From NCBI RefSeq assembly GCF_014652535.1, contig NZ_BMYZ01000001.1:2170001-2234000 (forward strand): a stretch of 64,000 nt of DNA, given 5' to 3'. Positions 1 to 64,000 of this stretch are shown here, one piece after another (positions within the stretch are counted from its first letter, which is position 1; every line of letters begins with the position of its first letter). A program made the translations under genes and the position numbers. The notes beneath the pieces are model-generated. The model saw only the letters and a program-made list of their open reading frames with translations. It ran no database searches and had not been told where the DNA came from. The stretch comes from Cellvibrio zantedeschiae. GTDB taxonomy: Bacteria; Pseudomonadota; Gammaproteobacteria; Pseudomonadales; Cellvibrionaceae.

Positions 1-98
1 AAAGCTGTCGACGGGAAAATTGTATTTCGTTGCCATAAACAGCACAATAAACAAAAATGCAAACCATCTTTGCGAATTATGCAATACAGGATTTATCA

Positions 99-1058
99 AT
101 GCTCGACGCTATTCGTGTTTTCCTTGCCGTAGTTAATACCCGCAGCCTTTCCAAAGTCGCCAAAGACGAAGGCATAGCCGTTTCATCGGTATCGCGAAAA
201 ATAGATGCCCTGGAAACTGAACTGGGTTTTAAATTATTTCACCGCACATCCCGGTTGGTCATGCTTACAGATTCTGGCGAACAATTTTTACCACGCGCAA
301 AAAATATTCTGTTGGAACTGGAAGAAGCCAAAAATGCCATGTCGGCGTTAAGTGCAGACCCAAAAGGTTTGCTTACGGTTACTGCACCCGCTTCGTTTGG
401 CAGGCTCTATGTTGCGCCTGCTGTAACGACATTTTTAAAACGTTATCCGCTAATGGAAATTGAATTAAATATTAGCGACGAAATTATTGATTTATCTGCA
501 CACCGAATTGATGTAGCCGTTCGCATTGGCACGCTACCCGATAGCGATTTGGTGGCGACGCGCCTCGCGCCATTCAAACGACTGGTTTGCGCAAGCCCCG
601 ATTATATTGCGCGCCATGGCCGCCCTCAAACGCCAGAGGATTTGCTGCAACACAACTGTCTCTCTGCCGCAACAAATCGCACTGTCGCTGGCCTGTGGTG
701 CTTCCCCAATGTTAACAAAGGTGCACCTCTGGCGGTGCATGGAAATTTCCGCTCCAACGATACTCACTCGCTGTTGCTCGCGGCGGTAAACGGCATTGGC
801 GTAGTTCATCTTGCAGATTGGCTGCTAAGCGATATGATCGTTTCAGGACAATTAATTTCGCTTTTTCCAGAAACCGCAACCGAATTCTCCAAAAACAACG
901 CAGCAAAAAGCTCAGCTAAAATTGAACCCGGAATTTACGCTGTGCGTATGCCCGGGCGCTCACACGCCGCTAAAGCACAATTATTTATTGATCATTTGCG
1001 TAGCGAATTTGGTGAGCCCGCGTTTTGGGAAAAAGCCATAAGCGCAATTTCAACCTAA
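99..1058 (+). CDS. LysR-family transcriptional regulator
   Basis: DNA-binding regulator with an N-terminal winged helix-turn-helix (about residues 1-60, including SSVSRKIDALETELG and LFHRTSR) and a C-terminal periplasmic-binding-like effector domain. The VTAPASFG stretch after the linker is typical of the LysR branch that regulates neighbouring or efflux genes. An ATG at 57 is in frame, but it would add 14 residues ahead of the conserved HTH and has no Shine-Dalgarno; the ATG at 99 has CAGGA seven bases upstream, so I start there (319 aa). It converges on the hybrid kinase with only 9 bp between stops. LysR regulators usually act on a divergent neighbour, which would lie left of the window, so the target and effector are unknown. 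Confidence 0.9.
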   Translation: MLDAIRVFLAVVNTRSLSKVAKDEGIAVSSVSRKIDALETELGFKLFHRTSRLVMLTDSGEQFLPRAKNILLELEEAKNAMSALSADPKGLLTVTAPASFGRLYVAPAVTTFLKRYPLMEIELNISDEIIDLSAHRIDVAVRIGTLPDSDLVATRLAPFKRLVCASPDYIARHGRPQTPEDLLQHNCLSAATNRTVAGLWCFPNVNKGAPLAVHGNFRSNDTHSLLLAAVNGIGVVHLADWLLSDMIVSGQLISLFPETATEFSKNNAAKSSAKIEPGIYAVRMPGRSHAAKAQLFIDHLRSEFGEPAFWEKAISAIST

Positions 1059-1067
1059 AAAATTATT

Positions 1068-2627
1068 TTAGGAGTGCATTACATTTTTGCTTTGATTCCT
1101 TTGCGGTCCGCTAACAGCAATCACTTTTATAAGATTGGCGGCATCCACCGGTTTTACGAAATAATGATGAAAACCCGCTGCCAATGATTTTTTTTTATTA
1201 GTCTCCTGGCTATAACCTGTAACAGCAATATAAGTTGCACTTGCTGTTTCGGGCATGGCACGCAATTGGGCGGTTAGCTCGTTGCCATCCATATCAGGTA
1301 ACCCTATATCCAGAATACAAATGTGTGGGCAAACTGAGCGCGCGCGTTTAATAGCATCAAACGCCGTGTATTCGATAAACACATCATGTCCTGCTGCTTC
1401 TAAAAAAACTGCCAGAGAATCAGCAGCATCTTTATTGTCATCCACTATCATCAAACGCAATGGTTGAAATAACGCAGGTGAATATTCATTTTTTTGTTGC
1501 GGCATAAAATCTTCGGGAAAATTAGCTTCGGAGAAACGCGGCAAGCTAACCGAAAAAACACTGCCCTCGCCTAAACCCTTGCTCAATACCTTCACACTTC
1601 CGCCATGAGACACTACTAAATTTTTAACTAACGCCAAACCCAATCCCAAGCCGCCTTGAGAACGGTCAGATGTACGTTTGGCCTGCGCAAATAAATCGAA
1701 TACCTGGGGAACCATTTCCGGCGAAATACCAATTCCATCGTCAGCAAATTCCAACACCACTTCGTTAGGCGATAAAAGAAATTGTACAGAAATATGGCCG
1801 TGCTCCTGCGTATATTTAGAGGCGTTGTTTAATAGGTTGGCGAAGACTTGTATCAACCGATTAACGTCACCCAATACGGTCACTGGCTCATCGGGTAAAT
1901 CAACAGATAATTTTTGTTGTTTGAGATTAATTTGCGGACTAACTTGTTCAACCGCATGAGATACCAACACGGCTAGATCCAAAGGCTCTTTTTGTAACCG
2001 GATAAGCCCTCTTGTCACCCGCGCAACGTCTAATAAATCATCAATTAAGTTGGTGAGGTGCACAACCTGACGGTCAATCATTCCAACAGTATTTTTTACG
2101 CGATCCGGATCAGCAGCCACAAATTTTAAAATTTGCGCCGCAGAACTTATGGGTGCGAGTGGGTTGCGAAGCTCGTGGGCAAGCATGGCTAAAAACTCAT
2201 CCTTGCGTTGGTCTGAGAGCCTGATTTCATATTGGCGCAAACGCGCACGCAATGCAGAACGCGCAGCACTCACCAAGGTAGGTGCACGTACCGGTCGCTC
2301 CAATAAGGTGAGGTTACCAAAACGTTCGTAAGCTCCTTGTAACCAAACCGGGCTGCCGCCACTTTTGGTTAATACCAACACAGGTAGGTCAGACCAGGTG
2401 CCTTGGGATGCAAGAAAACTTGAGAAAGAAACTGCAGCTTCCGGCGTTAAGACTTCCTCTACAGTAAGAATTAACCCGGCTCCTTTTTTTAATTCGGCCG
2501 TCAACTCCAACCAATTCTTGCAAATGCAACACGCAAGTTCAGCGCCTCTCAAAACTTGGCTAGCCAGCTCACCATCTCTACCCATTGGCGCACAGATTAA
2601 AACCCGACGCTCTTCCAACTCAATCAT
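1068..2627 (-). CDS. Hybrid sensor histidine kinase/response regulator partnered with KaiC-like ATPase
   Basis: Cytoplasmic hybrid kinase of 519 aa with no membrane segment. Residues ~5-115 look like a receiver-type fold without an obvious phospho-acceptor (pseudo-receiver). Then come HisKA with the H-box LAHELRNPLAP (H151), HATPase_c with NLLNNASKYT, DDGIGIS and GLGLGLALV, and a C-terminal receiver (IVDDNKDAADS, acceptor D in ILDIGLPDMDG, about D440). The frame is open 62 codons further upstream inside the preceding gene. The ATG at 2627 overlaps the upstream KaiC-like stop by 8 bp, which implies translational coupling and a shared task. It would pass phosphate from H151 to its own receiver. 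Input signal and output are not visible. The function of the pair is inferred from context only. Confidence 0.88.
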   Translation of the reverse strand: MIELEERRVLICAPMGRDGELASQVLRGAELACCICKNWLELTAELKKGAGLILTVEEVLTPEAAVSFSSFLASQGTWSDLPVLVLTKSGGSPVWLQGAYERFGNLTLLERPVRAPTLVSAARSALRARLRQYEIRLSDQRKDEFLAMLAHELRNPLAPISSAAQILKFVAADPDRVKNTVGMIDRQVVHLTNLIDDLLDVARVTRGLIRLQKEPLDLAVLVSHAVEQVSPQINLKQQKLSVDLPDEPVTVLGDVNRLIQVFANLLNNASKYTQEHGHISVQFLLSPNEVVLEFADDGIGISPEMVPQVFDLFAQAKRTSDRSQGGLGLGLALVKNLVVSHGGSVKVLSKGLGEGSVFSVSLPRFSEANFPEDFMPQQKNEYSPALFQPLRLMIVDDNKDAADSLAVFLEAAGHDVFIEYTAFDAIKRARSVCPHICILDIGLPDMDGNELTAQLRAMPETASATYIAVTGYSQETNKKKSLAAGFHHYFVKPVDAANLIKVIAVSGPQRNQSKNVMHS

Positions 2628-4116
2628 GTGCCATGCGATCCTTACTGTGAGATGGATCTGCCAATTTTGGAACACCCGTGAGTATGCCGTGGAATTCTCG
2701 CAATACAGGACCAATTTGAATTCCATTACTTCCAATTTCCATGCGACGAATAGTTCGCTCATGCGAACTACCACGTTTTTTAACGACGGAAATAGCCTGC
2801 TGTACTTCACCAAATGCTTCGTAGTAGCGAAGCAAAATTACGTTGTCTGCTAAATAACTTGCGTCTATGCCCGACGACATACCGCCCAACATTCCTTGCT
2901 GCACCCCAACAAGTAAAGTAATAACACTTCGTTGACCCAAATAGGTTAGTAACTCATGCATGTGAGTACCCAGCAATTTTTCACTCGGCATGGCCTGTAA
3001 GAAACCGTTCAAACTATCGATCACTATAACTTTGGCCCCTGCATCTGCAGCGCGGCAGACACAGGCCATAAATTCGCCAGGTGTTAATTGGGCGGGATCG
3101 ATTTGATGAAGGGACAGCTTTCCGCTCGTCATGCCTGATCGCAACCCGATATCCAGGTTATCCGCCCTGTTCAACATATTGGAAATGGATTCTTCAAAAA
3201 TAAACATCGCTGCTTTCTTATCCTGATTTAAGCAAGACAAGACAAACTGAGACGCTAAGGTAGATTTGCCAGTACCTGGTGGCCCAATAATGAGGGTACT
3301 ACTACCCTCTTCAAGCCCACCACCTAATAAGCTATCCAGCTCTTCGATTCCGCTGGCAAATTGGTTCTGCAAAAAAAATTCACGGGATTCAGCCGCTACC
3401 AAACGTGGGAAGATCGCGAGCCCACCGTACTGAATTTTGTAATCATGTAGGCCTTCACGAAAAGCAACGCCACGATATTTAATAACTTCAAGTCTACGCC
3501 TGATTCCACCGTAGTCAGTCGTCATGCGTTTTAACGAAATAACACCGTGAGCAATACTACGCACTTGCAAGTCACCATCGCTGGACGTGCGATCATCTAA
3601 AAATAAGGTAGTGCACGACCGGCTGGTAATAAATTGTTTGAAAGCCAATACTTGTCGACGATAAATGAGTGGATTAGATGCTAACAACCGTAATTCAGAT
3701 AATGAATCCAATACGAGCCGGGTTGGTTTTATCTCATCAACCATATCAAGAATAGCTTTTGTAGTAGTTCCCATTTCAACATCACTGGGGTGAAAAATGC
3801 TGTACTGCTCGTCAGGATCAAGCACCCTTTCTGAAGGTAAAACTTCATGAATATGAATACCCTCAAGGGACCAACCGTGAGCCATTGCAATTGAACGTAA
3901 CTCCACTGCGGTTTCAGACAAAGTGATGTATAACAGCGATTCGCCTTGCTTAACTCCAGCTAATAAAAATTGTAATGCCAAAGTTGTTTTACCGGAGCCC
4001 GGCGAGCCTTCAATTAAGTAAAGTCGATCGCGGGTAAATCCACCGCGCAATATTTCATCGAGCGAGGTAATGCCGCTCCTTAAAAATGCATTGGTCAAAT
4101 GTTCCTGTGTAGTCAA
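2620..4116 (-). CDS. KaiC-like double RecA-domain ATPase
   Basis: Protein of 498 aa with two tandem RecA/KaiC ATPase domains. CI has Walker A GSPGSGKT at residues 37-44, TLSETA at the catalytic-glutamate position and Walker B RLVLDSLSE. CII has GPPGTGKS at 278-285, IFEESISN and VIVIDSLNGF. Length matches the KaiC family. No kaiB or kaiA is present in the window, so a cyanobacterial-type oscillator is not implied; proteobacterial KaiC-like proteins are generally tied to stress or two-component signalling. The start is a TTG at 4116 preceded by GAGGGA at seven bases; there is no in-frame ATG before residue ~78. Its stop overlaps the start of the hybrid kinase gene, forming a two-gene unit. Confidence 0.9.
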   Translation of the reverse strand: MTTQEHLTNAFLRSGITSLDEILRGGFTRDRLYLIEGSPGSGKTTLALQFLLAGVKQGESLLYITLSETAVELRSIAMAHGWSLEGIHIHEVLPSERVLDPDEQYSIFHPSDVEMGTTTKAILDMVDEIKPTRLVLDSLSELRLLASNPLIYRRQVLAFKQFITSRSCTTLFLDDRTSSDGDLQVRSIAHGVISLKRMTTDYGGIRRRLEVIKYRGVAFREGLHDYKIQYGGLAIFPRLVAAESREFFLQNQFASGIEELDSLLGGGLEEGSSTLIIGPPGTGKSTLASQFVLSCLNQDKKAAMFIFEESISNMLNRADNLDIGLRSGMTSGKLSLHQIDPAQLTPGEFMACVCRAADAGAKVIVIDSLNGFLQAMPSEKLLGTHMHELLTYLGQRSVITLLVGVQQGMLGGMSSGIDASYLADNVILLRYYEAFGEVQQAISVVKKRGSSHERTIRRMEIGSNGIQIGPVLREFHGILTGVPKLADPSHSKDRMAHD

Positions 4117-4336
4117 ATTAATATCCCTCGATCTGGGCCCACAATCGCAATTTCGCGATCCAGAGCTTTTTGCCTGATTTTTGCAGAGTTGTTAACAATG
4201 ATGAGTGAATGAAATAAAATTTTGGACGACAGCCCATGGTGGCACATGAAACTTTGCCGCTTCTGTTCGCTATCTCACATTGAATTTTTTATATAGCTTT
4301 GCCGCACCGGTGCCTCCGGCGGGCTTTTTACGTGTA

Positions 4337-4729
4337 TTAAAGTTCTAAACCAATAGACTTTAATTTGCTTGCATGCATAGGTTTGGAAAAGTACTCGTCA
4401 AAGCCTGCACTGCGAAAAACCTCAGGGTCTGCAGGCTGACCATAACCGGTAACAGCCACTAAAACAAAATTGGGAACACCCGTTAATGCTCGCAACTTGC
4501 GGGCAACTTCATAACCATTGATATCGGGTAACCCAATATCTAACAAAATAATATCTGGTTTAATTTCCGGTACTTTTTCCACAGCCTCTGCACCTGTATA
4601 GAGCGTGTGTACCTCATGCCCGGCTAGTGCTAGCCATTGCGAAAGGGAATCAGCTACGTCATGGTTGTCATCGACAATGAGAACACGTTTTATCGCTTTG
4701 GTATTCGTCACGGGTTGCGTAGATTGCAT
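4337..4729 (-). CDS. Single-domain response regulator
   Basis: CheY-like receiver of 130 aa with no output domain. Acidic pocket VLIVDDNHD, acceptor aspartate in ILLDIGLPDINGYE (about D64), then VAVTGYG and FSKPM (conserved Thr and Lys). The start at 4729 has AAGGA eight bases upstream; an in-frame start at 4777 lacks a ribosome site and would add 16 non-conserved residues. It lies downstream of the tandem-PAS hybrid kinase, separated by about 100 bp, and upstream of the KaiC-like gene on the same strand. It closely resembles the receiver at the end of the KaiC-partner kinase (both carry LDIGLPD), so it may be a diffusible phospho-partner in the same pathway. That pairing is an inference. Confidence 0.9.
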   Translation of the reverse strand: MQSTQPVTNTKAIKRVLIVDDNHDVADSLSQWLALAGHEVHTLYTGAEAVEKVPEIKPDIILLDIGLPDINGYEVARKLRALTGVPNFVLVAVTGYGQPADPEVFRSAGFDEYFSKPMHASKLKSIGLEL

Positions 4730-4826
4730 ATTTATTCCTTTGGAGCGACTGGTAGCGCTCCTATAAAGTGTTTGCATCTTGGATGCTAGTTCTGCACAAG
4801 CTCTAGAATTCCTTTTATTAAAAACG

Positions 4827-6755
4827 CTATGCGGACTTATTTAGTTTTTCAATAACTTCCTGGATACGATAAGGTTTTGACACAAATTGAAAATCGTTAA
4901 AATGTGGATTTTTTGCTAAAAGCGCTGGTTCTGCATAACCGGAAGCCAACACCACTTTAATAGATGGATTTAAGAGCTTGGCTTGCTGTGCCAATTCCAT
5001 TCCATTCATTTCTGGCATAACTAGATCACTAAATAGCACTTGAATATCCGGTGTATCTTGTAAAATTTGCAAGGCGGTTTCACCGTCATTGGCAGCCAGA
5101 ACTTCAAAACCCAACGATTGAAACAGCCCTACTGCCATATCTAAAACATCAACTTGATCATCTACCACAAGAACTTTTTTGAACTTGAATGATTTGCTAT
5201 CCACGCTCTCAGGTTTTTCCGCAAGCGCTGGTAAATACATAGCAATTGTTGTACCCGAGCCAACGACCGATTCAATGGTTAAATCGCCTTTGGAAAGATG
5301 CACAAAGCCATACACTTGGCTCAGCCCTAAACCTGTGCCTTTTCCTACAGGTTTAGTGGTATAAAAAGGTTCTAGAGCTCGATCAATAACTTCTTGCGTC
5401 ATTCCCTGCCCTTTATCTGTCGTTGATACTTTGACATAAGTCCCGGCAGGGAGTTGGTTCACCTCATGCTCATGCAAATTTACAGTTTCAGTTGTGATTT
5501 GAAGCTTCCCGCTTTTTTCTGTCATCGCATCGCGCGCGTTTATTACTAAATTAAGTAATGCCGATTCAAATTGCGCAGGATCAATAAGCACATCTGGCAA
5601 AGAATCTTTTAAACCTAACTCTATATCTTCAACATCCTGATTAGTTCTGCGCAACATAGCTGCAAATGAAACAATAATTTTATTTAAATCCTGACGCTCT
5701 GGTTTAACTGTTTGTTGACGAGCAAAGGTTAATAGTTGTTTGGTTAATGCCGAACCGCGATTAACAGAGCGCTCAATACTATCGAGCACCTTAAGTGTAT
5801 TAGCGCTACTATTCTCCATGCGCAAAATACCTACACCGTTCATCACCACGCCTAACAAATTATTAAAATCGTGCGCAATACCTCCGGTTAGCTTTCCTAT
5901 CGCCTCCAACTTTTGCGATTGAAATAATGCTTGTTGGGTTTTTTCCAACAAAAGTTCAGCATTTCTACGCTCGGTAGTGTCGCGAGTTACTTTTGCAAAA
6001 CCAATCAGTTCACCCATGTCATTTCGAATAGGATCTATAACAACATGGGCCCAAAACCTTGAACCATCTTTACGAACGCGCCAACCTTCACTTTCAAAAC
6101 GCCCTTGGGAGGCCGCTTGACCCAAGGCATACATGGGCAGGCCCTTGGCTCTATCTTCCTCACTATAAAAGCGTGAAAAATGGCTCCCGATAACTTCTTC
6201 ACTGTCATAGCCTTTAATACGCTTACCACCGAGGTTCCAATTGGTAATTATCCCTTCAGGCGATAACATATAAATCGCGTAGTCAGTTACACCTTGAACA
6301 AGCAAACGAAAACGTTCTTCGCTTGCGTGTAATTGTTCTGCCGTTTTTTTGCGATCAGTGATATCACGTGTAATTTTGGCAAAACCTAGCAAATTACCAT
6401 CGTCATCGCGAATTGCATCTATAACAACACTCGCCCAAAACCGGCTGCCGTCTTTACGTACTCGCCAGCCTTCGTCTTCAAACCTTCCACTGTCCCTGGC
6501 GGTTTGCAAGGCTTTTGCAGGAAAGTTAATAGCCTTGTCTTCGGGCGTATAAAATTGCGAAAAATGTTTACCGATGATTTCTTCAGCGGTATAGCCTTTA
6601 AAACGTTGCGCTCCAGCATTCCAACTGCAAACAATACCCTCCGGTGAGAGCATATAAATGGCGTAATCAATTACTCCGGCAACTAATAAACGAAAACGCT
6701 CTGATTCAGCAAAGTCTGAAATCTCAGAATTTCCGGGGGAAAATGACAACGTCAT
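4827..6755 (-). CDS. Tandem-PAS hybrid sensor histidine kinase
   Basis: Soluble hybrid kinase of 642 aa. Two PAS domains at residues ~18-136 and ~147-264 are near copies of each other (both contain FRLLV, DYAIYMLSPEGI and GWRVRKDGSRFWA), which points to a fairly recent internal duplication. HisKA follows with GGIAHDFNNLLG (H295, the HDFNN variant), then HATPase_c (NLVINARDAM, GTGLGLSQVYG) and a receiver from ~528 (VLVVDDQVDV, acceptor D577 in LFSDLVMPEMNG). No transmembrane segments, so the PAS pair must sense an intracellular cue such as redox, oxygen or light via a cofactor; which one cannot be read from the sequence. The lone receiver just downstream on the same strand is a likely partner. 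Confidence 0.92.
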   Translation of the reverse strand: MTLSFSPGNSEISDFAESERFRLLVAGVIDYAIYMLSPEGIVCSWNAGAQRFKGYTAEEIIGKHFSQFYTPEDKAINFPAKALQTARDSGRFEDEGWRVRKDGSRFWASVVIDAIRDDDGNLLGFAKITRDITDRKKTAEQLHASEERFRLLVQGVTDYAIYMLSPEGIITNWNLGGKRIKGYDSEEVIGSHFSRFYSEEDRAKGLPMYALGQAASQGRFESEGWRVRKDGSRFWAHVVIDPIRNDMGELIGFAKVTRDTTERRNAELLLEKTQQALFQSQKLEAIGKLTGGIAHDFNNLLGVVMNGVGILRMENSSANTLKVLDSIERSVNRGSALTKQLLTFARQQTVKPERQDLNKIIVSFAAMLRRTNQDVEDIELGLKDSLPDVLIDPAQFESALLNLVINARDAMTEKSGKLQITTETVNLHEHEVNQLPAGTYVKVSTTDKGQGMTQEVIDRALEPFYTTKPVGKGTGLGLSQVYGFVHLSKGDLTIESVVGSGTTIAMYLPALAEKPESVDSKSFKFKKVLVVDDQVDVLDMAVGLFQSLGFEVLAANDGETALQILQDTPDIQVLFSDLVMPEMNGMELAQQAKLLNPSIKVVLASGYAEPALLAKNPHFNDFQFVSKPYRIQEVIEKLNKSA

Positions 6756-7015
6756 GCAGACAACTCAACAATGTTAGACAGAAAAATATGGCGCCAACCA
6801 CAAACCGCCTCCTTGAAATACCTAGCGATTAACTCATCCATGTCGCTTAAATATCAAAAAGTCGTTATCTTGCTCGGCGTAGATTTCGGCGCTAATCGTA
6901 TAACACACTAGCTTGTTGTCCGCAAACGGAACAGAACAATAAACCTAAATCTATATAATAGCCACACATAAAAGCTTCTAAGCTTATATCTCCTTTACAA
7001 CTAATAAGTCAGCGC

Positions 7016-8119
7016 TTATTGACAGATCAATTTTTCTTTCTCCAAAATTTTCATTAGCAATTTTTCTTCAGTCGTCAAATCGTAAGGCTTGATGTCTTTT
7101 TCTTTTTTAACATCGGATTTGAAATAGGCCTCCAATTGATTTTGCTCGTAAAGATTAATTATTGCCGGATGAATATAATATTTTTTGCAAACAGTTCTGG
7201 TGTTGCCCAAATGAGCAGACACTGCATCCAACATAGCAATAATGTTTTGTTTAATGTGAGAAAGACTTTCGCCTCTCTCCATTTCCTTAAAGGCCTTTAT
7301 AGCTTGTAAGGTTCCAGCCCAGGTTCGAAAATCTTTTGCAGTAAAATCCTGCTCAACAATTGATTTCAAATAGTTATTGACCATACCTGAATCAATGGAT
7401 TTGTGATTTCCTTCTTCATCGTAATACTGAAATAGTTCTTTACCGGGAATTTCTCGGCACTGTTTTACAATTTTTGCTAGCCGCCGGTCACTAATACTGA
7501 TGTTGTGGTCCATGCCTTTTTTCCCTTTAAATACAAATTGCAGCTGGCTACCTGAAATTTTTACGTGTTTGTTTTTGAGCGTAGTTAACCCAAAAGAGCC
7601 GTATAGTTTTTCGTAAATATTGTTACCAATGCGAATGCTGGTTTGCTCCATTAAGCAGACAACAGCCGCCAATACTTTTTCAACGGGCATTCCAGGTAAA
7701 GCTAAATCTTGCTGCAATTTTTGCCTAATCACAGGAATTGCTTTGCCAAATTCATATAAACGGTAAAACTTGGTGTGATTTCGCAAGCTATTCCAGAGCG
7801 CATGATACTTGTACTGTTTGCGCTTTTTTACATCAAGTCCTGTTGCCTGTAGGTGACCATTGTCTAATGAACAAATCCACACTTGGGTCCAGGCCGGTGG
7901 AATAACTAATTTTTTAATTCGTTCAAGAGTAACTTCATCAACGACTCGTTTATTGTCCAGAAAATACTGAAAATTATTTTTTACTTTTTTACGGCTTATT
8001 CCCGGTTGACTGTCCTGAACATAAACCAGCTTAACGGCTTTCGCCGCTTTTTCCGCATCATTTAAAATAGTGTGGATTTTTTTGGCAGGAATATGAATGT
8101 CTTCTGTGAGGCTCAGCAT
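7016..8119 (-). CDS. DNA topoisomerase IB
   Basis: Bacterial homologue of the poxvirus and eukaryotic type IB topoisomerases, 367 aa. It would relax positive and negative supercoils through a 3'-phosphotyrosyl intermediate. The N-terminal clamp (~30-110) contains IPPAWTQVWIC and ATGLDVKKRKQYKYH; the catalytic core holds the SIRIGN and KDFRTWAGT motifs with active-site arginines; the catalytic tyrosine is in KKYYIHP (about Y315). Full length for the family. The start ATG has AAGGAT upstream. It sits with a PRC-barrel and a DUF72 gene, a group often seen among stationary-phase or stress genes, but that grouping is inference. Not essential in most bacteria, which rely on topoisomerases I and IV and gyrase. 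Confidence 0.95.
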   Translation of the reverse strand: MLSLTEDIHIPAKKIHTILNDAEKAAKAVKLVYVQDSQPGISRKKVKNNFQYFLDNKRVVDEVTLERIKKLVIPPAWTQVWICSLDNGHLQATGLDVKKRKQYKYHALWNSLRNHTKFYRLYEFGKAIPVIRQKLQQDLALPGMPVEKVLAAVVCLMEQTSIRIGNNIYEKLYGSFGLTTLKNKHVKISGSQLQFVFKGKKGMDHNISISDRRLAKIVKQCREIPGKELFQYYDEEGNHKSIDSGMVNNYLKSIVEQDFTAKDFRTWAGTLQAIKAFKEMERGESLSHIKQNIIAMLDAVSAHLGNTRTVCKKYYIHPAIINLYEQNQLEAYFKSDVKKEKDIKPYDLTTEEKLLMKILEKEKLICQ

Positions 8120-8185
8120 CGCCTATCCTTTTAACAAAAATTGCTGAATATCCTTAGGTTGATCTCCGAATTTCTGCGCCCCAAT

Positions 8186-8224
8186 AAAAAAAGCCAAAAG
8201 CCCAAACTAACCTGGACTTTTGGC
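8186..8224 (-). terminator. Rho-independent terminator after the PRC-barrel gene
   Basis: Arms GCCAAAAG (8193-8200) and CTTTTGGC (8217-8224), with further pairing inside (AGTCCA/TGGGCT including a G-U pair), followed on the minus strand by seven T (8186-8192). It lies 14 bp past the PRC-barrel stop and separates that gene from topoisomerase IB. Confidence 0.85.
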
Positions 8225-8237
8225 AACTAGGGGTTCG

Positions 8238-8657
8238 CTAATAATCTTGCTCGAAACTATAAACGCGAGTTTCATAAAAAGTGTGTACTTCATTAATCCA
8301 GTTTTTTTCAGCCATATTCGGCCAGCAGTCTTTATCGAAGCCGGGGGCAGACTCCAAACGTTCTTTACATTCGTTAAGGATGAGCGTTTGGTTATTGGAA
8401 TCTAATGTTAAGGCTTTCCAGGGCACCGCAAATAATTTTTCGCCTAGGCCCAAAATTCCCCCAAAAGATAAGACAACATAAGCTATCTCGCCCGTGGCGC
8501 TATTCAGCATAATTTCCTTTACGTCGCCTATGTGTTCATCATCATAGTTATATACATCTTTACCAATCAGGGCATCTGCACCAACCAGGCATCTGCCGTA
8601 ATTACTGCGATAATTGTTTGTAGCTGTAGCGTGGCTACCGCGATGCATGTAACTCAT
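8238..8657 (-). CDS. PRC-barrel domain protein
   Basis: Small soluble protein (139 aa) with a PRC-barrel at ~28-100: LIGKDVYNYDDEHIGDVKEIM, then GEIAYVVLSFGGILGLGEKLFAVP is the family signature of a small beta-barrel seen in RimM and photosynthetic reaction-centre subunit H. Stand-alone bacterial members are often induced by osmotic or stationary-phase stress, with unknown biochemical role. The C-terminal ~40 residues (GFDKDCWPNMAEK onward) are not part of the barrel. Strong ribosome site GGAG before the ATG at 8657. It has its own terminator, so it is probably a single-gene unit. Confidence 0.88.
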   Translation of the reverse strand: MSYMHRGSHATATNNYRSNYGRCLVGADALIGKDVYNYDDEHIGDVKEIMLNSATGEIAYVVLSFGGILGLGEKLFAVPWKALTLDSNNQTLILNECKERLESAPGFDKDCWPNMAEKNWINEVHTFYETRVYSFEQDY

Positions 8658-8807
8658 CTTTGCTCTCCTGCTATATTAAATACCTAAAGTTGAAGCTGTG
8701 GGGCTCAGTGTAGTTAGACTGGCGCTTATCGCTCTGTACGTCGGCGCACGCAAGCTGGCGAAGCTTTAGCACAAATAATTCTTAGCTTATAAAACGGAGG
8801 GTGCGAT

Positions 8808-9581
8808 TTAGCGGAGTTGATGCTGTAGACGTTGTGCGTTTTGCAGGGCTGATCCAATCGTATTATTGAAATAGACATAAATAAGCTTGCCTTGCGACCG
8901 CCACTTTTTTATGAATTCGGCGTACTCATCAACAAATTGATTTGAATAACTGCCTGTATATTGACCACTGGGACCATGAAATCTTAAATAAAGACAGGTA
9001 GGATCGAAGTATTCCAACAGCTCAACAGGTGGCGTTGAATTTGGCATATCATGCATCACCAGAGTAGATTTGATTGTGGAGAGGAGATCATAGACTTTGG
9101 TAAAGTACCAATCGATATGGCGAAACTCCACTGCCAACTGCCATTGATTATTGGCATTAAGATCTGCGATGCGCCTTAGTAAGGCGGCAACCTCCTCATA
9201 TGATTCGATACGAATGCTGGCGGGAAATTGCACAAGCAAGCACCCTTTCTTTGTTCCTAGACCTTCAGCTGCATCCATAAAGCGTGTGAGATCATCTAGT
9301 GAATAGGCGAGCTTTTTTGCATGAGTTATGCCGCGCCACAATTTCACGCTAAATTTAAAATCATCCGGCACTTCGCTCGCCCATTTTTCAAAGGTTGCGA
9401 ATTTGGGAATCTTATAGAAAGAGGAATTAACTTCGAGTGAATTAAATAAGGTGGCAAAATAATGCAGGCGTGTTTGTGATTGGAATTCGAGCGGGAATGT
9501 AGATTTATTACCGGGTAAAACAATCCCGCTTGTACCAATTTTCACCAAGTGCTGTTGAGTGTGGCTCTGTGATGATTTCAT
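8808..9581 (-). CDS. DUF72 (YecE-like) TIM-barrel protein
   Basis: Protein of 257 aa matching the DUF72/YecE family: KIGTSGIVLPG at the N-terminus, NSLEVNSSFYKIPK with the conserved glutamate, FKFSVKLWRGITHAKKL, LLVQFPASI, WQLAVEFRH, and YLRFHGP with YVYFNN near the end. The family adopts a TIM-barrel like endonuclease IV or xylose isomerase, but no reaction is established. ATG at 9581 preceded by AAAGGAA. Gap of 89 bp to the BarA-like kinase upstream... on the right-hand side, whose stop is at 9671, so co-transcription is possible but not shown. Confidence 0.88.
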   Translation of the reverse strand: MKSSQSHTQQHLVKIGTSGIVLPGNKSTFPLEFQSQTRLHYFATLFNSLEVNSSFYKIPKFATFEKWASEVPDDFKFSVKLWRGITHAKKLAYSLDDLTRFMDAAEGLGTKKGCLLVQFPASIRIESYEEVAALLRRIADLNANNQWQLAVEFRHIDWYFTKVYDLLSTIKSTLVMHDMPNSTPPVELLEYFDPTCLYLRFHGPSGQYTGSYSNQFVDEYAEFIKKWRSQGKLIYVYFNNTIGSALQNAQRLQHQLR

Positions 9582-9670
9582 TTCCTTTCGCCAGAGTAAA
9601 CATAAGTAGATCCCATCTTCTACAAGATTTTTTAGGGTGAATAGGCGCTAGCGAACATAAAGTTAAATGA

Positions 9671-12600
9671 CTATTGTCGTGCAAGCCAAGCTCGCGCTGC
9701 TGTTAAAGTGGCAGTTAGTTCGCGCTCTACTGCAGAGAATAAAATATCCAGTTCTTTTATATCTCCACTTTTGATGGCGGATTCAAGTTCTTTGGCCGCA
9801 GCTGCGAAACGGTTTGCACCTAAAGTGCCTATAGAACCCCGCATGGTGTGTAATGAGCGGGCCACTTCTTCCAGATTATGTTGCTGCCTGGCCTGCTGAA
9901 CTTTTTTCATGGAATGACTGGTGTTTTCTACCAATGAGCGAATCAAGCCGATAGTTTTTTCCCTATGTGCAGGATTATTCGCCACCATTGATAATAGTTG
10001 GGTTACATCAAAAATATCTTTAGTGTCGTCTTCGGGAAAAGATTCAACACTTGTAGCCGACGCACGTACCAACCCGGAACTCTCTGGAAGAAAACGATTT
10101 ATGGTAGCTAGCATTTGCTCTACATCAATGGGCTTTGCAATCAAGTCATTCATGCCAGATGAAATGCATTGCTCACGCTCAAATTCTGTAACGCCAGCAG
10201 TCATGGCTAAAACGGGCAAAGTCAATTTCAATTGATCACGCAGCAAACGCGTTGCAGTAAATCCATCCATAATTGGCATTTGAACATCCATTAAAATCAA
10301 ATCATAAGCATGTGGAGACTTACGCAGCAAATTCAACGCCTTCTGCCCGTCATCCGCAATATCAACGCTAGCACCAGCTTGCTCTAGCAAACCTTTGGCG
10401 ACAATTTGATTAAATGAATTATCTTCCACAATTAATAAACGCGCGTTAATACGCGTGGATTTTGCAAGCTTATCCAAACTCGAAGTGGGACTATCCTTAG
10501 AATCTTGCGCCAAGGCTTCACCCAAGGTCTCATACAAACTTGTTGTGGTTACAGGTTTTAAAATATATGCGTCTGGCTGGGTGGATAAATTAGTTTGGAT
10601 GAGTTTGCCGCGCCCATAGGCATTGACCATTACAATAACAGGCAGAGGTTTTGTTGTGCCCTGCTGAATTGCACTTATATTTTTATCATCATCTGTTAAT
10701 AACATTTTCCAGTCGATCAAGACTGCATCATAGACATTGCCAGTGCCGTTTAGGTTATTGATAGATTTCAGCGCTTCTGAAGTTGAAGCAACACTATCGA
10801 CATCGCACCCCAAACTTTTAATTGTTTTACTGATATAGCTGCGACAAGTTTTATTTTCATCGACCACCAGAAGCTTGAGCGATTGCACAGATGGATATGG
10901 AGAATTTTCTTTTTCAGTTTGCACTACAAGTTTGAACGGCAAGGTCACCGAAAATTCGCTACCATTACCATAGCTACTGCGCATATCTATGCTGCCGCCC
11001 ATAAGCTCAACAAAGCGGCGAGAAATTGTTAGCCCTAAGCCAGTACCGCCAAATTTTCGTGTGACTGAAGAATCCGCTTGAGTGAAGGGAGAAAATAAAC
11101 GCTCTTGCTGCGCCAGAGTCATACCTATGCCGGTATCTTTTACACAAAAGCGAACCTTCGCAACGCCCGCATGTTGTTCCAGGCATTCAACCAAAACAGA
11201 AACCTCACCCTGCTCAGTAAATTTAATAGCATTACCAATCAGGTTTACGAGAACTTGTTGCAAGCGATGTGGATCGCCAATCACCACATTTGGAATGCCT
11301 GATTCTACACCGATGATCAGTTCTAAATTTTTATCGCCAGCATTCACACTCATAATGGTTGAAAGTGAATGTAATACATCGTTTATTCGAAACTGTGTTG
11401 GCGACAGTTCCATGCGCCCTGCTTCGATTTTAGAGAAATCCAGAATGTCATTCAAAATACCCAACAATGATTTGCCCGATGAATGAATCATATCCAGATA
11501 TTTTTTCTGGTCACTGGAGAGTGTAGTTCCCGCCAATAGCTGCGCCATGCCCAATACGGCATTCAGCGGTGTGCGGATTTCATGACTCATGTTCGCAACA
11601 AAATCGCTTTTTGCCTGATTGGCCAGCTCAGCTTGTTTCATCGCTGTGCGCAATTCCATTTCATTTTTTTTGCGTTCGCTGATGTCACGCACAATACCTA
11701 CAAACAAATGCCGCCCATCAATTTCCAAAGCATTGACGGCTAACTCCAAATGAAACTGTCTACCGCTTTTATGCAGGCCAGGTAATTCCACGCTTTTACG
11801 TCCAACAACCGTTGGTTTACCGCCCGATAAAAAACGTTTCATTCCTGCATCGTGTGCGGAGCGCATTTCTTCTGGCATTAGGCTTTTAATGTTGGAGCCA
11901 ATCGCCTCCTCAGCAGAGTAACCAAAAATAACCGTCGCAGCGTCGTTAAAGGATTCAATAATACCTTCTTCATTAAGCGTAATTATTCCCTCGCCCACAT
12001 TGTCCATAACAGTTCGAATACGCAGCTCTTTAACCTTTGCATCTCGTTCAGATTGCAATAATTTTGTAGCCAGTGGAATTATTTGTGCGCGTAATAAAAG
12101 TGCCCCGGCACCTGCCAGAAAAAATAATATCGGAATACTCCATTTAAATTGTTCACGAATAGGTGAAAGCAATTCTTCCGTATCTTTTTTAACAACGATA
12201 CCCAACCCTGTTGTTGTTAAAGGACCATAAGCAGCCACTACATTAATATCGCGATAATCCAATCCTTTAAAGGTTCCGTTCTTTCCACGGACCGCAAGAC
12301 TCATTGGAGTTTCTTTGCCATTAATATTGATACGACTAGTTTCATAAACTTCGTGATGAACTCGATCAGGAAAACAAAGGACTTTATCGCCTTTAGGAAT
12401 ACAGATGCGTGTATCACTGGTTTCACCCAAGCCCTCACTTGGCGTCATGTGATTCAAGGGCTCTTCAACTTCCAACCGCCCTACAATATTGTCTTTGTCT
12501 AAAATAGCCATGCTAGCTTTTACGTAAAAGCCCTGGTTCCACAACAATATTGCGGAGACATTGAAACCTAAATCCACGGAAATAGCAGGCTGTTGTGAAA

Positions 12601-13600
12601 AAGCGCCCAAGCGGACCAATTCACGGTTGGTATTGTCGTAAATAACTATGCCTGTAGTTCCGGTGACCAGAACACTTTGCGCAATTATGGTTAATTCATT
12701 GCGAAGCTTTTCGTTATCGGGTTCAGCACCAAGCTCGCGTGTGAGCCGAATGAGGTTGGGACGCCCCGCTGTGCCTATAGCTTTTTCAACAGTTTGGTCC
12801 ACTTCCACATGGAACAATGTACTTTGGTTTTTTATGGCAAAACTCAAGTTTTCGCCCAAGACTCTTTCAAAAGTTGCCTGTTGTGCTGCAAAACCGGATA
12901 TGCCCGCAGTAAGTGAAACAATAATCAGCAAGGCTGTACCAACAAAAACTATTTTGTCTCCATCGGTGAAATATTTTTTTGATCTGTACCAATCTGCAAA
13001 AAACCAGCTATCCCATAAACCTAATGCCAGGAACACCATGCCCGTAGCCGCGTGCGCTGCCATGCGTGTTGCTTTAAAACCGTAAAGCAAATCTAACTGA
13101 AGCAAGTAACCGACTAAACCCGCAAGGCCGATAAATAAAATAGTAAATGTGGCTAGTTGAATAATTAAACCAGTGACACGCTTGCAGACATCGCGCGATA
13201 AAACCAGAACAATACCAGCCAGCAAAAAACCAATGGTTGTGTTCAATGCCATGCGGCCAGGATTGGGATTGTTATCTTTTAACCAGGAATGAAATTTTGG
13301 AAAATCGATTCCCACATTAATCGCGAAGATATTTTCAATAAAACTTAAGGAGGAAATTAAGATTAACAACCAACCAATTGCAACGCGCAACCGCATACCA
13401 TTGGGATAACGGCGTGTTGGAGTTAATAAGGCAAGTCCCGAGATAGTGAAACAGATCGCCGTATTCAAAACCATACCAACGAATTCTGGTTTCATTTGAA
13501 TATAGCTGGGTTGATGGGTGAGCCAACCGAGAATAACGACTGAACCAAGACACAGGATTAAAAGACCTGTCCAAGCTTGCGCGGAGATAATTCGTTTCAT
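9671..13600 (-). CDS. BarA/GacS-like multidomain hybrid histidine kinase with Hpt domain
   Basis: Very large membrane kinase (1309 aa). Residues ~8-240 hold about seven hydrophobic helices, ~240-485 a periplasmic sensor segment, and ~485-506 a last helix. Then PAS (~520-640; GEGIITLNEEGIIESF), HisKA (VANMSHEIRTPLNAVLGM), HATPase_c (NLIGNAIKFT, DTGIGM, GTGLGLTI), a first receiver (VVDENKTCR, acceptor in VLIDWKM, somewhat divergent), a second receiver (IVEDNSFNQ, ILMDVQMPIMDG) and a C-terminal Hpt domain (SLHTMRGSIGTLGA). This is the full phosphorelay His-Asp-His needed to feed an external response regulator, as in BarA-UvrY/GacS-GacA. Whether it is the GacS of this organism is not decidable here, but a candidate CsrB/RsmZ RNA occurs in the same window. 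Confidence 0.92.
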   Translation of the reverse strand: MKRIISAQAWTGLLILCLGSVVILGWLTHQPSYIQMKPEFVGMVLNTAICFTISGLALLTPTRRYPNGMRLRVAIGWLLILISSLSFIENIFAINVGIDFPKFHSWLKDNNPNPGRMALNTTIGFLLAGIVLVLSRDVCKRVTGLIIQLATFTILFIGLAGLVGYLLQLDLLYGFKATRMAAHAATGMVFLALGLWDSWFFADWYRSKKYFTDGDKIVFVGTALLIIVSLTAGISGFAAQQATFERVLGENLSFAIKNQSTLFHVEVDQTVEKAIGTAGRPNLIRLTRELGAEPDNEKLRNELTIIAQSVLVTGTTGIVIYDNTNRELVRLGAFSQQPAISVDLGFNVSAILLWNQGFYVKASMAILDKDNIVGRLEVEEPLNHMTPSEGLGETSDTRICIPKGDKVLCFPDRVHHEVYETSRININGKETPMSLAVRGKNGTFKGLDYRDINVVAAYGPLTTTGLGIVVKKDTEELLSPIREQFKWSIPILFFLAGAGALLLRAQIIPLATKLLQSERDAKVKELRIRTVMDNVGEGIITLNEEGIIESFNDAATVIFGYSAEEAIGSNIKSLMPEEMRSAHDAGMKRFLSGGKPTVVGRKSVELPGLHKSGRQFHLELAVNALEIDGRHLFVGIVRDISERKKNEMELRTAMKQAELANQAKSDFVANMSHEIRTPLNAVLGMAQLLAGTTLSSDQKKYLDMIHSSGKSLLGILNDILDFSKIEAGRMELSPTQFRINDVLHSLSTIMSVNAGDKNLELIIGVESGIPNVVIGDPHRLQQVLVNLIGNAIKFTEQGEVSVLVECLEQHAGVAKVRFCVKDTGIGMTLAQQERLFSPFTQADSSVTRKFGGTGLGLTISRRFVELMGGSIDMRSSYGNGSEFSVTLPFKLVVQTEKENSPYPSVQSLKLLVVDENKTCRSYISKTIKSLGCDVDSVASTSEALKSINNLNGTGNVYDAVLIDWKMLLTDDDKNISAIQQGTTKPLPVIVMVNAYGRGKLIQTNLSTQPDAYILKPVTTTSLYETLGEALAQDSKDSPTSSLDKLAKSTRINARLLIVEDNSFNQIVAKGLLEQAGASVDIADDGQKALNLLRKSPHAYDLILMDVQMPIMDGFTATRLLRDQLKLTLPVLAMTAGVTEFEREQCISSGMNDLIAKPIDVEQMLATINRFLPESSGLVRASATSVESFPEDDTKDIFDVTQLLSMVANNPAHREKTIGLIRSLVENTSHSMKKVQQARQQHNLEEVARSLHTMRGSIGTLGANRFAAAAKELESAIKSGDIKELDILFSAVERELTATLTAARAWLARQ

Positions 13601-13702
13601 TTAAGACCTGGAAGGCTCGTTGCCACTTGGCAAATTCAAACCTGGTTGTTATTAGGCGCTGCTACATAGGCTGAGCCAAAAGTTAGTGCTGCGCAATAAC
13701 AA

Positions 13703-13725
13703 CACCTATCCAGTCAGGATAGGCC
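13703..13725 (-). terminator. Possible terminator hairpin after the RND permease gene
   Basis: Arms CCTATCC (13705-13711) and GGATAGG (13717-13723) with a five-base loop; on the minus strand it is followed by TGTTGTTATT. It lies 107 bp past the RND stop and the T-tract is interrupted, so termination is only plausible. A second hairpin CGCCAT/ATGGCG sits at about 13750. Confidence 0.4.
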
Positions 13726-13830
13726 TAAATCCATGTCTTCGCCATTTTGATGGCGTAAAAAATAACATATTGTTACGGTGATTACTTAACAGGCAACCAC
13801 CGCAACATATTTCTCCAGCGACTGGAGATT

Positions 13831-16800
13831 TTACTGATGCATCTCCTTCAAATCTTTGGCTGACATTAAGGACTCATAATATTCCTTGCCGTGCAAGTCT
13901 TGTTCAACCTTATAAGTGCGCTTGCCTTCAAGTTTACGTAGTAAAACATAGAACATTGGGGTAAAAAATAACCCGAAGAAAGTTACACCGAGCATGCCGG
14001 AAAATACCGCTATACCCATAACGCTACGCATTTCTGAACCTGCGCCTGTTGAAAACACCATAGGTAATACACCCATAATAAAAGCAAAGGATGTCATTAA
14101 GATTGGACGTAAACGCATACGGCTTGCAGTGATCGCAGCTTGATAGGTTGCCATGCCGCGCAACTCTAATTCGCGTGCGAACTCCACAATCAAAATCGCA
14201 TTTTTACTGGCCAGACCGGCGAGTACAAACAAGCTTACCTGCGTGAAAATATTGTTATCCCCTTTAGTAATCCACACCCCAAAAAGCGCAGACAATATTG
14301 ATAAAGGAACAATGGTAACCACCACCAGCGGCAAAGCCAAACTTTCATACTGTGCCGCAAGCACAAGGAACACCAACAACAAACACAGCGGCAAAATATA
14401 AATGGCAGTGTTGCCGGCCAACACTTCTTGATAAGTTAAATCAGTCCACTCAAATACAATTCCGCTTGGCAAGGTTTCATTTAAGATTTCGGTAATAGCA
14501 TCTTGCGCCTGGCCGCTTGAATAACCAGGTGCAGCATTACCGTTTAAATCTGCCGCGAGGTATCCGTTATAGTGCGCCGCACTCTCAGGACCGTAGCTTT
14601 CTTTCATACTCAGAACTGCACCTAACGGCACCATATCGCCTTGGTTATTGCGCACCTTTAGATTCAATGCGTTGGCGGGTGTGCTGCGATAACTTGCATC
14701 TGCCTGCGCAATAACTTTGTAGGTGCGGCCAAATTGATTGAAATCATTCACGTATAGCGAGCCCAAATAGATTTGCATGGTGTCAAAAATTTCTTTTACA
14801 TTTAGTCCCAGTTGTTTGGCTTTTGTACGGTCAACATCTGCATACAATTGCGGCACATTAATTTTGTAATTTGAAAACACGCTAGCAAGCTCGGGACGTT
14901 TCGCAGCTTTTTCTTGCACTTGCTTTAAAACATCAGCGAGTGCTTCATAACCTAAACCAGCACGATCTTCAATTTGCAATTTAAATCCACCGGTTGTACC
15001 CAAACCACGTACTGGCGGTGGTGGGAAGACTGCAATAAAAGCCTCCTCAACGCCGGCAAATTTCATCTGCAGTTTTTGCGAAATGGCGGCCGCTGACAGC
15101 TCTTTGCCTTTACGCTCCTCAAAAGGTTTTAAGGTTAAAAACACAATTCCCGCGCTTGAACTATTAGTAAAACCGTTAATGCTCAAACCAGGAAATTGCA
15201 CCGCGCTTTCTACCCCGGCTTCTGCTAAACCAATAGTACCCATTTCGCGAATGACTTTTTGTGTTCGTTCCAAAGTTGCACCATCGGGCAATTGCGCGAA
15301 GGCAATTAGATATTGTTTATCCTGCGCAGGCACAAAACCCTTGGGAATAATATTAAAACCAATGGCTGCTATTGCGAGCAAACCTGCATATACACCTACC
15401 GCTAGCGTTTTACGCCCTAATATTTGCCCAACTTTTGTAGAGTAATTTCCTGATGCACGTGCAAAAGTGCGATTAAACCAAGCGAAGAAGCGACCAAATA
15501 TTTTATCCATACCGCGCGTTAAACGATCTTTTGGATCATCGCGACCCTTCAATAAAAGCGCAGCCAACGCAGGGCTCAAGGTCAAAGAATTTATCGCTGA
15601 AATAACGGTAGAAATAGCAATAGTCAATGCAAACTGCTTGTAAAATTGACCAGTCAACCCGCTCACAAAAGCTATAGGAACAAAAACCGCAATCAGTGTT
15701 AAAGAAATGGCAATAATGGGTCCACTTACTTCTTGCATGGCCTTGTAAGTTGCAGCAACAGGGGATAGGCCTTCGTGAATATTTCGCTCAACGTTTTCCA
15801 CCACTACGATTGCGTCGTCCACCACTATTCCAATCGACAATACCAAACCGAACAGCGACAAGGTATTAATTGAAAAGCCGAAGGCCCACATCAAAGAAAA
15901 GGTACCAATAATAGAAACTGGTACTGCCAACAAAGGAATGATAGAAGCGCGCCAGGTTTGCAAAAATAAAATCACTACCACTACAACCAAGGCCAAAGCT
16001 TCAAGCAAGGTTTTGATTACCGCTTTAATCGAACTTTTTACAAAGATGGTAGGATCATATACAACGTGATAATCAACACCTACGGGAAAACGTTTTTTTA
16101 ATTCCGCCATAGTTGCGCGCACGCCATCTGAAATTTCAATAGCGTTGGCGCCGGGTGATTGGAAAATAGGAATAGCGACGGCATTTTGATTGTCGAGCAT
16201 GGAATTCAAACTAAACTCCGAGGCTCCCATTTCAATGCGCGCAACATCTTTTAAACGCGTAATTTCACCTGTACTGCCTGCACGGATAATTATTTCGCCA
16301 AATTCTTCGGGGTTATCCAAACGGCCTTTTGCGTTTACAGGTAATTGCACATCTACAATATCAGGCACAGGTGCACCACCGATGATACCGGCTGCCACCT
16401 GAACATTTTGCTCGCGGATTGCATTGACAACTTCACTGGCACTGAGATTTTTTTCTGCAATTTTTTCCGGATTCAACCAAATGCGCATAGCGTAATCACC
16501 GGAGCCAAACAAACGCACTACACCCACTCCAGACACTTTTGCGAGTTCGTCTTTCACATTCATGAGAGCGTAGTTGCGCAAATATAATTCATCGTAGCTT
16601 TTATCCGGTGATATCAAGTGCACCACCATGGTTAAATCTGGTGAACTTTTTACTACAGTCACGCCCGCCTGACGTGTTACTTCAGGCAACTTCGCCAGAG
16701 CTTGCGACACCCGGTTTTGCACCATTTGTTGTGCTAAATCCGCATTGGTACCAATTTTAAATGTGACGGTTAAGGTTAAGCGACCATCCGTGGTTGCTTG

Positions 16801-17046
16801 CGAAAACATGTACAACATATTTTCAGTGCCGCTCAATTGCTCTTCCAAAGGGGTTGCAAGAGTTTCGGCAATTACTTTCGGATTCGCCCCGGGATAAGAC
16901 GCATTAACCACTACAGACGGCGGCGACACCTCGGGATATTCGGAAATAGGTAGTTGAAACATGGAGAGAAAACCGCCGATAAAAATCAGCAGCGATATGA
17001 CTCCGGCGAAGATAGGACGATCCACAAAAAATTTGGATATATTCAT
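13831..17046 (-). CDS. RND multidrug efflux permease (HAE1 family, MexF-like)
   Basis: Inner-membrane proton-driven pump of 1071 aa, full length for the HAE1 family. It starts with the usual RND signature (FFVDRPIFAGVISLL, LPISEYPEVSPP), has two large periplasmic loops and 12 membrane helices. The proton-relay pair is in TM4 (GIVVDDAIVVVENVER). The N-terminal sequence resembles MexF/BpeF more than AcrB, as judged by eye. The adaptor gene lies 127 bp upstream on the same strand. No outer-membrane channel gene follows, so the pump must borrow a TolC/OprM-type channel from elsewhere. Strong ribosome site AGGAAGG before the ATG at 17046. Likely repressed by the divergent TetR protein. Substrates cannot be predicted. 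Confidence 0.95.
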   Translation of the reverse strand: MNISKFFVDRPIFAGVISLLIFIGGFLSMFQLPISEYPEVSPPSVVVNASYPGANPKVIAETLATPLEEQLSGTENMLYMFSQATTDGRLTLTVTFKIGTNADLAQQMVQNRVSQALAKLPEVTRQAGVTVVKSSPDLTMVVHLISPDKSYDELYLRNYALMNVKDELAKVSGVGVVRLFGSGDYAMRIWLNPEKIAEKNLSASEVVNAIREQNVQVAAGIIGGAPVPDIVDVQLPVNAKGRLDNPEEFGEIIIRAGSTGEITRLKDVARIEMGASEFSLNSMLDNQNAVAIPIFQSPGANAIEISDGVRATMAELKKRFPVGVDYHVVYDPTIFVKSSIKAVIKTLLEALALVVVVVILFLQTWRASIIPLLAVPVSIIGTFSLMWAFGFSINTLSLFGLVLSIGIVVDDAIVVVENVERNIHEGLSPVAATYKAMQEVSGPIIAISLTLIAVFVPIAFVSGLTGQFYKQFALTIAISTVISAINSLTLSPALAALLLKGRDDPKDRLTRGMDKIFGRFFAWFNRTFARASGNYSTKVGQILGRKTLAVGVYAGLLAIAAIGFNIIPKGFVPAQDKQYLIAFAQLPDGATLERTQKVIREMGTIGLAEAGVESAVQFPGLSINGFTNSSSAGIVFLTLKPFEERKGKELSAAAISQKLQMKFAGVEEAFIAVFPPPPVRGLGTTGGFKLQIEDRAGLGYEALADVLKQVQEKAAKRPELASVFSNYKINVPQLYADVDRTKAKQLGLNVKEIFDTMQIYLGSLYVNDFNQFGRTYKVIAQADASYRSTPANALNLKVRNNQGDMVPLGAVLSMKESYGPESAAHYNGYLAADLNGNAAPGYSSGQAQDAITEILNETLPSGIVFEWTDLTYQEVLAGNTAIYILPLCLLLVFLVLAAQYESLALPLVVVTIVPLSILSALFGVWITKGDNNIFTQVSLFVLAGLASKNAILIVEFARELELRGMATYQAAITASRMRLRPILMTSFAFIMGVLPMVFSTGAGSEMRSVMGIAVFSGMLGVTFFGLFFTPMFYVLLRKLEGKRTYKVEQDLHGKEYYESLMSAKDLKEMHQ

Positions 17047-17173
17047 GATTTGCCTTCCTATAGATGGCGTTATAAAGAGACGGCTTTACAAAGACGTTTC
17101 AAAAAAAAGAGGTAACAATCCCGCGCTGAGTAAAAACAACCAGCAACTAAAGATAATGTTTAGGTTTTAGCAA

Positions 17174-18346
17174 TTAAGGATTTAACGCAACTTGCGCAGC
17201 GGGTTTTTCCACGCTCGGATTTACAACAGTATTCGGGCGCACGTGGGACAAACCATTAACGATAACTTTATCGCCGGCATTAATTCCATTAAGAACAATA
17301 CGCTGCCCCTGATAATGATCGCCCAAAGTAATTTCGTGGTAAGTCGCTAGATTTTTTTCGTCGACAACCAACACGAATTTTTTGCTTTGGTTAGTGCCTA
17401 TTGCACGTTCTGGCACCAAGAGTGTTGTTAATTTTTCAGCTGAACCTAAACGCACATTAGCAAACATTCCCGCGGTTAGAGCACCATCATTGTTGTCAAA
17501 CACAGCACGCGCACGAATGGTACCGCTAGTGGTATCTAAGCGATTATCAAATGCGGTGATGTAACCCTGATAAGTAACATTTGCAGCACTGGCAAGTGTT
17601 AGCTCAACTGGCATTTTTTCTGCACTTTTGGTGTTGCGCACAAATTGGATGTAGGTCGCTTCGTCTACATTAAATTCTGCGTAAAGTTTATCGCTCGCTA
17701 TAATTTGCGCGAGCTGTGGTGCATTGGGGCCAGCTTCAACCACATTGCCTACCGTTAATTCTGCGCGGCTAATACGCCCTGAAATAGGAGCGCTTATATG
17801 TGCATACTCTAAATTTAACTTGGCCTGATTTAACGCAGCATCAGCCTCGTTTACTGCAGCTTGTGCAACTTGATCATTGCTCACCGCAGAATCATAAATA
17901 CTTTGTGAAACCAGCTTGGCCGTAATTAATTGTTGCGCTCGATTCAATTCATCGCGCGCTAATTTTGCGCGTGATTGTGCGGTCGCCAATTGCGCCTGGG
18001 CACGTTGTACCGATGCTTGATGTGGACGAGGATCAATGACAAAGAGTTGATGCCCTTTCTTAACCTGTTCGCCATCTTTAAAAAGGACTTGCTGGATAGT
18101 ACCGCTCACCAAGGGTTTAATAGCAGCGCTTTCTACGGGTGACAGACGCCCTGAAAAGTTTGCCCAAGTACGAATTTGTTGCGGTTGAACCACAACAACA
18201 TCCACCGTTGGCGCAGGTGGCGCGGCTGCCGGTGCTGCCGCGTTGGCACCAATAACATAATAAAAACCGGCAATACCGCTGAGTATGGCCGCGATGGAAA
18301 TTTGGTAGGTTTTGCGGGAAAAGCTGCGGGAATATGCGGAACTCAT
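17174..18346 (-). CDS. RND efflux periplasmic adaptor subunit
   Basis: Membrane fusion protein of 390 aa linking the RND permease to an outer-membrane channel. An N-terminal hydrophobic segment (~15-37) anchors or exports it; no lipobox cysteine is seen. A barrel-sandwich/lipoyl half-motif (SGRLSPVESAAIKPLVSGTI), an alpha-hairpin coiled coil (~95-165, rich in A/Q/R), the second lipoyl half (LNLEYAHISAPISGRISRAEL, split here as LNLEYAHISAP and ISGRISRAEL) and a beta-barrel domain follow. First gene of the adaptor-permease unit; GGAG lies before the ATG at 18346. The upstream region carries a palindrome that is probably the TetR operator. Confidence 0.94.
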   Translation of the reverse strand: MSSAYSRSFSRKTYQISIAAILSGIAGFYYVIGANAAAPAAAPPAPTVDVVVVQPQQIRTWANFSGRLSPVESAAIKPLVSGTIQQVLFKDGEQVKKGHQLFVIDPRPHQASVQRAQAQLATAQSRAKLARDELNRAQQLITAKLVSQSIYDSAVSNDQVAQAAVNEADAALNQAKLNLEYAHISAPISGRISRAELTVGNVVEAGPNAPQLAQIIASDKLYAEFNVDEATYIQFVRNTKSAEKMPVELTLASAANVTYQGYITAFDNRLDTTSGTIRARAVFDNNDGALTAGMFANVRLGSAEKLTTLLVPERAIGTNQSKKFVLVVDEKNLATYHEITLGDHYQGQRIVLNGINAGDKVIVNGLSHVRPNTVVNPSVEKPAAQVALNP

Positions 18347-18445
18347 AGCGATCTCCTAATGCCAGGGGTAAACGAAAAGCTACTTGTGCATCCTTAACAA
18401 ACGTGGGGATAAAAATCGGAAGCAAAGCGTCATTGCAAGAACTAT

Positions 18446-18463
18446 ACATACCGGTTGGTATGT
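18446..18463. promoter_or_regulatory. Palindromic operator O1 in front of the RND adaptor gene
   Basis: Perfect inverted repeat ACATACC-GGTT-GGTATGT, 83 bp before the adaptor start. The same CATACC-N4-GGTAT pattern recurs next to the TetR gene, which is what a self-regulating TetR repressor shared by both promoters would use. The binding protein is inferred. Confidence 0.75.
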
Positions 18464-18599
18464 AGGTCAATTGGATTTTTGCTGCCCAAGCGAGAAGACT
18501 CGTTAAGACAATTACTTTAAAACAGCCAAATGCTTGTAAATACAAGGCATTAACGGAAATCTAAGGTTTTAAAGTCCTGACAAAAGTAATCAGCTGGTC

Positions 18600-18645
18600 G
18601 GTATGTTTTTATAATCTTTGATTGAAAAACATACCAAACGGTATC
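18600..18645. promoter_or_regulatory. Operator O2 with extra half-site in front of the tetR gene
   Basis: Inverted repeat CATACC-AAAC-GGTATC at 18630-18645 matches O1. A third half-site, GGTATGTTTTT (18600-18610), is the exact reverse complement of AAAAACATACC (18625-18635), making a second overlapping dyad. These sites lie 37-82 bp upstream of the chosen tetR start, in the expected promoter zone. Confidence 0.7.
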
Positions 18646-18681
18646 TATAATGATGATATCAACCCTACCAAAGAGATTTTC

Positions 18682-19329
18682 ATGTCTGATACCCGCTCGT
18701 TACTCCTGCAAACTGCGCTCGATTTAATTTGGCAAAGCAATTATGCCTCTGTGGGCGTGAACGAAATTTGCAAACAAGCGGGCGTGACCAAAGGCAGCTT
18801 CTATCACCACTTTGAATCCAAAGCGGAGCTGTTTTGTGAGGCAACCAATTACCATTGGGAGCACATCCGCCATGATTTGGATGCTCTTCTATCACCAGTA
18901 AATAGTCCCTTAGAGCAATTGGAAAATTGGATTCAATTTATTTTTATCAACAAGATTGGTGAAGATGAGATGAATATTCCAGGCTGTGCTTTTTTTAGCG
19001 CTGGAATGCAAAGCGGTTGTTGTGAAAACAAGATGATTCAATCTCTGCAACTTATGTCAGAGCGCGGTGCAAAATACAATACTGCATTGATACGCACGCT
19101 CCAGAATGGAAATTTTTTAGAAGATAATGTGAATCCCGAACAAGCAGCGCGCCTGATGCAACAGTATGTGCAAGGCGCGATTATGCATGCGCGTGTACAA
19201 CAAAATATTGTGAATCTTAAACGTGATTTACCCGAAGGGATTTATCGAATTATTGGTTTAAAACCGGAATTTTGGTTTAGTGTAAAAGCAACCTGGGTGG
19301 GCGAGAAAATAAAAGGTGAGAAAAAATAA
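18682..19329 (+). CDS. TetR/AcrR-family transcriptional repressor
   Basis: Regulator of 215 aa. The N-terminal HTH holds LLLQTALDLIWQSNY, VNEICKQAGVTKGSFYHHF and SKAELF, the standard TetR recognition helix region; the C-terminal part is the ligand-binding helical domain. The ATG at 18682 is preceded by AAGAGA. The frame is open back to a TTG at 18622, but that lies inside the palindromic operator and would add 20 unconserved residues, so it is rejected. Divergent from the RND adaptor gene with matching palindromes in the 335-bp gap, so it most likely represses the pump and itself and is released by a pump substrate. Confidence 0.92.
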   Translation: MSDTRSLLLQTALDLIWQSNYASVGVNEICKQAGVTKGSFYHHFESKAELFCEATNYHWEHIRHDLDALLSPVNSPLEQLENWIQFIFINKIGEDEMNIPGCAFFSAGMQSGCCENKMIQSLQLMSERGAKYNTALIRTLQNGNFLEDNVNPEQAARLMQQYVQGAIMHARVQQNIVNLKRDLPEGIYRIIGLKPEFWFSVKATWVGEKIKGEKK

Positions 19330-19370
19330 ACGTGAGAAAAATAATAAGTGCGTAAAAATACAAAAAATTA

Positions 19371-19637
19371 TTAGCGTAACTGGCTATCTTTACTACCACG
19401 CCGATTGATTCCCGTGGAAAATACATCTTCTTTATCGCGCTCTTCCTGACATTTTACGCACAGGTGAACTCCAGGCACTGCTTTCTGGCGCGCTAGCGGA
19501 ATTTTTTCACCGCACTCCTCACAATGGCTTAAACTTTTGCCGCTGGGCAATCTGCTCCGGGCTAAATTAACCGCATCATCCAAGCTTGCATCTATTTGAT
19601 CTTGCACTGCGCCATCGCGCGACCATCCACCAGCCAT
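19371..19637 (-). CDS. DksA/TraR-family C4 zinc-finger protein
   Basis: Short protein (88 aa) with the DksA/TraR zinc finger CEECGEKIPLARQKAV and CVKCQEER (four cysteines). It resembles the short YbiI-type members rather than true DksA, because the long coiled coil and its acidic tip are absent. The N-terminus has an alanine- and aspartate-rich helix (DQIDASLDDAVNLARSRLP). Family members can bind in the RNA polymerase secondary channel or have unknown roles. It converges with the tetR gene, and GAGGT lies before the ATG at 19637. Confidence 0.88.
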   Translation of the reverse strand: MAGGWSRDGAVQDQIDASLDDAVNLARSRLPSGKSLSHCEECGEKIPLARQKAVPGVHLCVKCQEERDKEDVFSTGINRRGSKDSQLR

Positions 19638-19723
19638 AAGCTACCTCACTTCAAATTACAGTTTCAGGTTGTTACGGCTTAGGCTATTCAGGGAAGAAAA
19701 AGTTCGAGGGAAATAATATAGAT

Positions 19724-19766
19724 ATGGCGCCAAAAAATAGATTTATAGTCTATTTTTTAGCGCCAT
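19724..19766 (-). terminator. Terminator after the CsbD gene
   Basis: Long hairpin: ATGGCGC (19724-19730) pairs with GCGCCAT (19760-19766), and AAAAAATAGA (19732-19741) with TCTATTTTTT (19749-19758), with one mismatch between them. It sits 22 bp past the CsbD stop and runs of T/A are part of the stem. Confidence 0.65.
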
Positions 19767-19788
19767 AACAGCTTGCTAATAATCCCTA

Positions 19789-19953
19789 TTAGCGATTCTC
19801 TTTAGCGTTACCAATTCCTTTTTGCACAGAGCCTTCAATTTGTTTGCCTATGCCTTTAGCTTGTTGCTTTTCGCTGCCAACAGCCTCGCCAACTTTTTGT
19901 TGAACCTTACCAGCTGTTTTCTTGATTGATCCTTTTACTTGGTCTTTGTTCAT
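19789..19953 (-). CDS. CsbD-family stress protein
   Basis: A 54-residue ORF: it begins MNKDQVKGSIKKTAGKVQ and continues with QKVGEAVGSEKQQAKGIGKQ and a GKQIEGSVQKGIGNAKENR-type end, the repetitive, very hydrophilic Lys/Gly/Gln-rich sequence of CsbD/YjbJ proteins. These are abundant small soluble proteins induced in stationary phase or osmotic stress, without a known activity. AAGGTG lies eight bases before the ATG. Single-gene unit with its own terminator. Confidence 0.9.
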   Translation of the reverse strand: MNKDQVKGSIKKTAGKVQQKVGEAVGSEKQQAKGIGKQIEGSVQKGIGNAKENR

Positions 19954-20177
19954 GATATTCACCTTATAAAATTGAGTGATTAAACAAACAAGCTGAAAAG
20001 AAAAAAGCCCTCACTGCCTTGCAAAAGAAAAATATTACCTGCACAACATCAAACTTTAAAAATCCTTTTCGCACGACCTTTTGCTTTTCACAGCGTCAAT
20101 ATCCCACAGTATCTGGCGCAAGTATGTGCGTTAGCTAACAAGCGAAACAATTGTAAAAGTTCCATAAACACAATAAA

Positions 20178-20200
20178 AAAGCCGCCCTAAAGGCGGCTTT
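20178..20200 (-). terminator. Terminator after the GH97 gene
   Basis: Hairpin AAAGCCGCC / GGCGGCTTT with a five-base loop, followed on the minus strand by T-rich sequence (six A on the plus strand, 20175-20180). It is 21 bp past the GH97 stop. Confidence 0.85.
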
Positions 20201-20221
20201 AAATAACAGCAATATTAAAAT

Positions 20222-22246
20222 CTATTTTTTCAATAAGACTACAGCACCACCGGAAGGCGCTAAAGTCAGCGTTAAACTATCTGCATTGGATTGTGTAGTT
20301 TCGGTTTTATTTAGCGAAGAAATGGTTTTTCCATCTTGCCAAATTTGCGCTTTGTATTTTCCTTTATCCAAAAAGTTAAGCGGGATATTTAAGGCGCGCC
20401 CTTCTTCATTTGTCATTGCGCCTATGTACCAATCCTTACCTTTGCGACGCGCACTCACAATGTACTGGCCAATATCGCCTTGCAAAATACGAGTTTCATC
20501 CCACGTGGTCGGAACATCTTTAATAAATTCCAAACCATCTGCCCAATCACTTTTTGGTTTTGGCCAGGCACCTTCGGTTTTTGAATAATTAATTGGAGAA
20601 TCTGCCAGCATTTGCAATGGGCTGTCATAGACGACATACATCGCCAACGCTTGGCCTCGTGTAGTTTTTACGTAGGGCAATGTGTTGCGGCGCAACTTGG
20701 GGAATTCCTCTGGTGTTGCGTGGAGGAAGCCGCCTGGCGTGTAATCAATTGGACCAAGAATCATACGCGTAAATGGCAAGGTCACATTGTGGGTTGCCGT
20801 TACACGACTACTCCACTTGTTGTATTCCGCACCCAATACACCTTCTTGCGTTAAATAGTGAGGATAAGTTCTCACCAAACCATTCGGTGGATAAGCGCCG
20901 TGCAAATCAACCATGATGTGGTGCTTTGCAGTCATTGTCAGGAGTTTATGAAAGTAATCGACCATCTCTTGGTCTGAGCGATCCATAAAATCGACTTTGA
21001 TTCCTTTGATGCCCCATTTTTCATAAGCTTCCAGTGCTTCAGCCATTTGCCAATCCAATTGCTTCCACTGCAACCAAACCCACACACCAACGTTTTTACT
21101 TTTTGCATAACTGAGAATTGCTGGCATATCCATCGCAGGTACAGGCGTAAGCAAATCAGAACCGGGCTTACTCGTGATGGTTGAACCCTTGTGCCAACCT
21201 TCATCAATCAATATGTATTGCAAACCGAGGGTGGCTGCAAAATCGATATAGGCTTTGTAGGTATCTGTATTCATGCCGGGTTTGCTGGCGGTTGCGCCTT
21301 TCCCGAAAACAACTTGATTGTCGTTCCACCAATCCCAGGCTGTTTTGCCGGGCTTGATCCAACTGGTGTCTTTAATTTGTGTTGGTTCACCCAAGGCGGC
21401 GATCAAAGAAGATTCCGCCAACTTACCTGGATTATCACCCAACATAACCACACGCCACGGAGTGTTGAATCCTTTGGCAGACATTTTCGCTCTCACCGAA
21501 GCATAGTTTGAGCCGTCGGGAAGATTATCAACGCTATACGTCAGGCGTGTTTCCACACCATTTGCGCCGCCGCCCGTACCTGTAAACCATGAACCTGGGT
21601 AATCGCGCACATCAGACTCGGCCAAAGCAAAAGTCGTTTGGCCAACACCGGTTTTACACACGAGCGGGTTATCGTAAAGATTATGCTGGCGAATCATGGA
21701 TGACTTAACCGGATCAAACTCACCTTCATGACTGTGTACAAACTTGCCCTGATTGAAGCCGAAACAGTTGTAATCATTTGCGAAAATAAATTGCGTTAAT
21801 TCATTTTGGATGGTGAATTGATCAAGCCCAGATTGATTAGGTAATTGGTAGCGTATCGCCACACCCTCGTCGTAGGCACGCACGATTAAGTTTAAATTGA
21901 GTTTACGTTCATCTTTTGCTGCAAATTTCAGCGTGTAAGTGTTGTAGTGATCGGCTACGGTTTTGGTTCTACCGAGCAAATTAAAACTCTCATTTACGCT
22001 GGAGTTTTCTTTGCTCAGGAACTGCATTTCATTATTTCCCAAGGGCTTATTATTAATAATCAAACCCAGGGAAGACTCGCTAATAATCTGTTTACCATCA
22101 AGGCTCAGGGTATAGCTCAACCCACCGCCATTGTTAGTTATATCGACCTGCACCCGCGAATTAGGGGACTTCAGGGCATAGGTATCTGCCTGAGAGGCAG
22201 CCGCCAACATCATGATACTGGCCGACAGTAGTTGGAATTTCTTCAT
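20222..22246 (-). CDS. Glycoside hydrolase family 97 (alpha-glucosidase/alpha-galactosidase)
   Basis: Secreted GH97 enzyme of 674 aa from the start chosen here. Residues ~1-20 are a signal peptide (MKKFQLLSASIMMLAAASQA). An N-terminal beta-sandwich (~25-260) is followed by a (beta/alpha)8 barrel (WIKPGKTAWDWWND, YILIDEGWHKGS, WVWLQWKQLDW, KGIKVDFMDRSDQEMV, HGAYPPNGLVRTYPH) and a C-terminal sheet domain. The Asp in VDFMD is at the position used as nucleophile in retaining GH97 members; the family also has inverting glucosidases (SusB type), so substrate and mechanism are not certain. The ATG at 22246 has AAGGA upstream; in-frame codons back to 22309 look untranslated. It lies downstream of GH3 with a terminator between, so it is probably expressed separately. 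It may split alpha-linked oligosaccharides in the periplasm. Confidence 0.92.
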   Translation of the reverse strand: MKKFQLLSASIMMLAAASQADTYALKSPNSRVQVDITNNGGGLSYTLSLDGKQIISESSLGLIINNKPLGNNEMQFLSKENSSVNESFNLLGRTKTVADHYNTYTLKFAAKDERKLNLNLIVRAYDEGVAIRYQLPNQSGLDQFTIQNELTQFIFANDYNCFGFNQGKFVHSHEGEFDPVKSSMIRQHNLYDNPLVCKTGVGQTTFALAESDVRDYPGSWFTGTGGGANGVETRLTYSVDNLPDGSNYASVRAKMSAKGFNTPWRVVMLGDNPGKLAESSLIAALGEPTQIKDTSWIKPGKTAWDWWNDNQVVFGKGATASKPGMNTDTYKAYIDFAATLGLQYILIDEGWHKGSTITSKPGSDLLTPVPAMDMPAILSYAKSKNVGVWVWLQWKQLDWQMAEALEAYEKWGIKGIKVDFMDRSDQEMVDYFHKLLTMTAKHHIMVDLHGAYPPNGLVRTYPHYLTQEGVLGAEYNKWSSRVTATHNVTLPFTRMILGPIDYTPGGFLHATPEEFPKLRRNTLPYVKTTRGQALAMYVVYDSPLQMLADSPINYSKTEGAWPKPKSDWADGLEFIKDVPTTWDETRILQGDIGQYIVSARRKGKDWYIGAMTNEEGRALNIPLNFLDKGKYKAQIWQDGKTISSLNKTETTQSNADSLTLTLAPSGGAVVLLKK

Positions 22247-22393
22247 TATTTTTTCCTTGGTTGTATGTGTTTGGAGCAGAGTTGACATTAATTCAGAGGT
22301 ATCCGACACCTCATCGCTAAATCCTATTTTTTACCAATCATCAAACAATTACGATAAATATTACATATTTAAACACATGGACTCTCAAAAAAG

Positions 22394-22431
22394 CCAAAAA
22401 AAATCCCCGCAGGCGCAAACCGGCGGGGATT
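22394..22431 (-). terminator. Strong terminator after the GH3 gene
   Basis: Hairpin AATCCCCGC (22402-22410) with GCGGGGATT (22423-22431), directly followed on the minus strand by eight T. It lies 20 bp past the GH3 stop. Confidence 0.92.
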
Positions 22432-22451
22432 CATTTCAAGTCTTAAAGCAA

Positions 22452-25040
22452 TTATTTAGGGCAAGCTACACCTTTACCCGCACCTTTCACCACACGAACC
22501 TTGGCAAAAGTTACATCCAAAGTGCCCTTGGTAATCAGGGAGAATGGTTGCAATACTTGCGTCCAGAACTCGCTTGGTGGTTGTGCCACACCAAAGTTCG
22601 CGCCTGAGTTGGGGTAGCAGCTCAGCGGAACAGTCAGCGTTTGCCAGCCTTTGCCGGTAGCACCTTTAAAGTTCTCGGTCAGGTCAATATCAGAGGCACA
22701 GTAAGAACCACAACCCAAACGCAGGAAGGTTGTTGCGCTTGGCGCTGCGTCAACTTTGATATCAAATACCAGTGCAGAATCTGTCTTCACATAATTGATA
22801 AAGTCTTGACGGTTACCTACCGACAAAGCTACCTGACCATTACCAGCACCGTTCCATTGCACACGACGCGCATCTTCTTGCACTTCGCGGTCAACGGCTT
22901 GAATGGTTAATGATGATGCTTTAACAGTGTTGCTGTTCATTGGCACAACATCATTTTGGAAACCAATAATTTCTAACTGCCAGGGATCAATTGGACGACG
23001 GTTGAAAATTTCCATCTCAGCTAAAGCTTCGGCTGCTTTTGGTCCTTCTTCAGAGAGATCATCACCCAAAGTATTTTTATCGGCGTAACTCATGCCGTAA
23101 CCGTAAGCGAAAAGTGGATCGTAATTTTTATCGCCGCGATTCAACGGAGTTTGGTCGGGCAGTTTTGGCCAGGAGAAACTCAAACGACCTTTCATATCGT
23201 AATTAATTGAGCCATCTGCTTTCTTAAAGATTACATCCGCAATACCTGCACCTTCAGTACCTGGCTGCCAAATAGAAACAAAAGCATCAGACGCATTAAT
23301 TTCACGGTTCACCCAAAGTGGGCGGCCAGTGATAAACAAAGACACCACCGGAATACCCTGGCTACGCAATTTTTTCAGCAGATCCCAATCAGCAGTTGAG
23401 CGAGGTTTATAAGCCATGCTACCAACATCGCCTTGCATTTCTGCGTAAGGGTCTTCACCGAACACAACAATCGCAACATCAGGTTTATCTTTGAACGAAC
23501 CATCAACACTTAAGGTTGCCTTGCCACCAGCAGCAGTTACTGCTTGATTAATACCGGCAAAAATAGAGGTTGCACCGGGGAAATCAGAATTAACATTACC
23601 TGTGCCCTGCCATGTTACAGACCAGCCACCCGCTTGTTTACCAATATTGTCTGCACCATCGCCCGCAACCAATACTTTTTGTTTTGGTGCGAGTGGTAAA
23701 AGATTATTTTTGTTTTTCAACAACACCAAAGATTCACGCACAGCCTGACGCGCAACTGCACGATGCTCTGGCGCACCCAAAACTTCTTTTTTGCCCGCTA
23801 AAGAACGGGTAGAAGGCGCACCCTTTTCAAATAATCCTGCGCGAATTTTTACACGTAAAATACGACGCACTGCATCATCCAAACGCTCTGCAGTTACTTC
23901 GCCAGATTTCGCTTGTGCTAACAAATTGTTATAGAGATCTTTCCAGTTAGGTTCTGGCACCATGTAAATATCCAGACCCGCCATTAACGAAGCCGAACAA
24001 TTTACTGCTGTACAACCTGGAATAAAACTGTGACCACTCCAGTCGCCAACCACTAAACCATCGAAACCCATTTGGCCTTTAAGCACATCGGTCAACAAAT
24101 GTTTGTGACCGTGCATGCGCGTACCATCCCAGCTAGTGAATGATGCCATGACCACTTGTACACCGGATTCAATTGCACTGAAATAACCTGCGCCGTGAAT
24201 ATCACGCACGAAAGCTTCGTCACCTTGGGTCGGCCCGCGGTCAACACCATTTAGGGTGCCGCCATCGCCAATAAAATGTTTTGACGTTGCGATCACATGA
24301 TCGTTATTTAAAAAATCTTTTGCACCGCCCTCGCCTTGCAAGCCTTCAACCATTTTGCCTGCAAACGAACGTACGATTTGCGGATCTTCTGACCAGGATT
24401 CGTAAGTACGTCCCCAACGATCATCACGCGCTACGGCAACTGTTGGAGAGAAATCCCAATCCAAACCTGTCACAGCAATTTCGCGAGCTGTCGCCCAACC
24501 AATTTGCTTTAACAATTCTGGATTGTTAGTCGCACCCAAACCAATATTGTGTGGAAACAAAGTGGCACCCACTACGTTACCCAAACCGTGTACCGCATCT
24601 GTACCCCACATAATTGGGATGCCGATACGACCGTTAGATTTATCAACTGAGGCGTTATAAAAACTATCCGCCAGTTTTATCCAATCTTGCATAGTGGCGT
24701 ATTTATTACTGCCTGGGGTACTACCACCACCATTAAGCACAGAACCAACGTGATATTGCTTAATGTCTTCTGGAGTGAGGAATTTAATTTCTGGCTGAAT
24801 TAACTGGCCAATTTTTTCTTCCAGCGTCATGCGGCTCATTAGCTCGGTAATGCGCGCTTCAACAGCCGGGTCTTTTTTAACTGCACTGGTAATTGCAGGC
24901 CATTCAACTTTGGCCGGTACACTTGCAGGAGGAGTTGCAGCGGTTGCGGGCGCTTCGGTTTTTTTGGAATCACATGCGGATATTAACGACAATAACACCG
25001 CTCCAGAAACCAGCGAACGCATAATTGATTTATTGTTCAT
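22452..25040 (-). CDS. Glycoside hydrolase family 3 beta-glucosidase/exo-glucanase lipoprotein
   Basis: Enzyme of 862 aa releasing glucose from beta-glucans or cello/laminari-oligosaccharides. Lipoprotein signal ends at ISAC (C23); the residue after Cys is Asp, which in E. coli favours inner-membrane retention. The (beta/alpha)8 domain has MTLEEKIGQ, GTDAVHG and SKHFIGDGG; the nucleophile is in VVGDWSGHSF (D334). The alpha/beta sandwich domain follows (LVLLKNKNNLLPL, VVVFGEDPYAEMQGD, as VVFGEDPYAE), ending at FAYGYGMSY. A C-terminal ~150-residue jelly-roll-like extension resembles the non-catalytic domain of ExoP-type exo-1,3/1,4-beta-glucanases. With the GH16 laminarinase nearby it would finish degradation of beta-1,3 or mixed glucans. 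Confidence 0.93.
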   Translation of the reverse strand: MNNKSIMRSLVSGAVLLSLISACDSKKTEAPATAATPPASVPAKVEWPAITSAVKKDPAVEARITELMSRMTLEEKIGQLIQPEIKFLTPEDIKQYHVGSVLNGGGSTPGSNKYATMQDWIKLADSFYNASVDKSNGRIGIPIMWGTDAVHGLGNVVGATLFPHNIGLGATNNPELLKQIGWATAREIAVTGLDWDFSPTVAVARDDRWGRTYESWSEDPQIVRSFAGKMVEGLQGEGGAKDFLNNDHVIATSKHFIGDGGTLNGVDRGPTQGDEAFVRDIHGAGYFSAIESGVQVVMASFTSWDGTRMHGHKHLLTDVLKGQMGFDGLVVGDWSGHSFIPGCTAVNCSASLMAGLDIYMVPEPNWKDLYNNLLAQAKSGEVTAERLDDAVRRILRVKIRAGLFEKGAPSTRSLAGKKEVLGAPEHRAVARQAVRESLVLLKNKNNLLPLAPKQKVLVAGDGADNIGKQAGGWSVTWQGTGNVNSDFPGATSIFAGINQAVTAAGGKATLSVDGSFKDKPDVAIVVFGEDPYAEMQGDVGSMAYKPRSTADWDLLKKLRSQGIPVVSLFITGRPLWVNREINASDAFVSIWQPGTEGAGIADVIFKKADGSINYDMKGRLSFSWPKLPDQTPLNRGDKNYDPLFAYGYGMSYADKNTLGDDLSEEGPKAAEALAEMEIFNRRPIDPWQLEIIGFQNDVVPMNSNTVKASSLTIQAVDREVQEDARRVQWNGAGNGQVALSVGNRQDFINYVKTDSALVFDIKVDAAPSATTFLRLGCGSYCASDIDLTENFKGATGKGWQTLTVPLSCYPNSGANFGVAQPPSEFWTQVLQPFSLITKGTLDVTFAKVRVVKGAGKGVACPK

Positions 25041-25170
25041 AAGGGGAGCCTTTTTGGAAACATCAATGGAGATTTGTAAAACAAAATTAGCCTATAAAAT
25101 GTAGCATTTATGGCGCAAAACGCGAATTAACTTTACGTTTTTATACGTTAAAATCGAGTAAAAAAAGGCT

Positions 25171-25225
25171 GGCAGCCAACATGCTGCCAAAAATGTGAAA
25201 AAAGTCAGTTTTCTGGCTGTTTTTA
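25171..25225 (-). terminator. Two hairpins after yejK (probable terminator region)
   Basis: First on the minus strand: AGCCAG-AAAA-CTGACT (25203-25218, one mismatch) followed by T-rich sequence, 24 bp past the stop. Second: GGCAGC (25171-25176) with GCTGCC (25183-25188), then AGCC and seven T. Either could terminate yejK transcripts; the region also isolates the GH3 promoter. Confidence 0.6.
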
Positions 25226-25241
25226 AGGGATTTTTAACGAT

Positions 25242-26258
25242 TTATTGTGAGCTTAAATGCTTCAATAAACGTGCTTTTAAGGCAGGGGGTAAATTCTTGA
25301 TAATTAAGCTATCACTCGCAGCATCATAATGAATGTTATTACCAAGACAATCTGCATCAAAACTCATGCTGAGTGAGTCATTTCGACCACTAATTCTTGC
25401 ATAACTTCGCACTTGACTGGTATCGGGAATAAATTCTGCCTTGATGTGATCTTGTGTTGATGCAACATAGCGAGAAAAATGATCTGGCTCGTAGGTTTTC
25501 AATTCCTCAGATAAGGAATTTGAAAGATCCTTAATCACCACACTCTTGCCTGCCTTGTTTTGTTCAAGGCAATAATCCACCACTTTATTGCGGGTCAACT
25601 TCGCAGTGCCTTCATCCAGCGATTCGGTAAAGTTGTCCACTATTTTTAAAAATTCGACCGTATCACTCTTCACATCATGCTTATCGCTAAAGCCAATAAA
25701 GTCTGTAAACGCATCTGATAAGTCTTTTTCACCACGCTCCCGCAAAATCGCCACATAGGTTACCGATTCACCCGCATTCCAATCTTGCATATTGATTTTT
25801 GCAGCTAATCCGAATTGGGAAGAATTCAAAAAGCGACTGTCTCCAATTGCAAGCTCGCCATCAAGATAAATTGCATTGGTATGCTCAACCACAAATACAT
25901 AGAGCAATTCACCCGCTTCAATTTTTTCGATTAGAAAAAATACGCAAGCATCCAGGATAGTTTCCGTTTTTTCTAACGCATTAGCAAAATGTTGCATTGC
26001 TTTATGGGTAAAGCTCTCAAAACTTAAACGCTCTTCGCGACATTCCTTTAGCCAGGATGAAAAGGGAAACTCCACTGTCTCAGCAGAAAAACGTCCATAA
26101 AACTTTCCGCCCTTACGAATAAAATTAACTTTCAATTCGTAACCCAATTCATCCAGCTTGCCATTGGAATCAAACACATTGGTACGCAACTGCAATTGTG
26201 CAGATTGGGTGGGTTGTAATCGTTGGATACGGTGCGCAATGATGCTGGTAAAAGCCAT
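25242..26258 (-). CDS. yejK: Nucleoid-associated protein YejK/NdpA
   Basis: Protein of 338 aa with the features of the YejK/NdpA family: an N-terminal IIAHRIQRLQP segment, GKFYGRFS, an alpha-beta domain with LEKTETILDACVFFLIEK as family-like helix (cited in part), YVAILRERGEKDLSDAF and KVVDYCLEQN, and a C-terminal region with SLIIKNLPPAL. In E. coli YejK is an abundant nucleoid-associated protein that also touches topoisomerase IV; its exact role is unclear. No strong ribosome site precedes the ATG at 26258. It is divergent from the RidA-family gene, 67 bp apart, so the two promoters share the gap. Confidence 0.9.
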   Translation of the reverse strand: MAFTSIIAHRIQRLQPTQSAQLQLRTNVFDSNGKLDELGYELKVNFIRKGGKFYGRFSAETVEFPFSSWLKECREERLSFESFTHKAMQHFANALEKTETILDACVFFLIEKIEAGELLYVFVVEHTNAIYLDGELAIGDSRFLNSSQFGLAAKINMQDWNAGESVTYVAILRERGEKDLSDAFTDFIGFSDKHDVKSDTVEFLKIVDNFTESLDEGTAKLTRNKVVDYCLEQNKAGKSVVIKDLSNSLSEELKTYEPDHFSRYVASTQDHIKAEFIPDTSQVRSYARISGRNDSLSMSFDADCLGNNIHYDAASDSLIIKNLPPALKARLLKHLSSQ

Positions 26259-26325
26259 AAGAAAAGTTCTGAATGTTGTAATATGAGTGAATATTTAGGA
26301 TTCGAAGTTTAACACAGGTATTATT

Positions 26326-26673
26326 ATGAATATTAAACGCTTAAACACTACTCCCCGTTGGTCTGACGCCACTATTTTCAACGGCATAGCCCATTTTGTA
26401 GAAGTAGCGGCTGATACTGGGCAAGATATAACCAGCCAAACAAACCAAATTTTTACGCAAGCCGAGGCAACACTCGCCGCTATTGGCAGTAACAAGTCCC
26501 GCTTACTTTCCGCAACTATCTATTTAACCGATGCTAGAAATGCGGCGGCATTTAATACTTTATGGGAAGCATGGTTGCCAACAGGAAGTGCTCCTTCACG
26601 TGCTTGCATTTTAGTAAATTTACTGGATCCAACTATGTTAGTTGAAATTGCATTTGTGGCAGCAGTTGATTAA
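26326..26673 (+). CDS. RidA (YjgF/YER057c) family protein, YoaB-like
   Basis: Small protein (115 aa) of the RidA superfamily, which includes enamine/imine deaminases. The signature is IFTQAEATLAAIGSN, ATIYLTDARNAAAFN, SAPSRACILVNLLDPTMLVEI; the arginine in PSRAC corresponds to the catalytic/binding arginine of RidA. The N-terminal WSDATIFNGIAHFVEVAAD resembles the YoaB/Rid subgroup rather than canonical RidA. Expected to act as a cytoplasmic trimer; substrate not known. AGGT lies before the ATG. A 139-bp gap leads to the oxidoreductase gene on the same strand. Confidence 0.9.
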   Translation: MNIKRLNTTPRWSDATIFNGIAHFVEVAADTGQDITSQTNQIFTQAEATLAAIGSNKSRLLSATIYLTDARNAAAFNTLWEAWLPTGSAPSRACILVNLLDPTMLVEIAFVAAVD

Positions 26674-26812
26674 CACGATTCGAAAAGCCGGGTATTAATA
26701 ATATGGCAAATGTCACCTGTGATTAGCATCAACTTGAAAAGCCCTGTAACACCCCTACTAAGAGTTGATTAACCTGGCAGCTGTAATGCCGCGAACTTAA
26801 GAGACTCTTATC

Positions 26813-27808
26813 ATGCTAAAAAACATTCCTTTTTCACTGCTCGAATTAGCATCTGTTCGTGAAGGAAGCAGCATTAGCGAAACCTTGGCAAATTCACTTT
26901 GCTATGCGCAAGCTGCTGAAAAATTAGGATTTAAGCGTTTTTGGTTAGCTGAACATCACAACATGGAAGGTATCGCCAGCTCTGCAACGGCCGTATTAAT
27001 TGGGCATATCGCTGGCGGAACAAAAACCATTCGCGTGGGTTCGGGCGGAATTATGCTGCCGAACCATCCACCATTAGTTATCGCAGAACAATTCGGAACA
27101 CTCGCCTGTTTGTACCCAGATCGAATTGATTTAGGTTTAGGTCGCGCTCCGGGCACTGATCCAATTACCAGCCGCGCCTTGCGTCGCGACAATTTAGCCG
27201 CTGATCAATTTCCAACAGAAGTTAGTTTGCTACAACAATTATTAGCACCACTTGCGCAGGGCCAAAGTTTAAAAGCAATTCCCGGTGCAGGAACTCAAGT
27301 GCCAATTTGGTTATTGGGCTCCAGTTTATTTAGCGCACAACTCGCCGCTAAACGTGGTTTACCTTATGCATTTGCGGGACATTTTGCGCCGCGATTAATG
27401 CGTGAAGCTGTACGAATTTATCAAACACAATTTCAACCCTCAGAAAATTTAGATAAACCTTACGTAATGTTAGGCATGCCAATTATTGTTGCCGAAACCG
27501 AAGACGAAGCAAAATATTTATCCACCACTAGTCACCAACGAATTTTGGCGTTGTTGCGTGGGCATCCACTTTGGTTAAAACCACCAGTGGATTCTATGGA
27601 AGGCTTATGGAATTTTGAAGAAGAATTGCACGTAAAAGATTTTTTAGGTTTGGCAGCGGTGGGAACGCCAGAACAGATTAAAACCAAATTGGAAAAACTT
27701 GTTAGCGAATTAAATATCAATGAATTTATGTTTACTAACGATTTGTATGACCCTGAAAAACGTATTGAAGCGCTGGAATTATTAGCATCACTAAAATACA
27801 GCCATTAA
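26813..27808 (+). CDS. LLM-class flavin-dependent oxidoreductase (YhbW-like)
   Basis: Bacterial luciferase-like monooxygenase fold, 331 aa. Motifs seen: [66 protein letters not shown] and [13 protein letters not shown]. This matches the subgroup of single-component LLM proteins near YhbW, a TIM-barrel that uses FMN. Substrate is unknown. Starts at an ATG preceded by AGAG. It converges with the GH16 gene. Codon usage is slightly richer in A/T than the neighbouring genes (many TTA and TTG leucines), but not enough to claim transfer. Confidence 0.9.
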
Positions 27809-27816
27809 CTTACACT

Positions 27817-27841
27817 TTAAAAAAAGCCCCGGTGAAGGGGC
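27817..27841 (-). terminator. Terminator after the GH16 gene
   Basis: GCCCC (27826-27830) pairs with GGGGC (27837-27841); on the minus strand it is followed by seven T. It lies 67 bp past the GH16 stop, between two convergent genes. Confidence 0.7.
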
Positions 27842-27868
27842 AAATAATCACAACGAGCGAAATACTGA

Positions 27869-27895
27869 GTTACCTATAAAAAATTTATAGGTAAC
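27869..27895. repeat. Perfect 12-bp inverted repeat
   Basis: GTTACCTATAAA and TTTATAGGTAAC separated by three A, directly downstream of the GH16 stop. On either strand it forms a stable AT-rich hairpin; it could protect the mRNA 3' end or be a protein-binding site. Confidence 0.7.
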
Positions 27896-27907
27896 CTAGA
27901 TTTTTTG

Positions 27908-30166
27908 TTACATGGTAAATTGTGCCCATGCAGTATCTACCGCACCCACATTTTGACCAATGGTGTAAAAGTATCTAACTGTTGCACCAACAGGAATTCC
28001 CGTCGCAGTAAAATTGTTAGTATTATCAGCATTGTGAGTCATACGAACATTTTGTTGTGCGCCACCATTTACGGTGTAATGCACATCAACCCAAGGTGAA
28101 TTGTTTGCATAAAATTTCACGCTGGTGGTTGTCACTTTCGTATAACCATAAGCTGCAGCCGCTGAACTTGAAGAGCTACTTGCTACTGAACTTTTGCTAG
28201 AACTTGACGTGCTTGCAACACTGTTTGCCACAGAACTTTTGCTCGAGCTTGATGAACTAACTGTTACTGGCATAGTGAATTGTACCCACGCAGTATCTAC
28301 CGCACCCACTGCTTGACCAACCGTGTAGCTATAACGCACTACAGCTCCAACAGGAATTCCCGTTAACGCATAGGTATTTGAATTATTTGCGTTGTGCGTC
28401 ATACGAACATTTTGTTGCGCACCACCATTAATTGTGAAATGAATATCTGCCCAGGATGCATTGTTCACGTAAAAATTCACGCTAGTTGATGAAACAATGG
28501 TGTGGCCATTAGTTGCAGCAACTGATGATGAAGATGAACTTGCAACACTAGAGCTACTCTTCGAAGAAGTGGTTGCAACTGAAGAAGCAACACTGCTGCT
28601 TGAGCTTGATTTCACACTGGATTTAGAGGAAGAGCTCACAACAGAAGATGAAGAAGATGCAACAGTCTGGCAAGCAGCGCTATTGCCGCATTCCCACACA
28701 ACATCATCAATCGCCATTTCAAAGTTAGCAGTAGGTTGTGGATCTATGCTTGCAATATTAAATAGCGAAGACATGGATTGCAGTGCGCTAATTCCACGAA
28801 TTGCAGAAATTGGAATAGTGGCCTGCGCCCAATCACCGGTACGAACCAAACCATAAGTGGTCGTGTTAGCAGGAAAATTTACGTAGTTCTCATTGGTATA
28901 GGTATCTGAAATTCCAACTTTGAAACCCACGTTTGCAGGTATTTTAATTCTGAATTTAAGATTGCCGTTCACAAAATTACTCATATCGTAAGCTTGTCTT
29001 GATGCAATACCACCGCCAAACCATTGTGGTGCAGCGTATTTCCAAGCGATCACATTGCTGCCTTCATATGCTGGTATTGTGCCCGCAGAGGTGGACGTGG
29101 TGTTCCAAATCCAAATATCAGATGTCACACCAGCTTCTTGCTTATTGGTTACAGAATTGCTGTCAGTAAATACACCAAATGTTCCCGTTTCTGGTTTCAC
29201 TTGGCTGCCAAGCTTCACTTCACCTTTACCATCCAATTGATAAACACGGATGTAGTCGATGTACATAGTACCCGGCAGCGGCGCAGTTACCTGGCTTGGG
29301 TTCGCTGCATCTGTAAATGCTCCACCCACTGCCAGGTTAAATAAAAAGTAGAACGGAGCCTGAAATTCTGAGGACTCTGCTGTAATTGGAATTGGATTGG
29401 TGTACATATCGTGTTCAACGTTGTTATCAATAACGGTGAAGCGAATTTGCGAATCCGTCCAATACATACGGTATTTAACAAAACGATTTGTTAATGGCGT
29501 GCTGGCAACATAAGCATTTTTGGTTTGCCAAGCGGTGCTCGCCGCGCAAGATGCATTACCCGAACTGCAGGCCGCAGCAGCATAAAAAATTGCGTTAGAA
29601 GCGGTATAGCTGTTGATATCCGAGCCAGCCAAACCTGCATTCGCCATACCGGCTGCGCTGTGGCCCATCTCCATAATGTCCAACTCACCTTTTGACGGCC
29701 AGGTAGCAAGGCTGGTACCTAACATCCAACCCGCTGGCCATAAGCCAGTACCGACTTGCGGTGTGCTCATACGGAATTCGATCATGCCGTATTTCACTTG
29801 CAGTTTATTAGCTGAATCAATTTTGCCGGAGGTAAATGAATGTGTGCCTTTGGTTTCGCGACGCGCTTGAATCGCCAGGGCTTTAGTTGCAGGCTCGAAA
29901 GGAACACTAACGATGCTCAAGTTGTTGGGGCTGTAATATTCCAATTCCTGGTTGCCCCAGCCACAGAGGCCAATTTCGCAACCATCACCATCAACGAGAT
30001 TCCAAACACTGGTATCCAGCGTATTAAAATTTTCTTCGTACAGAAGATTGCCGATTGTAGGATTGAGTACATCAGCTATAGCTTGGGCGCCTGAGAGCGC
30101 GATGATCGCCGCAGTTAACGCGAGCCTTGCTTTTGAAATGAATTTATTTTTATCGAGCATGTGCAT
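27908..30166 (-). CDS. Secreted GH16 endo-beta-1,3-glucanase (laminarinase) with tandem C-terminal glucan-binding domains
   Basis: Modular enzyme of 752 aa. Signal peptide ~1-32 (ends ALSGAQAIA). GH16 domain ~35-315 with the laminarinase hallmark WGNQELEYY and catalytic motif GELDIMEMG (E161, D163, E166), WPAGWML, and FYFLFNLAVGG. A jelly-roll-like domain (~320-500) follows, then a pure Ser/Ala/Val/Lys linker (~503-555), an 80-residue module, a second serine linker and a second copy of the module (~676-752). The two modules share NGGAQQNVRMTHNA, TGIPVGA and GAVDTAW, and resemble CBM56 beta-1,3-glucan-binding domains by eye. The role is secreted attack on laminarin or similar beta-1,3-glucans. 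GAGGG precedes the ATG at 30166. Confidence 0.93.
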   Translation of the reverse strand: MHMLDKNKFISKARLALTAAIIALSGAQAIADVLNPTIGNLLYEENFNTLDTSVWNLVDGDGCEIGLCGWGNQELEYYSPNNLSIVSVPFEPATKALAIQARRETKGTHSFTSGKIDSANKLQVKYGMIEFRMSTPQVGTGLWPAGWMLGTSLATWPSKGELDIMEMGHSAAGMANAGLAGSDINSYTASNAIFYAAAACSSGNASCAASTAWQTKNAYVASTPLTNRFVKYRMYWTDSQIRFTVIDNNVEHDMYTNPIPITAESSEFQAPFYFLFNLAVGGAFTDAANPSQVTAPLPGTMYIDYIRVYQLDGKGEVKLGSQVKPETGTFGVFTDSNSVTNKQEAGVTSDIWIWNTTSTSAGTIPAYEGSNVIAWKYAAPQWFGGGIASRQAYDMSNFVNGNLKFRIKIPANVGFKVGISDTYTNENYVNFPANTTTYGLVRTGDWAQATIPISAIRGISALQSMSSLFNIASIDPQPTANFEMAIDDVVWECGNSAACQTVASSSSSVVSSSSKSSVKSSSSSSVASSVATTSSKSSSSVASSSSSSVAATNGHTIVSSTSVNFYVNNASWADIHFTINGGAQQNVRMTHNANNSNTYALTGIPVGAVVRYSYTVGQAVGAVDTAWVQFTMPVTVSSSSSSKSSVANSVASTSSSSKSSVASSSSSSAAAAYGYTKVTTTSVKFYANNSPWVDVHYTVNGGAQQNVRMTHNADNTNNFTATGIPVGATVRYFYTIGQNVGAVDTAWAQFTM

Positions 30167-30628
30167 GAAAATTTACCCTCAACTTTAACGTTATTATTAC
30201 TTGGGATAGTTGAAAGCCAGAACCTTACTCCATTAGTGCTATGACTCATTTTTGCCTTTCACATAGCCATAGAATCTATAAATAGAACCCATACATAGCT
30301 ATTGCGCGATCATAGTTCCACGGCAGCTTTCAGGTGTCGTCCCATGTTGACTAATCGCCGCAAAGTGAACCGTCCCGCCTGAAAAGCCGCAAAGTGGGAT
30401 ACGCAAATGCATTACTGGGAAAGGATTTTGATCTGATTTAACTCAAATACAGATCATTAAATTTGCAGAAGGATAAAAGATGGATTTACGTGGGGAAAAC
30501 AAACGGCCTATGATCAGATGATTAGGTTAGTTGCCGAACAGTAAAATGATTTAAGCGCACTTACTCTACGGAATACTTTGTCTAATTCGCACTCAATTAC
30601 ATGAAGCAAGACAACCAGCAGGGAAAAG
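30167..30628. other. 462-bp divergent intergenic region (GH16 / Mla-type operon)
   Basis: No ORF of note. It must hold both promoters. Visible elements: an 11-bp direct repeat GCCGCAAAGTG at 30357-30367 and 30386-30396, several CATAG/TATAAATAG-like repeats at ~30270-30330 close to the GH16 start, and AT-rich sequence at 30430-30560. No clear -35/-10 pair could be fixed. Confidence 0.5.
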
Positions 30629-31741
30629 ATGACCGAGGCCAGTTTTCATATAGAACCCCATGATCAACACTGCAACCTTATAGTGAGTGGGGATTGGCGT
30701 TTGGGTAAAGCTCCCGATGGCACAGCCGTGACAGCGAGCATTCCTGCAAATACAACAGATATAGATCTTGTTACTACCCAACTCGGCCATTGGGATTCGA
30801 GCCTTGCCATAAGCCTGCTGCAAGTTATGCGGTGGAGCAAAGACAAAAAGATTAACTTCAACATCGAATCAGCGCCCCAGGGCTTACAACAGCTCCTAAG
30901 GTTGGCGATTGATGTCCCGGCTTATGAAAACGCCAGTGAAAACAAGCCCCGCTCTCTCCATGAAATTGTCTACAACGGTCTTACAGCCATAGGGCAAGAA
31001 GTTCGCATGACATTGACCTTTGTGGGCGAAACCAGCCTGGCATTAATGAATTGGGTACGTGGCGGAGCAAAAACCCGTCGCAGCGATATTTTTTATTTTA
31101 TCCAGCAAGCGGGCCCCAAAGCCTTAGCCATTGTGACACTCATCAGCGTGCTCGTCGGAATGATCCTCGCCTACCTGGGCTCCGTGCAATTGCGTCAGTT
31201 GGGCGCGCAGGTGTATGTAGCCAATTTAGTGTCGCTTGGCATGGTGCGTGAGATGGGCGCACTCATGACCGCCGTCATTATGGCAGGCCGCACGGGAGCG
31301 GCTTACGCAGCACAATTGGGAACCATGCAGGTAAACGATGAAATCGACGCGTTAAAGGTTATGGGAATTCCCAGCGTAGAGTTTTTAGTATTGCCCCGCA
31401 TGCTCGCACTTATTTTTGTTATGCCCTTACTGTGTATTTACGCCGACATTATTGGAATGGCCGGCGGCGCGCTCACCGCCGTCAATATGGATGTGAGCTT
31501 CACCCAATATGTTTTACAAACCCAGGACGCCGTAGATTGGGTGGATATCTCAACCGGCATAGTGAAAAGCATATTTTTCGGTGTGCTAATTGCAATCGCC
31601 GGTTGCCAGGCGGGTTTACAGTGTGGCCGCAACTCCAATGCTGTGGGCATGGCGGCAACCAATGCAGTAGTGCGAGCAATTGTTTATTTAGTCGTGGCCG
31701 ATGCCGCTTTTAATATTCTTTATGACAAATTGGGGATTTAA
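30629..31741 (+). CDS. Mla-type lipid ABC transporter permease with N-terminal STAS-like domain
   Basis: Permease of 370 aa of the MlaE/YrbE family. About 110 N-terminal residues look like a STAS domain (NLIVSGDWRLG, LGHWDSSLAISLLQ, as in MlaB), fused here to the permease. The MlaE part has IQQAGPKALAIVTLISVLVGMI, GMVREMGALMTAVIMAGRTGAA and EIDALKVMGIPSVEFLVLPR, with about five membrane helices. First gene of a four-gene operon (permease, ATPase, MCE protein, lipoprotein) that probably moves lipids between inner and outer membranes. AGGGAAA precedes the ATG. It resembles the second Mla-like operon of pseudomonads rather than the canonical mlaFEDCB set, which has a separate mlaB and mlaC. Confidence 0.93.
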   Translation: MTEASFHIEPHDQHCNLIVSGDWRLGKAPDGTAVTASIPANTTDIDLVTTQLGHWDSSLAISLLQVMRWSKDKKINFNIESAPQGLQQLLRLAIDVPAYENASENKPRSLHEIVYNGLTAIGQEVRMTLTFVGETSLALMNWVRGGAKTRRSDIFYFIQQAGPKALAIVTLISVLVGMILAYLGSVQLRQLGAQVYVANLVSLGMVREMGALMTAVIMAGRTGAAYAAQLGTMQVNDEIDALKVMGIPSVEFLVLPRMLALIFVMPLLCIYADIIGMAGGALTAVNMDVSFTQYVLQTQDAVDWVDISTGIVKSIFFGVLIAIAGCQAGLQCGRNSNAVGMAATNAVVRAIVYLVVADAAFNILYDKLGI

Positions 31742-31743
31742 TC

Positions 31744-32556
31744 ATGGATACCCAACGCCCAGCTCGCACCGAAGACAAGAATGAAAATGCTGAATTTATC
31801 AAAGCCAGGGATGTAAGCATTGGTTACGGTGAACGCGTCGTACAACAAAATTTAAACTTCACCGTCAATAAAAACGATATTTTTTTCATCATAGGCGGCA
31901 GTGGGTGCGGTAAAACGACTTTACTGAAAAGTATGATTGGTTTGCTGCCTCCCCCCAAGGGTGAAGTACTTTATCGCGGAAAAAATTATTACCAGTCTGA
32001 CGAGAAAACGCAGCTCGAATTATTAAAAAGTTGGGGCATAACTTTTCAATCGGGTGCTTTGTTTTCCAGCATGAGCTTGGCAGAAAACGTTGCCCTGCCT
32101 TTACAGCTTTATACAGATCTTAGCGAAAAACAAATCGCTGAAACCGTTTCTTACAAACTGGCACTGGTGGGCTTAGCAGGGTTTGAAGAATTTTATCCAT
32201 CTGAAATCAGCGGCGGAATGCACAAGCGCGCAGGATTGGCTCGCGCCATAGCATTAGACCCGCAATTATTATTTTTTGATGAACCTTCCGCAGGGCTTGA
32301 TCCGATTAGTTCGTTGCGCCTTGATCAATTAATTTTGCAGGTGTGCCAAGCGCTCGACTCAACCGTCATTATTGTTTCCCATGAGCTGCCAAGCATTTTA
32401 TCCATCGGCACTAATTGTATTTTTCTGGATGCACAAGCTAAAACCATGCTCGACAGTGGCGACCCAAAAGTTTTATTACACAGCAGTAAAGAAGACAAGG
32501 TTCGTCAATTTTTAAGCCGCGCAGAAAGTAACAACCAGGCAGAACAAACATTATGA
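31744..32556 (+). CDS. Mla-type ABC transporter ATP-binding protein
   Basis: ATPase of 270 aa partnering the upstream MlaE-like permease. Walker A GGSGCGKTT, Q-loop FQSGALFSS, signature EISGGMHKRAGLARAIAL, Walker B LLFFDEPSAGLDP and switch His in VSHELPS. The GGMHKRAGLARA form of the signature is the one usual in MlaF. Two bases separate it from the permease stop, and its stop overlaps the MCE gene start by four bases, so the three are translationally linked. C-terminal ~25 residues (KVRQFLSRA) match MlaF. Confidence 0.95.
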   Translation: MDTQRPARTEDKNENAEFIKARDVSIGYGERVVQQNLNFTVNKNDIFFIIGGSGCGKTTLLKSMIGLLPPPKGEVLYRGKNYYQSDEKTQLELLKSWGITFQSGALFSSMSLAENVALPLQLYTDLSEKQIAETVSYKLALVGLAGFEEFYPSEISGGMHKRAGLARAIALDPQLLFFDEPSAGLDPISSLRLDQLILQVCQALDSTVIIVSHELPSILSIGTNCIFLDAQAKTMLDSGDPKVLLHSSKEDKVRQFLSRAESNNQAEQTL

Positions 32557-33533
32557 GCAACTCAAAAAACACTTCGTTTGCAATAGGCGCTTTTATTGTT
32601 GGTGCCCTCGTCTTAATTTTTGTTGCCCTACTATTCTTTTCCGGCGGAAAATACTTTTCTGAGAAAGAAAAAGTAATCATGTATTTCGAAGGCTCAGTAC
32701 AGGGTTTACAAGTAGGCGCGCCCGTAAAACTCAAAGGCGTTGAGTTAGGGCAAATCACCGACATTCAAATTAACTTTCAAAACGACAACAAAACTATTGT
32801 CAATGCGGTTACTGCTGACTTGGTTATTAAGCGTATTAATAGCAAAGGTGCCCGTATTACCAGCGAGTTTTTTGATGAGGCGATCAAGAACGGCTTGCGC
32901 GCACAATTAAACTTCCAAAGCTTTTTAACAGGATTGCTGTATGTAGAGCTGGATTTTTACCCGGACACGCCTGTAAAACTCTACGGGCTTCAACATGATT
33001 ATCGCGAGCTACCCACGGTTGCCACGCAATTTGAAGAACTTTCAAAAAGTTTTGCTGAAATGGATATCAAAGGCATAGCGCGGCATATTGATGAATTTGC
33101 AATAGAATTGAATAACATTGTCAAAAGCGGTGAAATACAAACCACGATTAAGAATATTAATAAAGCTGCAGTTTCAATTGAAAAAACTTCAAACAATGCC
33201 AATTTGCAGATAACACAGCTCAGCCAAAATGTAGAAAAAACCCGTGCGGAAATCGATAAGTTGTTAGCAGAGTTAAACAAACAAACACCAGAGATAGCAA
33301 AAGGCATTAACAAAAGTTTGCAAGAGCTAAGCTACAGCCTTGAGCAGGTAAACAAAACAGCAGCATCTATCGACGGTACCCTTTCCGAAAATTCTCCGTT
33401 GGTTAATCAACTGAATACCACGTTGAACGATATAAGTCGATCAGCCCAAGCATTTCGCAACCTGACTGAAACCCTGGAACAGCAACCCGAAGCCCTGATA
33501 CGCGGCAAAACCAATCCCAACAAGGATAAATAG
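32553..33533 (+). CDS. MCE-domain (MlaD-like) lipid transport protein
   Basis: Protein of 326 aa with one N-terminal transmembrane helix (FAIGAFIVGALVLIFVALLFF) and an MCE domain at ~40-120 (VIMYFEGSVQGLQVGAPVKL, split here; VELGQITDIQI). Next is a helical tail rich in Lys/Asn/Gln (~155-310) predicted as coiled coil. Members form hexameric rings that bind lipid in the periplasm. The long coiled-coil tail resembles PqiB/MlaD-like proteins of pseudomonads. Start overlaps the ATPase stop (ATGA), so co-translated; the lipoprotein gene begins 2 bp after its stop. Confidence 0.93.
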   Translation: MSNSKNTSFAIGAFIVGALVLIFVALLFFSGGKYFSEKEKVIMYFEGSVQGLQVGAPVKLKGVELGQITDIQINFQNDNKTIVNAVTADLVIKRINSKGARITSEFFDEAIKNGLRAQLNFQSFLTGLLYVELDFYPDTPVKLYGLQHDYRELPTVATQFEELSKSFAEMDIKGIARHIDEFAIELNNIVKSGEIQTTIKNINKAAVSIEKTSNNANLQITQLSQNVEKTRAEIDKLLAELNKQTPEIAKGINKSLQELSYSLEQVNKTAASIDGTLSENSPLVNQLNTTLNDISRSAQAFRNLTETLEQQPEALIRGKTNPNKDK

Positions 33534-33535
33534 TT

Positions 33536-34117
33536 ATGAGCAGATTTCTATTCATCAGCTGTCTATGTACCTTACTACTGGCGTGCCAACATTCGCCAAA
33601 AAAGAATTATTTTTATCTGTCACCCATTAGTGAAAAAACTGTAACGCAAACAAGCAGCAATGTGTCTTCACAATTGATTGGCATTGGCCCTGTTGATATT
33701 GCGGAATATTTAACGAGCTCGCAAATTATCGATAACCAGTCGGACAACACCCTGACCATGTCTGATAACGCTTATTGGGCCGAGCCATTGGATAAAAGCA
33801 TAGCGCGGGTTGTTTCGCTCAATTTAACCCAGCTCAACAACGGGCGAAGCTTTGTTAATTTCCCCTGGCGCAGCGACAGCAAACCTCATTACAGCCTTCG
33901 TTTACATGTAGATACACTTTCTCGCACAGGCAAAAATGCCAATATCAATGCAACCTGGGAGCTAATTGATAACGACGCTAAAAAATCCATTTTACGCCGC
34001 AATTTTTTGCGCAGCATCCCTGCTGAATCAGGTGCAAAAGGTTTGGCTTATGCATACAGTCAACTGCTTGCAGAATTGTCAAAAGAAATGGATGAAGCAC
34101 TAAACCAAAACCCTTAA
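33536..34117 (+). CDS. ABC-type transport auxiliary lipoprotein (PqiC/YmbA-like)
   Basis: Lipoprotein of 193 aa with lipobox LLAC (C17). The body has YFYLSPISE, IGIGPVDIAEYLTSSQI, LTMSDNAYWAEPLDKSIARV and FVNFPWRSDSKPHYSLRL, the usual pattern of the DUF330/PqiC family that accompanies MCE systems. It would sit on the outer-membrane side and complete the lipid-transfer bridge of this operon. AAGGAT lies before the ATG. Its last four bases overlap the end of the convergent beta-propeller gene. Confidence 0.9.
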   Translation: MSRFLFISCLCTLLLACQHSPKKNYFYLSPISEKTVTQTSSNVSSQLIGIGPVDIAEYLTSSQIIDNQSDNTLTMSDNAYWAEPLDKSIARVVSLNLTQLNNGRSFVNFPWRSDSKPHYSLRLHVDTLSRTGKNANINATWELIDNDAKKSILRRNFLRSIPAESGAKGLAYAYSQLLAELSKEMDEALNQNP

Positions 34118-35439
34118 TTGAACACTTTTAAATGCCCATTCGCATCTACAATAATTAATTGTTCATTAACCCAGACAGGTGAAGCAACAAAAGCTCCCAA
34201 CCGCTTCACTTGCTCCAAGGCAGAATGCAAGGCTTCCGGTTTGGCAAACAATTTCTGTGCGTTAAGTTGCTTGGTTGCAGGATCTATAATGGAAAACTCG
34301 TCGGCTTTGCTCTCCGCCGTTTGAAAATGCCATTGCTGTTTAGCGGAGTGCTTATCAATAATAAAAAACTCACCGGTCATGGTGCCAAACGCGAGATAAG
34401 TATTCGCAATTAATATGGGAGATGTATAAGTCCAATTGCGTGTAGAAAAACGATTGCGCTCTTTACCTGTAGTTTTATCGAGCGATAAAAATAAACCCGT
34501 ATCAGATGTACCCAAATAAACATTTTCATCATCAACAGCTGCCGTACTCAAGACCCACGAGCCCTGAGCGTTATAAGACCAACGCAAGTTTCCATTATGC
34601 AAATCAAGCGCGTAAAAATGTCCATCGCGTGAACCTACATAAACGGAATTTTTATCAACGCTGGACGATGCCTGTACACCCAACATGATGCTTTGCTGAT
34701 GGTCGCTTTTGCCCTGGTACCGCCATATTTCTTTACCCGAATTTGCATCCAGCGCGTAAATCGCTGAATCCCAACTCCCCACAATAATTTTATTATCGGC
34801 AAAGGCAGGAGATGAATGCACAACTCCGCCGGTTTTAAATCGCCATTGCAAGGCGCCTGTTTTGGCATCAAGTGCATACACATGTTCATCGCTACTGCCA
34901 AAATAAACTTTGCCATTCTCCACCAGGGGTGAAGACAAATAGAAATCCCAAGGATCAATTACCGGTACAGAATTTAGCGGCCAGCCATACATACCATGGG
35001 CAGAAAAATGGTGTTCACCCAAGGTTGCAAAACGCCACAGCAAACTGCCATCGCTCAAACTAATTGCGTAAAAGTTGCCATCACGACTTAAAAAATACAC
35101 AACTCCATTGGCGACAGCAGGTGTCGAACTTATAGCGCCCTGCGCATGAAAAATCCATTGCGGCTTATGCGTTTTCATATCCACCGAATAAAGGTTGCCG
35201 TTTTCAGCAGCAACTAAAAGCTGCTGGCCCACTACAACCGGTGATGCCACAACTTGGCTGTAGAAATCGTATTGCCACGCGAGCTTAAGTTTTTGTACGG
35301 CTGGATTTTTGCTTTCGGCATTTCCGCTATGAGCGTTGTTGCCCATAAACATTGGCCAATCACTCGCAAGTGAACTACCACTGCTAAAAATTAAGCTGAA
35401 CGACATTAGAAATAAAACTACGGGAATTTTTTTACGCAT
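34114..35439 (-). CDS. Exported PQQ-like beta-propeller repeat protein
   Basis: Protein of 441 aa with a signal peptide (~1-26, ending SSLAS). It is built from about seven beta-propeller blades with the repeated W-D/N-x-x-S/T-G pattern of PQQ or BamB-like repeats, e.g. YALDAKTGALQWRF, YALDANSGKEIWRY, YALDLHNGNLRWSY and LSLDKTTGKERNRF. No PQQ-dependent dehydrogenase active-site residues are obvious. Could be a scaffold or binding protein in the periplasm; function unknown. The start at 35439 has GGG-rich sequence upstream; the frame is open to 35496 but that adds 19 non-signal residues. Converges on the lipid-transport operon with a 4-bp overlap. Confidence 0.85.
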   Translation of the reverse strand: MRKKIPVVLFLMSFSLIFSSGSSLASDWPMFMGNNAHSGNAESKNPAVQKLKLAWQYDFYSQVVASPVVVGQQLLVAAENGNLYSVDMKTHKPQWIFHAQGAISSTPAVANGVVYFLSRDGNFYAISLSDGSLLWRFATLGEHHFSAHGMYGWPLNSVPVIDPWDFYLSSPLVENGKVYFGSSDEHVYALDAKTGALQWRFKTGGVVHSSPAFADNKIIVGSWDSAIYALDANSGKEIWRYQGKSDHQQSIMLGVQASSSVDKNSVYVGSRDGHFYALDLHNGNLRWSYNAQGSWVLSTAAVDDENVYLGTSDTGLFLSLDKTTGKERNRFSTRNWTYTSPILIANTYLAFGTMTGEFFIIDKHSAKQQWHFQTAESKADEFSIIDPATKQLNAQKLFAKPEALHSALEQVKRLGAFVASPVWVNEQLIIVDANGHLKVFN

Positions 35440-35547
35440 TGCCCTGCCCTCATAAAATGAAAGCTTGAGCCTAATAAGAGATTGTCGGAAAAACACCTTA
35501 ATGATGCTTAAGGTTTATTATGGGTAGCGCTTAACCTGCAGAAACAA

Positions 35548-37005
35548 CTAATAAGTCTCGACTTGCGCTATACGCTCCAGCAGTTTTTTAAAGCGCGGGG
35601 TGTTGCGAACAGGATCATAAGCAGAATCAACATCTGCCCAAAGCAAGGCAGGTTGCCGTTGTTCAAAAGCCGCTTCCAGAAAATCCAAAGCTGCATCGTA
35701 ATCTTTAGCAATCAAGGCATAGCGCCCCCATGCTAAAGGTGGCGAATAATCACCAAGTTCTGCGCTCACTTTTTGCGCGACCAACCATCGGTTAACAGCC
35801 ACCAAACCACCACTTCTAAATACTTTTTGCACGCGCTCCAAATCGATTGCAGAAAATCCGCCATCGCGCATTAACCACAGCCATTGTTCGAAGGTTTTAC
35901 TTTCATCACCCATGCGTTCATAAATGCGCTTAGCAGAAATATGGTAATAGCGATCTTCTGGCTCAGTCGTCAATATACGGTTCAACTCGCGTTGCGCCAA
36001 ATCATCCCTACCCTGCATTTGGTAAATCCAAACCACATTAGGTACGGAATAGTTGATAGGTTTTAAGCGTCGAGCTTCTTCAACTTTTGCGAGGGATTCA
36101 TCAAAGCGCTTTTGCGCTAATAATAATTGTGCGTAATTCATCAAGGCCGAATCATCATTAGGATCCAGCTTTATAGCTTGCAAATAATGTTGCTCAGCAT
36201 AGGTTTGGTCACGCTTACACCAAAATGCCATATTGGCCGCGGTCTTGTGTGCTGCCGATAAGTTGGGTTCCAGCGATAAAGCTTTTTGCGCGAGATCAAT
36301 AATTTCTACGCAATTTTCTTTTAAGGTAACCCTCTCATTTAACAAGCGGGTTTTGGCATCCGCAATACCCAAATAAACCTGCGCAGATTCGCCGTGGGTT
36401 GTGAGCATAGTACGGAATTGTTTGATGGCTGCACGAAGACTTTCAGCATCAGATTGCTGCAGTAATTTATTGGCGATTTGATAATCTTTTTGCCATTCCT
36501 CAGATACAACAGGTTTTGACGTTGCAGAAACTGAAGATATTTTTTTAATCCCATATGCTACAAGCAGCAGGAACACCAAGGATGCAACAAAAGCGGAGAG
36601 GAAGAGATATTTCTTTGAGGGAATAACTTTATCAACAACCTGCACCGGCTCGTCGGCGACGGGTTGGGCTTTACCAATAAATTGGTAGCCTTTGCCTTGA
36701 ATAGTTTTAATGAAAATGGGAGCGCGCGAACTATCGCCCAGCGCTTTGCGCAAATAGCTGACGGCAACAGCAACACTATCCTCATTGACAACCTTGCCTT
36801 GCCAAATAGTCTTTAGCAAAACATCCTTGTGCAAAATTTCACCGGCGTGCTCAATAAAGTACACCAGAAGTAAAACCAGCCTGTCTTCCAGCTCGATTAC
36901 TTTATCGTCGCGCGCGAGTGTATTGGCGTGGGTGTTCAGAACAAAGTGGTCGCCAATTTGGTAGCAAACAATTGCTGCCTGCGCTGGAGAAACCGATTCA
37001 GACAT
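35548..37005 (-). CDS. CadC/ToxR-like membrane transcriptional regulator with TPR domain
   Basis: Regulator of 485 aa. N-terminal OmpR-type winged helix (~25-110): LLVYFIEHAGEILHKD, VLLKTIWQGKVVNEDSVAV, LRKALGD and IKTIQGKGYQFIG. One membrane helix at ~130-152 (YLFLSAFVASLVFLLLVAYG). The periplasmic part holds tetratricopeptide-like helices (AQVYLGIADAKTRL, EQHYLQAIKLDPNDDSALM, EEARRLKPINY). The layout matches one-component sensors that bind DNA from the membrane, as in CadC. Signal and target unknown. It lies 15 bp after the osmC gene on the same strand. Confidence 0.9.
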   Translation of the reverse strand: MSESVSPAQAAIVCYQIGDHFVLNTHANTLARDDKVIELEDRLVLLLVYFIEHAGEILHKDVLLKTIWQGKVVNEDSVAVAVSYLRKALGDSSRAPIFIKTIQGKGYQFIGKAQPVADEPVQVVDKVIPSKKYLFLSAFVASLVFLLLVAYGIKKISSVSATSKPVVSEEWQKDYQIANKLLQQSDAESLRAAIKQFRTMLTTHGESAQVYLGIADAKTRLLNERVTLKENCVEIIDLAQKALSLEPNLSAAHKTAANMAFWCKRDQTYAEQHYLQAIKLDPNDDSALMNYAQLLLAQKRFDESLAKVEEARRLKPINYSVPNVVWIYQMQGRDDLAQRELNRILTTEPEDRYYHISAKRIYERMGDESKTFEQWLWLMRDGGFSAIDLERVQKVFRSGGLVAVNRWLVAQKVSAELGDYSPPLAWGRYALIAKDYDAALDFLEAAFEQRQPALLWADVDSAYDPVRNTPRFKKLLERIAQVETY

Positions 37006-37020
37006 AGAGCGCGGCGATGC

Positions 37021-37440
37021 TTAAGCTTCGCGAATTTCATAGGCGTGGGTAATCTCCACACCACCGGCTTCCAGCATAATGGACGCTGAGCAATATTTAG
37101 TCGCAGACAATTCAACTGCACGCTTAACTTGCGCCTCTTTAAGCTCTTTTCCTGTCACAATAAAATGCATATGGATTTTAGTGAACGGTGATGGCACACC
37201 TTCAGCACGTTCTGCCTGCAACTCGCAACGGCAATCGGTAACCGCTTGGCGCGCTTTGGTGAGAATACTCATCACATCAAAGGAGGAACAACCGCCCAAG
37301 CCCATTAGCAGCATCTCCATAGGGCGCACACCGGTATTGCGCCCACCGTGGTCTGGTGGACCATCCATAAGCACTGCGTGGCCACTGCCGGATTCTGCCA
37401 AAAACTGCGCACCATCAACCCACTTTACTACTGCTTGCAT
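37021..37440 (-). CDS. OsmC-family protein (YhfA-like)
   Basis: Protein of 139 aa in the OsmC/Ohr fold family, closest in pattern to YhfA. Seen: VLMDGPPDHGGRNTGVRPMEMLLMGLGGCSSFDVMSIL (cited in part), with the reactive cysteine in GGCSSFD, then KIHMHFIVTGKEL and CSASIMLEAGGVEI with a second cysteine. OsmC proteins can reduce organic peroxides; for YhfA this is not well established. Divergent from crp, as yhfA is in E. coli, so the gene pair is an old synteny. 15 bp separate its stop from the CadC-like gene downstream. Confidence 0.9.
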   Translation of the reverse strand: MQAVVKWVDGAQFLAESGSGHAVLMDGPPDHGGRNTGVRPMEMLLMGLGGCSSFDVMSILTKARQAVTDCRCELQAERAEGVPSPFTKIHMHFIVTGKELKEAQVKRAVELSATKYCSASIMLEAGGVEITHAYEIREA

Positions 37441-37688
37441 AAAAACCTCATCACAATAATTAATGGCGCAAGGTTACCACAGGCAGGCGTAAAAAATGAA
37501 AATGTCACTAAAATCAACACCATTCACTAAATTGCAATTTTCTTGTAGACAAGAAACAACGGTAGGCTTATAACGACGTCACAAAGATTTGGCTCGAAAC
37601 TGGTAGATTTGGACTTCTCAGGCCATAATAAGAAAATTTATTGCCCTAAGCTTATGAATAAGTGGGCTTACTACACAGGAGCAACAAC

Positions 37689-38324
37689 TTGGTCGCAGTA
37701 TCCCTCACACCACACATTAAGAACGTGGACGAATTTCTAGTTCATTGTCATCGCCGCCGTTATCCGGCTAAAAGCACCATTATTTATGCTGGCGATAAAA
37801 GCGACTCCCTGTATTACATCGTTAAAGGCTCAGTGACAGTTCTGATCGAAGACGATGACGGCCATGAAATGATTGTTGCCTATCTCAACGATGGCGATTT
37901 CTTCGGCGAGATGGGATTGTTTGATGATAAGGATTCTCGCAGTGCTTGGGTGAGAGCTAAAACCGAATGCGAAGTGGCCGAAATCAGCTACGCCAAATTC
38001 CAGGAAATTTCTGAAGCGCACCCAGAGTTCTTGTTTGCATTGGGTATCCAGATGGCTCGTCGTTTACGCGCCACAACTCGTAAAGTTGGTGACCTCGCCT
38101 TCCTTGACGTAACTGGCCGTGTTGCACGCACTCTGCTGGAACTCTGCAAAGAGCCCGATGCAATGACTCATCCCGACGGCATGCAAATCAAAATTACTCG
38201 TCAGGAAATTGGCCGCATTGTGGGCTGCTCACGCGAAATGGTTGGCCGTGTACTCAAAACGCTCGAAGACCAAGGCTTGGTACTTGTGAAAGGTAAAACC
38301 ATGGTGGTTTACGGAACACGATAA
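37689..38324 (+). CDS. crp: cAMP receptor protein Crp/Vfr
   Basis: Global transcription factor of 211 aa. The cyclic-nucleotide domain (~10-115) shows [46 protein letters not shown] with the phosphate-binding cassette, and a dimer helix follows. The C-terminal winged HTH has [20 protein letters not shown], then [11 protein letters not shown]. Full length. The start is a TTG at 37689 with AGGAG eight bases before; comparison with Vfr, which begins MVAITHTP, supports it (here VAVSLTP after the first codon). An in-frame GTG at 37662 would add nine residues without a ribosome site. It precedes a terminator shared with trpC. Confidence 0.95.
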
Positions 38325-38346
38325 CTATTGTTTTCCAGACACCCAT

Positions 38347-38372
38347 AAAAAACCGCCATCAGGCGGTTTTTT
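38347..38372. terminator. Bidirectional terminator between crp and trpC
   Basis: AAAAAACCGCC and GGCGGTTTTTT form an 11-bp perfect stem with ATCA loop, T-run on both strands. It ends crp on the plus strand and, 17 bp past the trpC stop, the trp operon on the minus strand. Confidence 0.93.
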
Positions 38373-38388
38373 ATGTCTTTAGTTTGGC

Positions 38389-39186
38389 TTATTTAAAAAA
38401 TTCTTTAAGCGCAGTACCTGGATCTTCGGCACGCATAAAAGCTTCACCAACGAGGAATGCATTTACATTTTTTGCACGCATGGCTTGCACATCTGCCGGC
38501 GCTAAAATACCGCTTTCAGTTACTACAATTCGCTCGCTACCAATTTTATCGAGCAGTTTATATGTCGTATCCAAGGTCACATCAAAGGTATGCAGGTTGC
38601 GGTTATTGATGCCGATTAATTTATTCGGCAATTCAAGTGCTATATCCAATTCATTTTCATCGTGAACTTCTACCAGCACATCTAAACCTATGTCCAACGC
38701 GAGCGAATTCAGCTCTTTTAACTTCGCTGTTTCAAGGGCGGATACAATAAGCAACACACAATCTGCACCCAGGGCACGAGCTTCGTAAATATGGTACTCA
38801 TCCACCAGAAAATCTTTGCGGATGACAGGAATGCTTACCGCAGCGCGCGCTTGTTGCAAGTAAGCATCTGCGCCTTGGAAAAAATCTATATCCGTCAGCA
38901 CAGACAAACAGGCCGCACCACCAAGTTCGTAAGAGCGCGCTAAATCCGCTGGCACAAAATTCTCACGAATGACACCTTTGCTGGGCGATGCTTTTTTAAT
39001 TTCAGCGATTACGCCCGATTGGCCTTGCGCGATTTTTTGCTCAATAGCTTTTACAAAGCCACGTGCAGGTGCTTGCTCCGCTGCACGCGCTTTTAAATCA
39101 GCCAAGGATGTGTATGCTTTACGCGCCGCAATTTCTTCCCATTTGCGCGCGATAATTTTGCGCAATACGGTTGGTGTTTCAGACAT
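38389..39186 (-). CDS. trpC: Indole-3-glycerol phosphate synthase
   Basis: TrpC converts the ribulotide CDRP into indole-3-glycerol phosphate, the fourth chemical step toward tryptophan. Monofunctional form (265 aa, TrpF not fused). Motifs are [74 protein letters not shown] and VTESGI, which cover the catalytic Lys and Glu of the (beta/alpha)8 barrel. The ATG at 39186 is used; an upstream in-frame TTG lacks support. Starts 24 bp after trpD; last gene of the trp cluster, with a terminator past its stop. Confidence 0.97.
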
Positions 39187-39210
39187 AGTTTTTCTCAACA
39201 AATAACGTGC

Positions 39211-40239
39211 TTACAAATATTGGGTAAAGGCGGCCAACTCGCGGATTTTTTCACCCGCTAAACTACTGCCAATTGCATCGCGCGCCATCTCAACGCCATC
39301 TGCAAAAGTATCTACCACTCCACTCACGTAAATCGCCGCGCCGGCATTCAGTGTAATAATGTCGGCCGCTTTTTCAGCGTATTGTCCACGGCGATTACCG
39401 AGCGCATCTTTAATCAATAAGAGTGAATCTTCTGCACTGGCCACACTTAAACCAATTAAACTTTTGCTTTGAATGCCGAAGTCTTCCGGTTTGATTGTGT
39501 ACTCGCGGATCGCACCATTTTTTAATTCAGCAATTTGCGTTTCGGTCGCTAAGCTAATTTCATCCAAACCGTCTTTAGCGTGTACAACCATAACGTGCTC
39601 ACTTCCTAAACGACCCAATACTTCTGCCATAGGTTTGCAGAGCGCGCCATTGAAAACACCAATTACCTGGCGCTTAACATTCGCGGGATTCGTCATAGGG
39701 CCAAGCATATTAAAAATGGTACGCATACCCAATTCTTTGCGCGGGCCAATCGCATGCTTCATTGCACTGTGATGCGCCGGTGCGAACATAAAACCTACAC
39801 CAATTTCTTTTACGCAACGCGCTACTTGTTCGGAGGTGATATCCAATTTAATACCCGCCGCTTCCAGCACATCTGCACTGCCCGTCACGCTGGAGACGGA
39901 GCGATTACCATGCTTGGCAACACGTGCTCCTGCAGCAGCCACCACAAAAGCGCTTGCCGTAGAAACGTTAAACAAATTCGCGCCATCGCCACCAGTGCCG
40001 CAAGTGTCTACCAAATAATCTACATGAATATCAACAGGTGTGGCGAGTTCGCGCATAACCATAGCCGCGCCGGTGATTTCATCCAGAGTTTCACCCTTCA
40101 TACGCAAGGCAACCAGAAATCCACCAATTTGTGCTGGCGTTGCACCACCCGTCATAATGATACGCATGACTGAAATCATTTCTTCAGTGCTTAAATCTAC
40201 GCGCGCCACCAAGGTATTTAATGCTTGTTTGATATCCAT
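39211..40239 (-). CDS. trpD: Anthranilate phosphoribosyltransferase
   Basis: TrpD joins anthranilate to PRPP, second step of tryptophan synthesis, as a 342-aa type-III phosphoribosyltransferase. Seen: [18 protein letters not shown] (PRPP-binding glycine loop), [57 protein letters not shown] and DGLDEIS (metal binding). Length is normal. The ATG at 40239 lies 111 bp after the tautomerase-like gene; in most pseudomonads trpD directly follows trpG, so here two small genes come between. Confidence 0.97.
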
Positions 40240-40350
40240 TGCCTATTGCCTCTTATTGTTGATGTCACTAATGGCTAGAACCGCCAGCGCACCATTCTTT
40301 GTATTGAGCTTATGAGTTATCACAAAAACCAAACCTGTTTAATAGTTCAA

Positions 40351-40740
40351 TTACACGTTAACCGAATAATTGAGTTTTATTTCGTCACCATGCATTCCAC
40401 GGAAGCCCCAATTACAAGCCGGGCTTTCATAAATGCAAATTTCAACATCCATATAATCAATTCCAACTTCTGCTTTGATTTTATCGAACAACAAGCGAAT
40501 TAACTTTTTTCTTGCTTCAACCGAGCGCCCTTCAATCATTGTAATTTCAATGATGATATAGGAACTACTTCTGCCTGCAGGCATAAAGAAATCATCTTTT
40601 TCCAAGCCGATAAAACGGTGCGCACGTTTATCGGCTGGAAATTGCAAAGCATCCATCACGCACGAATGGATCACATCAGACAGTTGCTTTTTAATTGGAT
40701 CTATAGATTCTTTTAAGCCATAAATTTTAATTTGCGACAT
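40351..40740 (-). CDS. Tautomerase-superfamily protein lacking Pro-1
   Basis: Protein of 129 aa resembling the 4-oxalocrotonate tautomerase superfamily: MSQIKIYGLKESIDPIKKQ, HRFIGLEKDDFFMPAGRSSSYI (cited in part), IEITMIEGRSVEARKKLI and SPACNWGFRGMHGDEI. Members normally use an N-terminal proline as catalytic base; here the residue after Met is Ser, so the usual tautomerase chemistry would be lost or changed. AAGGA lies eight bases before the ATG at 40740; the frame is open to 40917 but overlaps the next gene upstream. It lies within the trp cluster between the DUF1330 gene and trpD, reading in the same direction. Confidence 0.82.
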   Translation of the reverse strand: MSQIKIYGLKESIDPIKKQLSDVIHSCVMDALQFPADKRAHRFIGLEKDDFFMPAGRSSSYIIIEITMIEGRSVEARKKLIRLLFDKIKAEVGIDYMDVEICIYESPACNWGFRGMHGDEIKLNYSVNV

Positions 40741-40774
40741 TGCTATTTCCTTAAGTCGAGCACGCAAGGTGCCA

Positions 40775-41083
40775 TTAAGAACCCGGTTGTAAACCTTCAT
40801 AACCCTCGACAATAGTAATATCAACACGGCCCGCGTTTTCGCGTAAAGCTTTAACCGCTTGATATTCCGGGCTATGCCAGCAATCAACCGCAACTTGATA
40901 ACTGGGAAATTCAACAATGGTATTACGTGGGCGCTCCCTGCCTTCTACCGCTTCAAATTGTCCGCCGCGAGCCAGATAGCGCGCACCGTATTTTGCAAAA
41001 ACATCCATAACGGCTGTTATGTAAGCTTTGAAGGCTTCAGCATTCTCCACTTCAACATGCACCATCCAATAACCTTTTGTCAT
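40775..41083 (-). CDS. DUF1330 family protein
   Basis: Protein of 102 aa with the DUF1330 pattern: GYWMVHVEVENAEAFKAY, YGARYLARGG, RNTIVEFPSYQVAVDCWHSPEYQAVK (cited in part) and TIVEGYE. These are dimeric ferredoxin-like alpha+beta proteins related to the dimeric ABM domain; no enzymatic activity has been generally assigned. It sits 16 bp after trpG with a GGAGG ribosome site, and 34 bp before the tautomerase-like gene, so it is co-transcribed with tryptophan genes. Confidence 0.88.
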   Translation of the reverse strand: MTKGYWMVHVEVENAEAFKAYITAVMDVFAKYGARYLARGGQFEAVEGRERPRNTIVEFPSYQVAVDCWHSPEYQAVKALRENAGRVDITIVEGYEGLQPGS

Positions 41084-41099
41084 ACATGCGCCTCCGGAA

Positions 41100-41681
41100 T
41101 TATTTGCCTTGCAAAAAATTTCTCAACATATCGTGACCATGTTCAGTCAAGATAGATTCAGGGTGAAATTGCACACCTTCTACGGCAAGTGTTTTGTGTT
41201 TAACACCCATGATTTCGCCCATACTGCCGTCTTCATTTTGAGTCCACGCAGTGATTTCCAAACAATCTGGAATAGATTCTTTTTCAATCACCAGCGAATG
41301 GTAACGAGTGGCCTGGAATGGATTTTTTAATCCGGTAAAAACACCTGTGTTGTTGTGATAAACCTGCGAAGTTTTACCGTGCATGACATAAGGTGCGCGA
41401 ATCACTTTTCCACCTAAAGCTTGCCCAATACTTTGGTGACCTAAACAAACACCAAGCAACGGAATTTTTCCAGCGAAGGTTTTAATGGTATCCACTGATA
41501 CGCCCGCTTCCGTGGGCGTACAGGGGCCAGGAGAAATCACAATCTTTTCTGGTGCGAGCGCAGCAATTTCTTCAATGGTAATTTCATCGTTGCGCACAAC
41601 TTTTACGTCCGCGCCCAACTCACCTAAATATTGCACCAGGTTGTAGGTAAACGAATCATAGTTATCAATCATTAAAATCAT
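41100..41681 (-). CDS. trpG: Anthranilate synthase component II (glutamine amidotransferase)
   Basis: TrpG releases ammonia from glutamine for the TrpE subunit; 193 aa. Class I amidotransferase triad: Cys in [15 protein letters not shown], His in [16 protein letters not shown] and the following Glu; also [20 protein letters not shown] and [14 protein letters not shown]. Its ATG overlaps the trpE stop in an ATGA arrangement, so both subunits are made in step. [16 protein letters not shown] is the region contacting TrpE. Could also serve para-aminobenzoate synthase (PabA) as dual-use, as in many bacteria that lack a separate pabA; not testable here. Confidence 0.97.
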
Positions 41682-43153
41682 TCTGCTTCTCCCACCATAT
41701 CAACAGCTTTGAAAATAGCGCGCGCTTTATTCATGGTTTCTTTCCACTCAAGCGCTGGAATAGAATCTGCTACTACACCTGCACCGGCCTGAACATAAAG
41801 CTTGTTGTCTTTAATAACAGCCGTGCGGATTGCAATTGCGGTATCCATATTTCCATTCCAGGAGATATAACCCACAGCACCACCATAGATGCCGCGTTTT
41901 TCGGTTTCAAATTCGTCGATGATTTCCATGGCGCGAATTTTGGGTGCGCCACTCAAAGTACCGGCAGGAAGTGCCGCGCGCAGAACATCCATTGCATCCA
42001 AACCGGCTTTTAATTTTCCGGTTACGTTGGAGGTGATGTGCATAACGTGCGAGTAACGCTCAACGACCATTTTATCAGTGAGTTTTACCGATCCAATTTC
42101 CGCAACGCGACCAACGTCATTACGGCCCAGATCAATCAACATCAAATGCTCCGCAATTTCTTTTGGATCATTTACCAATTCAATTTCAAGTGCCTTATCT
42201 TCTTCTGGCGTATAACCGCGACGACGTGTTCCAGCGATGGGTCGCACAGTCACTTCACCATCTTCCAAACGCGCCAGAATTTCCGGGCTTGAACCCACCA
42301 CATGGTGATCACCCAAATTCATAAAATACATGTATGGGGATGGATTCAAGTTGCGCAATGCGCGGTATAAATTGATAGGCTCTTTCGTAAAATCAATCGA
42401 CAAACGCTGGGAAATAACCACTTGCATGGTATCGCCAGACAATACGTATTCTTTGATTTTATCGACAACCTCGTGGAAATTTTTCTCACCAAAATGCGAT
42501 TGGAATTTTGCCTCGCTGTGGATATTCATTCCCAAACTCAAACTCGGTGTTGTGGGAATTTCGCCGCGCAGTTTTGCTTCCAGCTCATCCAAACGCGCAT
42601 TGGCTTTTGCGTAGGCGTTATCGACTTCTGGATTTGCGTGAATCACAAAAATCAATTTTCCTGCGAGGTTGTCAAACACCAAAACTTCGTCAGACACGCT
42701 AAGCAAAATATCCGGCGTGCCAATAATATCTTTTGGCATGGATGCTTTTAAATGTGGCTCAACATAGCGCACGCAATCGTAAGCAAAGTAGCCCACCAAC
42801 CCGCCGGTAAACCGCGGCAAGCCAGGCAATTCAGGTGCGCGATAACGCTGCTTGAATTCGTCCACAAAACTCAATGCATCTGCACGTGTATGGCGCTCAA
42901 CAATTTCGCCATCGCGTTCAATCTGAATTTCATCGCCAAAAGCTTTAAGGATGGTGCGTGCAGGCAAACCAATCATGGAGTAACGACCCCATTTTTCGCC
43001 GCCTTGCACAGACTCAAACAAATAAGAGTAAGGCCCACTGGCCAATTTAAGATAAGAAGAAAGCGGTGTATCCAGATCCGCTAATACTTCGCGCATAACA
43101 GGAATACGGTTATAGCCCTGCTGGGCCAACTCGGCAAAATGTTCGGGAGTCAT
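41678..43153 (-). CDS. trpE: Anthranilate synthase component I
   Basis: TrpE makes anthranilate from chorismate; 491 aa, full length. N-terminal regulatory part has [15 protein letters not shown]-like [19 protein letters not shown] and the feedback-site region with SYLKL; the catalytic chorismate-binding part includes [27 protein letters not shown] (cited in part), [12 protein letters not shown], and [16 protein letters not shown]. Begins the trp cluster; the 357-bp leader upstream carries hairpins, one of them directly in front of its ribosome site. No leader peptide with tandem Trp codons was found. In pseudomonads gph lies between rpe and trpE; here it does not. Confidence 0.97.
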
Positions 43154-43167
43154 GTCATTACCTTTTT

Positions 43168-43204
43168 ACTTGCCGCGCTTTTAATCCAAGCGGTGAAGGC
43201 AAGT
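43168..43204 (-). promoter_or_regulatory. Hairpin overlapping the trpE ribosome-binding region
   Basis: ACTTGCC (43168-43174) pairs with GGCAAGT (43198-43204), and CGCTT (43176-43180) with AAGCG (43188-43192). On the mRNA it ends just before the AAAAAGG ribosome site and 14 bases before the trpE ATG. It has no T-run, so it is not a terminator; it could control translation. Confidence 0.55.
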
Positions 43205-43224
43205 CTTTATCTTTATTAAGTCAG

Positions 43225-43267
43225 GTTTGCACTAATTTAGAGTTCTGTAAGAACTTGGGATGCAAAC
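43225..43267 (-). promoter_or_regulatory. Second nested hairpin in the trpE leader
   Basis: GTTTGCA (43225-43231) pairs with TGCAAAC (43261-43267), and inside, GTTCT pairs with AGAAC with a GTA loop. It lies upstream of the hairpin at 43168. Two hairpins in series are suggestive of an attenuator-like leader, but alternative pairing between them is not obvious. Confidence 0.4.
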
Positions 43268-43270
43268 ATG

Positions 43271-43418
43271 GAGAAGTGGCCTCACATGCAAACGCAACGA
43301 ACGGCTTGCACACAGGCGAAATGAACTAGCGACGCCATCGGGCGACGAGGTAGGTAGCGCACTCTGTAGTGGTAAAGGTTGCGTTTGTCACGAGGATAAT
43401 TCCCGGAAGTAGCTTCTC
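43271..43418. repeat. 148-bp imperfect palindromic element
   Basis: Outer arms GAGAAG (43271-43276) and CTTCTC (43413-43418), then CCTC/GAGG, then the perfect 10-bp pair CAAACGCAAC (43289-43298) and GTTGCGTTTG (43378-43387). The centre also has a small hairpin (CGCC-ATC-GGGCG). It fills most of the rpe-trpE gap. It could be a mobile hairpin repeat or a structured RNA of the trpE leader. Confidence 0.6.
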
Positions 43419-43510
43419 GTTTTAAGGGGTATTGCGTTTAAACTGAGGGCAAGTGTACTGAATTAATGCAGAAATGCCTACCCTCAAATCGCGGTTATTG
43501 GTCGCCCTAA

Positions 43511-44197
43511 TCAAAATTTGGCTGCAGCCAACTCGGTATGCATAGTCTTAATTGCTTCCGCATAATCAGGTGCGCCGAAAATCGCAGAGCCTGCCACAAA
43601 AGTATCGGCCCCAGCCTCTGCAATCTCACGAATATTACCCAAGCCAACACCGCCATCGACCTCAAGCCTTGTGGAAAAACCACCGGCATCTATAAGTGCA
43701 CGCGCTTCGCGTAATTTATCCAGAGTATGGGGAATGAACTTTTGCCCACCAAAGCCAGGGTTAACAGACATGAGCAGCAGCATATCTAGCTTATAAAGCG
43801 AGTTTTTCACTAGTTCCAGGGAGCTGGCGGGGTTTAGCACCAAACCGGGCTTGCAGCCCTTCTCTTTAATAAGTTCGATGGAGCGATCTATGTGTCGAGA
43901 TGCTTCAGGGTGGAAACTAATGTAGGTAGCACCGGCTTCGGCAAATTGAATGATCAAATCGTCAACTGGCTCAACCATCAAATGCACATCAATGGGAGCT
44001 GTTATGCCGTATTTACGCAAAGCTCTGCACACCATAGGGCCTACAGTGAGATTGGGCACGTAATGATTGTCCATCACATCAAAGTGAATGAAATCACCAC
44101 CTGCGGCTATTACAGCATCCGCCTCGGCACCTAAACGCGCAAAATCGGCGGCCAGAATAGACGGGGCAATTTTAAAATCTCGTTTAAAGTTCTGCAT
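43511..44197 (-). CDS. rpe: Ribulose-phosphate 3-epimerase
   Basis: Rpe interconverts ribulose-5-phosphate and xylulose-5-phosphate in the pentose phosphate pathway. 228 aa (beta/alpha)8 protein with [32 protein letters not shown] (metal-binding His and Asp), [33 protein letters not shown] and LEVDGGVG. Standard length. In pseudomonads rpe-gph-trpE are clustered; here a 357-bp leader separates rpe and trpE. rpe would be expressed from the divergent gap shared with the DUF3530 gene. Confidence 0.97.
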
Positions 44198-44331
44198 AGC
44201 CTTAAAGTTTTCCGTAAATGGTCCGATTACTTAAATGATCTGGTTTACAGCGAGCCCCGCAATGGGAACGCTCTTCTGCTGATATACCTACATTCTAAAG
44301 AGATGCGTTTAGATAAGGCAACGAAAGAAAT

Positions 44332-45411
44332 ATGTTCCCCCCCAATAGATTATTGCAATACACGCCAAAACTTTGCGTGGCCTTCGCCTGGATCTGCTTA
44401 AGCAATTTTTGCTTTGCGCAAGACCCTGCTGCTGAGAGCTCGGCGTCGAGTGCGGCATCCTCGGCTGCGCCTGAAAAGCCTATTTATGCGAATAACGTGG
44501 AGCGGGACAACGCCTTGTTAACCAAAGCCTTTACTGCAATCGCCAAAGCGGACGAACTACAGCCGATAGAAACCCCCGATGAAAAAATCATCACGCTATT
44601 CAAGAACGGAGAGACTCGCCAAACCAAAGGCGCACTTTTGATTATGCACGCACCAGAAGTACCGCAACTATGGCCTGCAACCCTGGAAAATTTACGCCGC
44701 AACCTGCCACTTTATAGCTGGGCGACCATGGCGCTGCCCTTGCCTGCAAAGTACCAAAATACCGTTCCCGAAAGGGAGTCTGCATCTGCCAGTAGCATTG
44801 CAGCGGAAACTGAAAGCTCGGCTGCTAGTAGTTCTGCTCCAGCAGAAGCTATTGCAACAACAAGCTCAGCATCATCTGAACCTGCAAAACCGCTCATTCC
44901 ACGCAATAAGCTGATTAGCGACCGTGTGGAAGCCGCTGTTGCGCAGCTCAATAAGATCGGACAATTTAATTTGGTCGTATTGGTGGACAACAGCAGCGCT
45001 CCCGATGCGCTCGCAACACTTTATAAAAAGATCAATAAAAGCAGCACAACCAACGACACCGTTGACGGGCCCTTACAGGCACTTATTTTGGTGAACTTGC
45101 AAAATCAGGAGCCTCTGACCAAAGAGCAACTTGCAGACATTTTTTCGGTGGGAGATTTGCCCGTGATGGATGTTTTCTTTAATCCAGACAACACCGCCCA
45201 AGCCGAACTCAGGCGCATACATCATGCGGAGGCAATGCGAAAAAATCTCAAAGACTACCAACAATTAATTTTACCCAGCCAACCACCGGTTAGTGTTGAC
45301 GATAAACAAAATTTTTGGCTGGCAAAAATTCATGGTTTTGTGGCGAGAAAAGCTGAGGGGAATGAGCTGCAGGGCGGCAGCAGCAACTCGTCAAACCTAA
45401 CCATGAAATAA
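44332..45411 (+). CDS. DUF3530 family exported protein with serine-rich segments
   Basis: Protein of 359 aa of the DUF3530 type (alpha/beta-hydrolase-like, function unknown). Residues ~1-30 form a signal peptide (LCVAFAWICLSNFCFAQ). Two low-complexity Ser/Ala/Glu segments (~33-50 and ~150-185, e.g. SSASSAASSAAPEK and SSAASSSAPAEA) interrupt the body, as happens with linkers in this organism. The core has GALLIMHAPEVPQLWPATLENLRRNLP (cited in part), YSWATMALPLP, RVEAAVAQLNKIGQFNLVVLVD and LQALILVNLQNQ. No classical GxSxG esterase motif is visible. It is divergent from rpe; a terminator follows on the plus strand at 45457. Confidence 0.75.
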   Translation: MFPPNRLLQYTPKLCVAFAWICLSNFCFAQDPAAESSASSAASSAAPEKPIYANNVERDNALLTKAFTAIAKADELQPIETPDEKIITLFKNGETRQTKGALLIMHAPEVPQLWPATLENLRRNLPLYSWATMALPLPAKYQNTVPERESASASSIAAETESSAASSSAPAEAIATTSSASSEPAKPLIPRNKLISDRVEAAVAQLNKIGQFNLVVLVDNSSAPDALATLYKKINKSSTTNDTVDGPLQALILVNLQNQEPLTKEQLADIFSVGDLPVMDVFFNPDNTAQAELRRIHHAEAMRKNLKDYQQLILPSQPPVSVDDKQNFWLAKIHGFVARKAEGNELQGGSSNSSNLTMK

Positions 45412-45445
45412 GGTGCAAATCGGAAGGGAAATAAAAGTTTAGGGC

Positions 45446-45485
45446 AAATAAAGAGTGGGGCCTGAGAACATTAACCTCAAGCCCC
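45446..45485 (-). terminator. Rho-independent terminator of the CsrB-like RNA
   Basis: GGGGCCTGAG (45457-45466) pairs with CTCAAGCCCC (45476-45485), one G-U pair on the minus strand, nine-base loop. On the minus strand it is followed by ACTCTTTATTT. The same hairpin lies 45 bp past the DUF3530 stop on the plus strand, but without a clean T-run there. Confidence 0.8.
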
Positions 45486-45780
45486 ATAGATATTTTACGC
45501 ACTCCGCGGAGATCCTTCTAAAGGTACGACCTCCTTATACTTAACGCCGCGCTCTCACGAGCGCCATAATAGCTGTGTCCTTCAGCTTACCTGGCTTCCT
45601 TAGCATGGCTTACTCCAAGCCATCAATCTCCAAAAATTCCTTTTATGCCGCACTCCTGCGCAGCGTCATCCTCATACTGCAACTGAAGGTGGCGTCCTCG
45701 CCACCTCGATATTAGTCGCATCCATTGACCCTTCTTGGTCAACCTCACTTCCCTGAATACCTCCTTGTTGATGTGCATTT
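45446..45780 (-). ncRNA. Candidate CsrB/RsmZ-type sRNA (CsrA sponge)
   Basis: No protein is encoded here. Read on the minus strand, about 14 GGA motifs occur in ~300 nt (AGGAGG, AGGAAG, AAGGACA, TTGGAGT, AGGAGT and similar), in serial short hairpins. Clear ones (plus coordinates): 45688-45705 (7-bp stem, loop AGGA), 45647-45664 (7-bp stem with G-U pairs, loop AGGA), 45605-45623 (7-bp stem, loop GGAGT), 45571-45587 (5-bp stem, loop AAGGACA) and 45549-45564 (6-bp stem, loop GTGA). A terminator closes it. GGA in hairpin loops is the CsrA/RsmA binding signature. The 5' end is not defined; a poor GacA-like site (right half 5 of 6) lies at 45827-45844. Confidence 0.8.
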
Positions 45781-45887
45781 TCAAGTAAACGAGCCCCAGC
45801 GCCTAGTCGCTAAAAGCGCTAAATCGTGTAGGAAATTAACCATAGTGAAACGCGGATATTATCCCCATCAGCGAGGATATCGACGAT

Positions 45888-46628
45888 TTAGGCAGGCATT
45901 TTTAATGCAGCCAAACGCTCATGCAGCTCACCAACAATTGGCGGATAACATCCGCGCGTAGCGAGATAATGCTCATTAAACAATTGGAAATAATCGAGCA
46001 AGCGTTCGCTGTTAGTGTTTTCACCAGCCATTTGCAAACACAAGGCAGCCGCTTCTGCTGTAGACAAATAATCTTCCTGGTGGGATTTGCGCACAGCGTA
46101 TCCACGCAAAGCACCTTGCGGTAATGAAATACAGGGAACCGATTCCAACCAGCGGCTCAAATGAAACATGCGACTACTTTGCTTCCAGGTTGCATCCAAT
46201 AAAATAAAGGTTTTTATTTTATTATTGTCGGGAACCTCAGAAAAAACTTCGCGTGGTTTTGCTTTGGCTTCAGGGGTGTCCGCAGGAAAAACGATAAAGC
46301 ATTGACGGTTCTCGTCTTGCAATAAATCCAAAAGCGCTTGATCAGGTTCGGTACGGCTCCAACAATACGCGTGGGTGCGTGGAAATAAATCAGCAATTAA
46401 GCGCCCGGTGTTTGTCGGTTTAAAAATTTCTATGCGATGCAACAACAAAACAAATTCGACGTGCGATTGCAATTGCGGTTGCCAATCGCAAATACATGCA
46501 TAAGCGGCGAGCTGACATTGCTCGCACCGCACCACCGATTTTCCACGCGCAGAAAAAACTCTCGTGGAATCGGCAATGCAACGCTCACGCAATAATTGGA
46601 ATTGATTTTTAGTTGTTAAATGTTGCAT
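45888..46628 (-). CDS. DTW-domain tRNA-uridine aminocarboxypropyltransferase
   Basis: Protein of 246 aa of the DTW family, whose E. coli member TapT (YfiP) adds the acp group to tRNA uridine. An N-terminal zinc-binding set (CEQCQLAAYACIC) precedes FVLLLHRIEIFKPTNTGRL and the DxTW motif in FILLDATWKQSSRM, with YAVRKSHQEDYLSTAEAAALCLQ (cited in part) toward the C-terminus. Length and layout match. The ATG at 46628 is well placed and the gap to the MATE gene is only 31 bp, so it may be co-transcribed with MATE. The CsrB-like RNA is just downstream in the same direction, though it should have its own promoter. Confidence 0.9.
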   Translation of the reverse strand: MQHLTTKNQFQLLRERCIADSTRVFSARGKSVVRCEQCQLAAYACICDWQPQLQSHVEFVLLLHRIEIFKPTNTGRLIADLFPRTHAYCWSRTEPDQALLDLLQDENRQCFIVFPADTPEAKAKPREVFSEVPDNNKIKTFILLDATWKQSSRMFHLSRWLESVPCISLPQGALRGYAVRKSHQEDYLSTAEAAALCLQMAGENTNSERLLDYFQLFNEHYLATRGCYPPIVGELHERLAALKMPA

Positions 46629-46659
46629 AGCGTTTTAATAACATCATCCATTTGGAAAC

Positions 46660-48057
46660 CTAAGCAACTTTGGATTCAAGGGCATAGACATGTGTGTGAT
46701 GCCATTTGTTTGATTTCCAGCGTCGCCAGTAAAAATAGGAACGCACACCTTCATCAAGAATGGCTGATAACAAAATACCAAACACACCCCAATGTAAAAC
46801 AAACACCATTAGGTAAGCGGCAGGAATTGCAACTATCCACGTAAATAAAGGGCCGACAATTGAAATCAAAAGACCGTCACCCGTGGCGCGTAGAGCGCCA
46901 CCAACCATTACATTTACCGCTCGTGGTGGTTCAGACAATGCAGCCAATAAAAATAACCAAAAAGACGCGCTGATCACCCATTGATCATCAGTATAAATAT
47001 CCATAATCGGACGATGAAAGGCTAACAAAATCGCCACAACAATACCTGAACCCCAAAGCGCAGCTTTCAAGCTTTGGCGCATTTGACGCGCTGCTTTTTC
47101 ATAACTACCCGCACCGACAAATTGACACACCAGAATTTCCGTTGCCATGGTTAACGCTAACGTAATAACCAATCCAATCAAAAATGTGTTGAAGGTATAA
47201 ATTTTTGCGGCAAGCGCTGCTGCTCCCAACGCTGCTGCAAAACCGTTAAGTACCATCATATTTAAATCAAATGACATAGGTTCAATCATACTCGGCAACG
47301 CGATACGCAAGGTGTGACGTGAAGCAGGCCGGAACTCTTTAACGAAACTATCCCAACTCAAGTTTAAATCCAGACGGCTCCACACAAAAAAGCCACTCAC
47401 CAATACGCCGATAATCGCTGCTAAAACACTGGCGTACGCAACACCTTCAATACCCAAGGGTGGTAAGTTAAACCATTGAAAAACCACAGCCGAACAAAAA
47501 AGAATATTACAAAGAAAAAATACAATGTTGGCTAACATATTCCACTGCGGCATGCCGAAGATATTCAAAATAGTTTGGAATATCATCTTTAAAGCCCACA
47601 CGAGCATAATTGCCGCAATAGCATGAATGTAGGTAACTGCGTCTGTTTGAATTTGTCCAGGCAAACCCATCAGTGAGCAAACCCAGGGCGCACTCCAGTA
47701 AAGTAAAAGACCAAGCATTCCGCCAACAACTAAAATCCAGGTGGCATAGGTAGCGATAGTTGCTAATGCTTTTTCACGATCACCCGCACCCAGGCGCTGG
47801 CTTGCAATACTGGAGCCTGAAAAAACCGTTACCCATAGAATATTCACGCAGAAAAAAATGACCGGTGTCATTGCACCAGCGCCAGCTGCGGCTGAATCAC
47901 TAACGCGACTCAAAAAAAATGTATCCAAAACAGGAACACTTAATTGCAGAGATTGCTCCACTAAAAGCGGACGACTCATTCCCCAAAGACCTTTGGATTG
48001 CGCAGCGGTCACAGGTGATTGGTCAGAATCGCTGGAGACATCAGGAATTTGTGACAT
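46660..48057 (-). CDS. MATE family efflux transporter
   Basis: Membrane transporter of 465 aa with about 12 helices and two MatE repeats. Recognisable segments: LLVEQSLQLSVPVLDTFFLSR, VTPVIFFCVNILWVTVFSGSS-like pieces (VIFFCVNILWVTVFSGSSIA in part), SQRLGAG, and TEILVCQFVGAGSYEKA in the second half. It would export cationic drugs or metabolites using sodium or protons. The region to the right (tRNA-Leu, secG) is an old conserved block that in pseudomonads continues into rimP-nusA; here it meets MATE instead. The substrate is unknown. Confidence 0.9.
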   Translation of the reverse strand: MSQIPDVSSDSDQSPVTAAQSKGLWGMSRPLLVEQSLQLSVPVLDTFFLSRVSDSAAAGAGAMTPVIFFCVNILWVTVFSGSSIASQRLGAGDREKALATIATYATWILVVGGMLGLLLYWSAPWVCSLMGLPGQIQTDAVTYIHAIAAIMLVWALKMIFQTILNIFGMPQWNMLANIVFFLCNILFCSAVVFQWFNLPPLGIEGVAYASVLAAIIGVLVSGFFVWSRLDLNLSWDSFVKEFRPASRHTLRIALPSMIEPMSFDLNMMVLNGFAAALGAAALAAKIYTFNTFLIGLVITLALTMATEILVCQFVGAGSYEKAARQMRQSLKAALWGSGIVVAILLAFHRPIMDIYTDDQWVISASFWLFLLAALSEPPRAVNVMVGGALRATGDGLLISIVGPLFTWIVAIPAAYLMVFVLHWGVFGILLSAILDEGVRSYFYWRRWKSNKWHHTHVYALESKVA

Positions 48058-48160
48058 GAAAAACCCGGTAATTCAATTAGAAAAAAATAGTAGGTGCTTG
48101 CATGATGATGCAGCGAAGATCCTGAGAAAAACGCACAACTGGGTGTTTTTTATGACATAA

Positions 48161-48198
48161 AAAAACCCGTCCTTACTGTAAATTAAGGACGGGTTTTT
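48161..48198 (-). terminator. Terminator after secG/tRNA-Leu transcript
   Basis: Perfect 15-bp stem AAAAACCCGTCCTTA (48161-48175) and TAAGGACGGGTTTTT (48184-48198) with an eight-base loop. It is 43 bp past the tRNA 3' end on the minus strand, with A/T runs on both sides so it may work in both directions. Confidence 0.9.
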
Positions 48199-48241
48199 AA
48201 ACGATATTTTTACATAAAAAAACAAATATCGGTCTTACATT

Positions 48242-48326
48242 TGGTACCCGAGGCCGGACTCGAACCGGCACAGCTTACGCCACTACGACCTCAACATAGC
48301 GTGTCTACCAATTCCACCACTCGGGC
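48242..48326 (-). tRNA. tRNA-Leu (anticodon GAG)
   Basis: 85-nt tRNA with encoded CCA end. Acceptor arms GCCCGAG/CTCGGGT, D-arm with GGTGGAATTGGTAGACAC, anticodon stem CTATG/CGTAG around loop TTGAGGT (anticodon GAG, reads CUC/CUU), long variable arm typical of class II leucine tRNAs, and T-loop GGTTCGAGTCC. It follows secG on the same strand with 6 bp between, so it is cut from the same transcript as in other gammaproteobacteria. Confidence 0.97.
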
Positions 48327-48332
48327 TTTTTC

Positions 48333-48710
48333 TTACTTGCTTTGCTCCGGTGCAGTTGCTGGAACATCGCTAGCTGCAGGAGCAGCCTGGTTAGTTGCAG
48401 GCACGTCAGATGCAGGCGCAACAGGTGCTTGTTGTGCGGCAGCTGGAACAGCAGGAATACCTTGCACAGCAACTTTAGAATGATTTTTTGCCATTACCGC
48501 AAGTGTAAGGCTGAGTACAAAAAATATAGTTGCAAAAATTGCAGTAGCGCGAGTAAAAAAACTACTGCCACCATCACTACCAAATACGGTTTGCGATGCA
48601 CCAGAACCAAAAGATGCACCGGCTGCAGCACCCTTACCTTGTTGCAACAAAATCAACACAATAATTGCCAGCGCAGATATTGAGTGGATAACTAATACTA
48701 ACTTTTCCAT
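48333..48710 (-). CDS. secG: Preprotein translocase subunit SecG
   Basis: SecG is the third subunit of the SecYEG channel; 125 aa. Two membrane helices (LVIHSISALAIIVLILLQQG and ATAIFATIFFVLSLTLAVMA) flank the conserved cytoplasmic loop GASQTVFGSDGGSSFFTRAT. The C-terminal ~40 residues are an Ala/Pro/Gln-rich tail longer than in E. coli. Downstream of tpiA and upstream of tRNA-Leu, the usual order. GAGA precedes the ATG at 48710. Confidence 0.95.
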   Translation of the reverse strand: MEKLVLVIHSISALAIIVLILLQQGKGAAAGASFGSGASQTVFGSDGGSSFFTRATAIFATIFFVLSLTLAVMAKNHSKVAVQGIPAVPAAAQQAPVAPASDVPATNQAAPAASDVPATAPEQSK

Positions 48711-48776
48711 TGCTGGATCTCTTAATTAGGATCGATTGAGTATCATTAATTTGCCGAAATTCTTTAGTAAGAAATT

Positions 48777-49538
48777 TTAATCAGCAGCTTTACAAATTTT
48801 CAAAAATTCTTCGGCATCTAATGACGCGCCGCCAAGCAAGGCACCATCGATATCCGGTATCGCGAACAATTGTTCGGCATTACTGGCTTTAACACTACCG
48901 CCGTACAAAATTCTTACTTCTTCAGCCAAGTCACCCAAGCGTGTGCGAATAAAACGATGCACTTCTTCTGCTTGTTGCGGTGTTGCTGTTTTGCCAGTTC
49001 CTACCGCCCACACAGGTTCGTAGGCAACTACGGCATTTTTAAATACGTCGAGACCAACCTGGTCAAATACTGCTTGCAGTTGCGCACCTATCACCTCAAG
49101 GTGTTGGCCATTTTCGCGCTGAGCACTTGATTCACCAACACATAAAATGGGAATCAAATTTTCGCGCTGCGCTGCGATAAACTTTTGTGCAACTTGTGCA
49201 TCAGTTTCGCCCTGCAAACGGCGGCGCTCATTGTGACCAATAATCACAAATTTGCAATGCAATTCTCCCAGCATTTTAGCCGATACCTCTCCGGTATAGG
49301 CACCTGAATCATACTGACTCAGGTTTTGCGCACCCAAAAAAATGGGCGAGCCAGAAATCTTTTCAAACGTTGGTAGTAAGTATGGATTGGGCGGACAAAC
49401 AACGACTTCAGCGTTATGTTCACCTTGCCAGCCAGCAACTACTTTGGCCAACAACTCAGCATTTGACTGCTGGTTTCCATTCATTTTCCAGTTGCCAACT
49501 ACAAGCTGGCGACGCTTTGCGTGACTGGTTTTGTTCAA
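48777..49538 (-). CDS. tpiA: Triosephosphate isomerase
   Basis: TpiA interconverts dihydroxyacetone phosphate and glyceraldehyde-3-phosphate. 253 aa from the start chosen here. The barrel motifs are NWKMNG (catalytic Lys), IIGHNERR (catalytic His; the family normally has IGHSERR, so Ser is replaced by Asn), AYEPVWAVGTGK (catalytic Glu) and ILYGGSVKASNAEQ. I start at the TTG at 49538, eight bases after GGGGGAGG; the frame continues to 49556 but that would place the ribosome site inside the gene. It lies downstream of glmM, with a 16-bp inverted repeat between them. Confidence 0.95.
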   Translation of the reverse strand: MNKTSHAKRRQLVVGNWKMNGNQQSNAELLAKVVAGWQGEHNAEVVVCPPNPYLLPTFEKISGSPIFLGAQNLSQYDSGAYTGEVSAKMLGELHCKFVIIGHNERRRLQGETDAQVAQKFIAAQRENLIPILCVGESSAQRENGQHLEVIGAQLQAVFDQVGLDVFKNAVVAYEPVWAVGTGKTATPQQAEEVHRFIRTRLGDLAEEVRILYGGSVKASNAEQLFAIPDIDGALLGGASLDAEEFLKICKAAD

Positions 49539-49642
49539 CAGCAATACCTCCCCCAAAGCGGGCGCTCATGGTAGCTAAGATGACTTGAACATACAACCTA
49601 ATCTTAGCTTACACCCTGATTTTTATCGGTTTTATAAGTAAC

Positions 49643-49684
49643 GACAGCTAAAAATTGAGCTAATTCGATCAATTTTTAGCTGTC
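49643..49684. terminator. Perfect 16-bp inverted repeat between glmM and tpiA
   Basis: GACAGCTAAAAATTGA (49643-49658) and TCAATTTTTAGCTGTC (49669-49684) with a 10-base loop. It lies 46 bp past the glmM stop. Strong hairpin on both strands, no separate T-run; termination or processing of the glmM-tpiA transcript is likely but unproven. Confidence 0.55.
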
Positions 49685-49729
49685 AACTTTTCACCTTGGG
49701 TAGTTTTTAAACAGCAGTGCAAGAGTTGG

Positions 49730-51067
49730 TTAGCTCAATGCTAACTCAACAGTTTTGGCCAGCTCTTGCGCCAGCTCCTTAACCTGCTTCTTATCTTCGC
49801 CTTCCACCATCACTCGCACAACGGGTTCTGTACCCGATGGGCGTAAAAGCACGCGGCCTGTTCCTGCAAGTTTTTCCTCAGTCGCTTTCACTGCTGACTG
49901 AACAGTTTGGTCTGAACTCAAATCCACACGCTTTGCCATGTGCACATTGATCATGACTTGCGGCATTTTGTTCATGCCTTTTTTGATCTTGTATAAAGAC
50001 TCGCCAAAGGTTGTAACCGCCAACAGAACCTGCAATGCAGAAATAATACCGTCGCCGGTAGTGGTTACGTTGCTGCACACTATGTGGCCAGAGTTTTCAC
50101 CGCCAAGACGCCAGCCATTTTGGCGCATCATTTCAATCACATAACGGTCGCCGACCTTAGCGCGAGCGAAAGGAACACCAAGCTTTTTGAGACCTAATTC
50201 AAAACCAAAGTTACTCATTAGAGTGCCCACGACACCATCGCAGCCACCTGCGTATTCTTGCTGGTATCGAGCAATGATGTAGAGCAATTCATCGCCATCG
50301 ACGATTTCACCTTTGTGGTCCACAAATACCACCCGGTCACCATCGCCGTCGAAAGCGATACCAAGATCAGCACCCACCTCGATAACTTTCTCTTGTAAGG
50401 CTTCTGGTTTGGTGGAACCGCAACTGCGGTTAATGTTGGTACCGTTCGGTTCCACAAACATAGGGATAATTTTTGCGCCCAGCTCGCTAAATACATCAGG
50501 CGCGATATTGTAGGTAGCGCCGTGCGCGCAATCCAACACGATTTGTAGACCTTTAAGGTTAAAACCCCAAGGCATGGTGCCTTTACAGAATTCAATGTAA
50601 CGACCGGATGCATCGCCGATACGGCGCGCTTTACCGAGCTTTTCAGCGGTGGTCATTGGTTTTTCCAACTCTTCCTCGATAAGACGCTCCAACTCATCTG
50701 GCAATTTAGTGCCGTTACCACCAAAAAATTTAATGCCGTTATCGACGTAACTGTTGTGCGACGCACTGATCACAATACCGGCTTGCGCCTGGAAAGTACG
50801 GGTGAGATATGCGACTCCAGGTGTTGGCATTGGGCCAAGTAAGCCCACATCCACACCAGCGTTAATCAAACCGGCTTGCAGGGCAGATTCAAACATATAG
50901 CCAGAAATACGGGTATCTTTACCGATTAAAATCAGATTGGAGCCGTCAAAGCGATCCATAAGCACACGGCCAGCAGCCCAACCGAGCTTCAGCATAAAGT
51001 CCGGGGTAATTGGAGCTTCACCAACCAAACCACGAATACCATCTGTACCAAAATATTTGCGCGACAT
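49730..51067 (-). CDS. glmM: Phosphoglucosamine mutase
   Basis: GlmM converts glucosamine-6-P to glucosamine-1-P for UDP-GlcNAc, peptidoglycan and LPS. 445 aa, full length. Motifs: [10 protein letters not shown], phosphoserine loop [20 protein letters not shown], metal loop [13 protein letters not shown], sugar-binding GGENSGHI and [17 protein letters not shown] (phosphate binding). It follows folP by 57 bp, the conserved ftsH-folP-glmM order. AAGGAT before ATG at 51067. Confidence 0.97.
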
Positions 51068-51124
51068 GAATCCTTACTCCACTTTCAAAAATTAACTCCT
51101 AAAAATAAGCTAGGAGACTAATGG

Positions 51125-51970
51125 TTATGCTGAATTTTTTATTTCTTGATAAACCCTTAAAACATCTTTGGTAGCAGCCACATCATGCACACGAATGATG
51201 GCAGCACCACGTTCGACGGCAGCCAATGCCAGCGCCAAACTACCTGGCAAACGCTCATCGACGCCACGATTAAGCAACTGTCCTAAAAGAGATTTGCGCG
51301 ATAAACCGACCAGAATAGGAGCTCCCAAAACTGCCAATTCGGGCAGGCGCGCCAAGAGGGCGAGATTATGCGCGAGAGTCTTGCCAAAGCCAAACCCCGG
51401 ATCTACTAAAATGCGTTCTTTTGTGATGCCGGCCGCGCTGCAAGCTGCAATTCGCTCCTGCAAAAAGCCCGATACCTCAGCAACCACGTCCTGGTAACTC
51501 GGTGCGTTCTGCATAGTTTGCGGCTGCCCCTGCATATGCATCAAACATATCGGCAGCCCTGTTTTTGCAGCAGCGGAGAGCGCACCATCACGCGTCAAAG
51601 CCCGAACATCATTGATGATCCCAGCCCCCATTTGTGCGGACTCACGAATTACACTTGCGGTACTGGTATCTACTGAAACCAAAGCCCCCAGTCTTTCCAC
51701 GAGCGCCTGAACAACAGGGATAACACGCTCCAATTCTTCTTGTTCAGAAACTGTAGCTGCACCGGGGCGAGTGGATTCTCCACCAACATCTAAAATATCC
51801 GCCCCCTCCTCCAACATTTGTTCTGCACGTTTAAGCACTAGATCAAGAGAGGCGTGACCATCTTGGAAATAGTTACCACCATCCGAAAAAGAATCCGGAG
51901 TGATATTGAGGATGCCCATTATTTTTGGTGTGGATAAATCCAATGTGTGCGCGGCGCACTGCAATTTCAT
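51125..51970 (-). CDS. folP: Dihydropteroate synthase
   Basis: FolP condenses para-aminobenzoate with hydroxymethyl-dihydropterin pyrophosphate in folate synthesis (target of sulfonamides). 281 aa with GILNITPDSFSDGGNY, ADILDVGGESTRPGA, NDVRALTRDGAL, ILVDPGFGFGKTLAHN, and VGLSRKSLLG. Between it and ftsH sit a small membrane ORF and a terminator, so folP-glmM probably have their own promoter in the 30 bp before the ATG or read through. TAGGA precedes the ATG at 51970. Confidence 0.97.
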   Translation of the reverse strand: MKLQCAAHTLDLSTPKIMGILNITPDSFSDGGNYFQDGHASLDLVLKRAEQMLEEGADILDVGGESTRPGAATVSEQEELERVIPVVQALVERLGALVSVDTSTASVIRESAQMGAGIINDVRALTRDGALSAAAKTGLPICLMHMQGQPQTMQNAPSYQDVVAEVSGFLQERIAACSAAGITKERILVDPGFGFGKTLAHNLALLARLPELAVLGAPILVGLSRKSLLGQLLNRGVDERLPGSLALALAAVERGAAIIRVHDVAATKDVLRVYQEIKNSA

Positions 51971-51989
51971 AAAAATCCTACTGAACCCG

Positions 51990-52021
51990 GATAAAAAATA
52001 ACCCCGAGCAAGCTCGGGGTT
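51990..52021 (-). terminator. Rho-independent terminator between the small membrane ORF and folP
   Basis: AACCCCGAGC (52000-52009) and GCTCGGGGTT (52012-52021), 10-bp stem with AA loop; on the minus strand it is followed by ATTTTTTATCC. It lies 19 bp after the small ORF stop and 29 bp before the folP start. Confidence 0.93.
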
Positions 52022-52040
52022 TTGTGAACTGAAATTTGAA

Positions 52041-52220
52041 TTACTTCTTCGGCCAGTAGGGTTTTATTTTTAGAAGCCCAACCCAAAAACAGGCTTCCAA
52101 TATCAAACCCATAACAATAGCGGCAAGCATTCCAGTTTTAAATCCAATAAAGTAACAAGCAATGCAAGAAACCATTAACAGCAACAAAACTATCCATCTA
52201 GCCCTCTTGCTCACTTCCAT
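52041..52220 (-). CDS. Small membrane protein (59 aa), unrecognised
   Basis: Not recognised. It starts at ATG 52220, 19 bp after the ftsH stop, and has two hydrophobic segments: VLLLLMVSCIACYFIGF and GMLAAIVMGLILEACFWVGLL, joined by KT, with a charged N-terminus (EVSKRARW) and a basic end (KIKPYWPKK). The topology suggests a two-helix inner-membrane hairpin. The ribosome site is weak (GAGTGAAG). It is followed at once by a terminator. It could be a partner or substrate of FtsH, since both are in one transcript, but this is only context. Confidence 0.6.
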   Translation of the reverse strand: MEVSKRARWIVLLLLMVSCIACYFIGFKTGMLAAIVMGLILEACFWVGLLKIKPYWPKK

Positions 52221-52239
52221 TACTTCACTCTGCTAACCG

Positions 52240-54150
52240 TTAATGCGTATTTGCTGGGCCACCAATCGGACCCGCTTGTTCGCCAGAATCGCCGGAATCC
52301 TTATTGCGCAAATGGCTGTTGAAGTCATCGTCATTCCACTCGCGAGGTGGGCGAACTTTACGACGCGCCATCAAATCCGCTACTTGTTCCGCATCAATGG
52401 TTTCATACTCCATTAAAGCGTCTTTCATAGTTTCCAGCACATCGCGGTTCTCTTCCAAAATTTGCTTGGCGCGGGCGTAGCATTCATCAATAATTCGACG
52501 AACTTCCTCATCGATTTGACGAGAAGTTTCACCGGAATATTGTTGAGTCGCCATACCTGGGTATGCGCCCTCTTCCTCGCCGTAATGCAATGGACCCAGT
52601 TTGGCTGACAAGCCCCACTTGGTTACCATACTGCGCGCCATGCTGGTTGCGCGCTCGATATCGTTAGAAGCACCAGTGGTCACGCCATCGATACCTAAAG
52701 TCATTTCTTCAGCGATACGACCGCCAAACAAAGTGCACAGGCGTGATTCAAGTGAACGCTTGCTCCAGCTGTACTTGTCTTCCTCTGGCAAATATTGGGT
52801 TACGCCCAATGCACCACCACGCGGAATAATGGTGACCTTATGTACCGGATCATGCTCAGGCACCAAGCAACCGATAATCGCGTGACCAGCTTCGTGGTAA
52901 GCCGTGTTTTCTTTCTCTTTCTCGCTCATTACCATGGACTTGCGTTCAGCGCCCATCATGATTTTATCGCGAGCCTTTTCGAAATCTTCCATAGTCACCA
53001 AACGCTTGTTTCCGCGCGCAGCAGTCAAGGCTGCCTCGTTCACAAGGTTTGCCAGCTCAGCACCGGAGAAGCCCGGAGTACCACGAGCAATAACTGATGC
53101 ACTGACGCGTTCATCGAGCGGTACTTTGCGCATATGAACTTTAAGAATTTGTTCACGACCGCGGATATCAGGCAAACCTACATAAACCTGACGGTCAAAA
53201 CGGCCTGGACGCAACAAAGCTTTATCCAACACATCTGCACGGTTAGTAGCGGCGATAATGATCACACCATCATTGCCTTCAAAACCGTCCATCTCCACCA
53301 GCAATTGGTTAAGGGTTTGTTCGCGCTCATCATGGCCACCGCCATGACCACCGCCACGGTGACGACCTACAGCGTCGATCTCGTCAATAAAAATAATGCA
53401 TGGCGCTTGTTTCTTGGCTTGATCAAACATGTCGCGTACGCGGCTAGCACCAACACCCACGAACATTTCTACGAAATCAGAACCTGAAATCGAGAAAAAA
53501 GGTACTTTTGCTTCACCGGCGATAGCTTTAGCCAACAAGGTTTTACCTGTACCTGGTGGGCCAACCATCAATACGCCGCGTGGAATCATGCCGCCCAAGC
53601 GTTGGAACTTGGAAGGATCGCGCAAGAACTGTACAAGCTCTTGAACCTCTTCTTTAGCTTCATCTACACCTGCTACGTCAGCAAAAGTAGTCTTGATTTG
53701 GTCTTCACCTAGCAGGCGCGCCTTGCTCTTACCAAAGCTCATGGGGCCGCCTTTACCGCCGCCACCGCCTTGCATTTGGCGCATAAAGAACCAGAAAACA
53801 CCGAGAATAATTAAAACTGGTGCGCAAGCGAGGAACAATTGATACAGGAAGCTTGGCTGCTCGATTTCACGGCCTTTAATAGACACGTTGTGAACATAAA
53901 GATCATCCAGCAATTTAGGATCAGGAGTCTGCGGACGGACTGCTTTAAATGAGGTTCGGTCTGTGTAAACACCTTCAATGCTCGTAGGATCAATAATGAC
54001 CTCTTGAACCCTCTCATCTTTGACAGCCTTGATAAACTCTGAATAGCTAATAGTGTCGCTACTCGGAGTTCTGCTGAAGTTTTGGAACACACTGATCACG
54101 ACTACAAGAATTACGAGCCAAATCAGGAGGTTCTTGGTGATATCGTTCAA
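52240..54150 (-). CDS. ftsH: ATP-dependent zinc metalloprotease FtsH
   Basis: Membrane AAA+ protease of 636 aa that degrades membrane and regulatory proteins. Two membrane helices (~8-27 and ~105-125), AAA module with Walker [14 protein letters not shown], Walker [36 protein letters not shown] (cited in part), and the zinc protease motif YHEAGHAII. It starts at TTG 54150: GAGGA lies eight bases before, the residues after it (NDITKN) match the MNDMAKN start of Pseudomonas FtsH, and the nearby ATG is in another frame. A heat-shock-type promoter lies upstream; rlmE, usually before ftsH, is absent. Confidence 0.96.
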
Positions 54151-54213
54151 GGAGAGATCCTCATATATGCATTAAAACAGCGTTAAACATCAAAAAAACG
54201 GGACTTGTGACTT

Positions 54214-54250
54214 CTTTTGTATACTTGGGGAGTAAATCCGGAATTGCAAG
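54214..54250 (-). promoter_or_regulatory. Predicted sigma-32 promoter of ftsH
   Basis: On the minus strand, -35 CTTGCAA (plus 54244-54250) and -10 CCCCAAGTAT (plus 54221-54230) with a 13-bp spacer; the consensus is CTTGAAA, 11-16 bp, CCCCATNT. The start of transcription would be near 54214, 64 bp before the ftsH TTG. FtsH is a known heat-shock gene. Confidence 0.6.
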
Positions 54251-54437
54251 GCCTGGCAGAAATACTACGGGGGTTGTTCATTTAACTTTAGCACTTAATT
54301 GCCGAAGTGAAACAAAAACCCATATAACCTTTAACGGCAAATCTCGCTATCTCATTAGCCCTAGTACGGCTTAGTGGGCTACAATAGCGACCCTTCGTAT
54401 TTAGATGCCGATTTCGGATTCCTTAAGGTAAGTAACT

Positions 54438-54740
54438 ATGCCCATCAGCGCAGAGCGTAAAAAATCATTTCGTACCATTGGCCACAAACTCAACCCGATT
54501 GTCACCATTGCTGGCAATGGCTTGAGCGAAGGCGTGCTGCTGGAGCTAAACCGCGCTTTAGACGACCACGAGTTGATCAAAGTTAAACTCGGCCTTGCCG
54601 ACCGCGATGAGCGTAAAGCACTCGTTGCTGAAATTGTTGCATTGCCTAATGTTGAACTAATTCAAGAAATTGGCAAAGTAGTTATTCTCTATCGCGGCAA
54701 TAAAAAAGCAAATCCTAAATTGTCGAATTTACATAGATAA
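54438..54740 (+). CDS. yhbY: RNA-binding protein YhbY (CRM domain)
   Basis: Small protein (100 aa) with one CRM domain: RTIGHKLNPIVTIAGNGLSEGVLLELNRAL (in part) and HELIKVKLG, with the GxxG-like loop. YhbY binds the pre-50S ribosomal particle and aids large-subunit assembly. Divergent from ftsH, here without rlmE between them, and convergent with greA through a shared terminator. AAGGT precedes the ATG at 54438, and a TACAAT -10-like box lies at ~54380. Confidence 0.94.
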   Translation: MPISAERKKSFRTIGHKLNPIVTIAGNGLSEGVLLELNRALDDHELIKVKLGLADRDERKALVAEIVALPNVELIQEIGKVVILYRGNKKANPKLSNLHR

Positions 54741-54752
54741 ACATTTTTGTCG

Positions 54753-54796
54753 CTTCAATAAAAAAGCCGCCTCATTGGGCGGCTTTTTTATTGAAG
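54753..54796. terminator. Bidirectional terminator shared by yhbY and greA
   Basis: Perfect 19-bp inverted repeat: CTTCAATAAAAAAGCCGCC (54753-54771) and the reverse complement (54778-54796), six-base loop, with runs of A and T forming both tails. It lies 12 bp past yhbY and 6 bp past greA stops. Confidence 0.93.
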
Positions 54797-54802
54797 CAGT
54801 AA

Positions 54803-55282
54803 TTAGATATGCTCGACCGTGTCGATTTCATATTCCACTTCGCCACCTGGCGCTTTTACAACAACAACATCACCTTCTTCTTTACCGATCAATGCACGCG
54901 CAATGGGTGAATTGACGGAAATTTTGTTAGCTTTGATTTCTGCCTCATCATCGCCCACGATTTGGTAGGTAACGGTTTGGTCTGTTTCCAAATTAATAAT
55001 GGTTACAGTCGTACCGAAAATTACTTTGCCGGAATGTGGAATTTTAGTGACGTCGATAATTTGCGCATTGCTCAGCTTGCCTTCGATTTCTTGAATACGG
55101 CCTTCGCAAAAACTTTGTTGCTCGCGCGCGGCAGAGTATTCGGCGTTCTCTTTCAAATCGCCATGGGCACGTGCTTCAGCAATTGCATTCACAATACGTG
55201 GACGCTGAACTTTTTTAAGATCTTCTAACTCGGCCGCTAATTTTTCTGCGCCGAGCGCAGTCATTGGAAACTTAGTGCTCAT
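54803..55282 (-). CDS. greA: Transcription elongation factor GreA
   Basis: GreA (159 aa) rescues backtracked RNA polymerase by stimulating transcript cleavage. N-terminal coiled coil with [41 protein letters not shown] (acidic tip D/E residues; cited in part), and C-terminal FKBP-like part ([31 protein letters not shown]). Typical length. AAAGG lies before the ATG; an AT hairpin at 55303 separates it from the car genes. Confidence 0.97.
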
Positions 55283-55302
55283 TTCGTCTTTCCTTTAAGT
55301 AC

Positions 55303-55325
55303 AAAGGCCTGATGAACAGGCCTTT
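55303..55325. terminator. Hairpin between carB and greA
   Basis: AAAGGCCTG (55303-55311) and CAGGCCTTT (55317-55325), 9-bp stem, five-base loop. On the minus strand it is 20 bp before the greA start; the T-run there is short (TTTGT), so it may be a weak terminator of carAB or a leader structure. Confidence 0.5.
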
Positions 55326-55358
55326 TGTTGCAAATTAATGGTTATGAGAGCCAACTAC

Positions 55359-55499
55359 GGGGAAATGCTGAAAAATGTTTTCAAGGCAGTCAGCGCAAGG
55401 CAAAAACAGGCAAAACAGCGGAGTTTATTGAAATAAATGAGCATGTTGAGCCTGCTTTTAACGACGCTATGACAACGTAGATAATTTTCAGTGTTTTCC
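55359..55499. repeat. 141-bp imperfect palindromic element next to carB
   Basis: Inverted pieces mirror around 55430: GGAAATGCTGAAAA (55361-55374) with TTTTCAGTGTTTTCC (55485-55499), CAAAAACAGGC (55401-55411) with GCCTGCTTTT (55450-55459), and TTTATT-GA-AATAAA at the centre (55424-55437). The end touches the carB stop codon. It looks like a dispersed MITE- or REP-like hairpin. Confidence 0.65.
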
Positions 55500-58400
55500 T
55501 AGTGCTGTTGGGCCTTTACCTGCAGATGCAAATCTTGCAAGCGGCGCACTTCAATCTTGTCACCTTTTTTCAGCGCAGTACATACCGCCAAACCTGCTGC
55601 CAAAGTCGTGTTGTAATACACGCGATGATTTTCTGCGCTGCGACGAATAGATGCAGAATCACGTGTAGCTTGGCGACCTTCCACCGTATTTAAAATCAAA
55701 TCGATTTCATCGTTTTTGATCATATCAACAATATGCGGACGACCTTCTTGCACTTTGTTCACGACCTGAACAGTTAAACCTGCATCTTGCAAAATATTTG
55801 CTGTGCCGCGAGTAGCAACCAACTTGAAGCCAAGCTCAGCCAAATCCTTACCTACGCTTACAATGCCATCTTTATCCATATCGCGCACGCTTAAAAATGC
55901 AGTGCCCGATGTTGGAATGCGGTTGTTCGCACCTAATTGTGATTTTCCGTAAGCTTCACCGAAACTATCGCCCACGCCCATTACTTCGCCGGTAGATTTC
56001 ATTTCCGGGCCGAGGATTGGGTCTACCGCAGGGAATTTATTGAACGGGAATACCGCTTCTTTCACGCTGTAATAGCTTGGAATAATTTCTTTGGTAAAGC
56101 CTTGATCAGCCAGGCTTGTTCCTGCCTGACAGCGCGCCGCAATTTTTGCCAAAGACACACCAATACATTTAGAAACAAAAGGAACTGTACGCGATGCACG
56201 CGGGTTCACTTCGATCACATAAATTTTGCCATCTTGATAGGCAAGCTGGGTATTCATCAAACCAATGACGCCCAACTCAATTGCCATTTTCTTAACTTGC
56301 TCGCGCATTTCATTTTGCACATCAGCAGGTAAAGAATAAGGTGGCAATGAACACGCCGAGTCACCTGAGTGAACACCGCATTGTTCAATGTGCTGCATGA
56401 TGCCGCCGATAACAACTTGCTCGCCATCCGACACAGAATCAATATCCACTTCAATAGCGTTATTCAAGAAGTGATCGAGCAACACTGGCGCATCTTCTGA
56501 CACTTGCACTGCAGTGCGCATATACGTGCGCAACTCATCTTCTTTATAAACGATTTCCATTGCACGGCCGCCCAACACGTAAGATGGACGCACAACCAAC
56601 GGATAACCAACGCGATCAGCAGCAACTAATGCTTGCTCAAGCGAACGTACAATCGCATTTGGCGGTTGCAACAATCCGAGTTTGTCGATCATTTGTTGGA
56701 AACGTTCACGATCTTCTGCGCGATCAATTGCATCTGGACTAGTACCAATAATCGGTACGCCTTCTGCTTCAAGAGCACGTGATAATTTCAATGGAGTCTG
56801 GCCACCGAATTGAACAATTACACCAACAGGTTTTTCTTTTTGAACGATTTCTAGAACATCTTCCAACGTCACTGGTTCGAAGAACAAACGATCAGATGTA
56901 TCGTAATCTGTTGAAACTGTTTCAGGGTTACAGTTCACCATAATGGTTTCATAACCGTCTTCGCGCATCGCTAAAGCCGCGTGTACGCAGCAGTAATCGA
57001 ACTCGATACCTTGACCGATACGGTTTGGACCACCGCCGATTACCAAAATCTTTTTCTTGTCGCTCGGGTTAGCTTCGCACTCTTCTTCGTAAGTGGAGTA
57101 CATGTAAGCAGTCGATGTTGAGAATTCTGCTGCACAAGTATCAACACGTTTGTAAACCGGACGAACATTCAAACCTTGACGATAGTGACGAACTTCTTTT
57201 TCAGTTACGCCGAGCAATAAAGCCAAACGCTTATCAGAGAAACCTTTGCGCTTGTAGGCGAAAATTGCATCTGCATCTAAATTCGCAAGAGACTTGCCAC
57301 GCAGCGCTTGTTCCATGTTAATTAATTCTTCGATTTGCACGAGGAACCATGGATCAATTTTTGAAAGGTTGAATGCATCTTCTACGCTCAAACCAGCACG
57401 GAAAGCATCGCCCACATACCAGATACGCTCAGCACCAGCAGTAGTTAATTCGCGACGAATTTTTGCGATGCCTTCTTCAGTTGTAACATCAACTTTTGAT
57501 TCAAAACCGGCAGAGCCCACTTCCAAACCGCGCAATGCTTTTTGCAATGATTCCTGGAAAGTACGGCCAATCGCCATAACTTCGCCAACGGATTTCATTT
57601 GCGTGGTTAAGCGAGCATCTGCATCACCGAATTTTTCAAACGTGAAACGAGGAACTTTTGTTACAACGTAATCGATAGACGGTTCAAATGACGCTGGAGT
57701 TGCACCGCCAGTAATATCATTTTTCAATTCGTCGAGCGTGTAACCCACTGCGAGTTTTGCAGCGATTTTTGCAATCGGGAAACCTGTTGCTTTTGATGCG
57801 AGTGCAGATGAACGCGATACACGCGGGTTCATCTCAATAACAACCATGCGGCCATCAACAGGATTTACAGCGAACTGTACGTTAGAACCGCCAGTCTCAA
57901 CGCCGATTTCACGCAATACCGCGATCGAGGCGTTACGCATGATTTGGTATTCTTTGTCAGTCAAGGTTTGCGCTGGCGCTACAGTGATTGAGTCGCCGGT
58001 GTGCACACCCATTGGATCGAAGTTTTCGATGGAGCAGACGATGATGCAGTTGTCGTTCTTGTCGCGCACAACTTCCATTTCGTACTCTTTCCAGCCCAGC
58101 AAAGATTCATCGATTAACAATTCATTAGTGGGTGACAAATCCAAACCGCGGGTACAAATTTCTTCGAATTCATCCCAGTTGTAAGCGATGCCGCCACCAG
58201 ATCCACCCATGGTGAATGATGGACGGATAATGCAAGGAAAACCGAATTCCTTCGGAGCTTCTTTGGCTTCTTCCAAGCTGTGAACGATTTTTGCGCGGGC
58301 GCAAGACAAACCAATACGTTTCATCGCCTGATCAAACAGATTGCGGTCTTCTGCCATGTTGATGGCTTCTTCTTTGGCGCCAATCAGCTCGACATTGTAT

Positions 58401-58729
58401 TTTTCGAGCACGCCGTGTTTAGCCAGCGCCAAGGCGCAGTTGAGCGCCGTTTGGCCGCCCATGGTTGGGAGGATTACATCAGGACGTTCTTTTTCAATGA
58501 TTTTTTCAACAGTTTGCCACTCGATCGGCTCGATGTAAGTTGCATCCGCCATGGCTGGGTCGGTCATGATGGTGGCTGGGTTAGAGTTCACCAGAATAAC
58601 GCGGTAACCCTCTTCGCGCAGGGCTTTACAGGCTTGGGCGCCCGAGTAGTCGAACTCACAGGCCTGGCCGATAACAATCGGGCCTGCACCGAGGATCAAG
58701 ATACTGTTTATGTCTGTACGTTTTGGCAT
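55499..58729 (-). CDS. carB: Carbamoyl-phosphate synthase large subunit
   Basis: CarB (1076 aa) makes carbamoyl phosphate from bicarbonate, ammonia and 2 ATP for arginine and pyrimidine synthesis. Two homologous ATP-grasp halves are visible: the first with [38 protein letters not shown], the second with [21 protein letters not shown] and [14 protein letters not shown], a C-terminal MGS-like regulatory domain (~930-1076: [16 protein letters not shown]). Length typical. Separated from carA by a 129-bp gap with an inverted repeat; carA-carB are one unit. Ends at the palindromic element. Confidence 0.98.
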
Positions 58730-58747
58730 GTCTGCTCCGGTTCTTTA

Positions 58748-58851
58748 ACTCCCTCCCAGTCTCCCCCTTGAAAAGAGGGAGGAGTTACATCCTGCCACCT
58801 ACAAGGTGAAGTCAGTCCCTCCCCCTTTTCAAGGGGGAGGTTAGGAGGGGG
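58748..58851. repeat. Inverted repeat in the carA-carB gap
   Basis: Two arms about 37 bp long, each with TCCCCCTTGAAAAG-like sequence: 58748-58784 and, inverted, 58817-58851. Each arm is itself nearly self-complementary (CTCCCCCTT/AAGGGGGAG). The unit fills nearly the whole space between two genes of one operon and would fold into a very stable GC/AT-mixed hairpin in the mRNA. Confidence 0.75.
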
Positions 58852-58858
58852 TTTAGTG

Positions 58859-60004
58859 TTAGCTCTTACGAGCCTGCATCAATTCAATAAAGTGATCGAA
58901 CAAGGTATCCGCTTCGTGTGGGCCCGGGCTTGCTTCGGGGTGCCCCTGGAAGCTAAAAGCCGGCTTGTCAGTGCGGTGAATACCTTGCAATGAACCATCA
59001 AACAGGGACTTGTGGGTCGCTTTGAGGTTCGCGGGCAAGCTCGCTTCTTCTACCGCAAAACCGTGGTTTTGGGCAGTGATCATTACGCGCTTGCTATCCA
59101 AATCTTGTACAGGGTGGTTACCGCCGTGGTGACCGAACTTCATCTTCAAGGTCTTAGCACCAGAGGCCAAAGCCAACAATTGGTGACCGAGGCAAATGCC
59201 AAATACAGGGATGTCGGTTTCGAGGATTTCTTTAATCGCATCAATGGCGTAAGTACAAGGCTCTGGATCGCCAGGGCCGTTGGAGAGGAAAACACCATCG
59301 GGATTCATCGCCAACACTTCAGCGGCGGTGGTTTTGGCTGGAACCACGGTCAAATCGCAATCGCGATCAGCCAAAAGACGAAGAATGTTGCGCTTTACAC
59401 CGTAATCGTAAGCAACAACTTTGAATTTTTTAGGTGCGGTCAGTGCTGTGTGGCCTTTGCCCAATTCCCAGCTACTTTCATTCCATTGGTAAGCTTCGCT
59501 GATAGTAACTTCTTTCGCCAAATCCAAACCTTTCAAACCGCCGAAAGCTTTTGCTGCTGCCAAGGCTTTGGCTTCATCAACGTCATCACCTGCGATGATA
59601 GCGCCGTTTTGGGCACCTTTATCACGCAGTAAGCGAGTCAAACGACGGGTATCTATATCAGCGATGCCAACTACATTGCGGGCTTTAAGATAATCAGAAA
59701 GGCTTTGGGTATTGCGGAAATTACTGGCTAACAGAGGTAAATCACGAATTACTAAACCAGAAGCCCAAATTCGATCACATTCAGCATCTTCCTGGGTGGT
59801 ACCGGTATTGCCTATGTGCGGATAAGTGAGGGTGACAATTTGTTGGGCGTAAGATGGATCAGTGAGAATTTCCTGGTATCCGGTAATGGCGGTATTAAAA
59901 ACTACCTCACCAACGGATAAGCCATCGGCACCAATAGCAGTGCCACGAAAAACACTACCGTCTGCAAGTACGAGTAGCGCGGGTCTCTTCGCGAGAGTAT
60001 TCAA
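58859..60004 (-). CDS. carA: Carbamoyl-phosphate synthase small subunit
   Basis: CarA (381 aa) is the glutamine amidotransferase subunit feeding CarB. An N-terminal CPSase domain ([30 protein letters not shown]) and a C-terminal class I amidotransferase domain with Cys in [18 protein letters not shown] and His/Glu in [17 protein letters not shown]. The start is a TTG at 60004, with AGGAGG five bases upstream; it gives a CarA of normal length. Gene order dapB...carA-carB-greA is the gammaproteobacterial one, with two extra genes between dapB and carA here. Confidence 0.97.
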
Positions 60005-60389
60005 GTAAACCTCCTGGGTTTGGCAGTGGTTTTAAATCGTAAAGCTATGAGCGCTTTATCCGCATGCCGTTCACTTTCTTCAGGCTCAAAAAGGCAATCG
60101 CACAGTCAAAAAGGCGCGAAAAGCGAGTTGAGTTCATGGTTTTTAGTGAAATTGGCCAGTTACAGGTTGTAAAAAAGCGAGATGAAATAAACTCCCATCT
60201 CGCTTTTTGTAGGTCGGCCCGGCGTTGTAAAGAGCGATGGCCTAAAATTCTGTACCTTTAGATTCTGTAACTGGGCGCAGCACAGCCGAGCGCAATCTGG
60301 CTGCGAATTCTACGGGAGTCGGGCGCGGGTGTCCATTGGAAAATCCCTGTTGCAGGGTAAATGACCGAGAAAGACGCAGGAATGGGTGC
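60005..60389. other. 385-bp region upstream of carA
   Basis: No gene seen. It holds a terminator (60172-60208), two GCCTTTTTGA direct repeats on the minus strand at ~60090-60115, and the carA ribosome site. No convincing ArgR or PurR box was found by eye. The promoter of carA must lie between 60005 and 60170. Confidence 0.5.
60172..60208 (-). terminator. Terminator between the DUF808 gene and carA
   Basis: AAAAAGCGAGAT (60172-60183) and ATCTCGCTTTTT (60197-60208), perfect 12-bp stem with a 13-base loop; the A/T run allows function in both directions. It isolates carA from the genes to the right. Confidence 0.85.
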
Positions 60390-61328
60390 TTAATGAGCGG
60401 CTTTAGGTTTAGAAAATAATTTACCCACAAGGCTAGTTACTAAAAGCGCGATTGCGCCAGCCACTACACCTAAAACCATATTGGCAAGTGAACCGCCGAG
60501 AATGGCTGCAAACCCACCGTAGTAATGCTCGATACTGTGCTCGATCCCATGAAAAAAGGGCAAGCCGTGCGCCAGTATACCGCCGCCAACCAAAAACATG
60601 GCGACAGTTCCCGCGACAGATAAGACTTTCATTAAGACCGGTGCAGTGACCAGCAGGCCTTTGCCGACCTTGTGTTGGAAGCCAAGCCAGGCGCCCTGCC
60701 CTTGCTTTTGCAGGAGATGCAAGCCCATATCGTCCAACTTCACGATAAGCGCCACAAAACCGTAAACCCCTACCGTCATCAGAATCGCTACCGTAATGAC
60801 TGCCGCGACCTGAACCATAAAAGCTGCTTTGGCAATTGCGCCCAGGGTGATTACGATAATCTCTGCGGAGAGGACAAAATCTGTACGAATTGCGCCTTTG
60901 ATTTTCTCCCGTTCAAAATCCACCATATCAACGTGAGGATTGTGCAACGCGGCTTCCAATGCATCGTGCTCGGCTTTTTCTTCTGCATCACTGTGCAGGA
61001 ATTTGTGCGCGAGTTTTTCCACACCCTCGTAGCACAAATACAAACCGCCAATCATCAACAGCGGTGTGATCAACCAGGGAACGAAAGCACTGATCAACAA
61101 AGCTGCCGGCACCAGAATGGCTTTATTGATAAAAGAACCTTTAGCAACCGCCCAAACTACTGGCAACTCCCGCTCCGCACGTACACCGGAAACCTGTTCG
61201 GCATTGAGCGCAAGATCATCACCCAATACACCTGCGGTTTTTTTTGCGGCGACCTTGGTCATGACTGCAACGTCATCAAGCACGGCGGCGATGTCGTCGA
61301 TCAACAGTAGCAAACTGGAACCGGCCAT
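60390..61328 (-). CDS. DUF808 (YedI-like) inner-membrane protein
   Basis: Membrane protein of 312 aa matching the DUF808/YedI family. N-terminus has [37 protein letters not shown] and [13 protein letters not shown]; the rest alternates six to seven hydrophobic segments (e.g. [47 protein letters not shown] in part, [16 protein letters not shown]). Function unknown. AGGAAT precedes the ATG. It is on the same strand as the outer-membrane-like gene upstream of it, 8 bp apart, so they are a unit. Confidence 0.9.
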
Positions 61329-61336
61329 AAAAATTC

Positions 61337-61891
61337 CTAATAATTCATGCTAATGAACAGTGAGGCAAAGGCAGCTTTCTCACTTGACCGCAAAAACGAT
61401 ACATCATACTCGATGCCTAGCTGAATGTTCTTTTCGAGCGAAACAGCAAAACCTGCAGCCACAACAGGCCCGAAACCCGACTCAGTGCTGGAGAAGTGCG
61501 CTAGATGCCACGATGAGAACGACTTCTCGGAATAATAATTGACACCGGCACGCCCAAAAACCTCAAGCCACTCAGCTGGCTTTTGTGAAAAGCGTGCAGA
61601 AAGTTCAACACTGCGAGTTAAGTTAGTTGAATCCGCACAAACCTCATCGCAATCATTGTTAATATGTTTGTAATCCACGTGGACCGCAATACGGGGAGTG
61701 ATGTGTTTTTCCACAAAGAGCACAGTTGCATTCACATCTTGCGATGCACTCTCACCGCCAATATCGAGATCAACCTTCGTTTTGGACAACATTAGCCCAA
61801 AACGAAGATCATCGACGGATGTAGATGCTTCCGCGGCAGAAGCAGAGGCGGAAACCATCGCAGTAATAATCAACACTTTTAACTTATCCAT
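61337..61891 (-). CDS. Probable outer-membrane beta-barrel protein
   Basis: Protein of 184 aa, not identified with a named family. Signal peptide ~1-20 ([20 protein letters not shown]). The rest has alternating hydrophobic/hydrophilic strands and glycines ([58 protein letters not shown]) ending in an aromatic residue (FISMNY), as in small OmpW/OmpA-like barrels. Two cysteines (CDEVCADS) could form a disulfide in a loop. AAGGAAT lies before the ATG; followed closely by the DUF808 gene. Confidence 0.65.
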
Positions 61892-61920
61892 AAAATATTC
61901 CTTATCAGTTTACGAGCAAC

Positions 61921-62739
<819 letters not shown>

Positions 62740-62754
62740 TTAATTTACTGAAGA

Positions 62755-63360
62755 CTATTTGTCTTCATCTATTTCATTAAACAAATGCCCGAGCTTACCA
62801 GCTTTTGTTTCAAGATATTTTGCATTGTGTGGATTGCGACCTGTCTGATGCGGCATACGCTCAACCACATTGATACCCATATCTTGTAGCGCTTTTACTT
62901 TGCGCGGATTATTGGTAAGTAACTTTAGCGATTTAATATTTAAATGTTCGAGCATTGGTTTCAAAATGCTGTAGTCGCGCATATCTGCACCAAAACCTAA
63001 CTGCTCATTGGCCTCAACGGTATCTGCACCGCAATCCTGCAATGAGTAAGCACGAATTTTATTCACCAAACCAATACCGCGACCTTCCTGACGCAAGTAA
63101 AAAATAACACCGCGCCCTACCAAACCAATTTTATGCATGGCAGCTTGCAATTGCGGGCCACAATCACAACGCAAACTAAACAGTGCATCGCCCGTTAAAC
63201 ATTCCGAATGAACGCGCGCGAGCAAAGGTTCGCAACCACTGATATCGCCCATGGTGAGTACCACATGCTCTTTTTCGGTCTTGTCATCTTCAAAACCGTG
63301 CATTACAAACATGCCAAAGGGTGTCGGCAATTTGCAAGATTCTATAAAACGAATTGTCAC
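62755..63360 (-). CDS. ribA: GTP cyclohydrolase II
   Basis: RibA opens GTP to start riboflavin synthesis; 201 aa. Zinc site and catalytic residues: [21 protein letters not shown] (cited in part; Cys-Cys-Cys), [32 protein letters not shown] and [20 protein letters not shown]. Stand-alone (not fused with RibB). Starts with a GTG at 63360, with GAGG before it. It lies 27 bp upstream of dapB. Confidence 0.96.
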
Positions 63361-63397
63361 TGAACGACCTCAATAATTGTGAAAAATAAAATCAGTT

Positions 63398-64000
63398 TTA
63401 TTTTTCTTTTAGTACCAACACGCCTTGATCAATTTTTAAATCCACTTTACTGAGATAACTATTACCCAATAAAACAACCGATGGCGAATCTGTACTGCTT
63501 ACTGCTGCGGGCACCTGGTGTATAACAATATTGCCAACCGACACGCTCGACAAGGTAACGAGGAATGCTTTTGCAATACCATTAGCCGTGTTGACGTTAA
63601 TCGGGGTTCCGGCGCGATAATCAATTCCCAAGCGTTCTGCCTCAAAGTGATTCATCGCAATTGTAGTCGCGCCCGTATCCACTAAAAAATCAACTGCGCT
63701 TCCGTTGATTAAACCTTTTGTTTGGTAATGCCCACCAAGACTACTGGCAATGCGTATTTCAGTTTTTTCCGCTGTTTTAAACTGGTTGACTATGCCACGC
63801 GATAAAGAAATCGTTTTACGCTTTCCTTCAATTTCCAATACAGCTTGTGTGCCATCAGCAGAAACCAGCAACACGCCTTCGGGGCTTTTGGTGCCTGCAC
63901 GCAACATACGTTGCTTGCCATCAATCAGTAATATAGCGCTACCCTGCGCGAGCATCTTGGCTTCAATTTCAAAACCAAAACATATAGGCGCTAGTACAGC
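63398..64000 (-). CDS. Retropepsin-like aspartic protease domain protein (5' end outside window)
   Basis: Partial gene; the reading frame stays open to the end of the window, 15 codons beyond the first ATG at 63955, and those codons (AVLAPICFGFEIEAK) look like the end of a signal peptide, so the start is probably beyond 64000. Visible part: a ~60-residue beta region (GSAILLIDGKQRMLRAGT), then the clan AA/retropepsin-like domain with active-site motif AVDFLVDTGATTIAMNHFEA (Asp-Thr-Gly in VDTGAT), GIAKAFLVTL, and VVLLGNSYLSKV at the flap/second motif. Related to TIGR02281-type single-domain periplasmic aspartic proteases, active as dimers. Role unknown. Confidence 0.85.
   Translation of the reverse strand, partial: AVLAPICFGFEIEAKMLAQGSAILLIDGKQRMLRAGTKSPEGVLLVSADGTQAVLEIEGKRKTISLSRGIVNQFKTAEKTEIRIASSLGGHYQTKGLINGSAVDFLVDTGATTIAMNHFEAERLGIDYRAGTPINVNTANGIAKAFLVTLSSVSVGNIVIHQVPAAVSSTDSPSVVLLGNSYLSKVDLKIDQGVLVLKEK

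Follow-up and report, generated by a model that had tools for sequence, protein, structure and literature searches.

A predicted CsrA-sequestering small RNA of Cellvibrio with a GacA-box-like promoter, and a related branch in IS66-family elements

CsrB and CsrC of E. coli (RF00018 and RF00084) function under control of the Gac/UvrY type, and are free-standing, GGA-rich RNAs with GGA in hairpin loops and a terminator, all features in which the locus described here is like them. The RsmX, RsmY and RsmZ RNAs of Pseudomonas share with it an upstream GacA box and ANGGA motifs, and tandem and multiple copies of these RNAs are known (accessible part of PMC7911923). A further Csr sRNA, Pf1 of Pseudoalteromonas, has a GacA box, many GGA and little identity to CsrB, and its relatives are placed, in the accessible part of that paper, in its own genus only (PMC9927453).

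The locus lies on the minus strand at 45446–45780 of the window, by which we mean the whole 64-kb stretch of DNA analysed. At gathering scores, an Rfam search of the window returned tRNA only and no Csr family. Covariance models of the Csr and Rsm families, a check proposed with the original prediction, gave no gathering-level match on the region alone: the best Csr match was RF00084 CsrC at 22.4 bits (gathering 61, E 9.1e-5), found together with one chance-level human family, and neither RF00195 RsmY nor any other Rsm family matched up to E 10. The positive control, E. coli csrB, scored 380.4 bits against its Rfam model. The Csr gathering threshold was reached in none of 33 related loci (32 places, L034 and L112 overlapping). 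Fifteen of these gave no Csr-clan match at E <= 0.1, and the unrelated sRNA family BjrC68 appeared below threshold at L031 and L029 (28.9 and 26.3 bits, gathering 39). The 18 further loci, from the genome itself, other genera and other families, gave CsrB at the own-genome paralogue L110 (26.2 bits, E 0.002), RsmY at L113 (25.7 and 24.5 bits), and STnc310 and RsaJ, all below threshold. The weak matches to CsrC, CsrB and RsmY, which share a clan, would fit a distant relative, not membership, and we read the locus as one of known kind, Csr/Rsm-like, with an apparently new sequence family that falls by score outside the Rfam Csr families.

Besides its low CsrC score, the locus differs from CsrB and CsrC in a conserved 5′ domain, a GCGACTA promoter element and the presence of five loci in this one genome. 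It differs from RsmX, RsmY and RsmZ in that the window has no Rfam match to them, the weak RsmY matches being found only in one tandem array of another genus. Pf1 comes from another genus and has another sequence, and its action on CsrA has experimental support (in the accessible part of PMC9927453), whereas the RNA here is known from sequence alone. We found no description of Csr sRNAs in Cellvibrio or Saccharophagus in the openly accessible literature; the Teredinibacter genome paper, in its accessible part, reports GacS, GacA and two CsrA and mentions small RNAs in general only (PMC2699552), and the accessible main text of the InvenireSRNA paper does not name Cellvibrio, Teredinibacter or Saccharophagus (PMC5568370). 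On the evidence set out below, we consider the stretch, with a probability of roughly 0.9, to be the gene for a CsrA-sequestering sRNA under Gac control, CsrB/RsmZ-like in its action.

Promoter anatomy and distribution

The features of the locus and its two neighbours, in the direction in which the RNA would be transcribed, are as follows.

45888–46628, minus strand, the same as the RNA: upstream neighbour, DTW-domain protein (TapT-like), Pfam DTW 194 bits
45827–45844, minus strand: GacA-box-like upstream activating sequence, TATGGTTAATTTCCTACA, from alignment A1 and reading in members
45804–45820, minus strand: second conserved promoter element, AGCGCTTTTAGCGACTA, with the core GCGACTA at 45810–45804, at fixed spacing in members
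45777–45782, minus strand: -10-like box GAAAAT, with A-N-A-A-T invariant in all 26 sequences of A1
45450–45770, minus strand: predicted CsrA-sequestering sRNA, ~320 nt with 14 GGA, from GGA count, folding and comparison
45711–45770, minus strand: conserved 5′ domain of the RNA (AAGGAGG, AGGGA, a hairpin, TGGATGCG), from alignments A2 and A3
45742–45725, minus strand: 5′-domain hairpin TTGACC-AAGAAG-GGTCAA, inner four pairs formed in ~96% of alignment cells
45688–45705, minus strand: hairpin with AGGA loop, -12.2 kcal/mol, GGA mean unpaired probability 1.00 in the whole RNA
45647–45664, minus strand: hairpin with AGGA loop, -10.1 kcal/mol, GGA unpaired probability 0.68
45605–45623, minus strand: hairpin with GGA at the edge of a 3-nt loop, -7.5 kcal/mol, unpaired probability 0.76
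45571–45587, minus strand: hairpin with AAGGACA loop, -4.3 kcal/mol (matched by 12 of 200 shuffles), unpaired probability 0.99
45446–45486, minus strand: intrinsic terminator, stem 45485–45457 (12 pairs counted as 45486–45456) and T-rich tail to 45446, -19.1 kcal/mol, from folding and pattern scan
44332–45411, plus strand, convergent: downstream neighbour, DUF3530 protein, Pfam DUF3530 141 bits

A DNA search with 461 nt matched 20 of 57 relatives, the conserved core being the promoter and the 5′ part. From alignment A1, which holds 26 orthologues and paralogues over 140 nt (L021, L022 and L025 were deliberately kept out of both A1 and A2, and L001, L002 and L023 were passed over in a separate step), a sequence-only model of promoter and 5′ domain was built. 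The model matches in all 21 genomes of the genus (18 supplied sequences to it; G002, G011 and G015 did not), and in 78 of 144 genomes and 24 of 32 genera of the family; outside the genus, this amounts to 57 of 123 family genomes and 23 of 31 further genera, none of them contributors. Order-wide, matches were found in 11 of 293 genomes, five of them outside the family with E values of 3e-5 to 3e-4 and mainly in the promoter part; searches over more than 40 genomes ran with stricter filters, so weak matches were lost. The plasmid collection held no match for the window RNA, nor for the insertion sequence-borne RNA described below. Elsewhere in the family, outside the genus, the sRNA gene occurs in close clusters (three copies at L113, two at L118 and two at L116), and the 5′ module is repeated a short way past its first copy in L115, L104, L162, L134, L135 and L176; the model search for clustered copies and repeated modules covered 95 of 188 loci.

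A GacA box had been suggested near 45827–45844, and the box-like sequence is present at precisely those coordinates, with its spacing to GCGACTA and to the -10-like box fixed in relatives. Of the 80 members in which the GCGACTA core could be located, 71 have it 16 nt past the box; from the core to the -10-like box the distance is 22 nt in 67 of 69. The box can be read in 99 of 105 members, with TGTRGTCAATTTCCTACA as the majority sequence among relatives; the conservation of its right half (C, A, C, A at 96–100%) is partly due to selection, because the reading was anchored there, and the left half of the window box is degenerate, a poor match to the palindrome. Counted genome-wide, a loose palindrome pattern was uninformative, with 82 places against 48 for the reversed control. 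At the box position of the distant relative L138, from another family of the order, stands TGTAAGAGATCTCTTACA, a textbook GacA box, and variants of it stand at the same position in L139 (TGTACGAAATGTCTTACA), L140 (TGTAGGATATTTCCTACA) and L141 and L142 (TGTGAGATATGTCTTACA). In these five loci, which belong to two other families of the order, the box is followed by GGA-rich sequence, with up to 32 GGA in 610 nt as counted by eye. Their boxes resemble what we take to be the GacA/UvrY box consensus. They also resemble the box of the Pf1 Csr sRNA, quoted as CGTGAGACATCTCTTACA in the accessible part of PMC9927453, and the GacA box consensus appears as well in the accessible part of PMC7911923.

The predicted RNA start was placed near 45770 because the -10-like box is at 45782–45777; we infer that transcription starts there. 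A consensus scan of the region found no full sigma-70 consensus promoter on the minus strand, an absence that an activator-dependent promoter would explain. The same absence would suit a stretch that lacks its own promoter and is simply a 3′ untranslated tail belonging to the DTW-domain gene, as would its place on the same strand, starting ~110 nt downstream of that gene. The promoter elements, however, are conserved at fixed spacing and recur at unrelated places in the genome (the gap between the PpnN and nucleosidase-like genes, the side of xseB), and we regard such a tail as very unlikely. The seven genomes of the genus in which both were placed (G003, G005, G014, G016, G017, G018 and G020) resemble the window in having the DTW gene a short way upstream of the RNA. 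A protein search of genome contigs, used to check this neighbour, gave only four loci.

The RNA body

The GGA content of the stretch, put at about 14 with many in AGGA by the original prediction, is exactly 14 on the minus strand at 45446–45780, and nine of these are AGGA. It is the GGA-densest 335-nt stretch of the window on both strands: none other reaches 13, the plus-strand maximum is 12, and the means are 3.2 and 3.6. Dinucleotide shuffles of the stretch contain 8.9 +/- 2.2 GGA, with at least 14 in 36 of 2000, and the excess of the stretch taken alone is modest, no more than moderately unusual. Chance GGA richness was therefore judged on the relatives. From each of the 105 members we took a 3′ part of 110 nt lying past the sequence on which locus selection was based; together these contain 606 GGA, against 386 +/- 13.5 in dinucleotide shuffles (maximum of 200: 430), and chance GGA richness was rejected on this result. 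The members are what was left of 119 model matches once 14 lacking the promoter part were set aside, and are not independent because they are related. Per 110 nt, the density is 5.77 in the members' 3′ parts and 1.24 in 1231 same-strand control windows of the same loci.

The four GGA hairpins named earlier fold as described, two with AGGA tetraloops, one with an AAGGACA loop and one with its GGA at the loop edge (45605–45623), and the terminator stem proposed at 45457–45485 with its T-rich tail is borne out by folding (-19.1 kcal/mol) and by the pattern scan. The predicted fold of the whole RNA has five hairpin loops with GGA, closing bases counted, where shuffles that keep the GGA have 2.04 +/- 1.21 and reach five in 3 of 100. 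Exposure is incomplete, since five of the 14 GGA have a mean unpaired probability below 0.4. Terminator-like sites are not rare, shuffles averaging 0.8 in the same pattern scan, and a stricter terminator script found one in 20 of 28 loci, with the window terminator among the eight missed. In those 20 loci the script gives RNA lengths of ~106 nt in L004 and 165–235 nt in the other 19; the window RNA would be ~320 nt long. L004, the orthologue in G020, is predicted to have 3 GGA in its ~106 nt and would be a far smaller sponge than that of the window.

The claim that the stretch holds no ORF was nearly right, but a 53-aa ORF with a TTG start crosses 45623–45784. We consider it extremely unlikely that this ORF encodes a small protein. 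Its frame is open in the window, and in the corresponding frame a stop near the 5′ end occurs in only 17 of 83 relatives, which makes the stop-codon test a weak one; the frame, however, is not kept, as two conserved motifs inside the ORF are spaced 34, 35, 36 or 37 nt apart in 61 of 91 relatives. This variation by 1–2 nt within the conserved domain breaks the frame, and a coding stretch was rejected on this ground. Furthermore, the inferred transcription start falls inside the ORF, and the ATG that overlaps the -10-like box is ATA in L004 and L019.

Paralogues, the 5′ domain and the regulators

Five loci in the genome match, that of the window and the following four.

C1:564727 (L111): in the gap between PpnN (767.8 bits) and a gene resembling a nucleosidase (108 bits, under the cut-off of 124.7)
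C3:158185 (L109): own-genome member
C3:173751 (L112): a short locus, oriented divergently to xseB
C1:2432225 (L110): lies upstream of an ORF recognised by eye as 2-isopropylmalate synthase

For L112 and L110, whose model matches are weak (E 1.4e-4 and 6.8e-6), the case rests on anatomy. The gene beside the L110-homologous locus in G020 scores 894 bits against the 2-isopropylmalate synthase family. Enrichment of GGA in loops is significant for the window RNA and L109, and is not significant in L111, L112 and L110 (27, 40 and 29 of 100 shuffles). As a separate observation, xseB adjoins an sRNA of this kind both in this genome (L112, divergent) and at the order-level match L140 in another family, where xseB was recognised by eye.

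No other part of the RNA is as conserved as the 5′ domain, in the DNA search or in alignment A1. The outer two pairs of its hairpin are formed in only 53% of alignment cells, and changes on both sides of a pair are few (8 cells, against 2.2 in shuffles). Its loop is A-N-G-N-A in most rows, usually without a full GGA within the genus; by eye, a full GGA is commoner outside the genus than inside. This conservation, this loop and L004, which stops soon past the domain with its 3 GGA only, would all suit an RNA that is real and Gac-controlled and does its main job through the 5′ domain (loop ANGNAN), for example by base-pairing or by binding another protein, with CsrA titration secondary. We think this unlikely: several GGA sites lie within the domain, GGA remains dense in the variable 3′ parts, and L112, which is without the domain, and L110, which matches it poorly, nevertheless both keep box, GGA and terminator.

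For a CsrA-sequestering RNA under Gac control, the presumed partners can be found in the genome. Two CsrA genes score above cut-off, one of which differs little, over the 57 residues aligned, from a CsrA homologue of solved structure (103.7 bits). The second, divergent CsrA gene (78 aa, L002:1423–1659) lies between two ORFs without a Pfam match. The best GacA match, at 275.6 bits, is just under the curated cut-off of 280, and the next match has 89.7 bits. A BarA-like kinase in the window, at 9671–13600, had been taken as a sign of the pathway; CsrA, GacA and a GacS-like kinase are indeed present, but this kinase is not the best GacS candidate. The best GacS/BarA match is elsewhere in the genome with 737.9 bits, the cut-off of 890 unreached, and the hybrid histidine kinase of the window comes second with 471 bits to the BarA model, also below 890 and close to a third kinase with 468.6. 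The window kinase was dropped as GacS partner on these scores. Together, the matches give the genome a putatively complete Gac/Csr circuit with several predicted sponge RNAs.

The spacing of the promoter elements, the enrichment of GGA in the 3′ parts, the GGA in loops, the terminator, the paralogues and the presence of CsrA, GacA and a GacS-like kinase support the earlier reading of a CsrB/RsmZ-type sponge, and in combination point to a Gac-controlled, CsrA-sequestering RNA. In the mechanism proposed, phosphorylated GacA would bind the box at 45844–45827 and start transcription near 45770; the resulting RNA of ~320 nt would end at the terminator at 45485–45457 and display many GGA sites, several of them in hairpin loops; and the RNA would bind CsrA dimers and lift the repression by CsrA of its target mRNAs.

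The IS66-borne branch

In same-genus genomes, IS66-family elements carry a GGA-hairpin RNA with a Gac box between the transposase gene and the terminal repeat. Four such elements were read.

L254:1746–3539: terminal sequence at both ends in inverse orientation; IS66 TnpA 46.0 bits, TnpB 116.5, truncated transposase 101 (cut-off 180); RNA between transposase and end
L212:1–2394: IS66 transposase pieces, TnpB, an HTH_Tnp_1 ORF, imperfect ends and the RNA, on a short contig of genome G009, which is marked 7% contaminated
L213:1375–1723: transposase pieces, RNA and one end
L218:3091–4869: transposase pieces, RNA and one end

The copies in G006 are 87–100% identical over the aligned part in seven places, and each starts with GTAAGCGCAGC, the left flank being different in all seven. 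Searched as DNA, the IS-borne RNA matched in 12 of 21 genomes of the genus, with nine places in G006, five in G019 and four in G020; some of the matches are chromosomal homologues outside elements, and the single match in the genome of the window is the chromosomal L110. Alignment A4, of 14 chosen RNAs of the L110/IS66 branch, has both-sided changes in 8 of 24 predicted pairs, seven of them in two hairpins with a GGA loop in most rows. GGA is enriched in loops in four of the five IS-borne RNAs tested, and more weakly in L213 (8 of 100).

The target duplication expected of IS66 is 8 bp. It was not found in the one element examined, which has both ends (GAAAAACC against ATTAGATT); some other copies end at contig breaks. 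Every transposase gene that was read is truncated, split or interrupted by the end of a contig, which leaves these elements as candidates, at most, for present mobility. From these comparisons we think it fairly probable that IS66-family insertion sequences picked up the L110-homologous branch of the RNA and spread copies of it among genomes of the genus. With its putative GacA-box promoter, GGA-hairpin RNA and terminator, each element would then be a transposable CsrA sponge, and each insertion would raise sponge dosage under Gac control.

We found no description of IS66 in connection with CsrA, or of transposon-borne Csr sponges, in the openly accessible literature. The 5′tnpA sRNA of IS200 in Salmonella, like the IS66-borne branch and like that branch only, is a regulatory RNA on an insertion sequence; it derives from the transposase mRNA, whereas the IS66-borne RNA has a GacA-like box of its own, and CsrA is named in the accessible part of the IS200 paper merely as a candidate worth testing (PMC12594629).

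The Rfam models used here miss these predicted sponge RNAs, and the promoter and 5′-domain model finds them in 24 of the 32 genera of the family. Deletion thereby becomes a direct test of Csr control of Cellvibrionaceae traits. Mobile elements would alter the dosage of a global post-transcriptional regulator if the IS66 branch proves functional.
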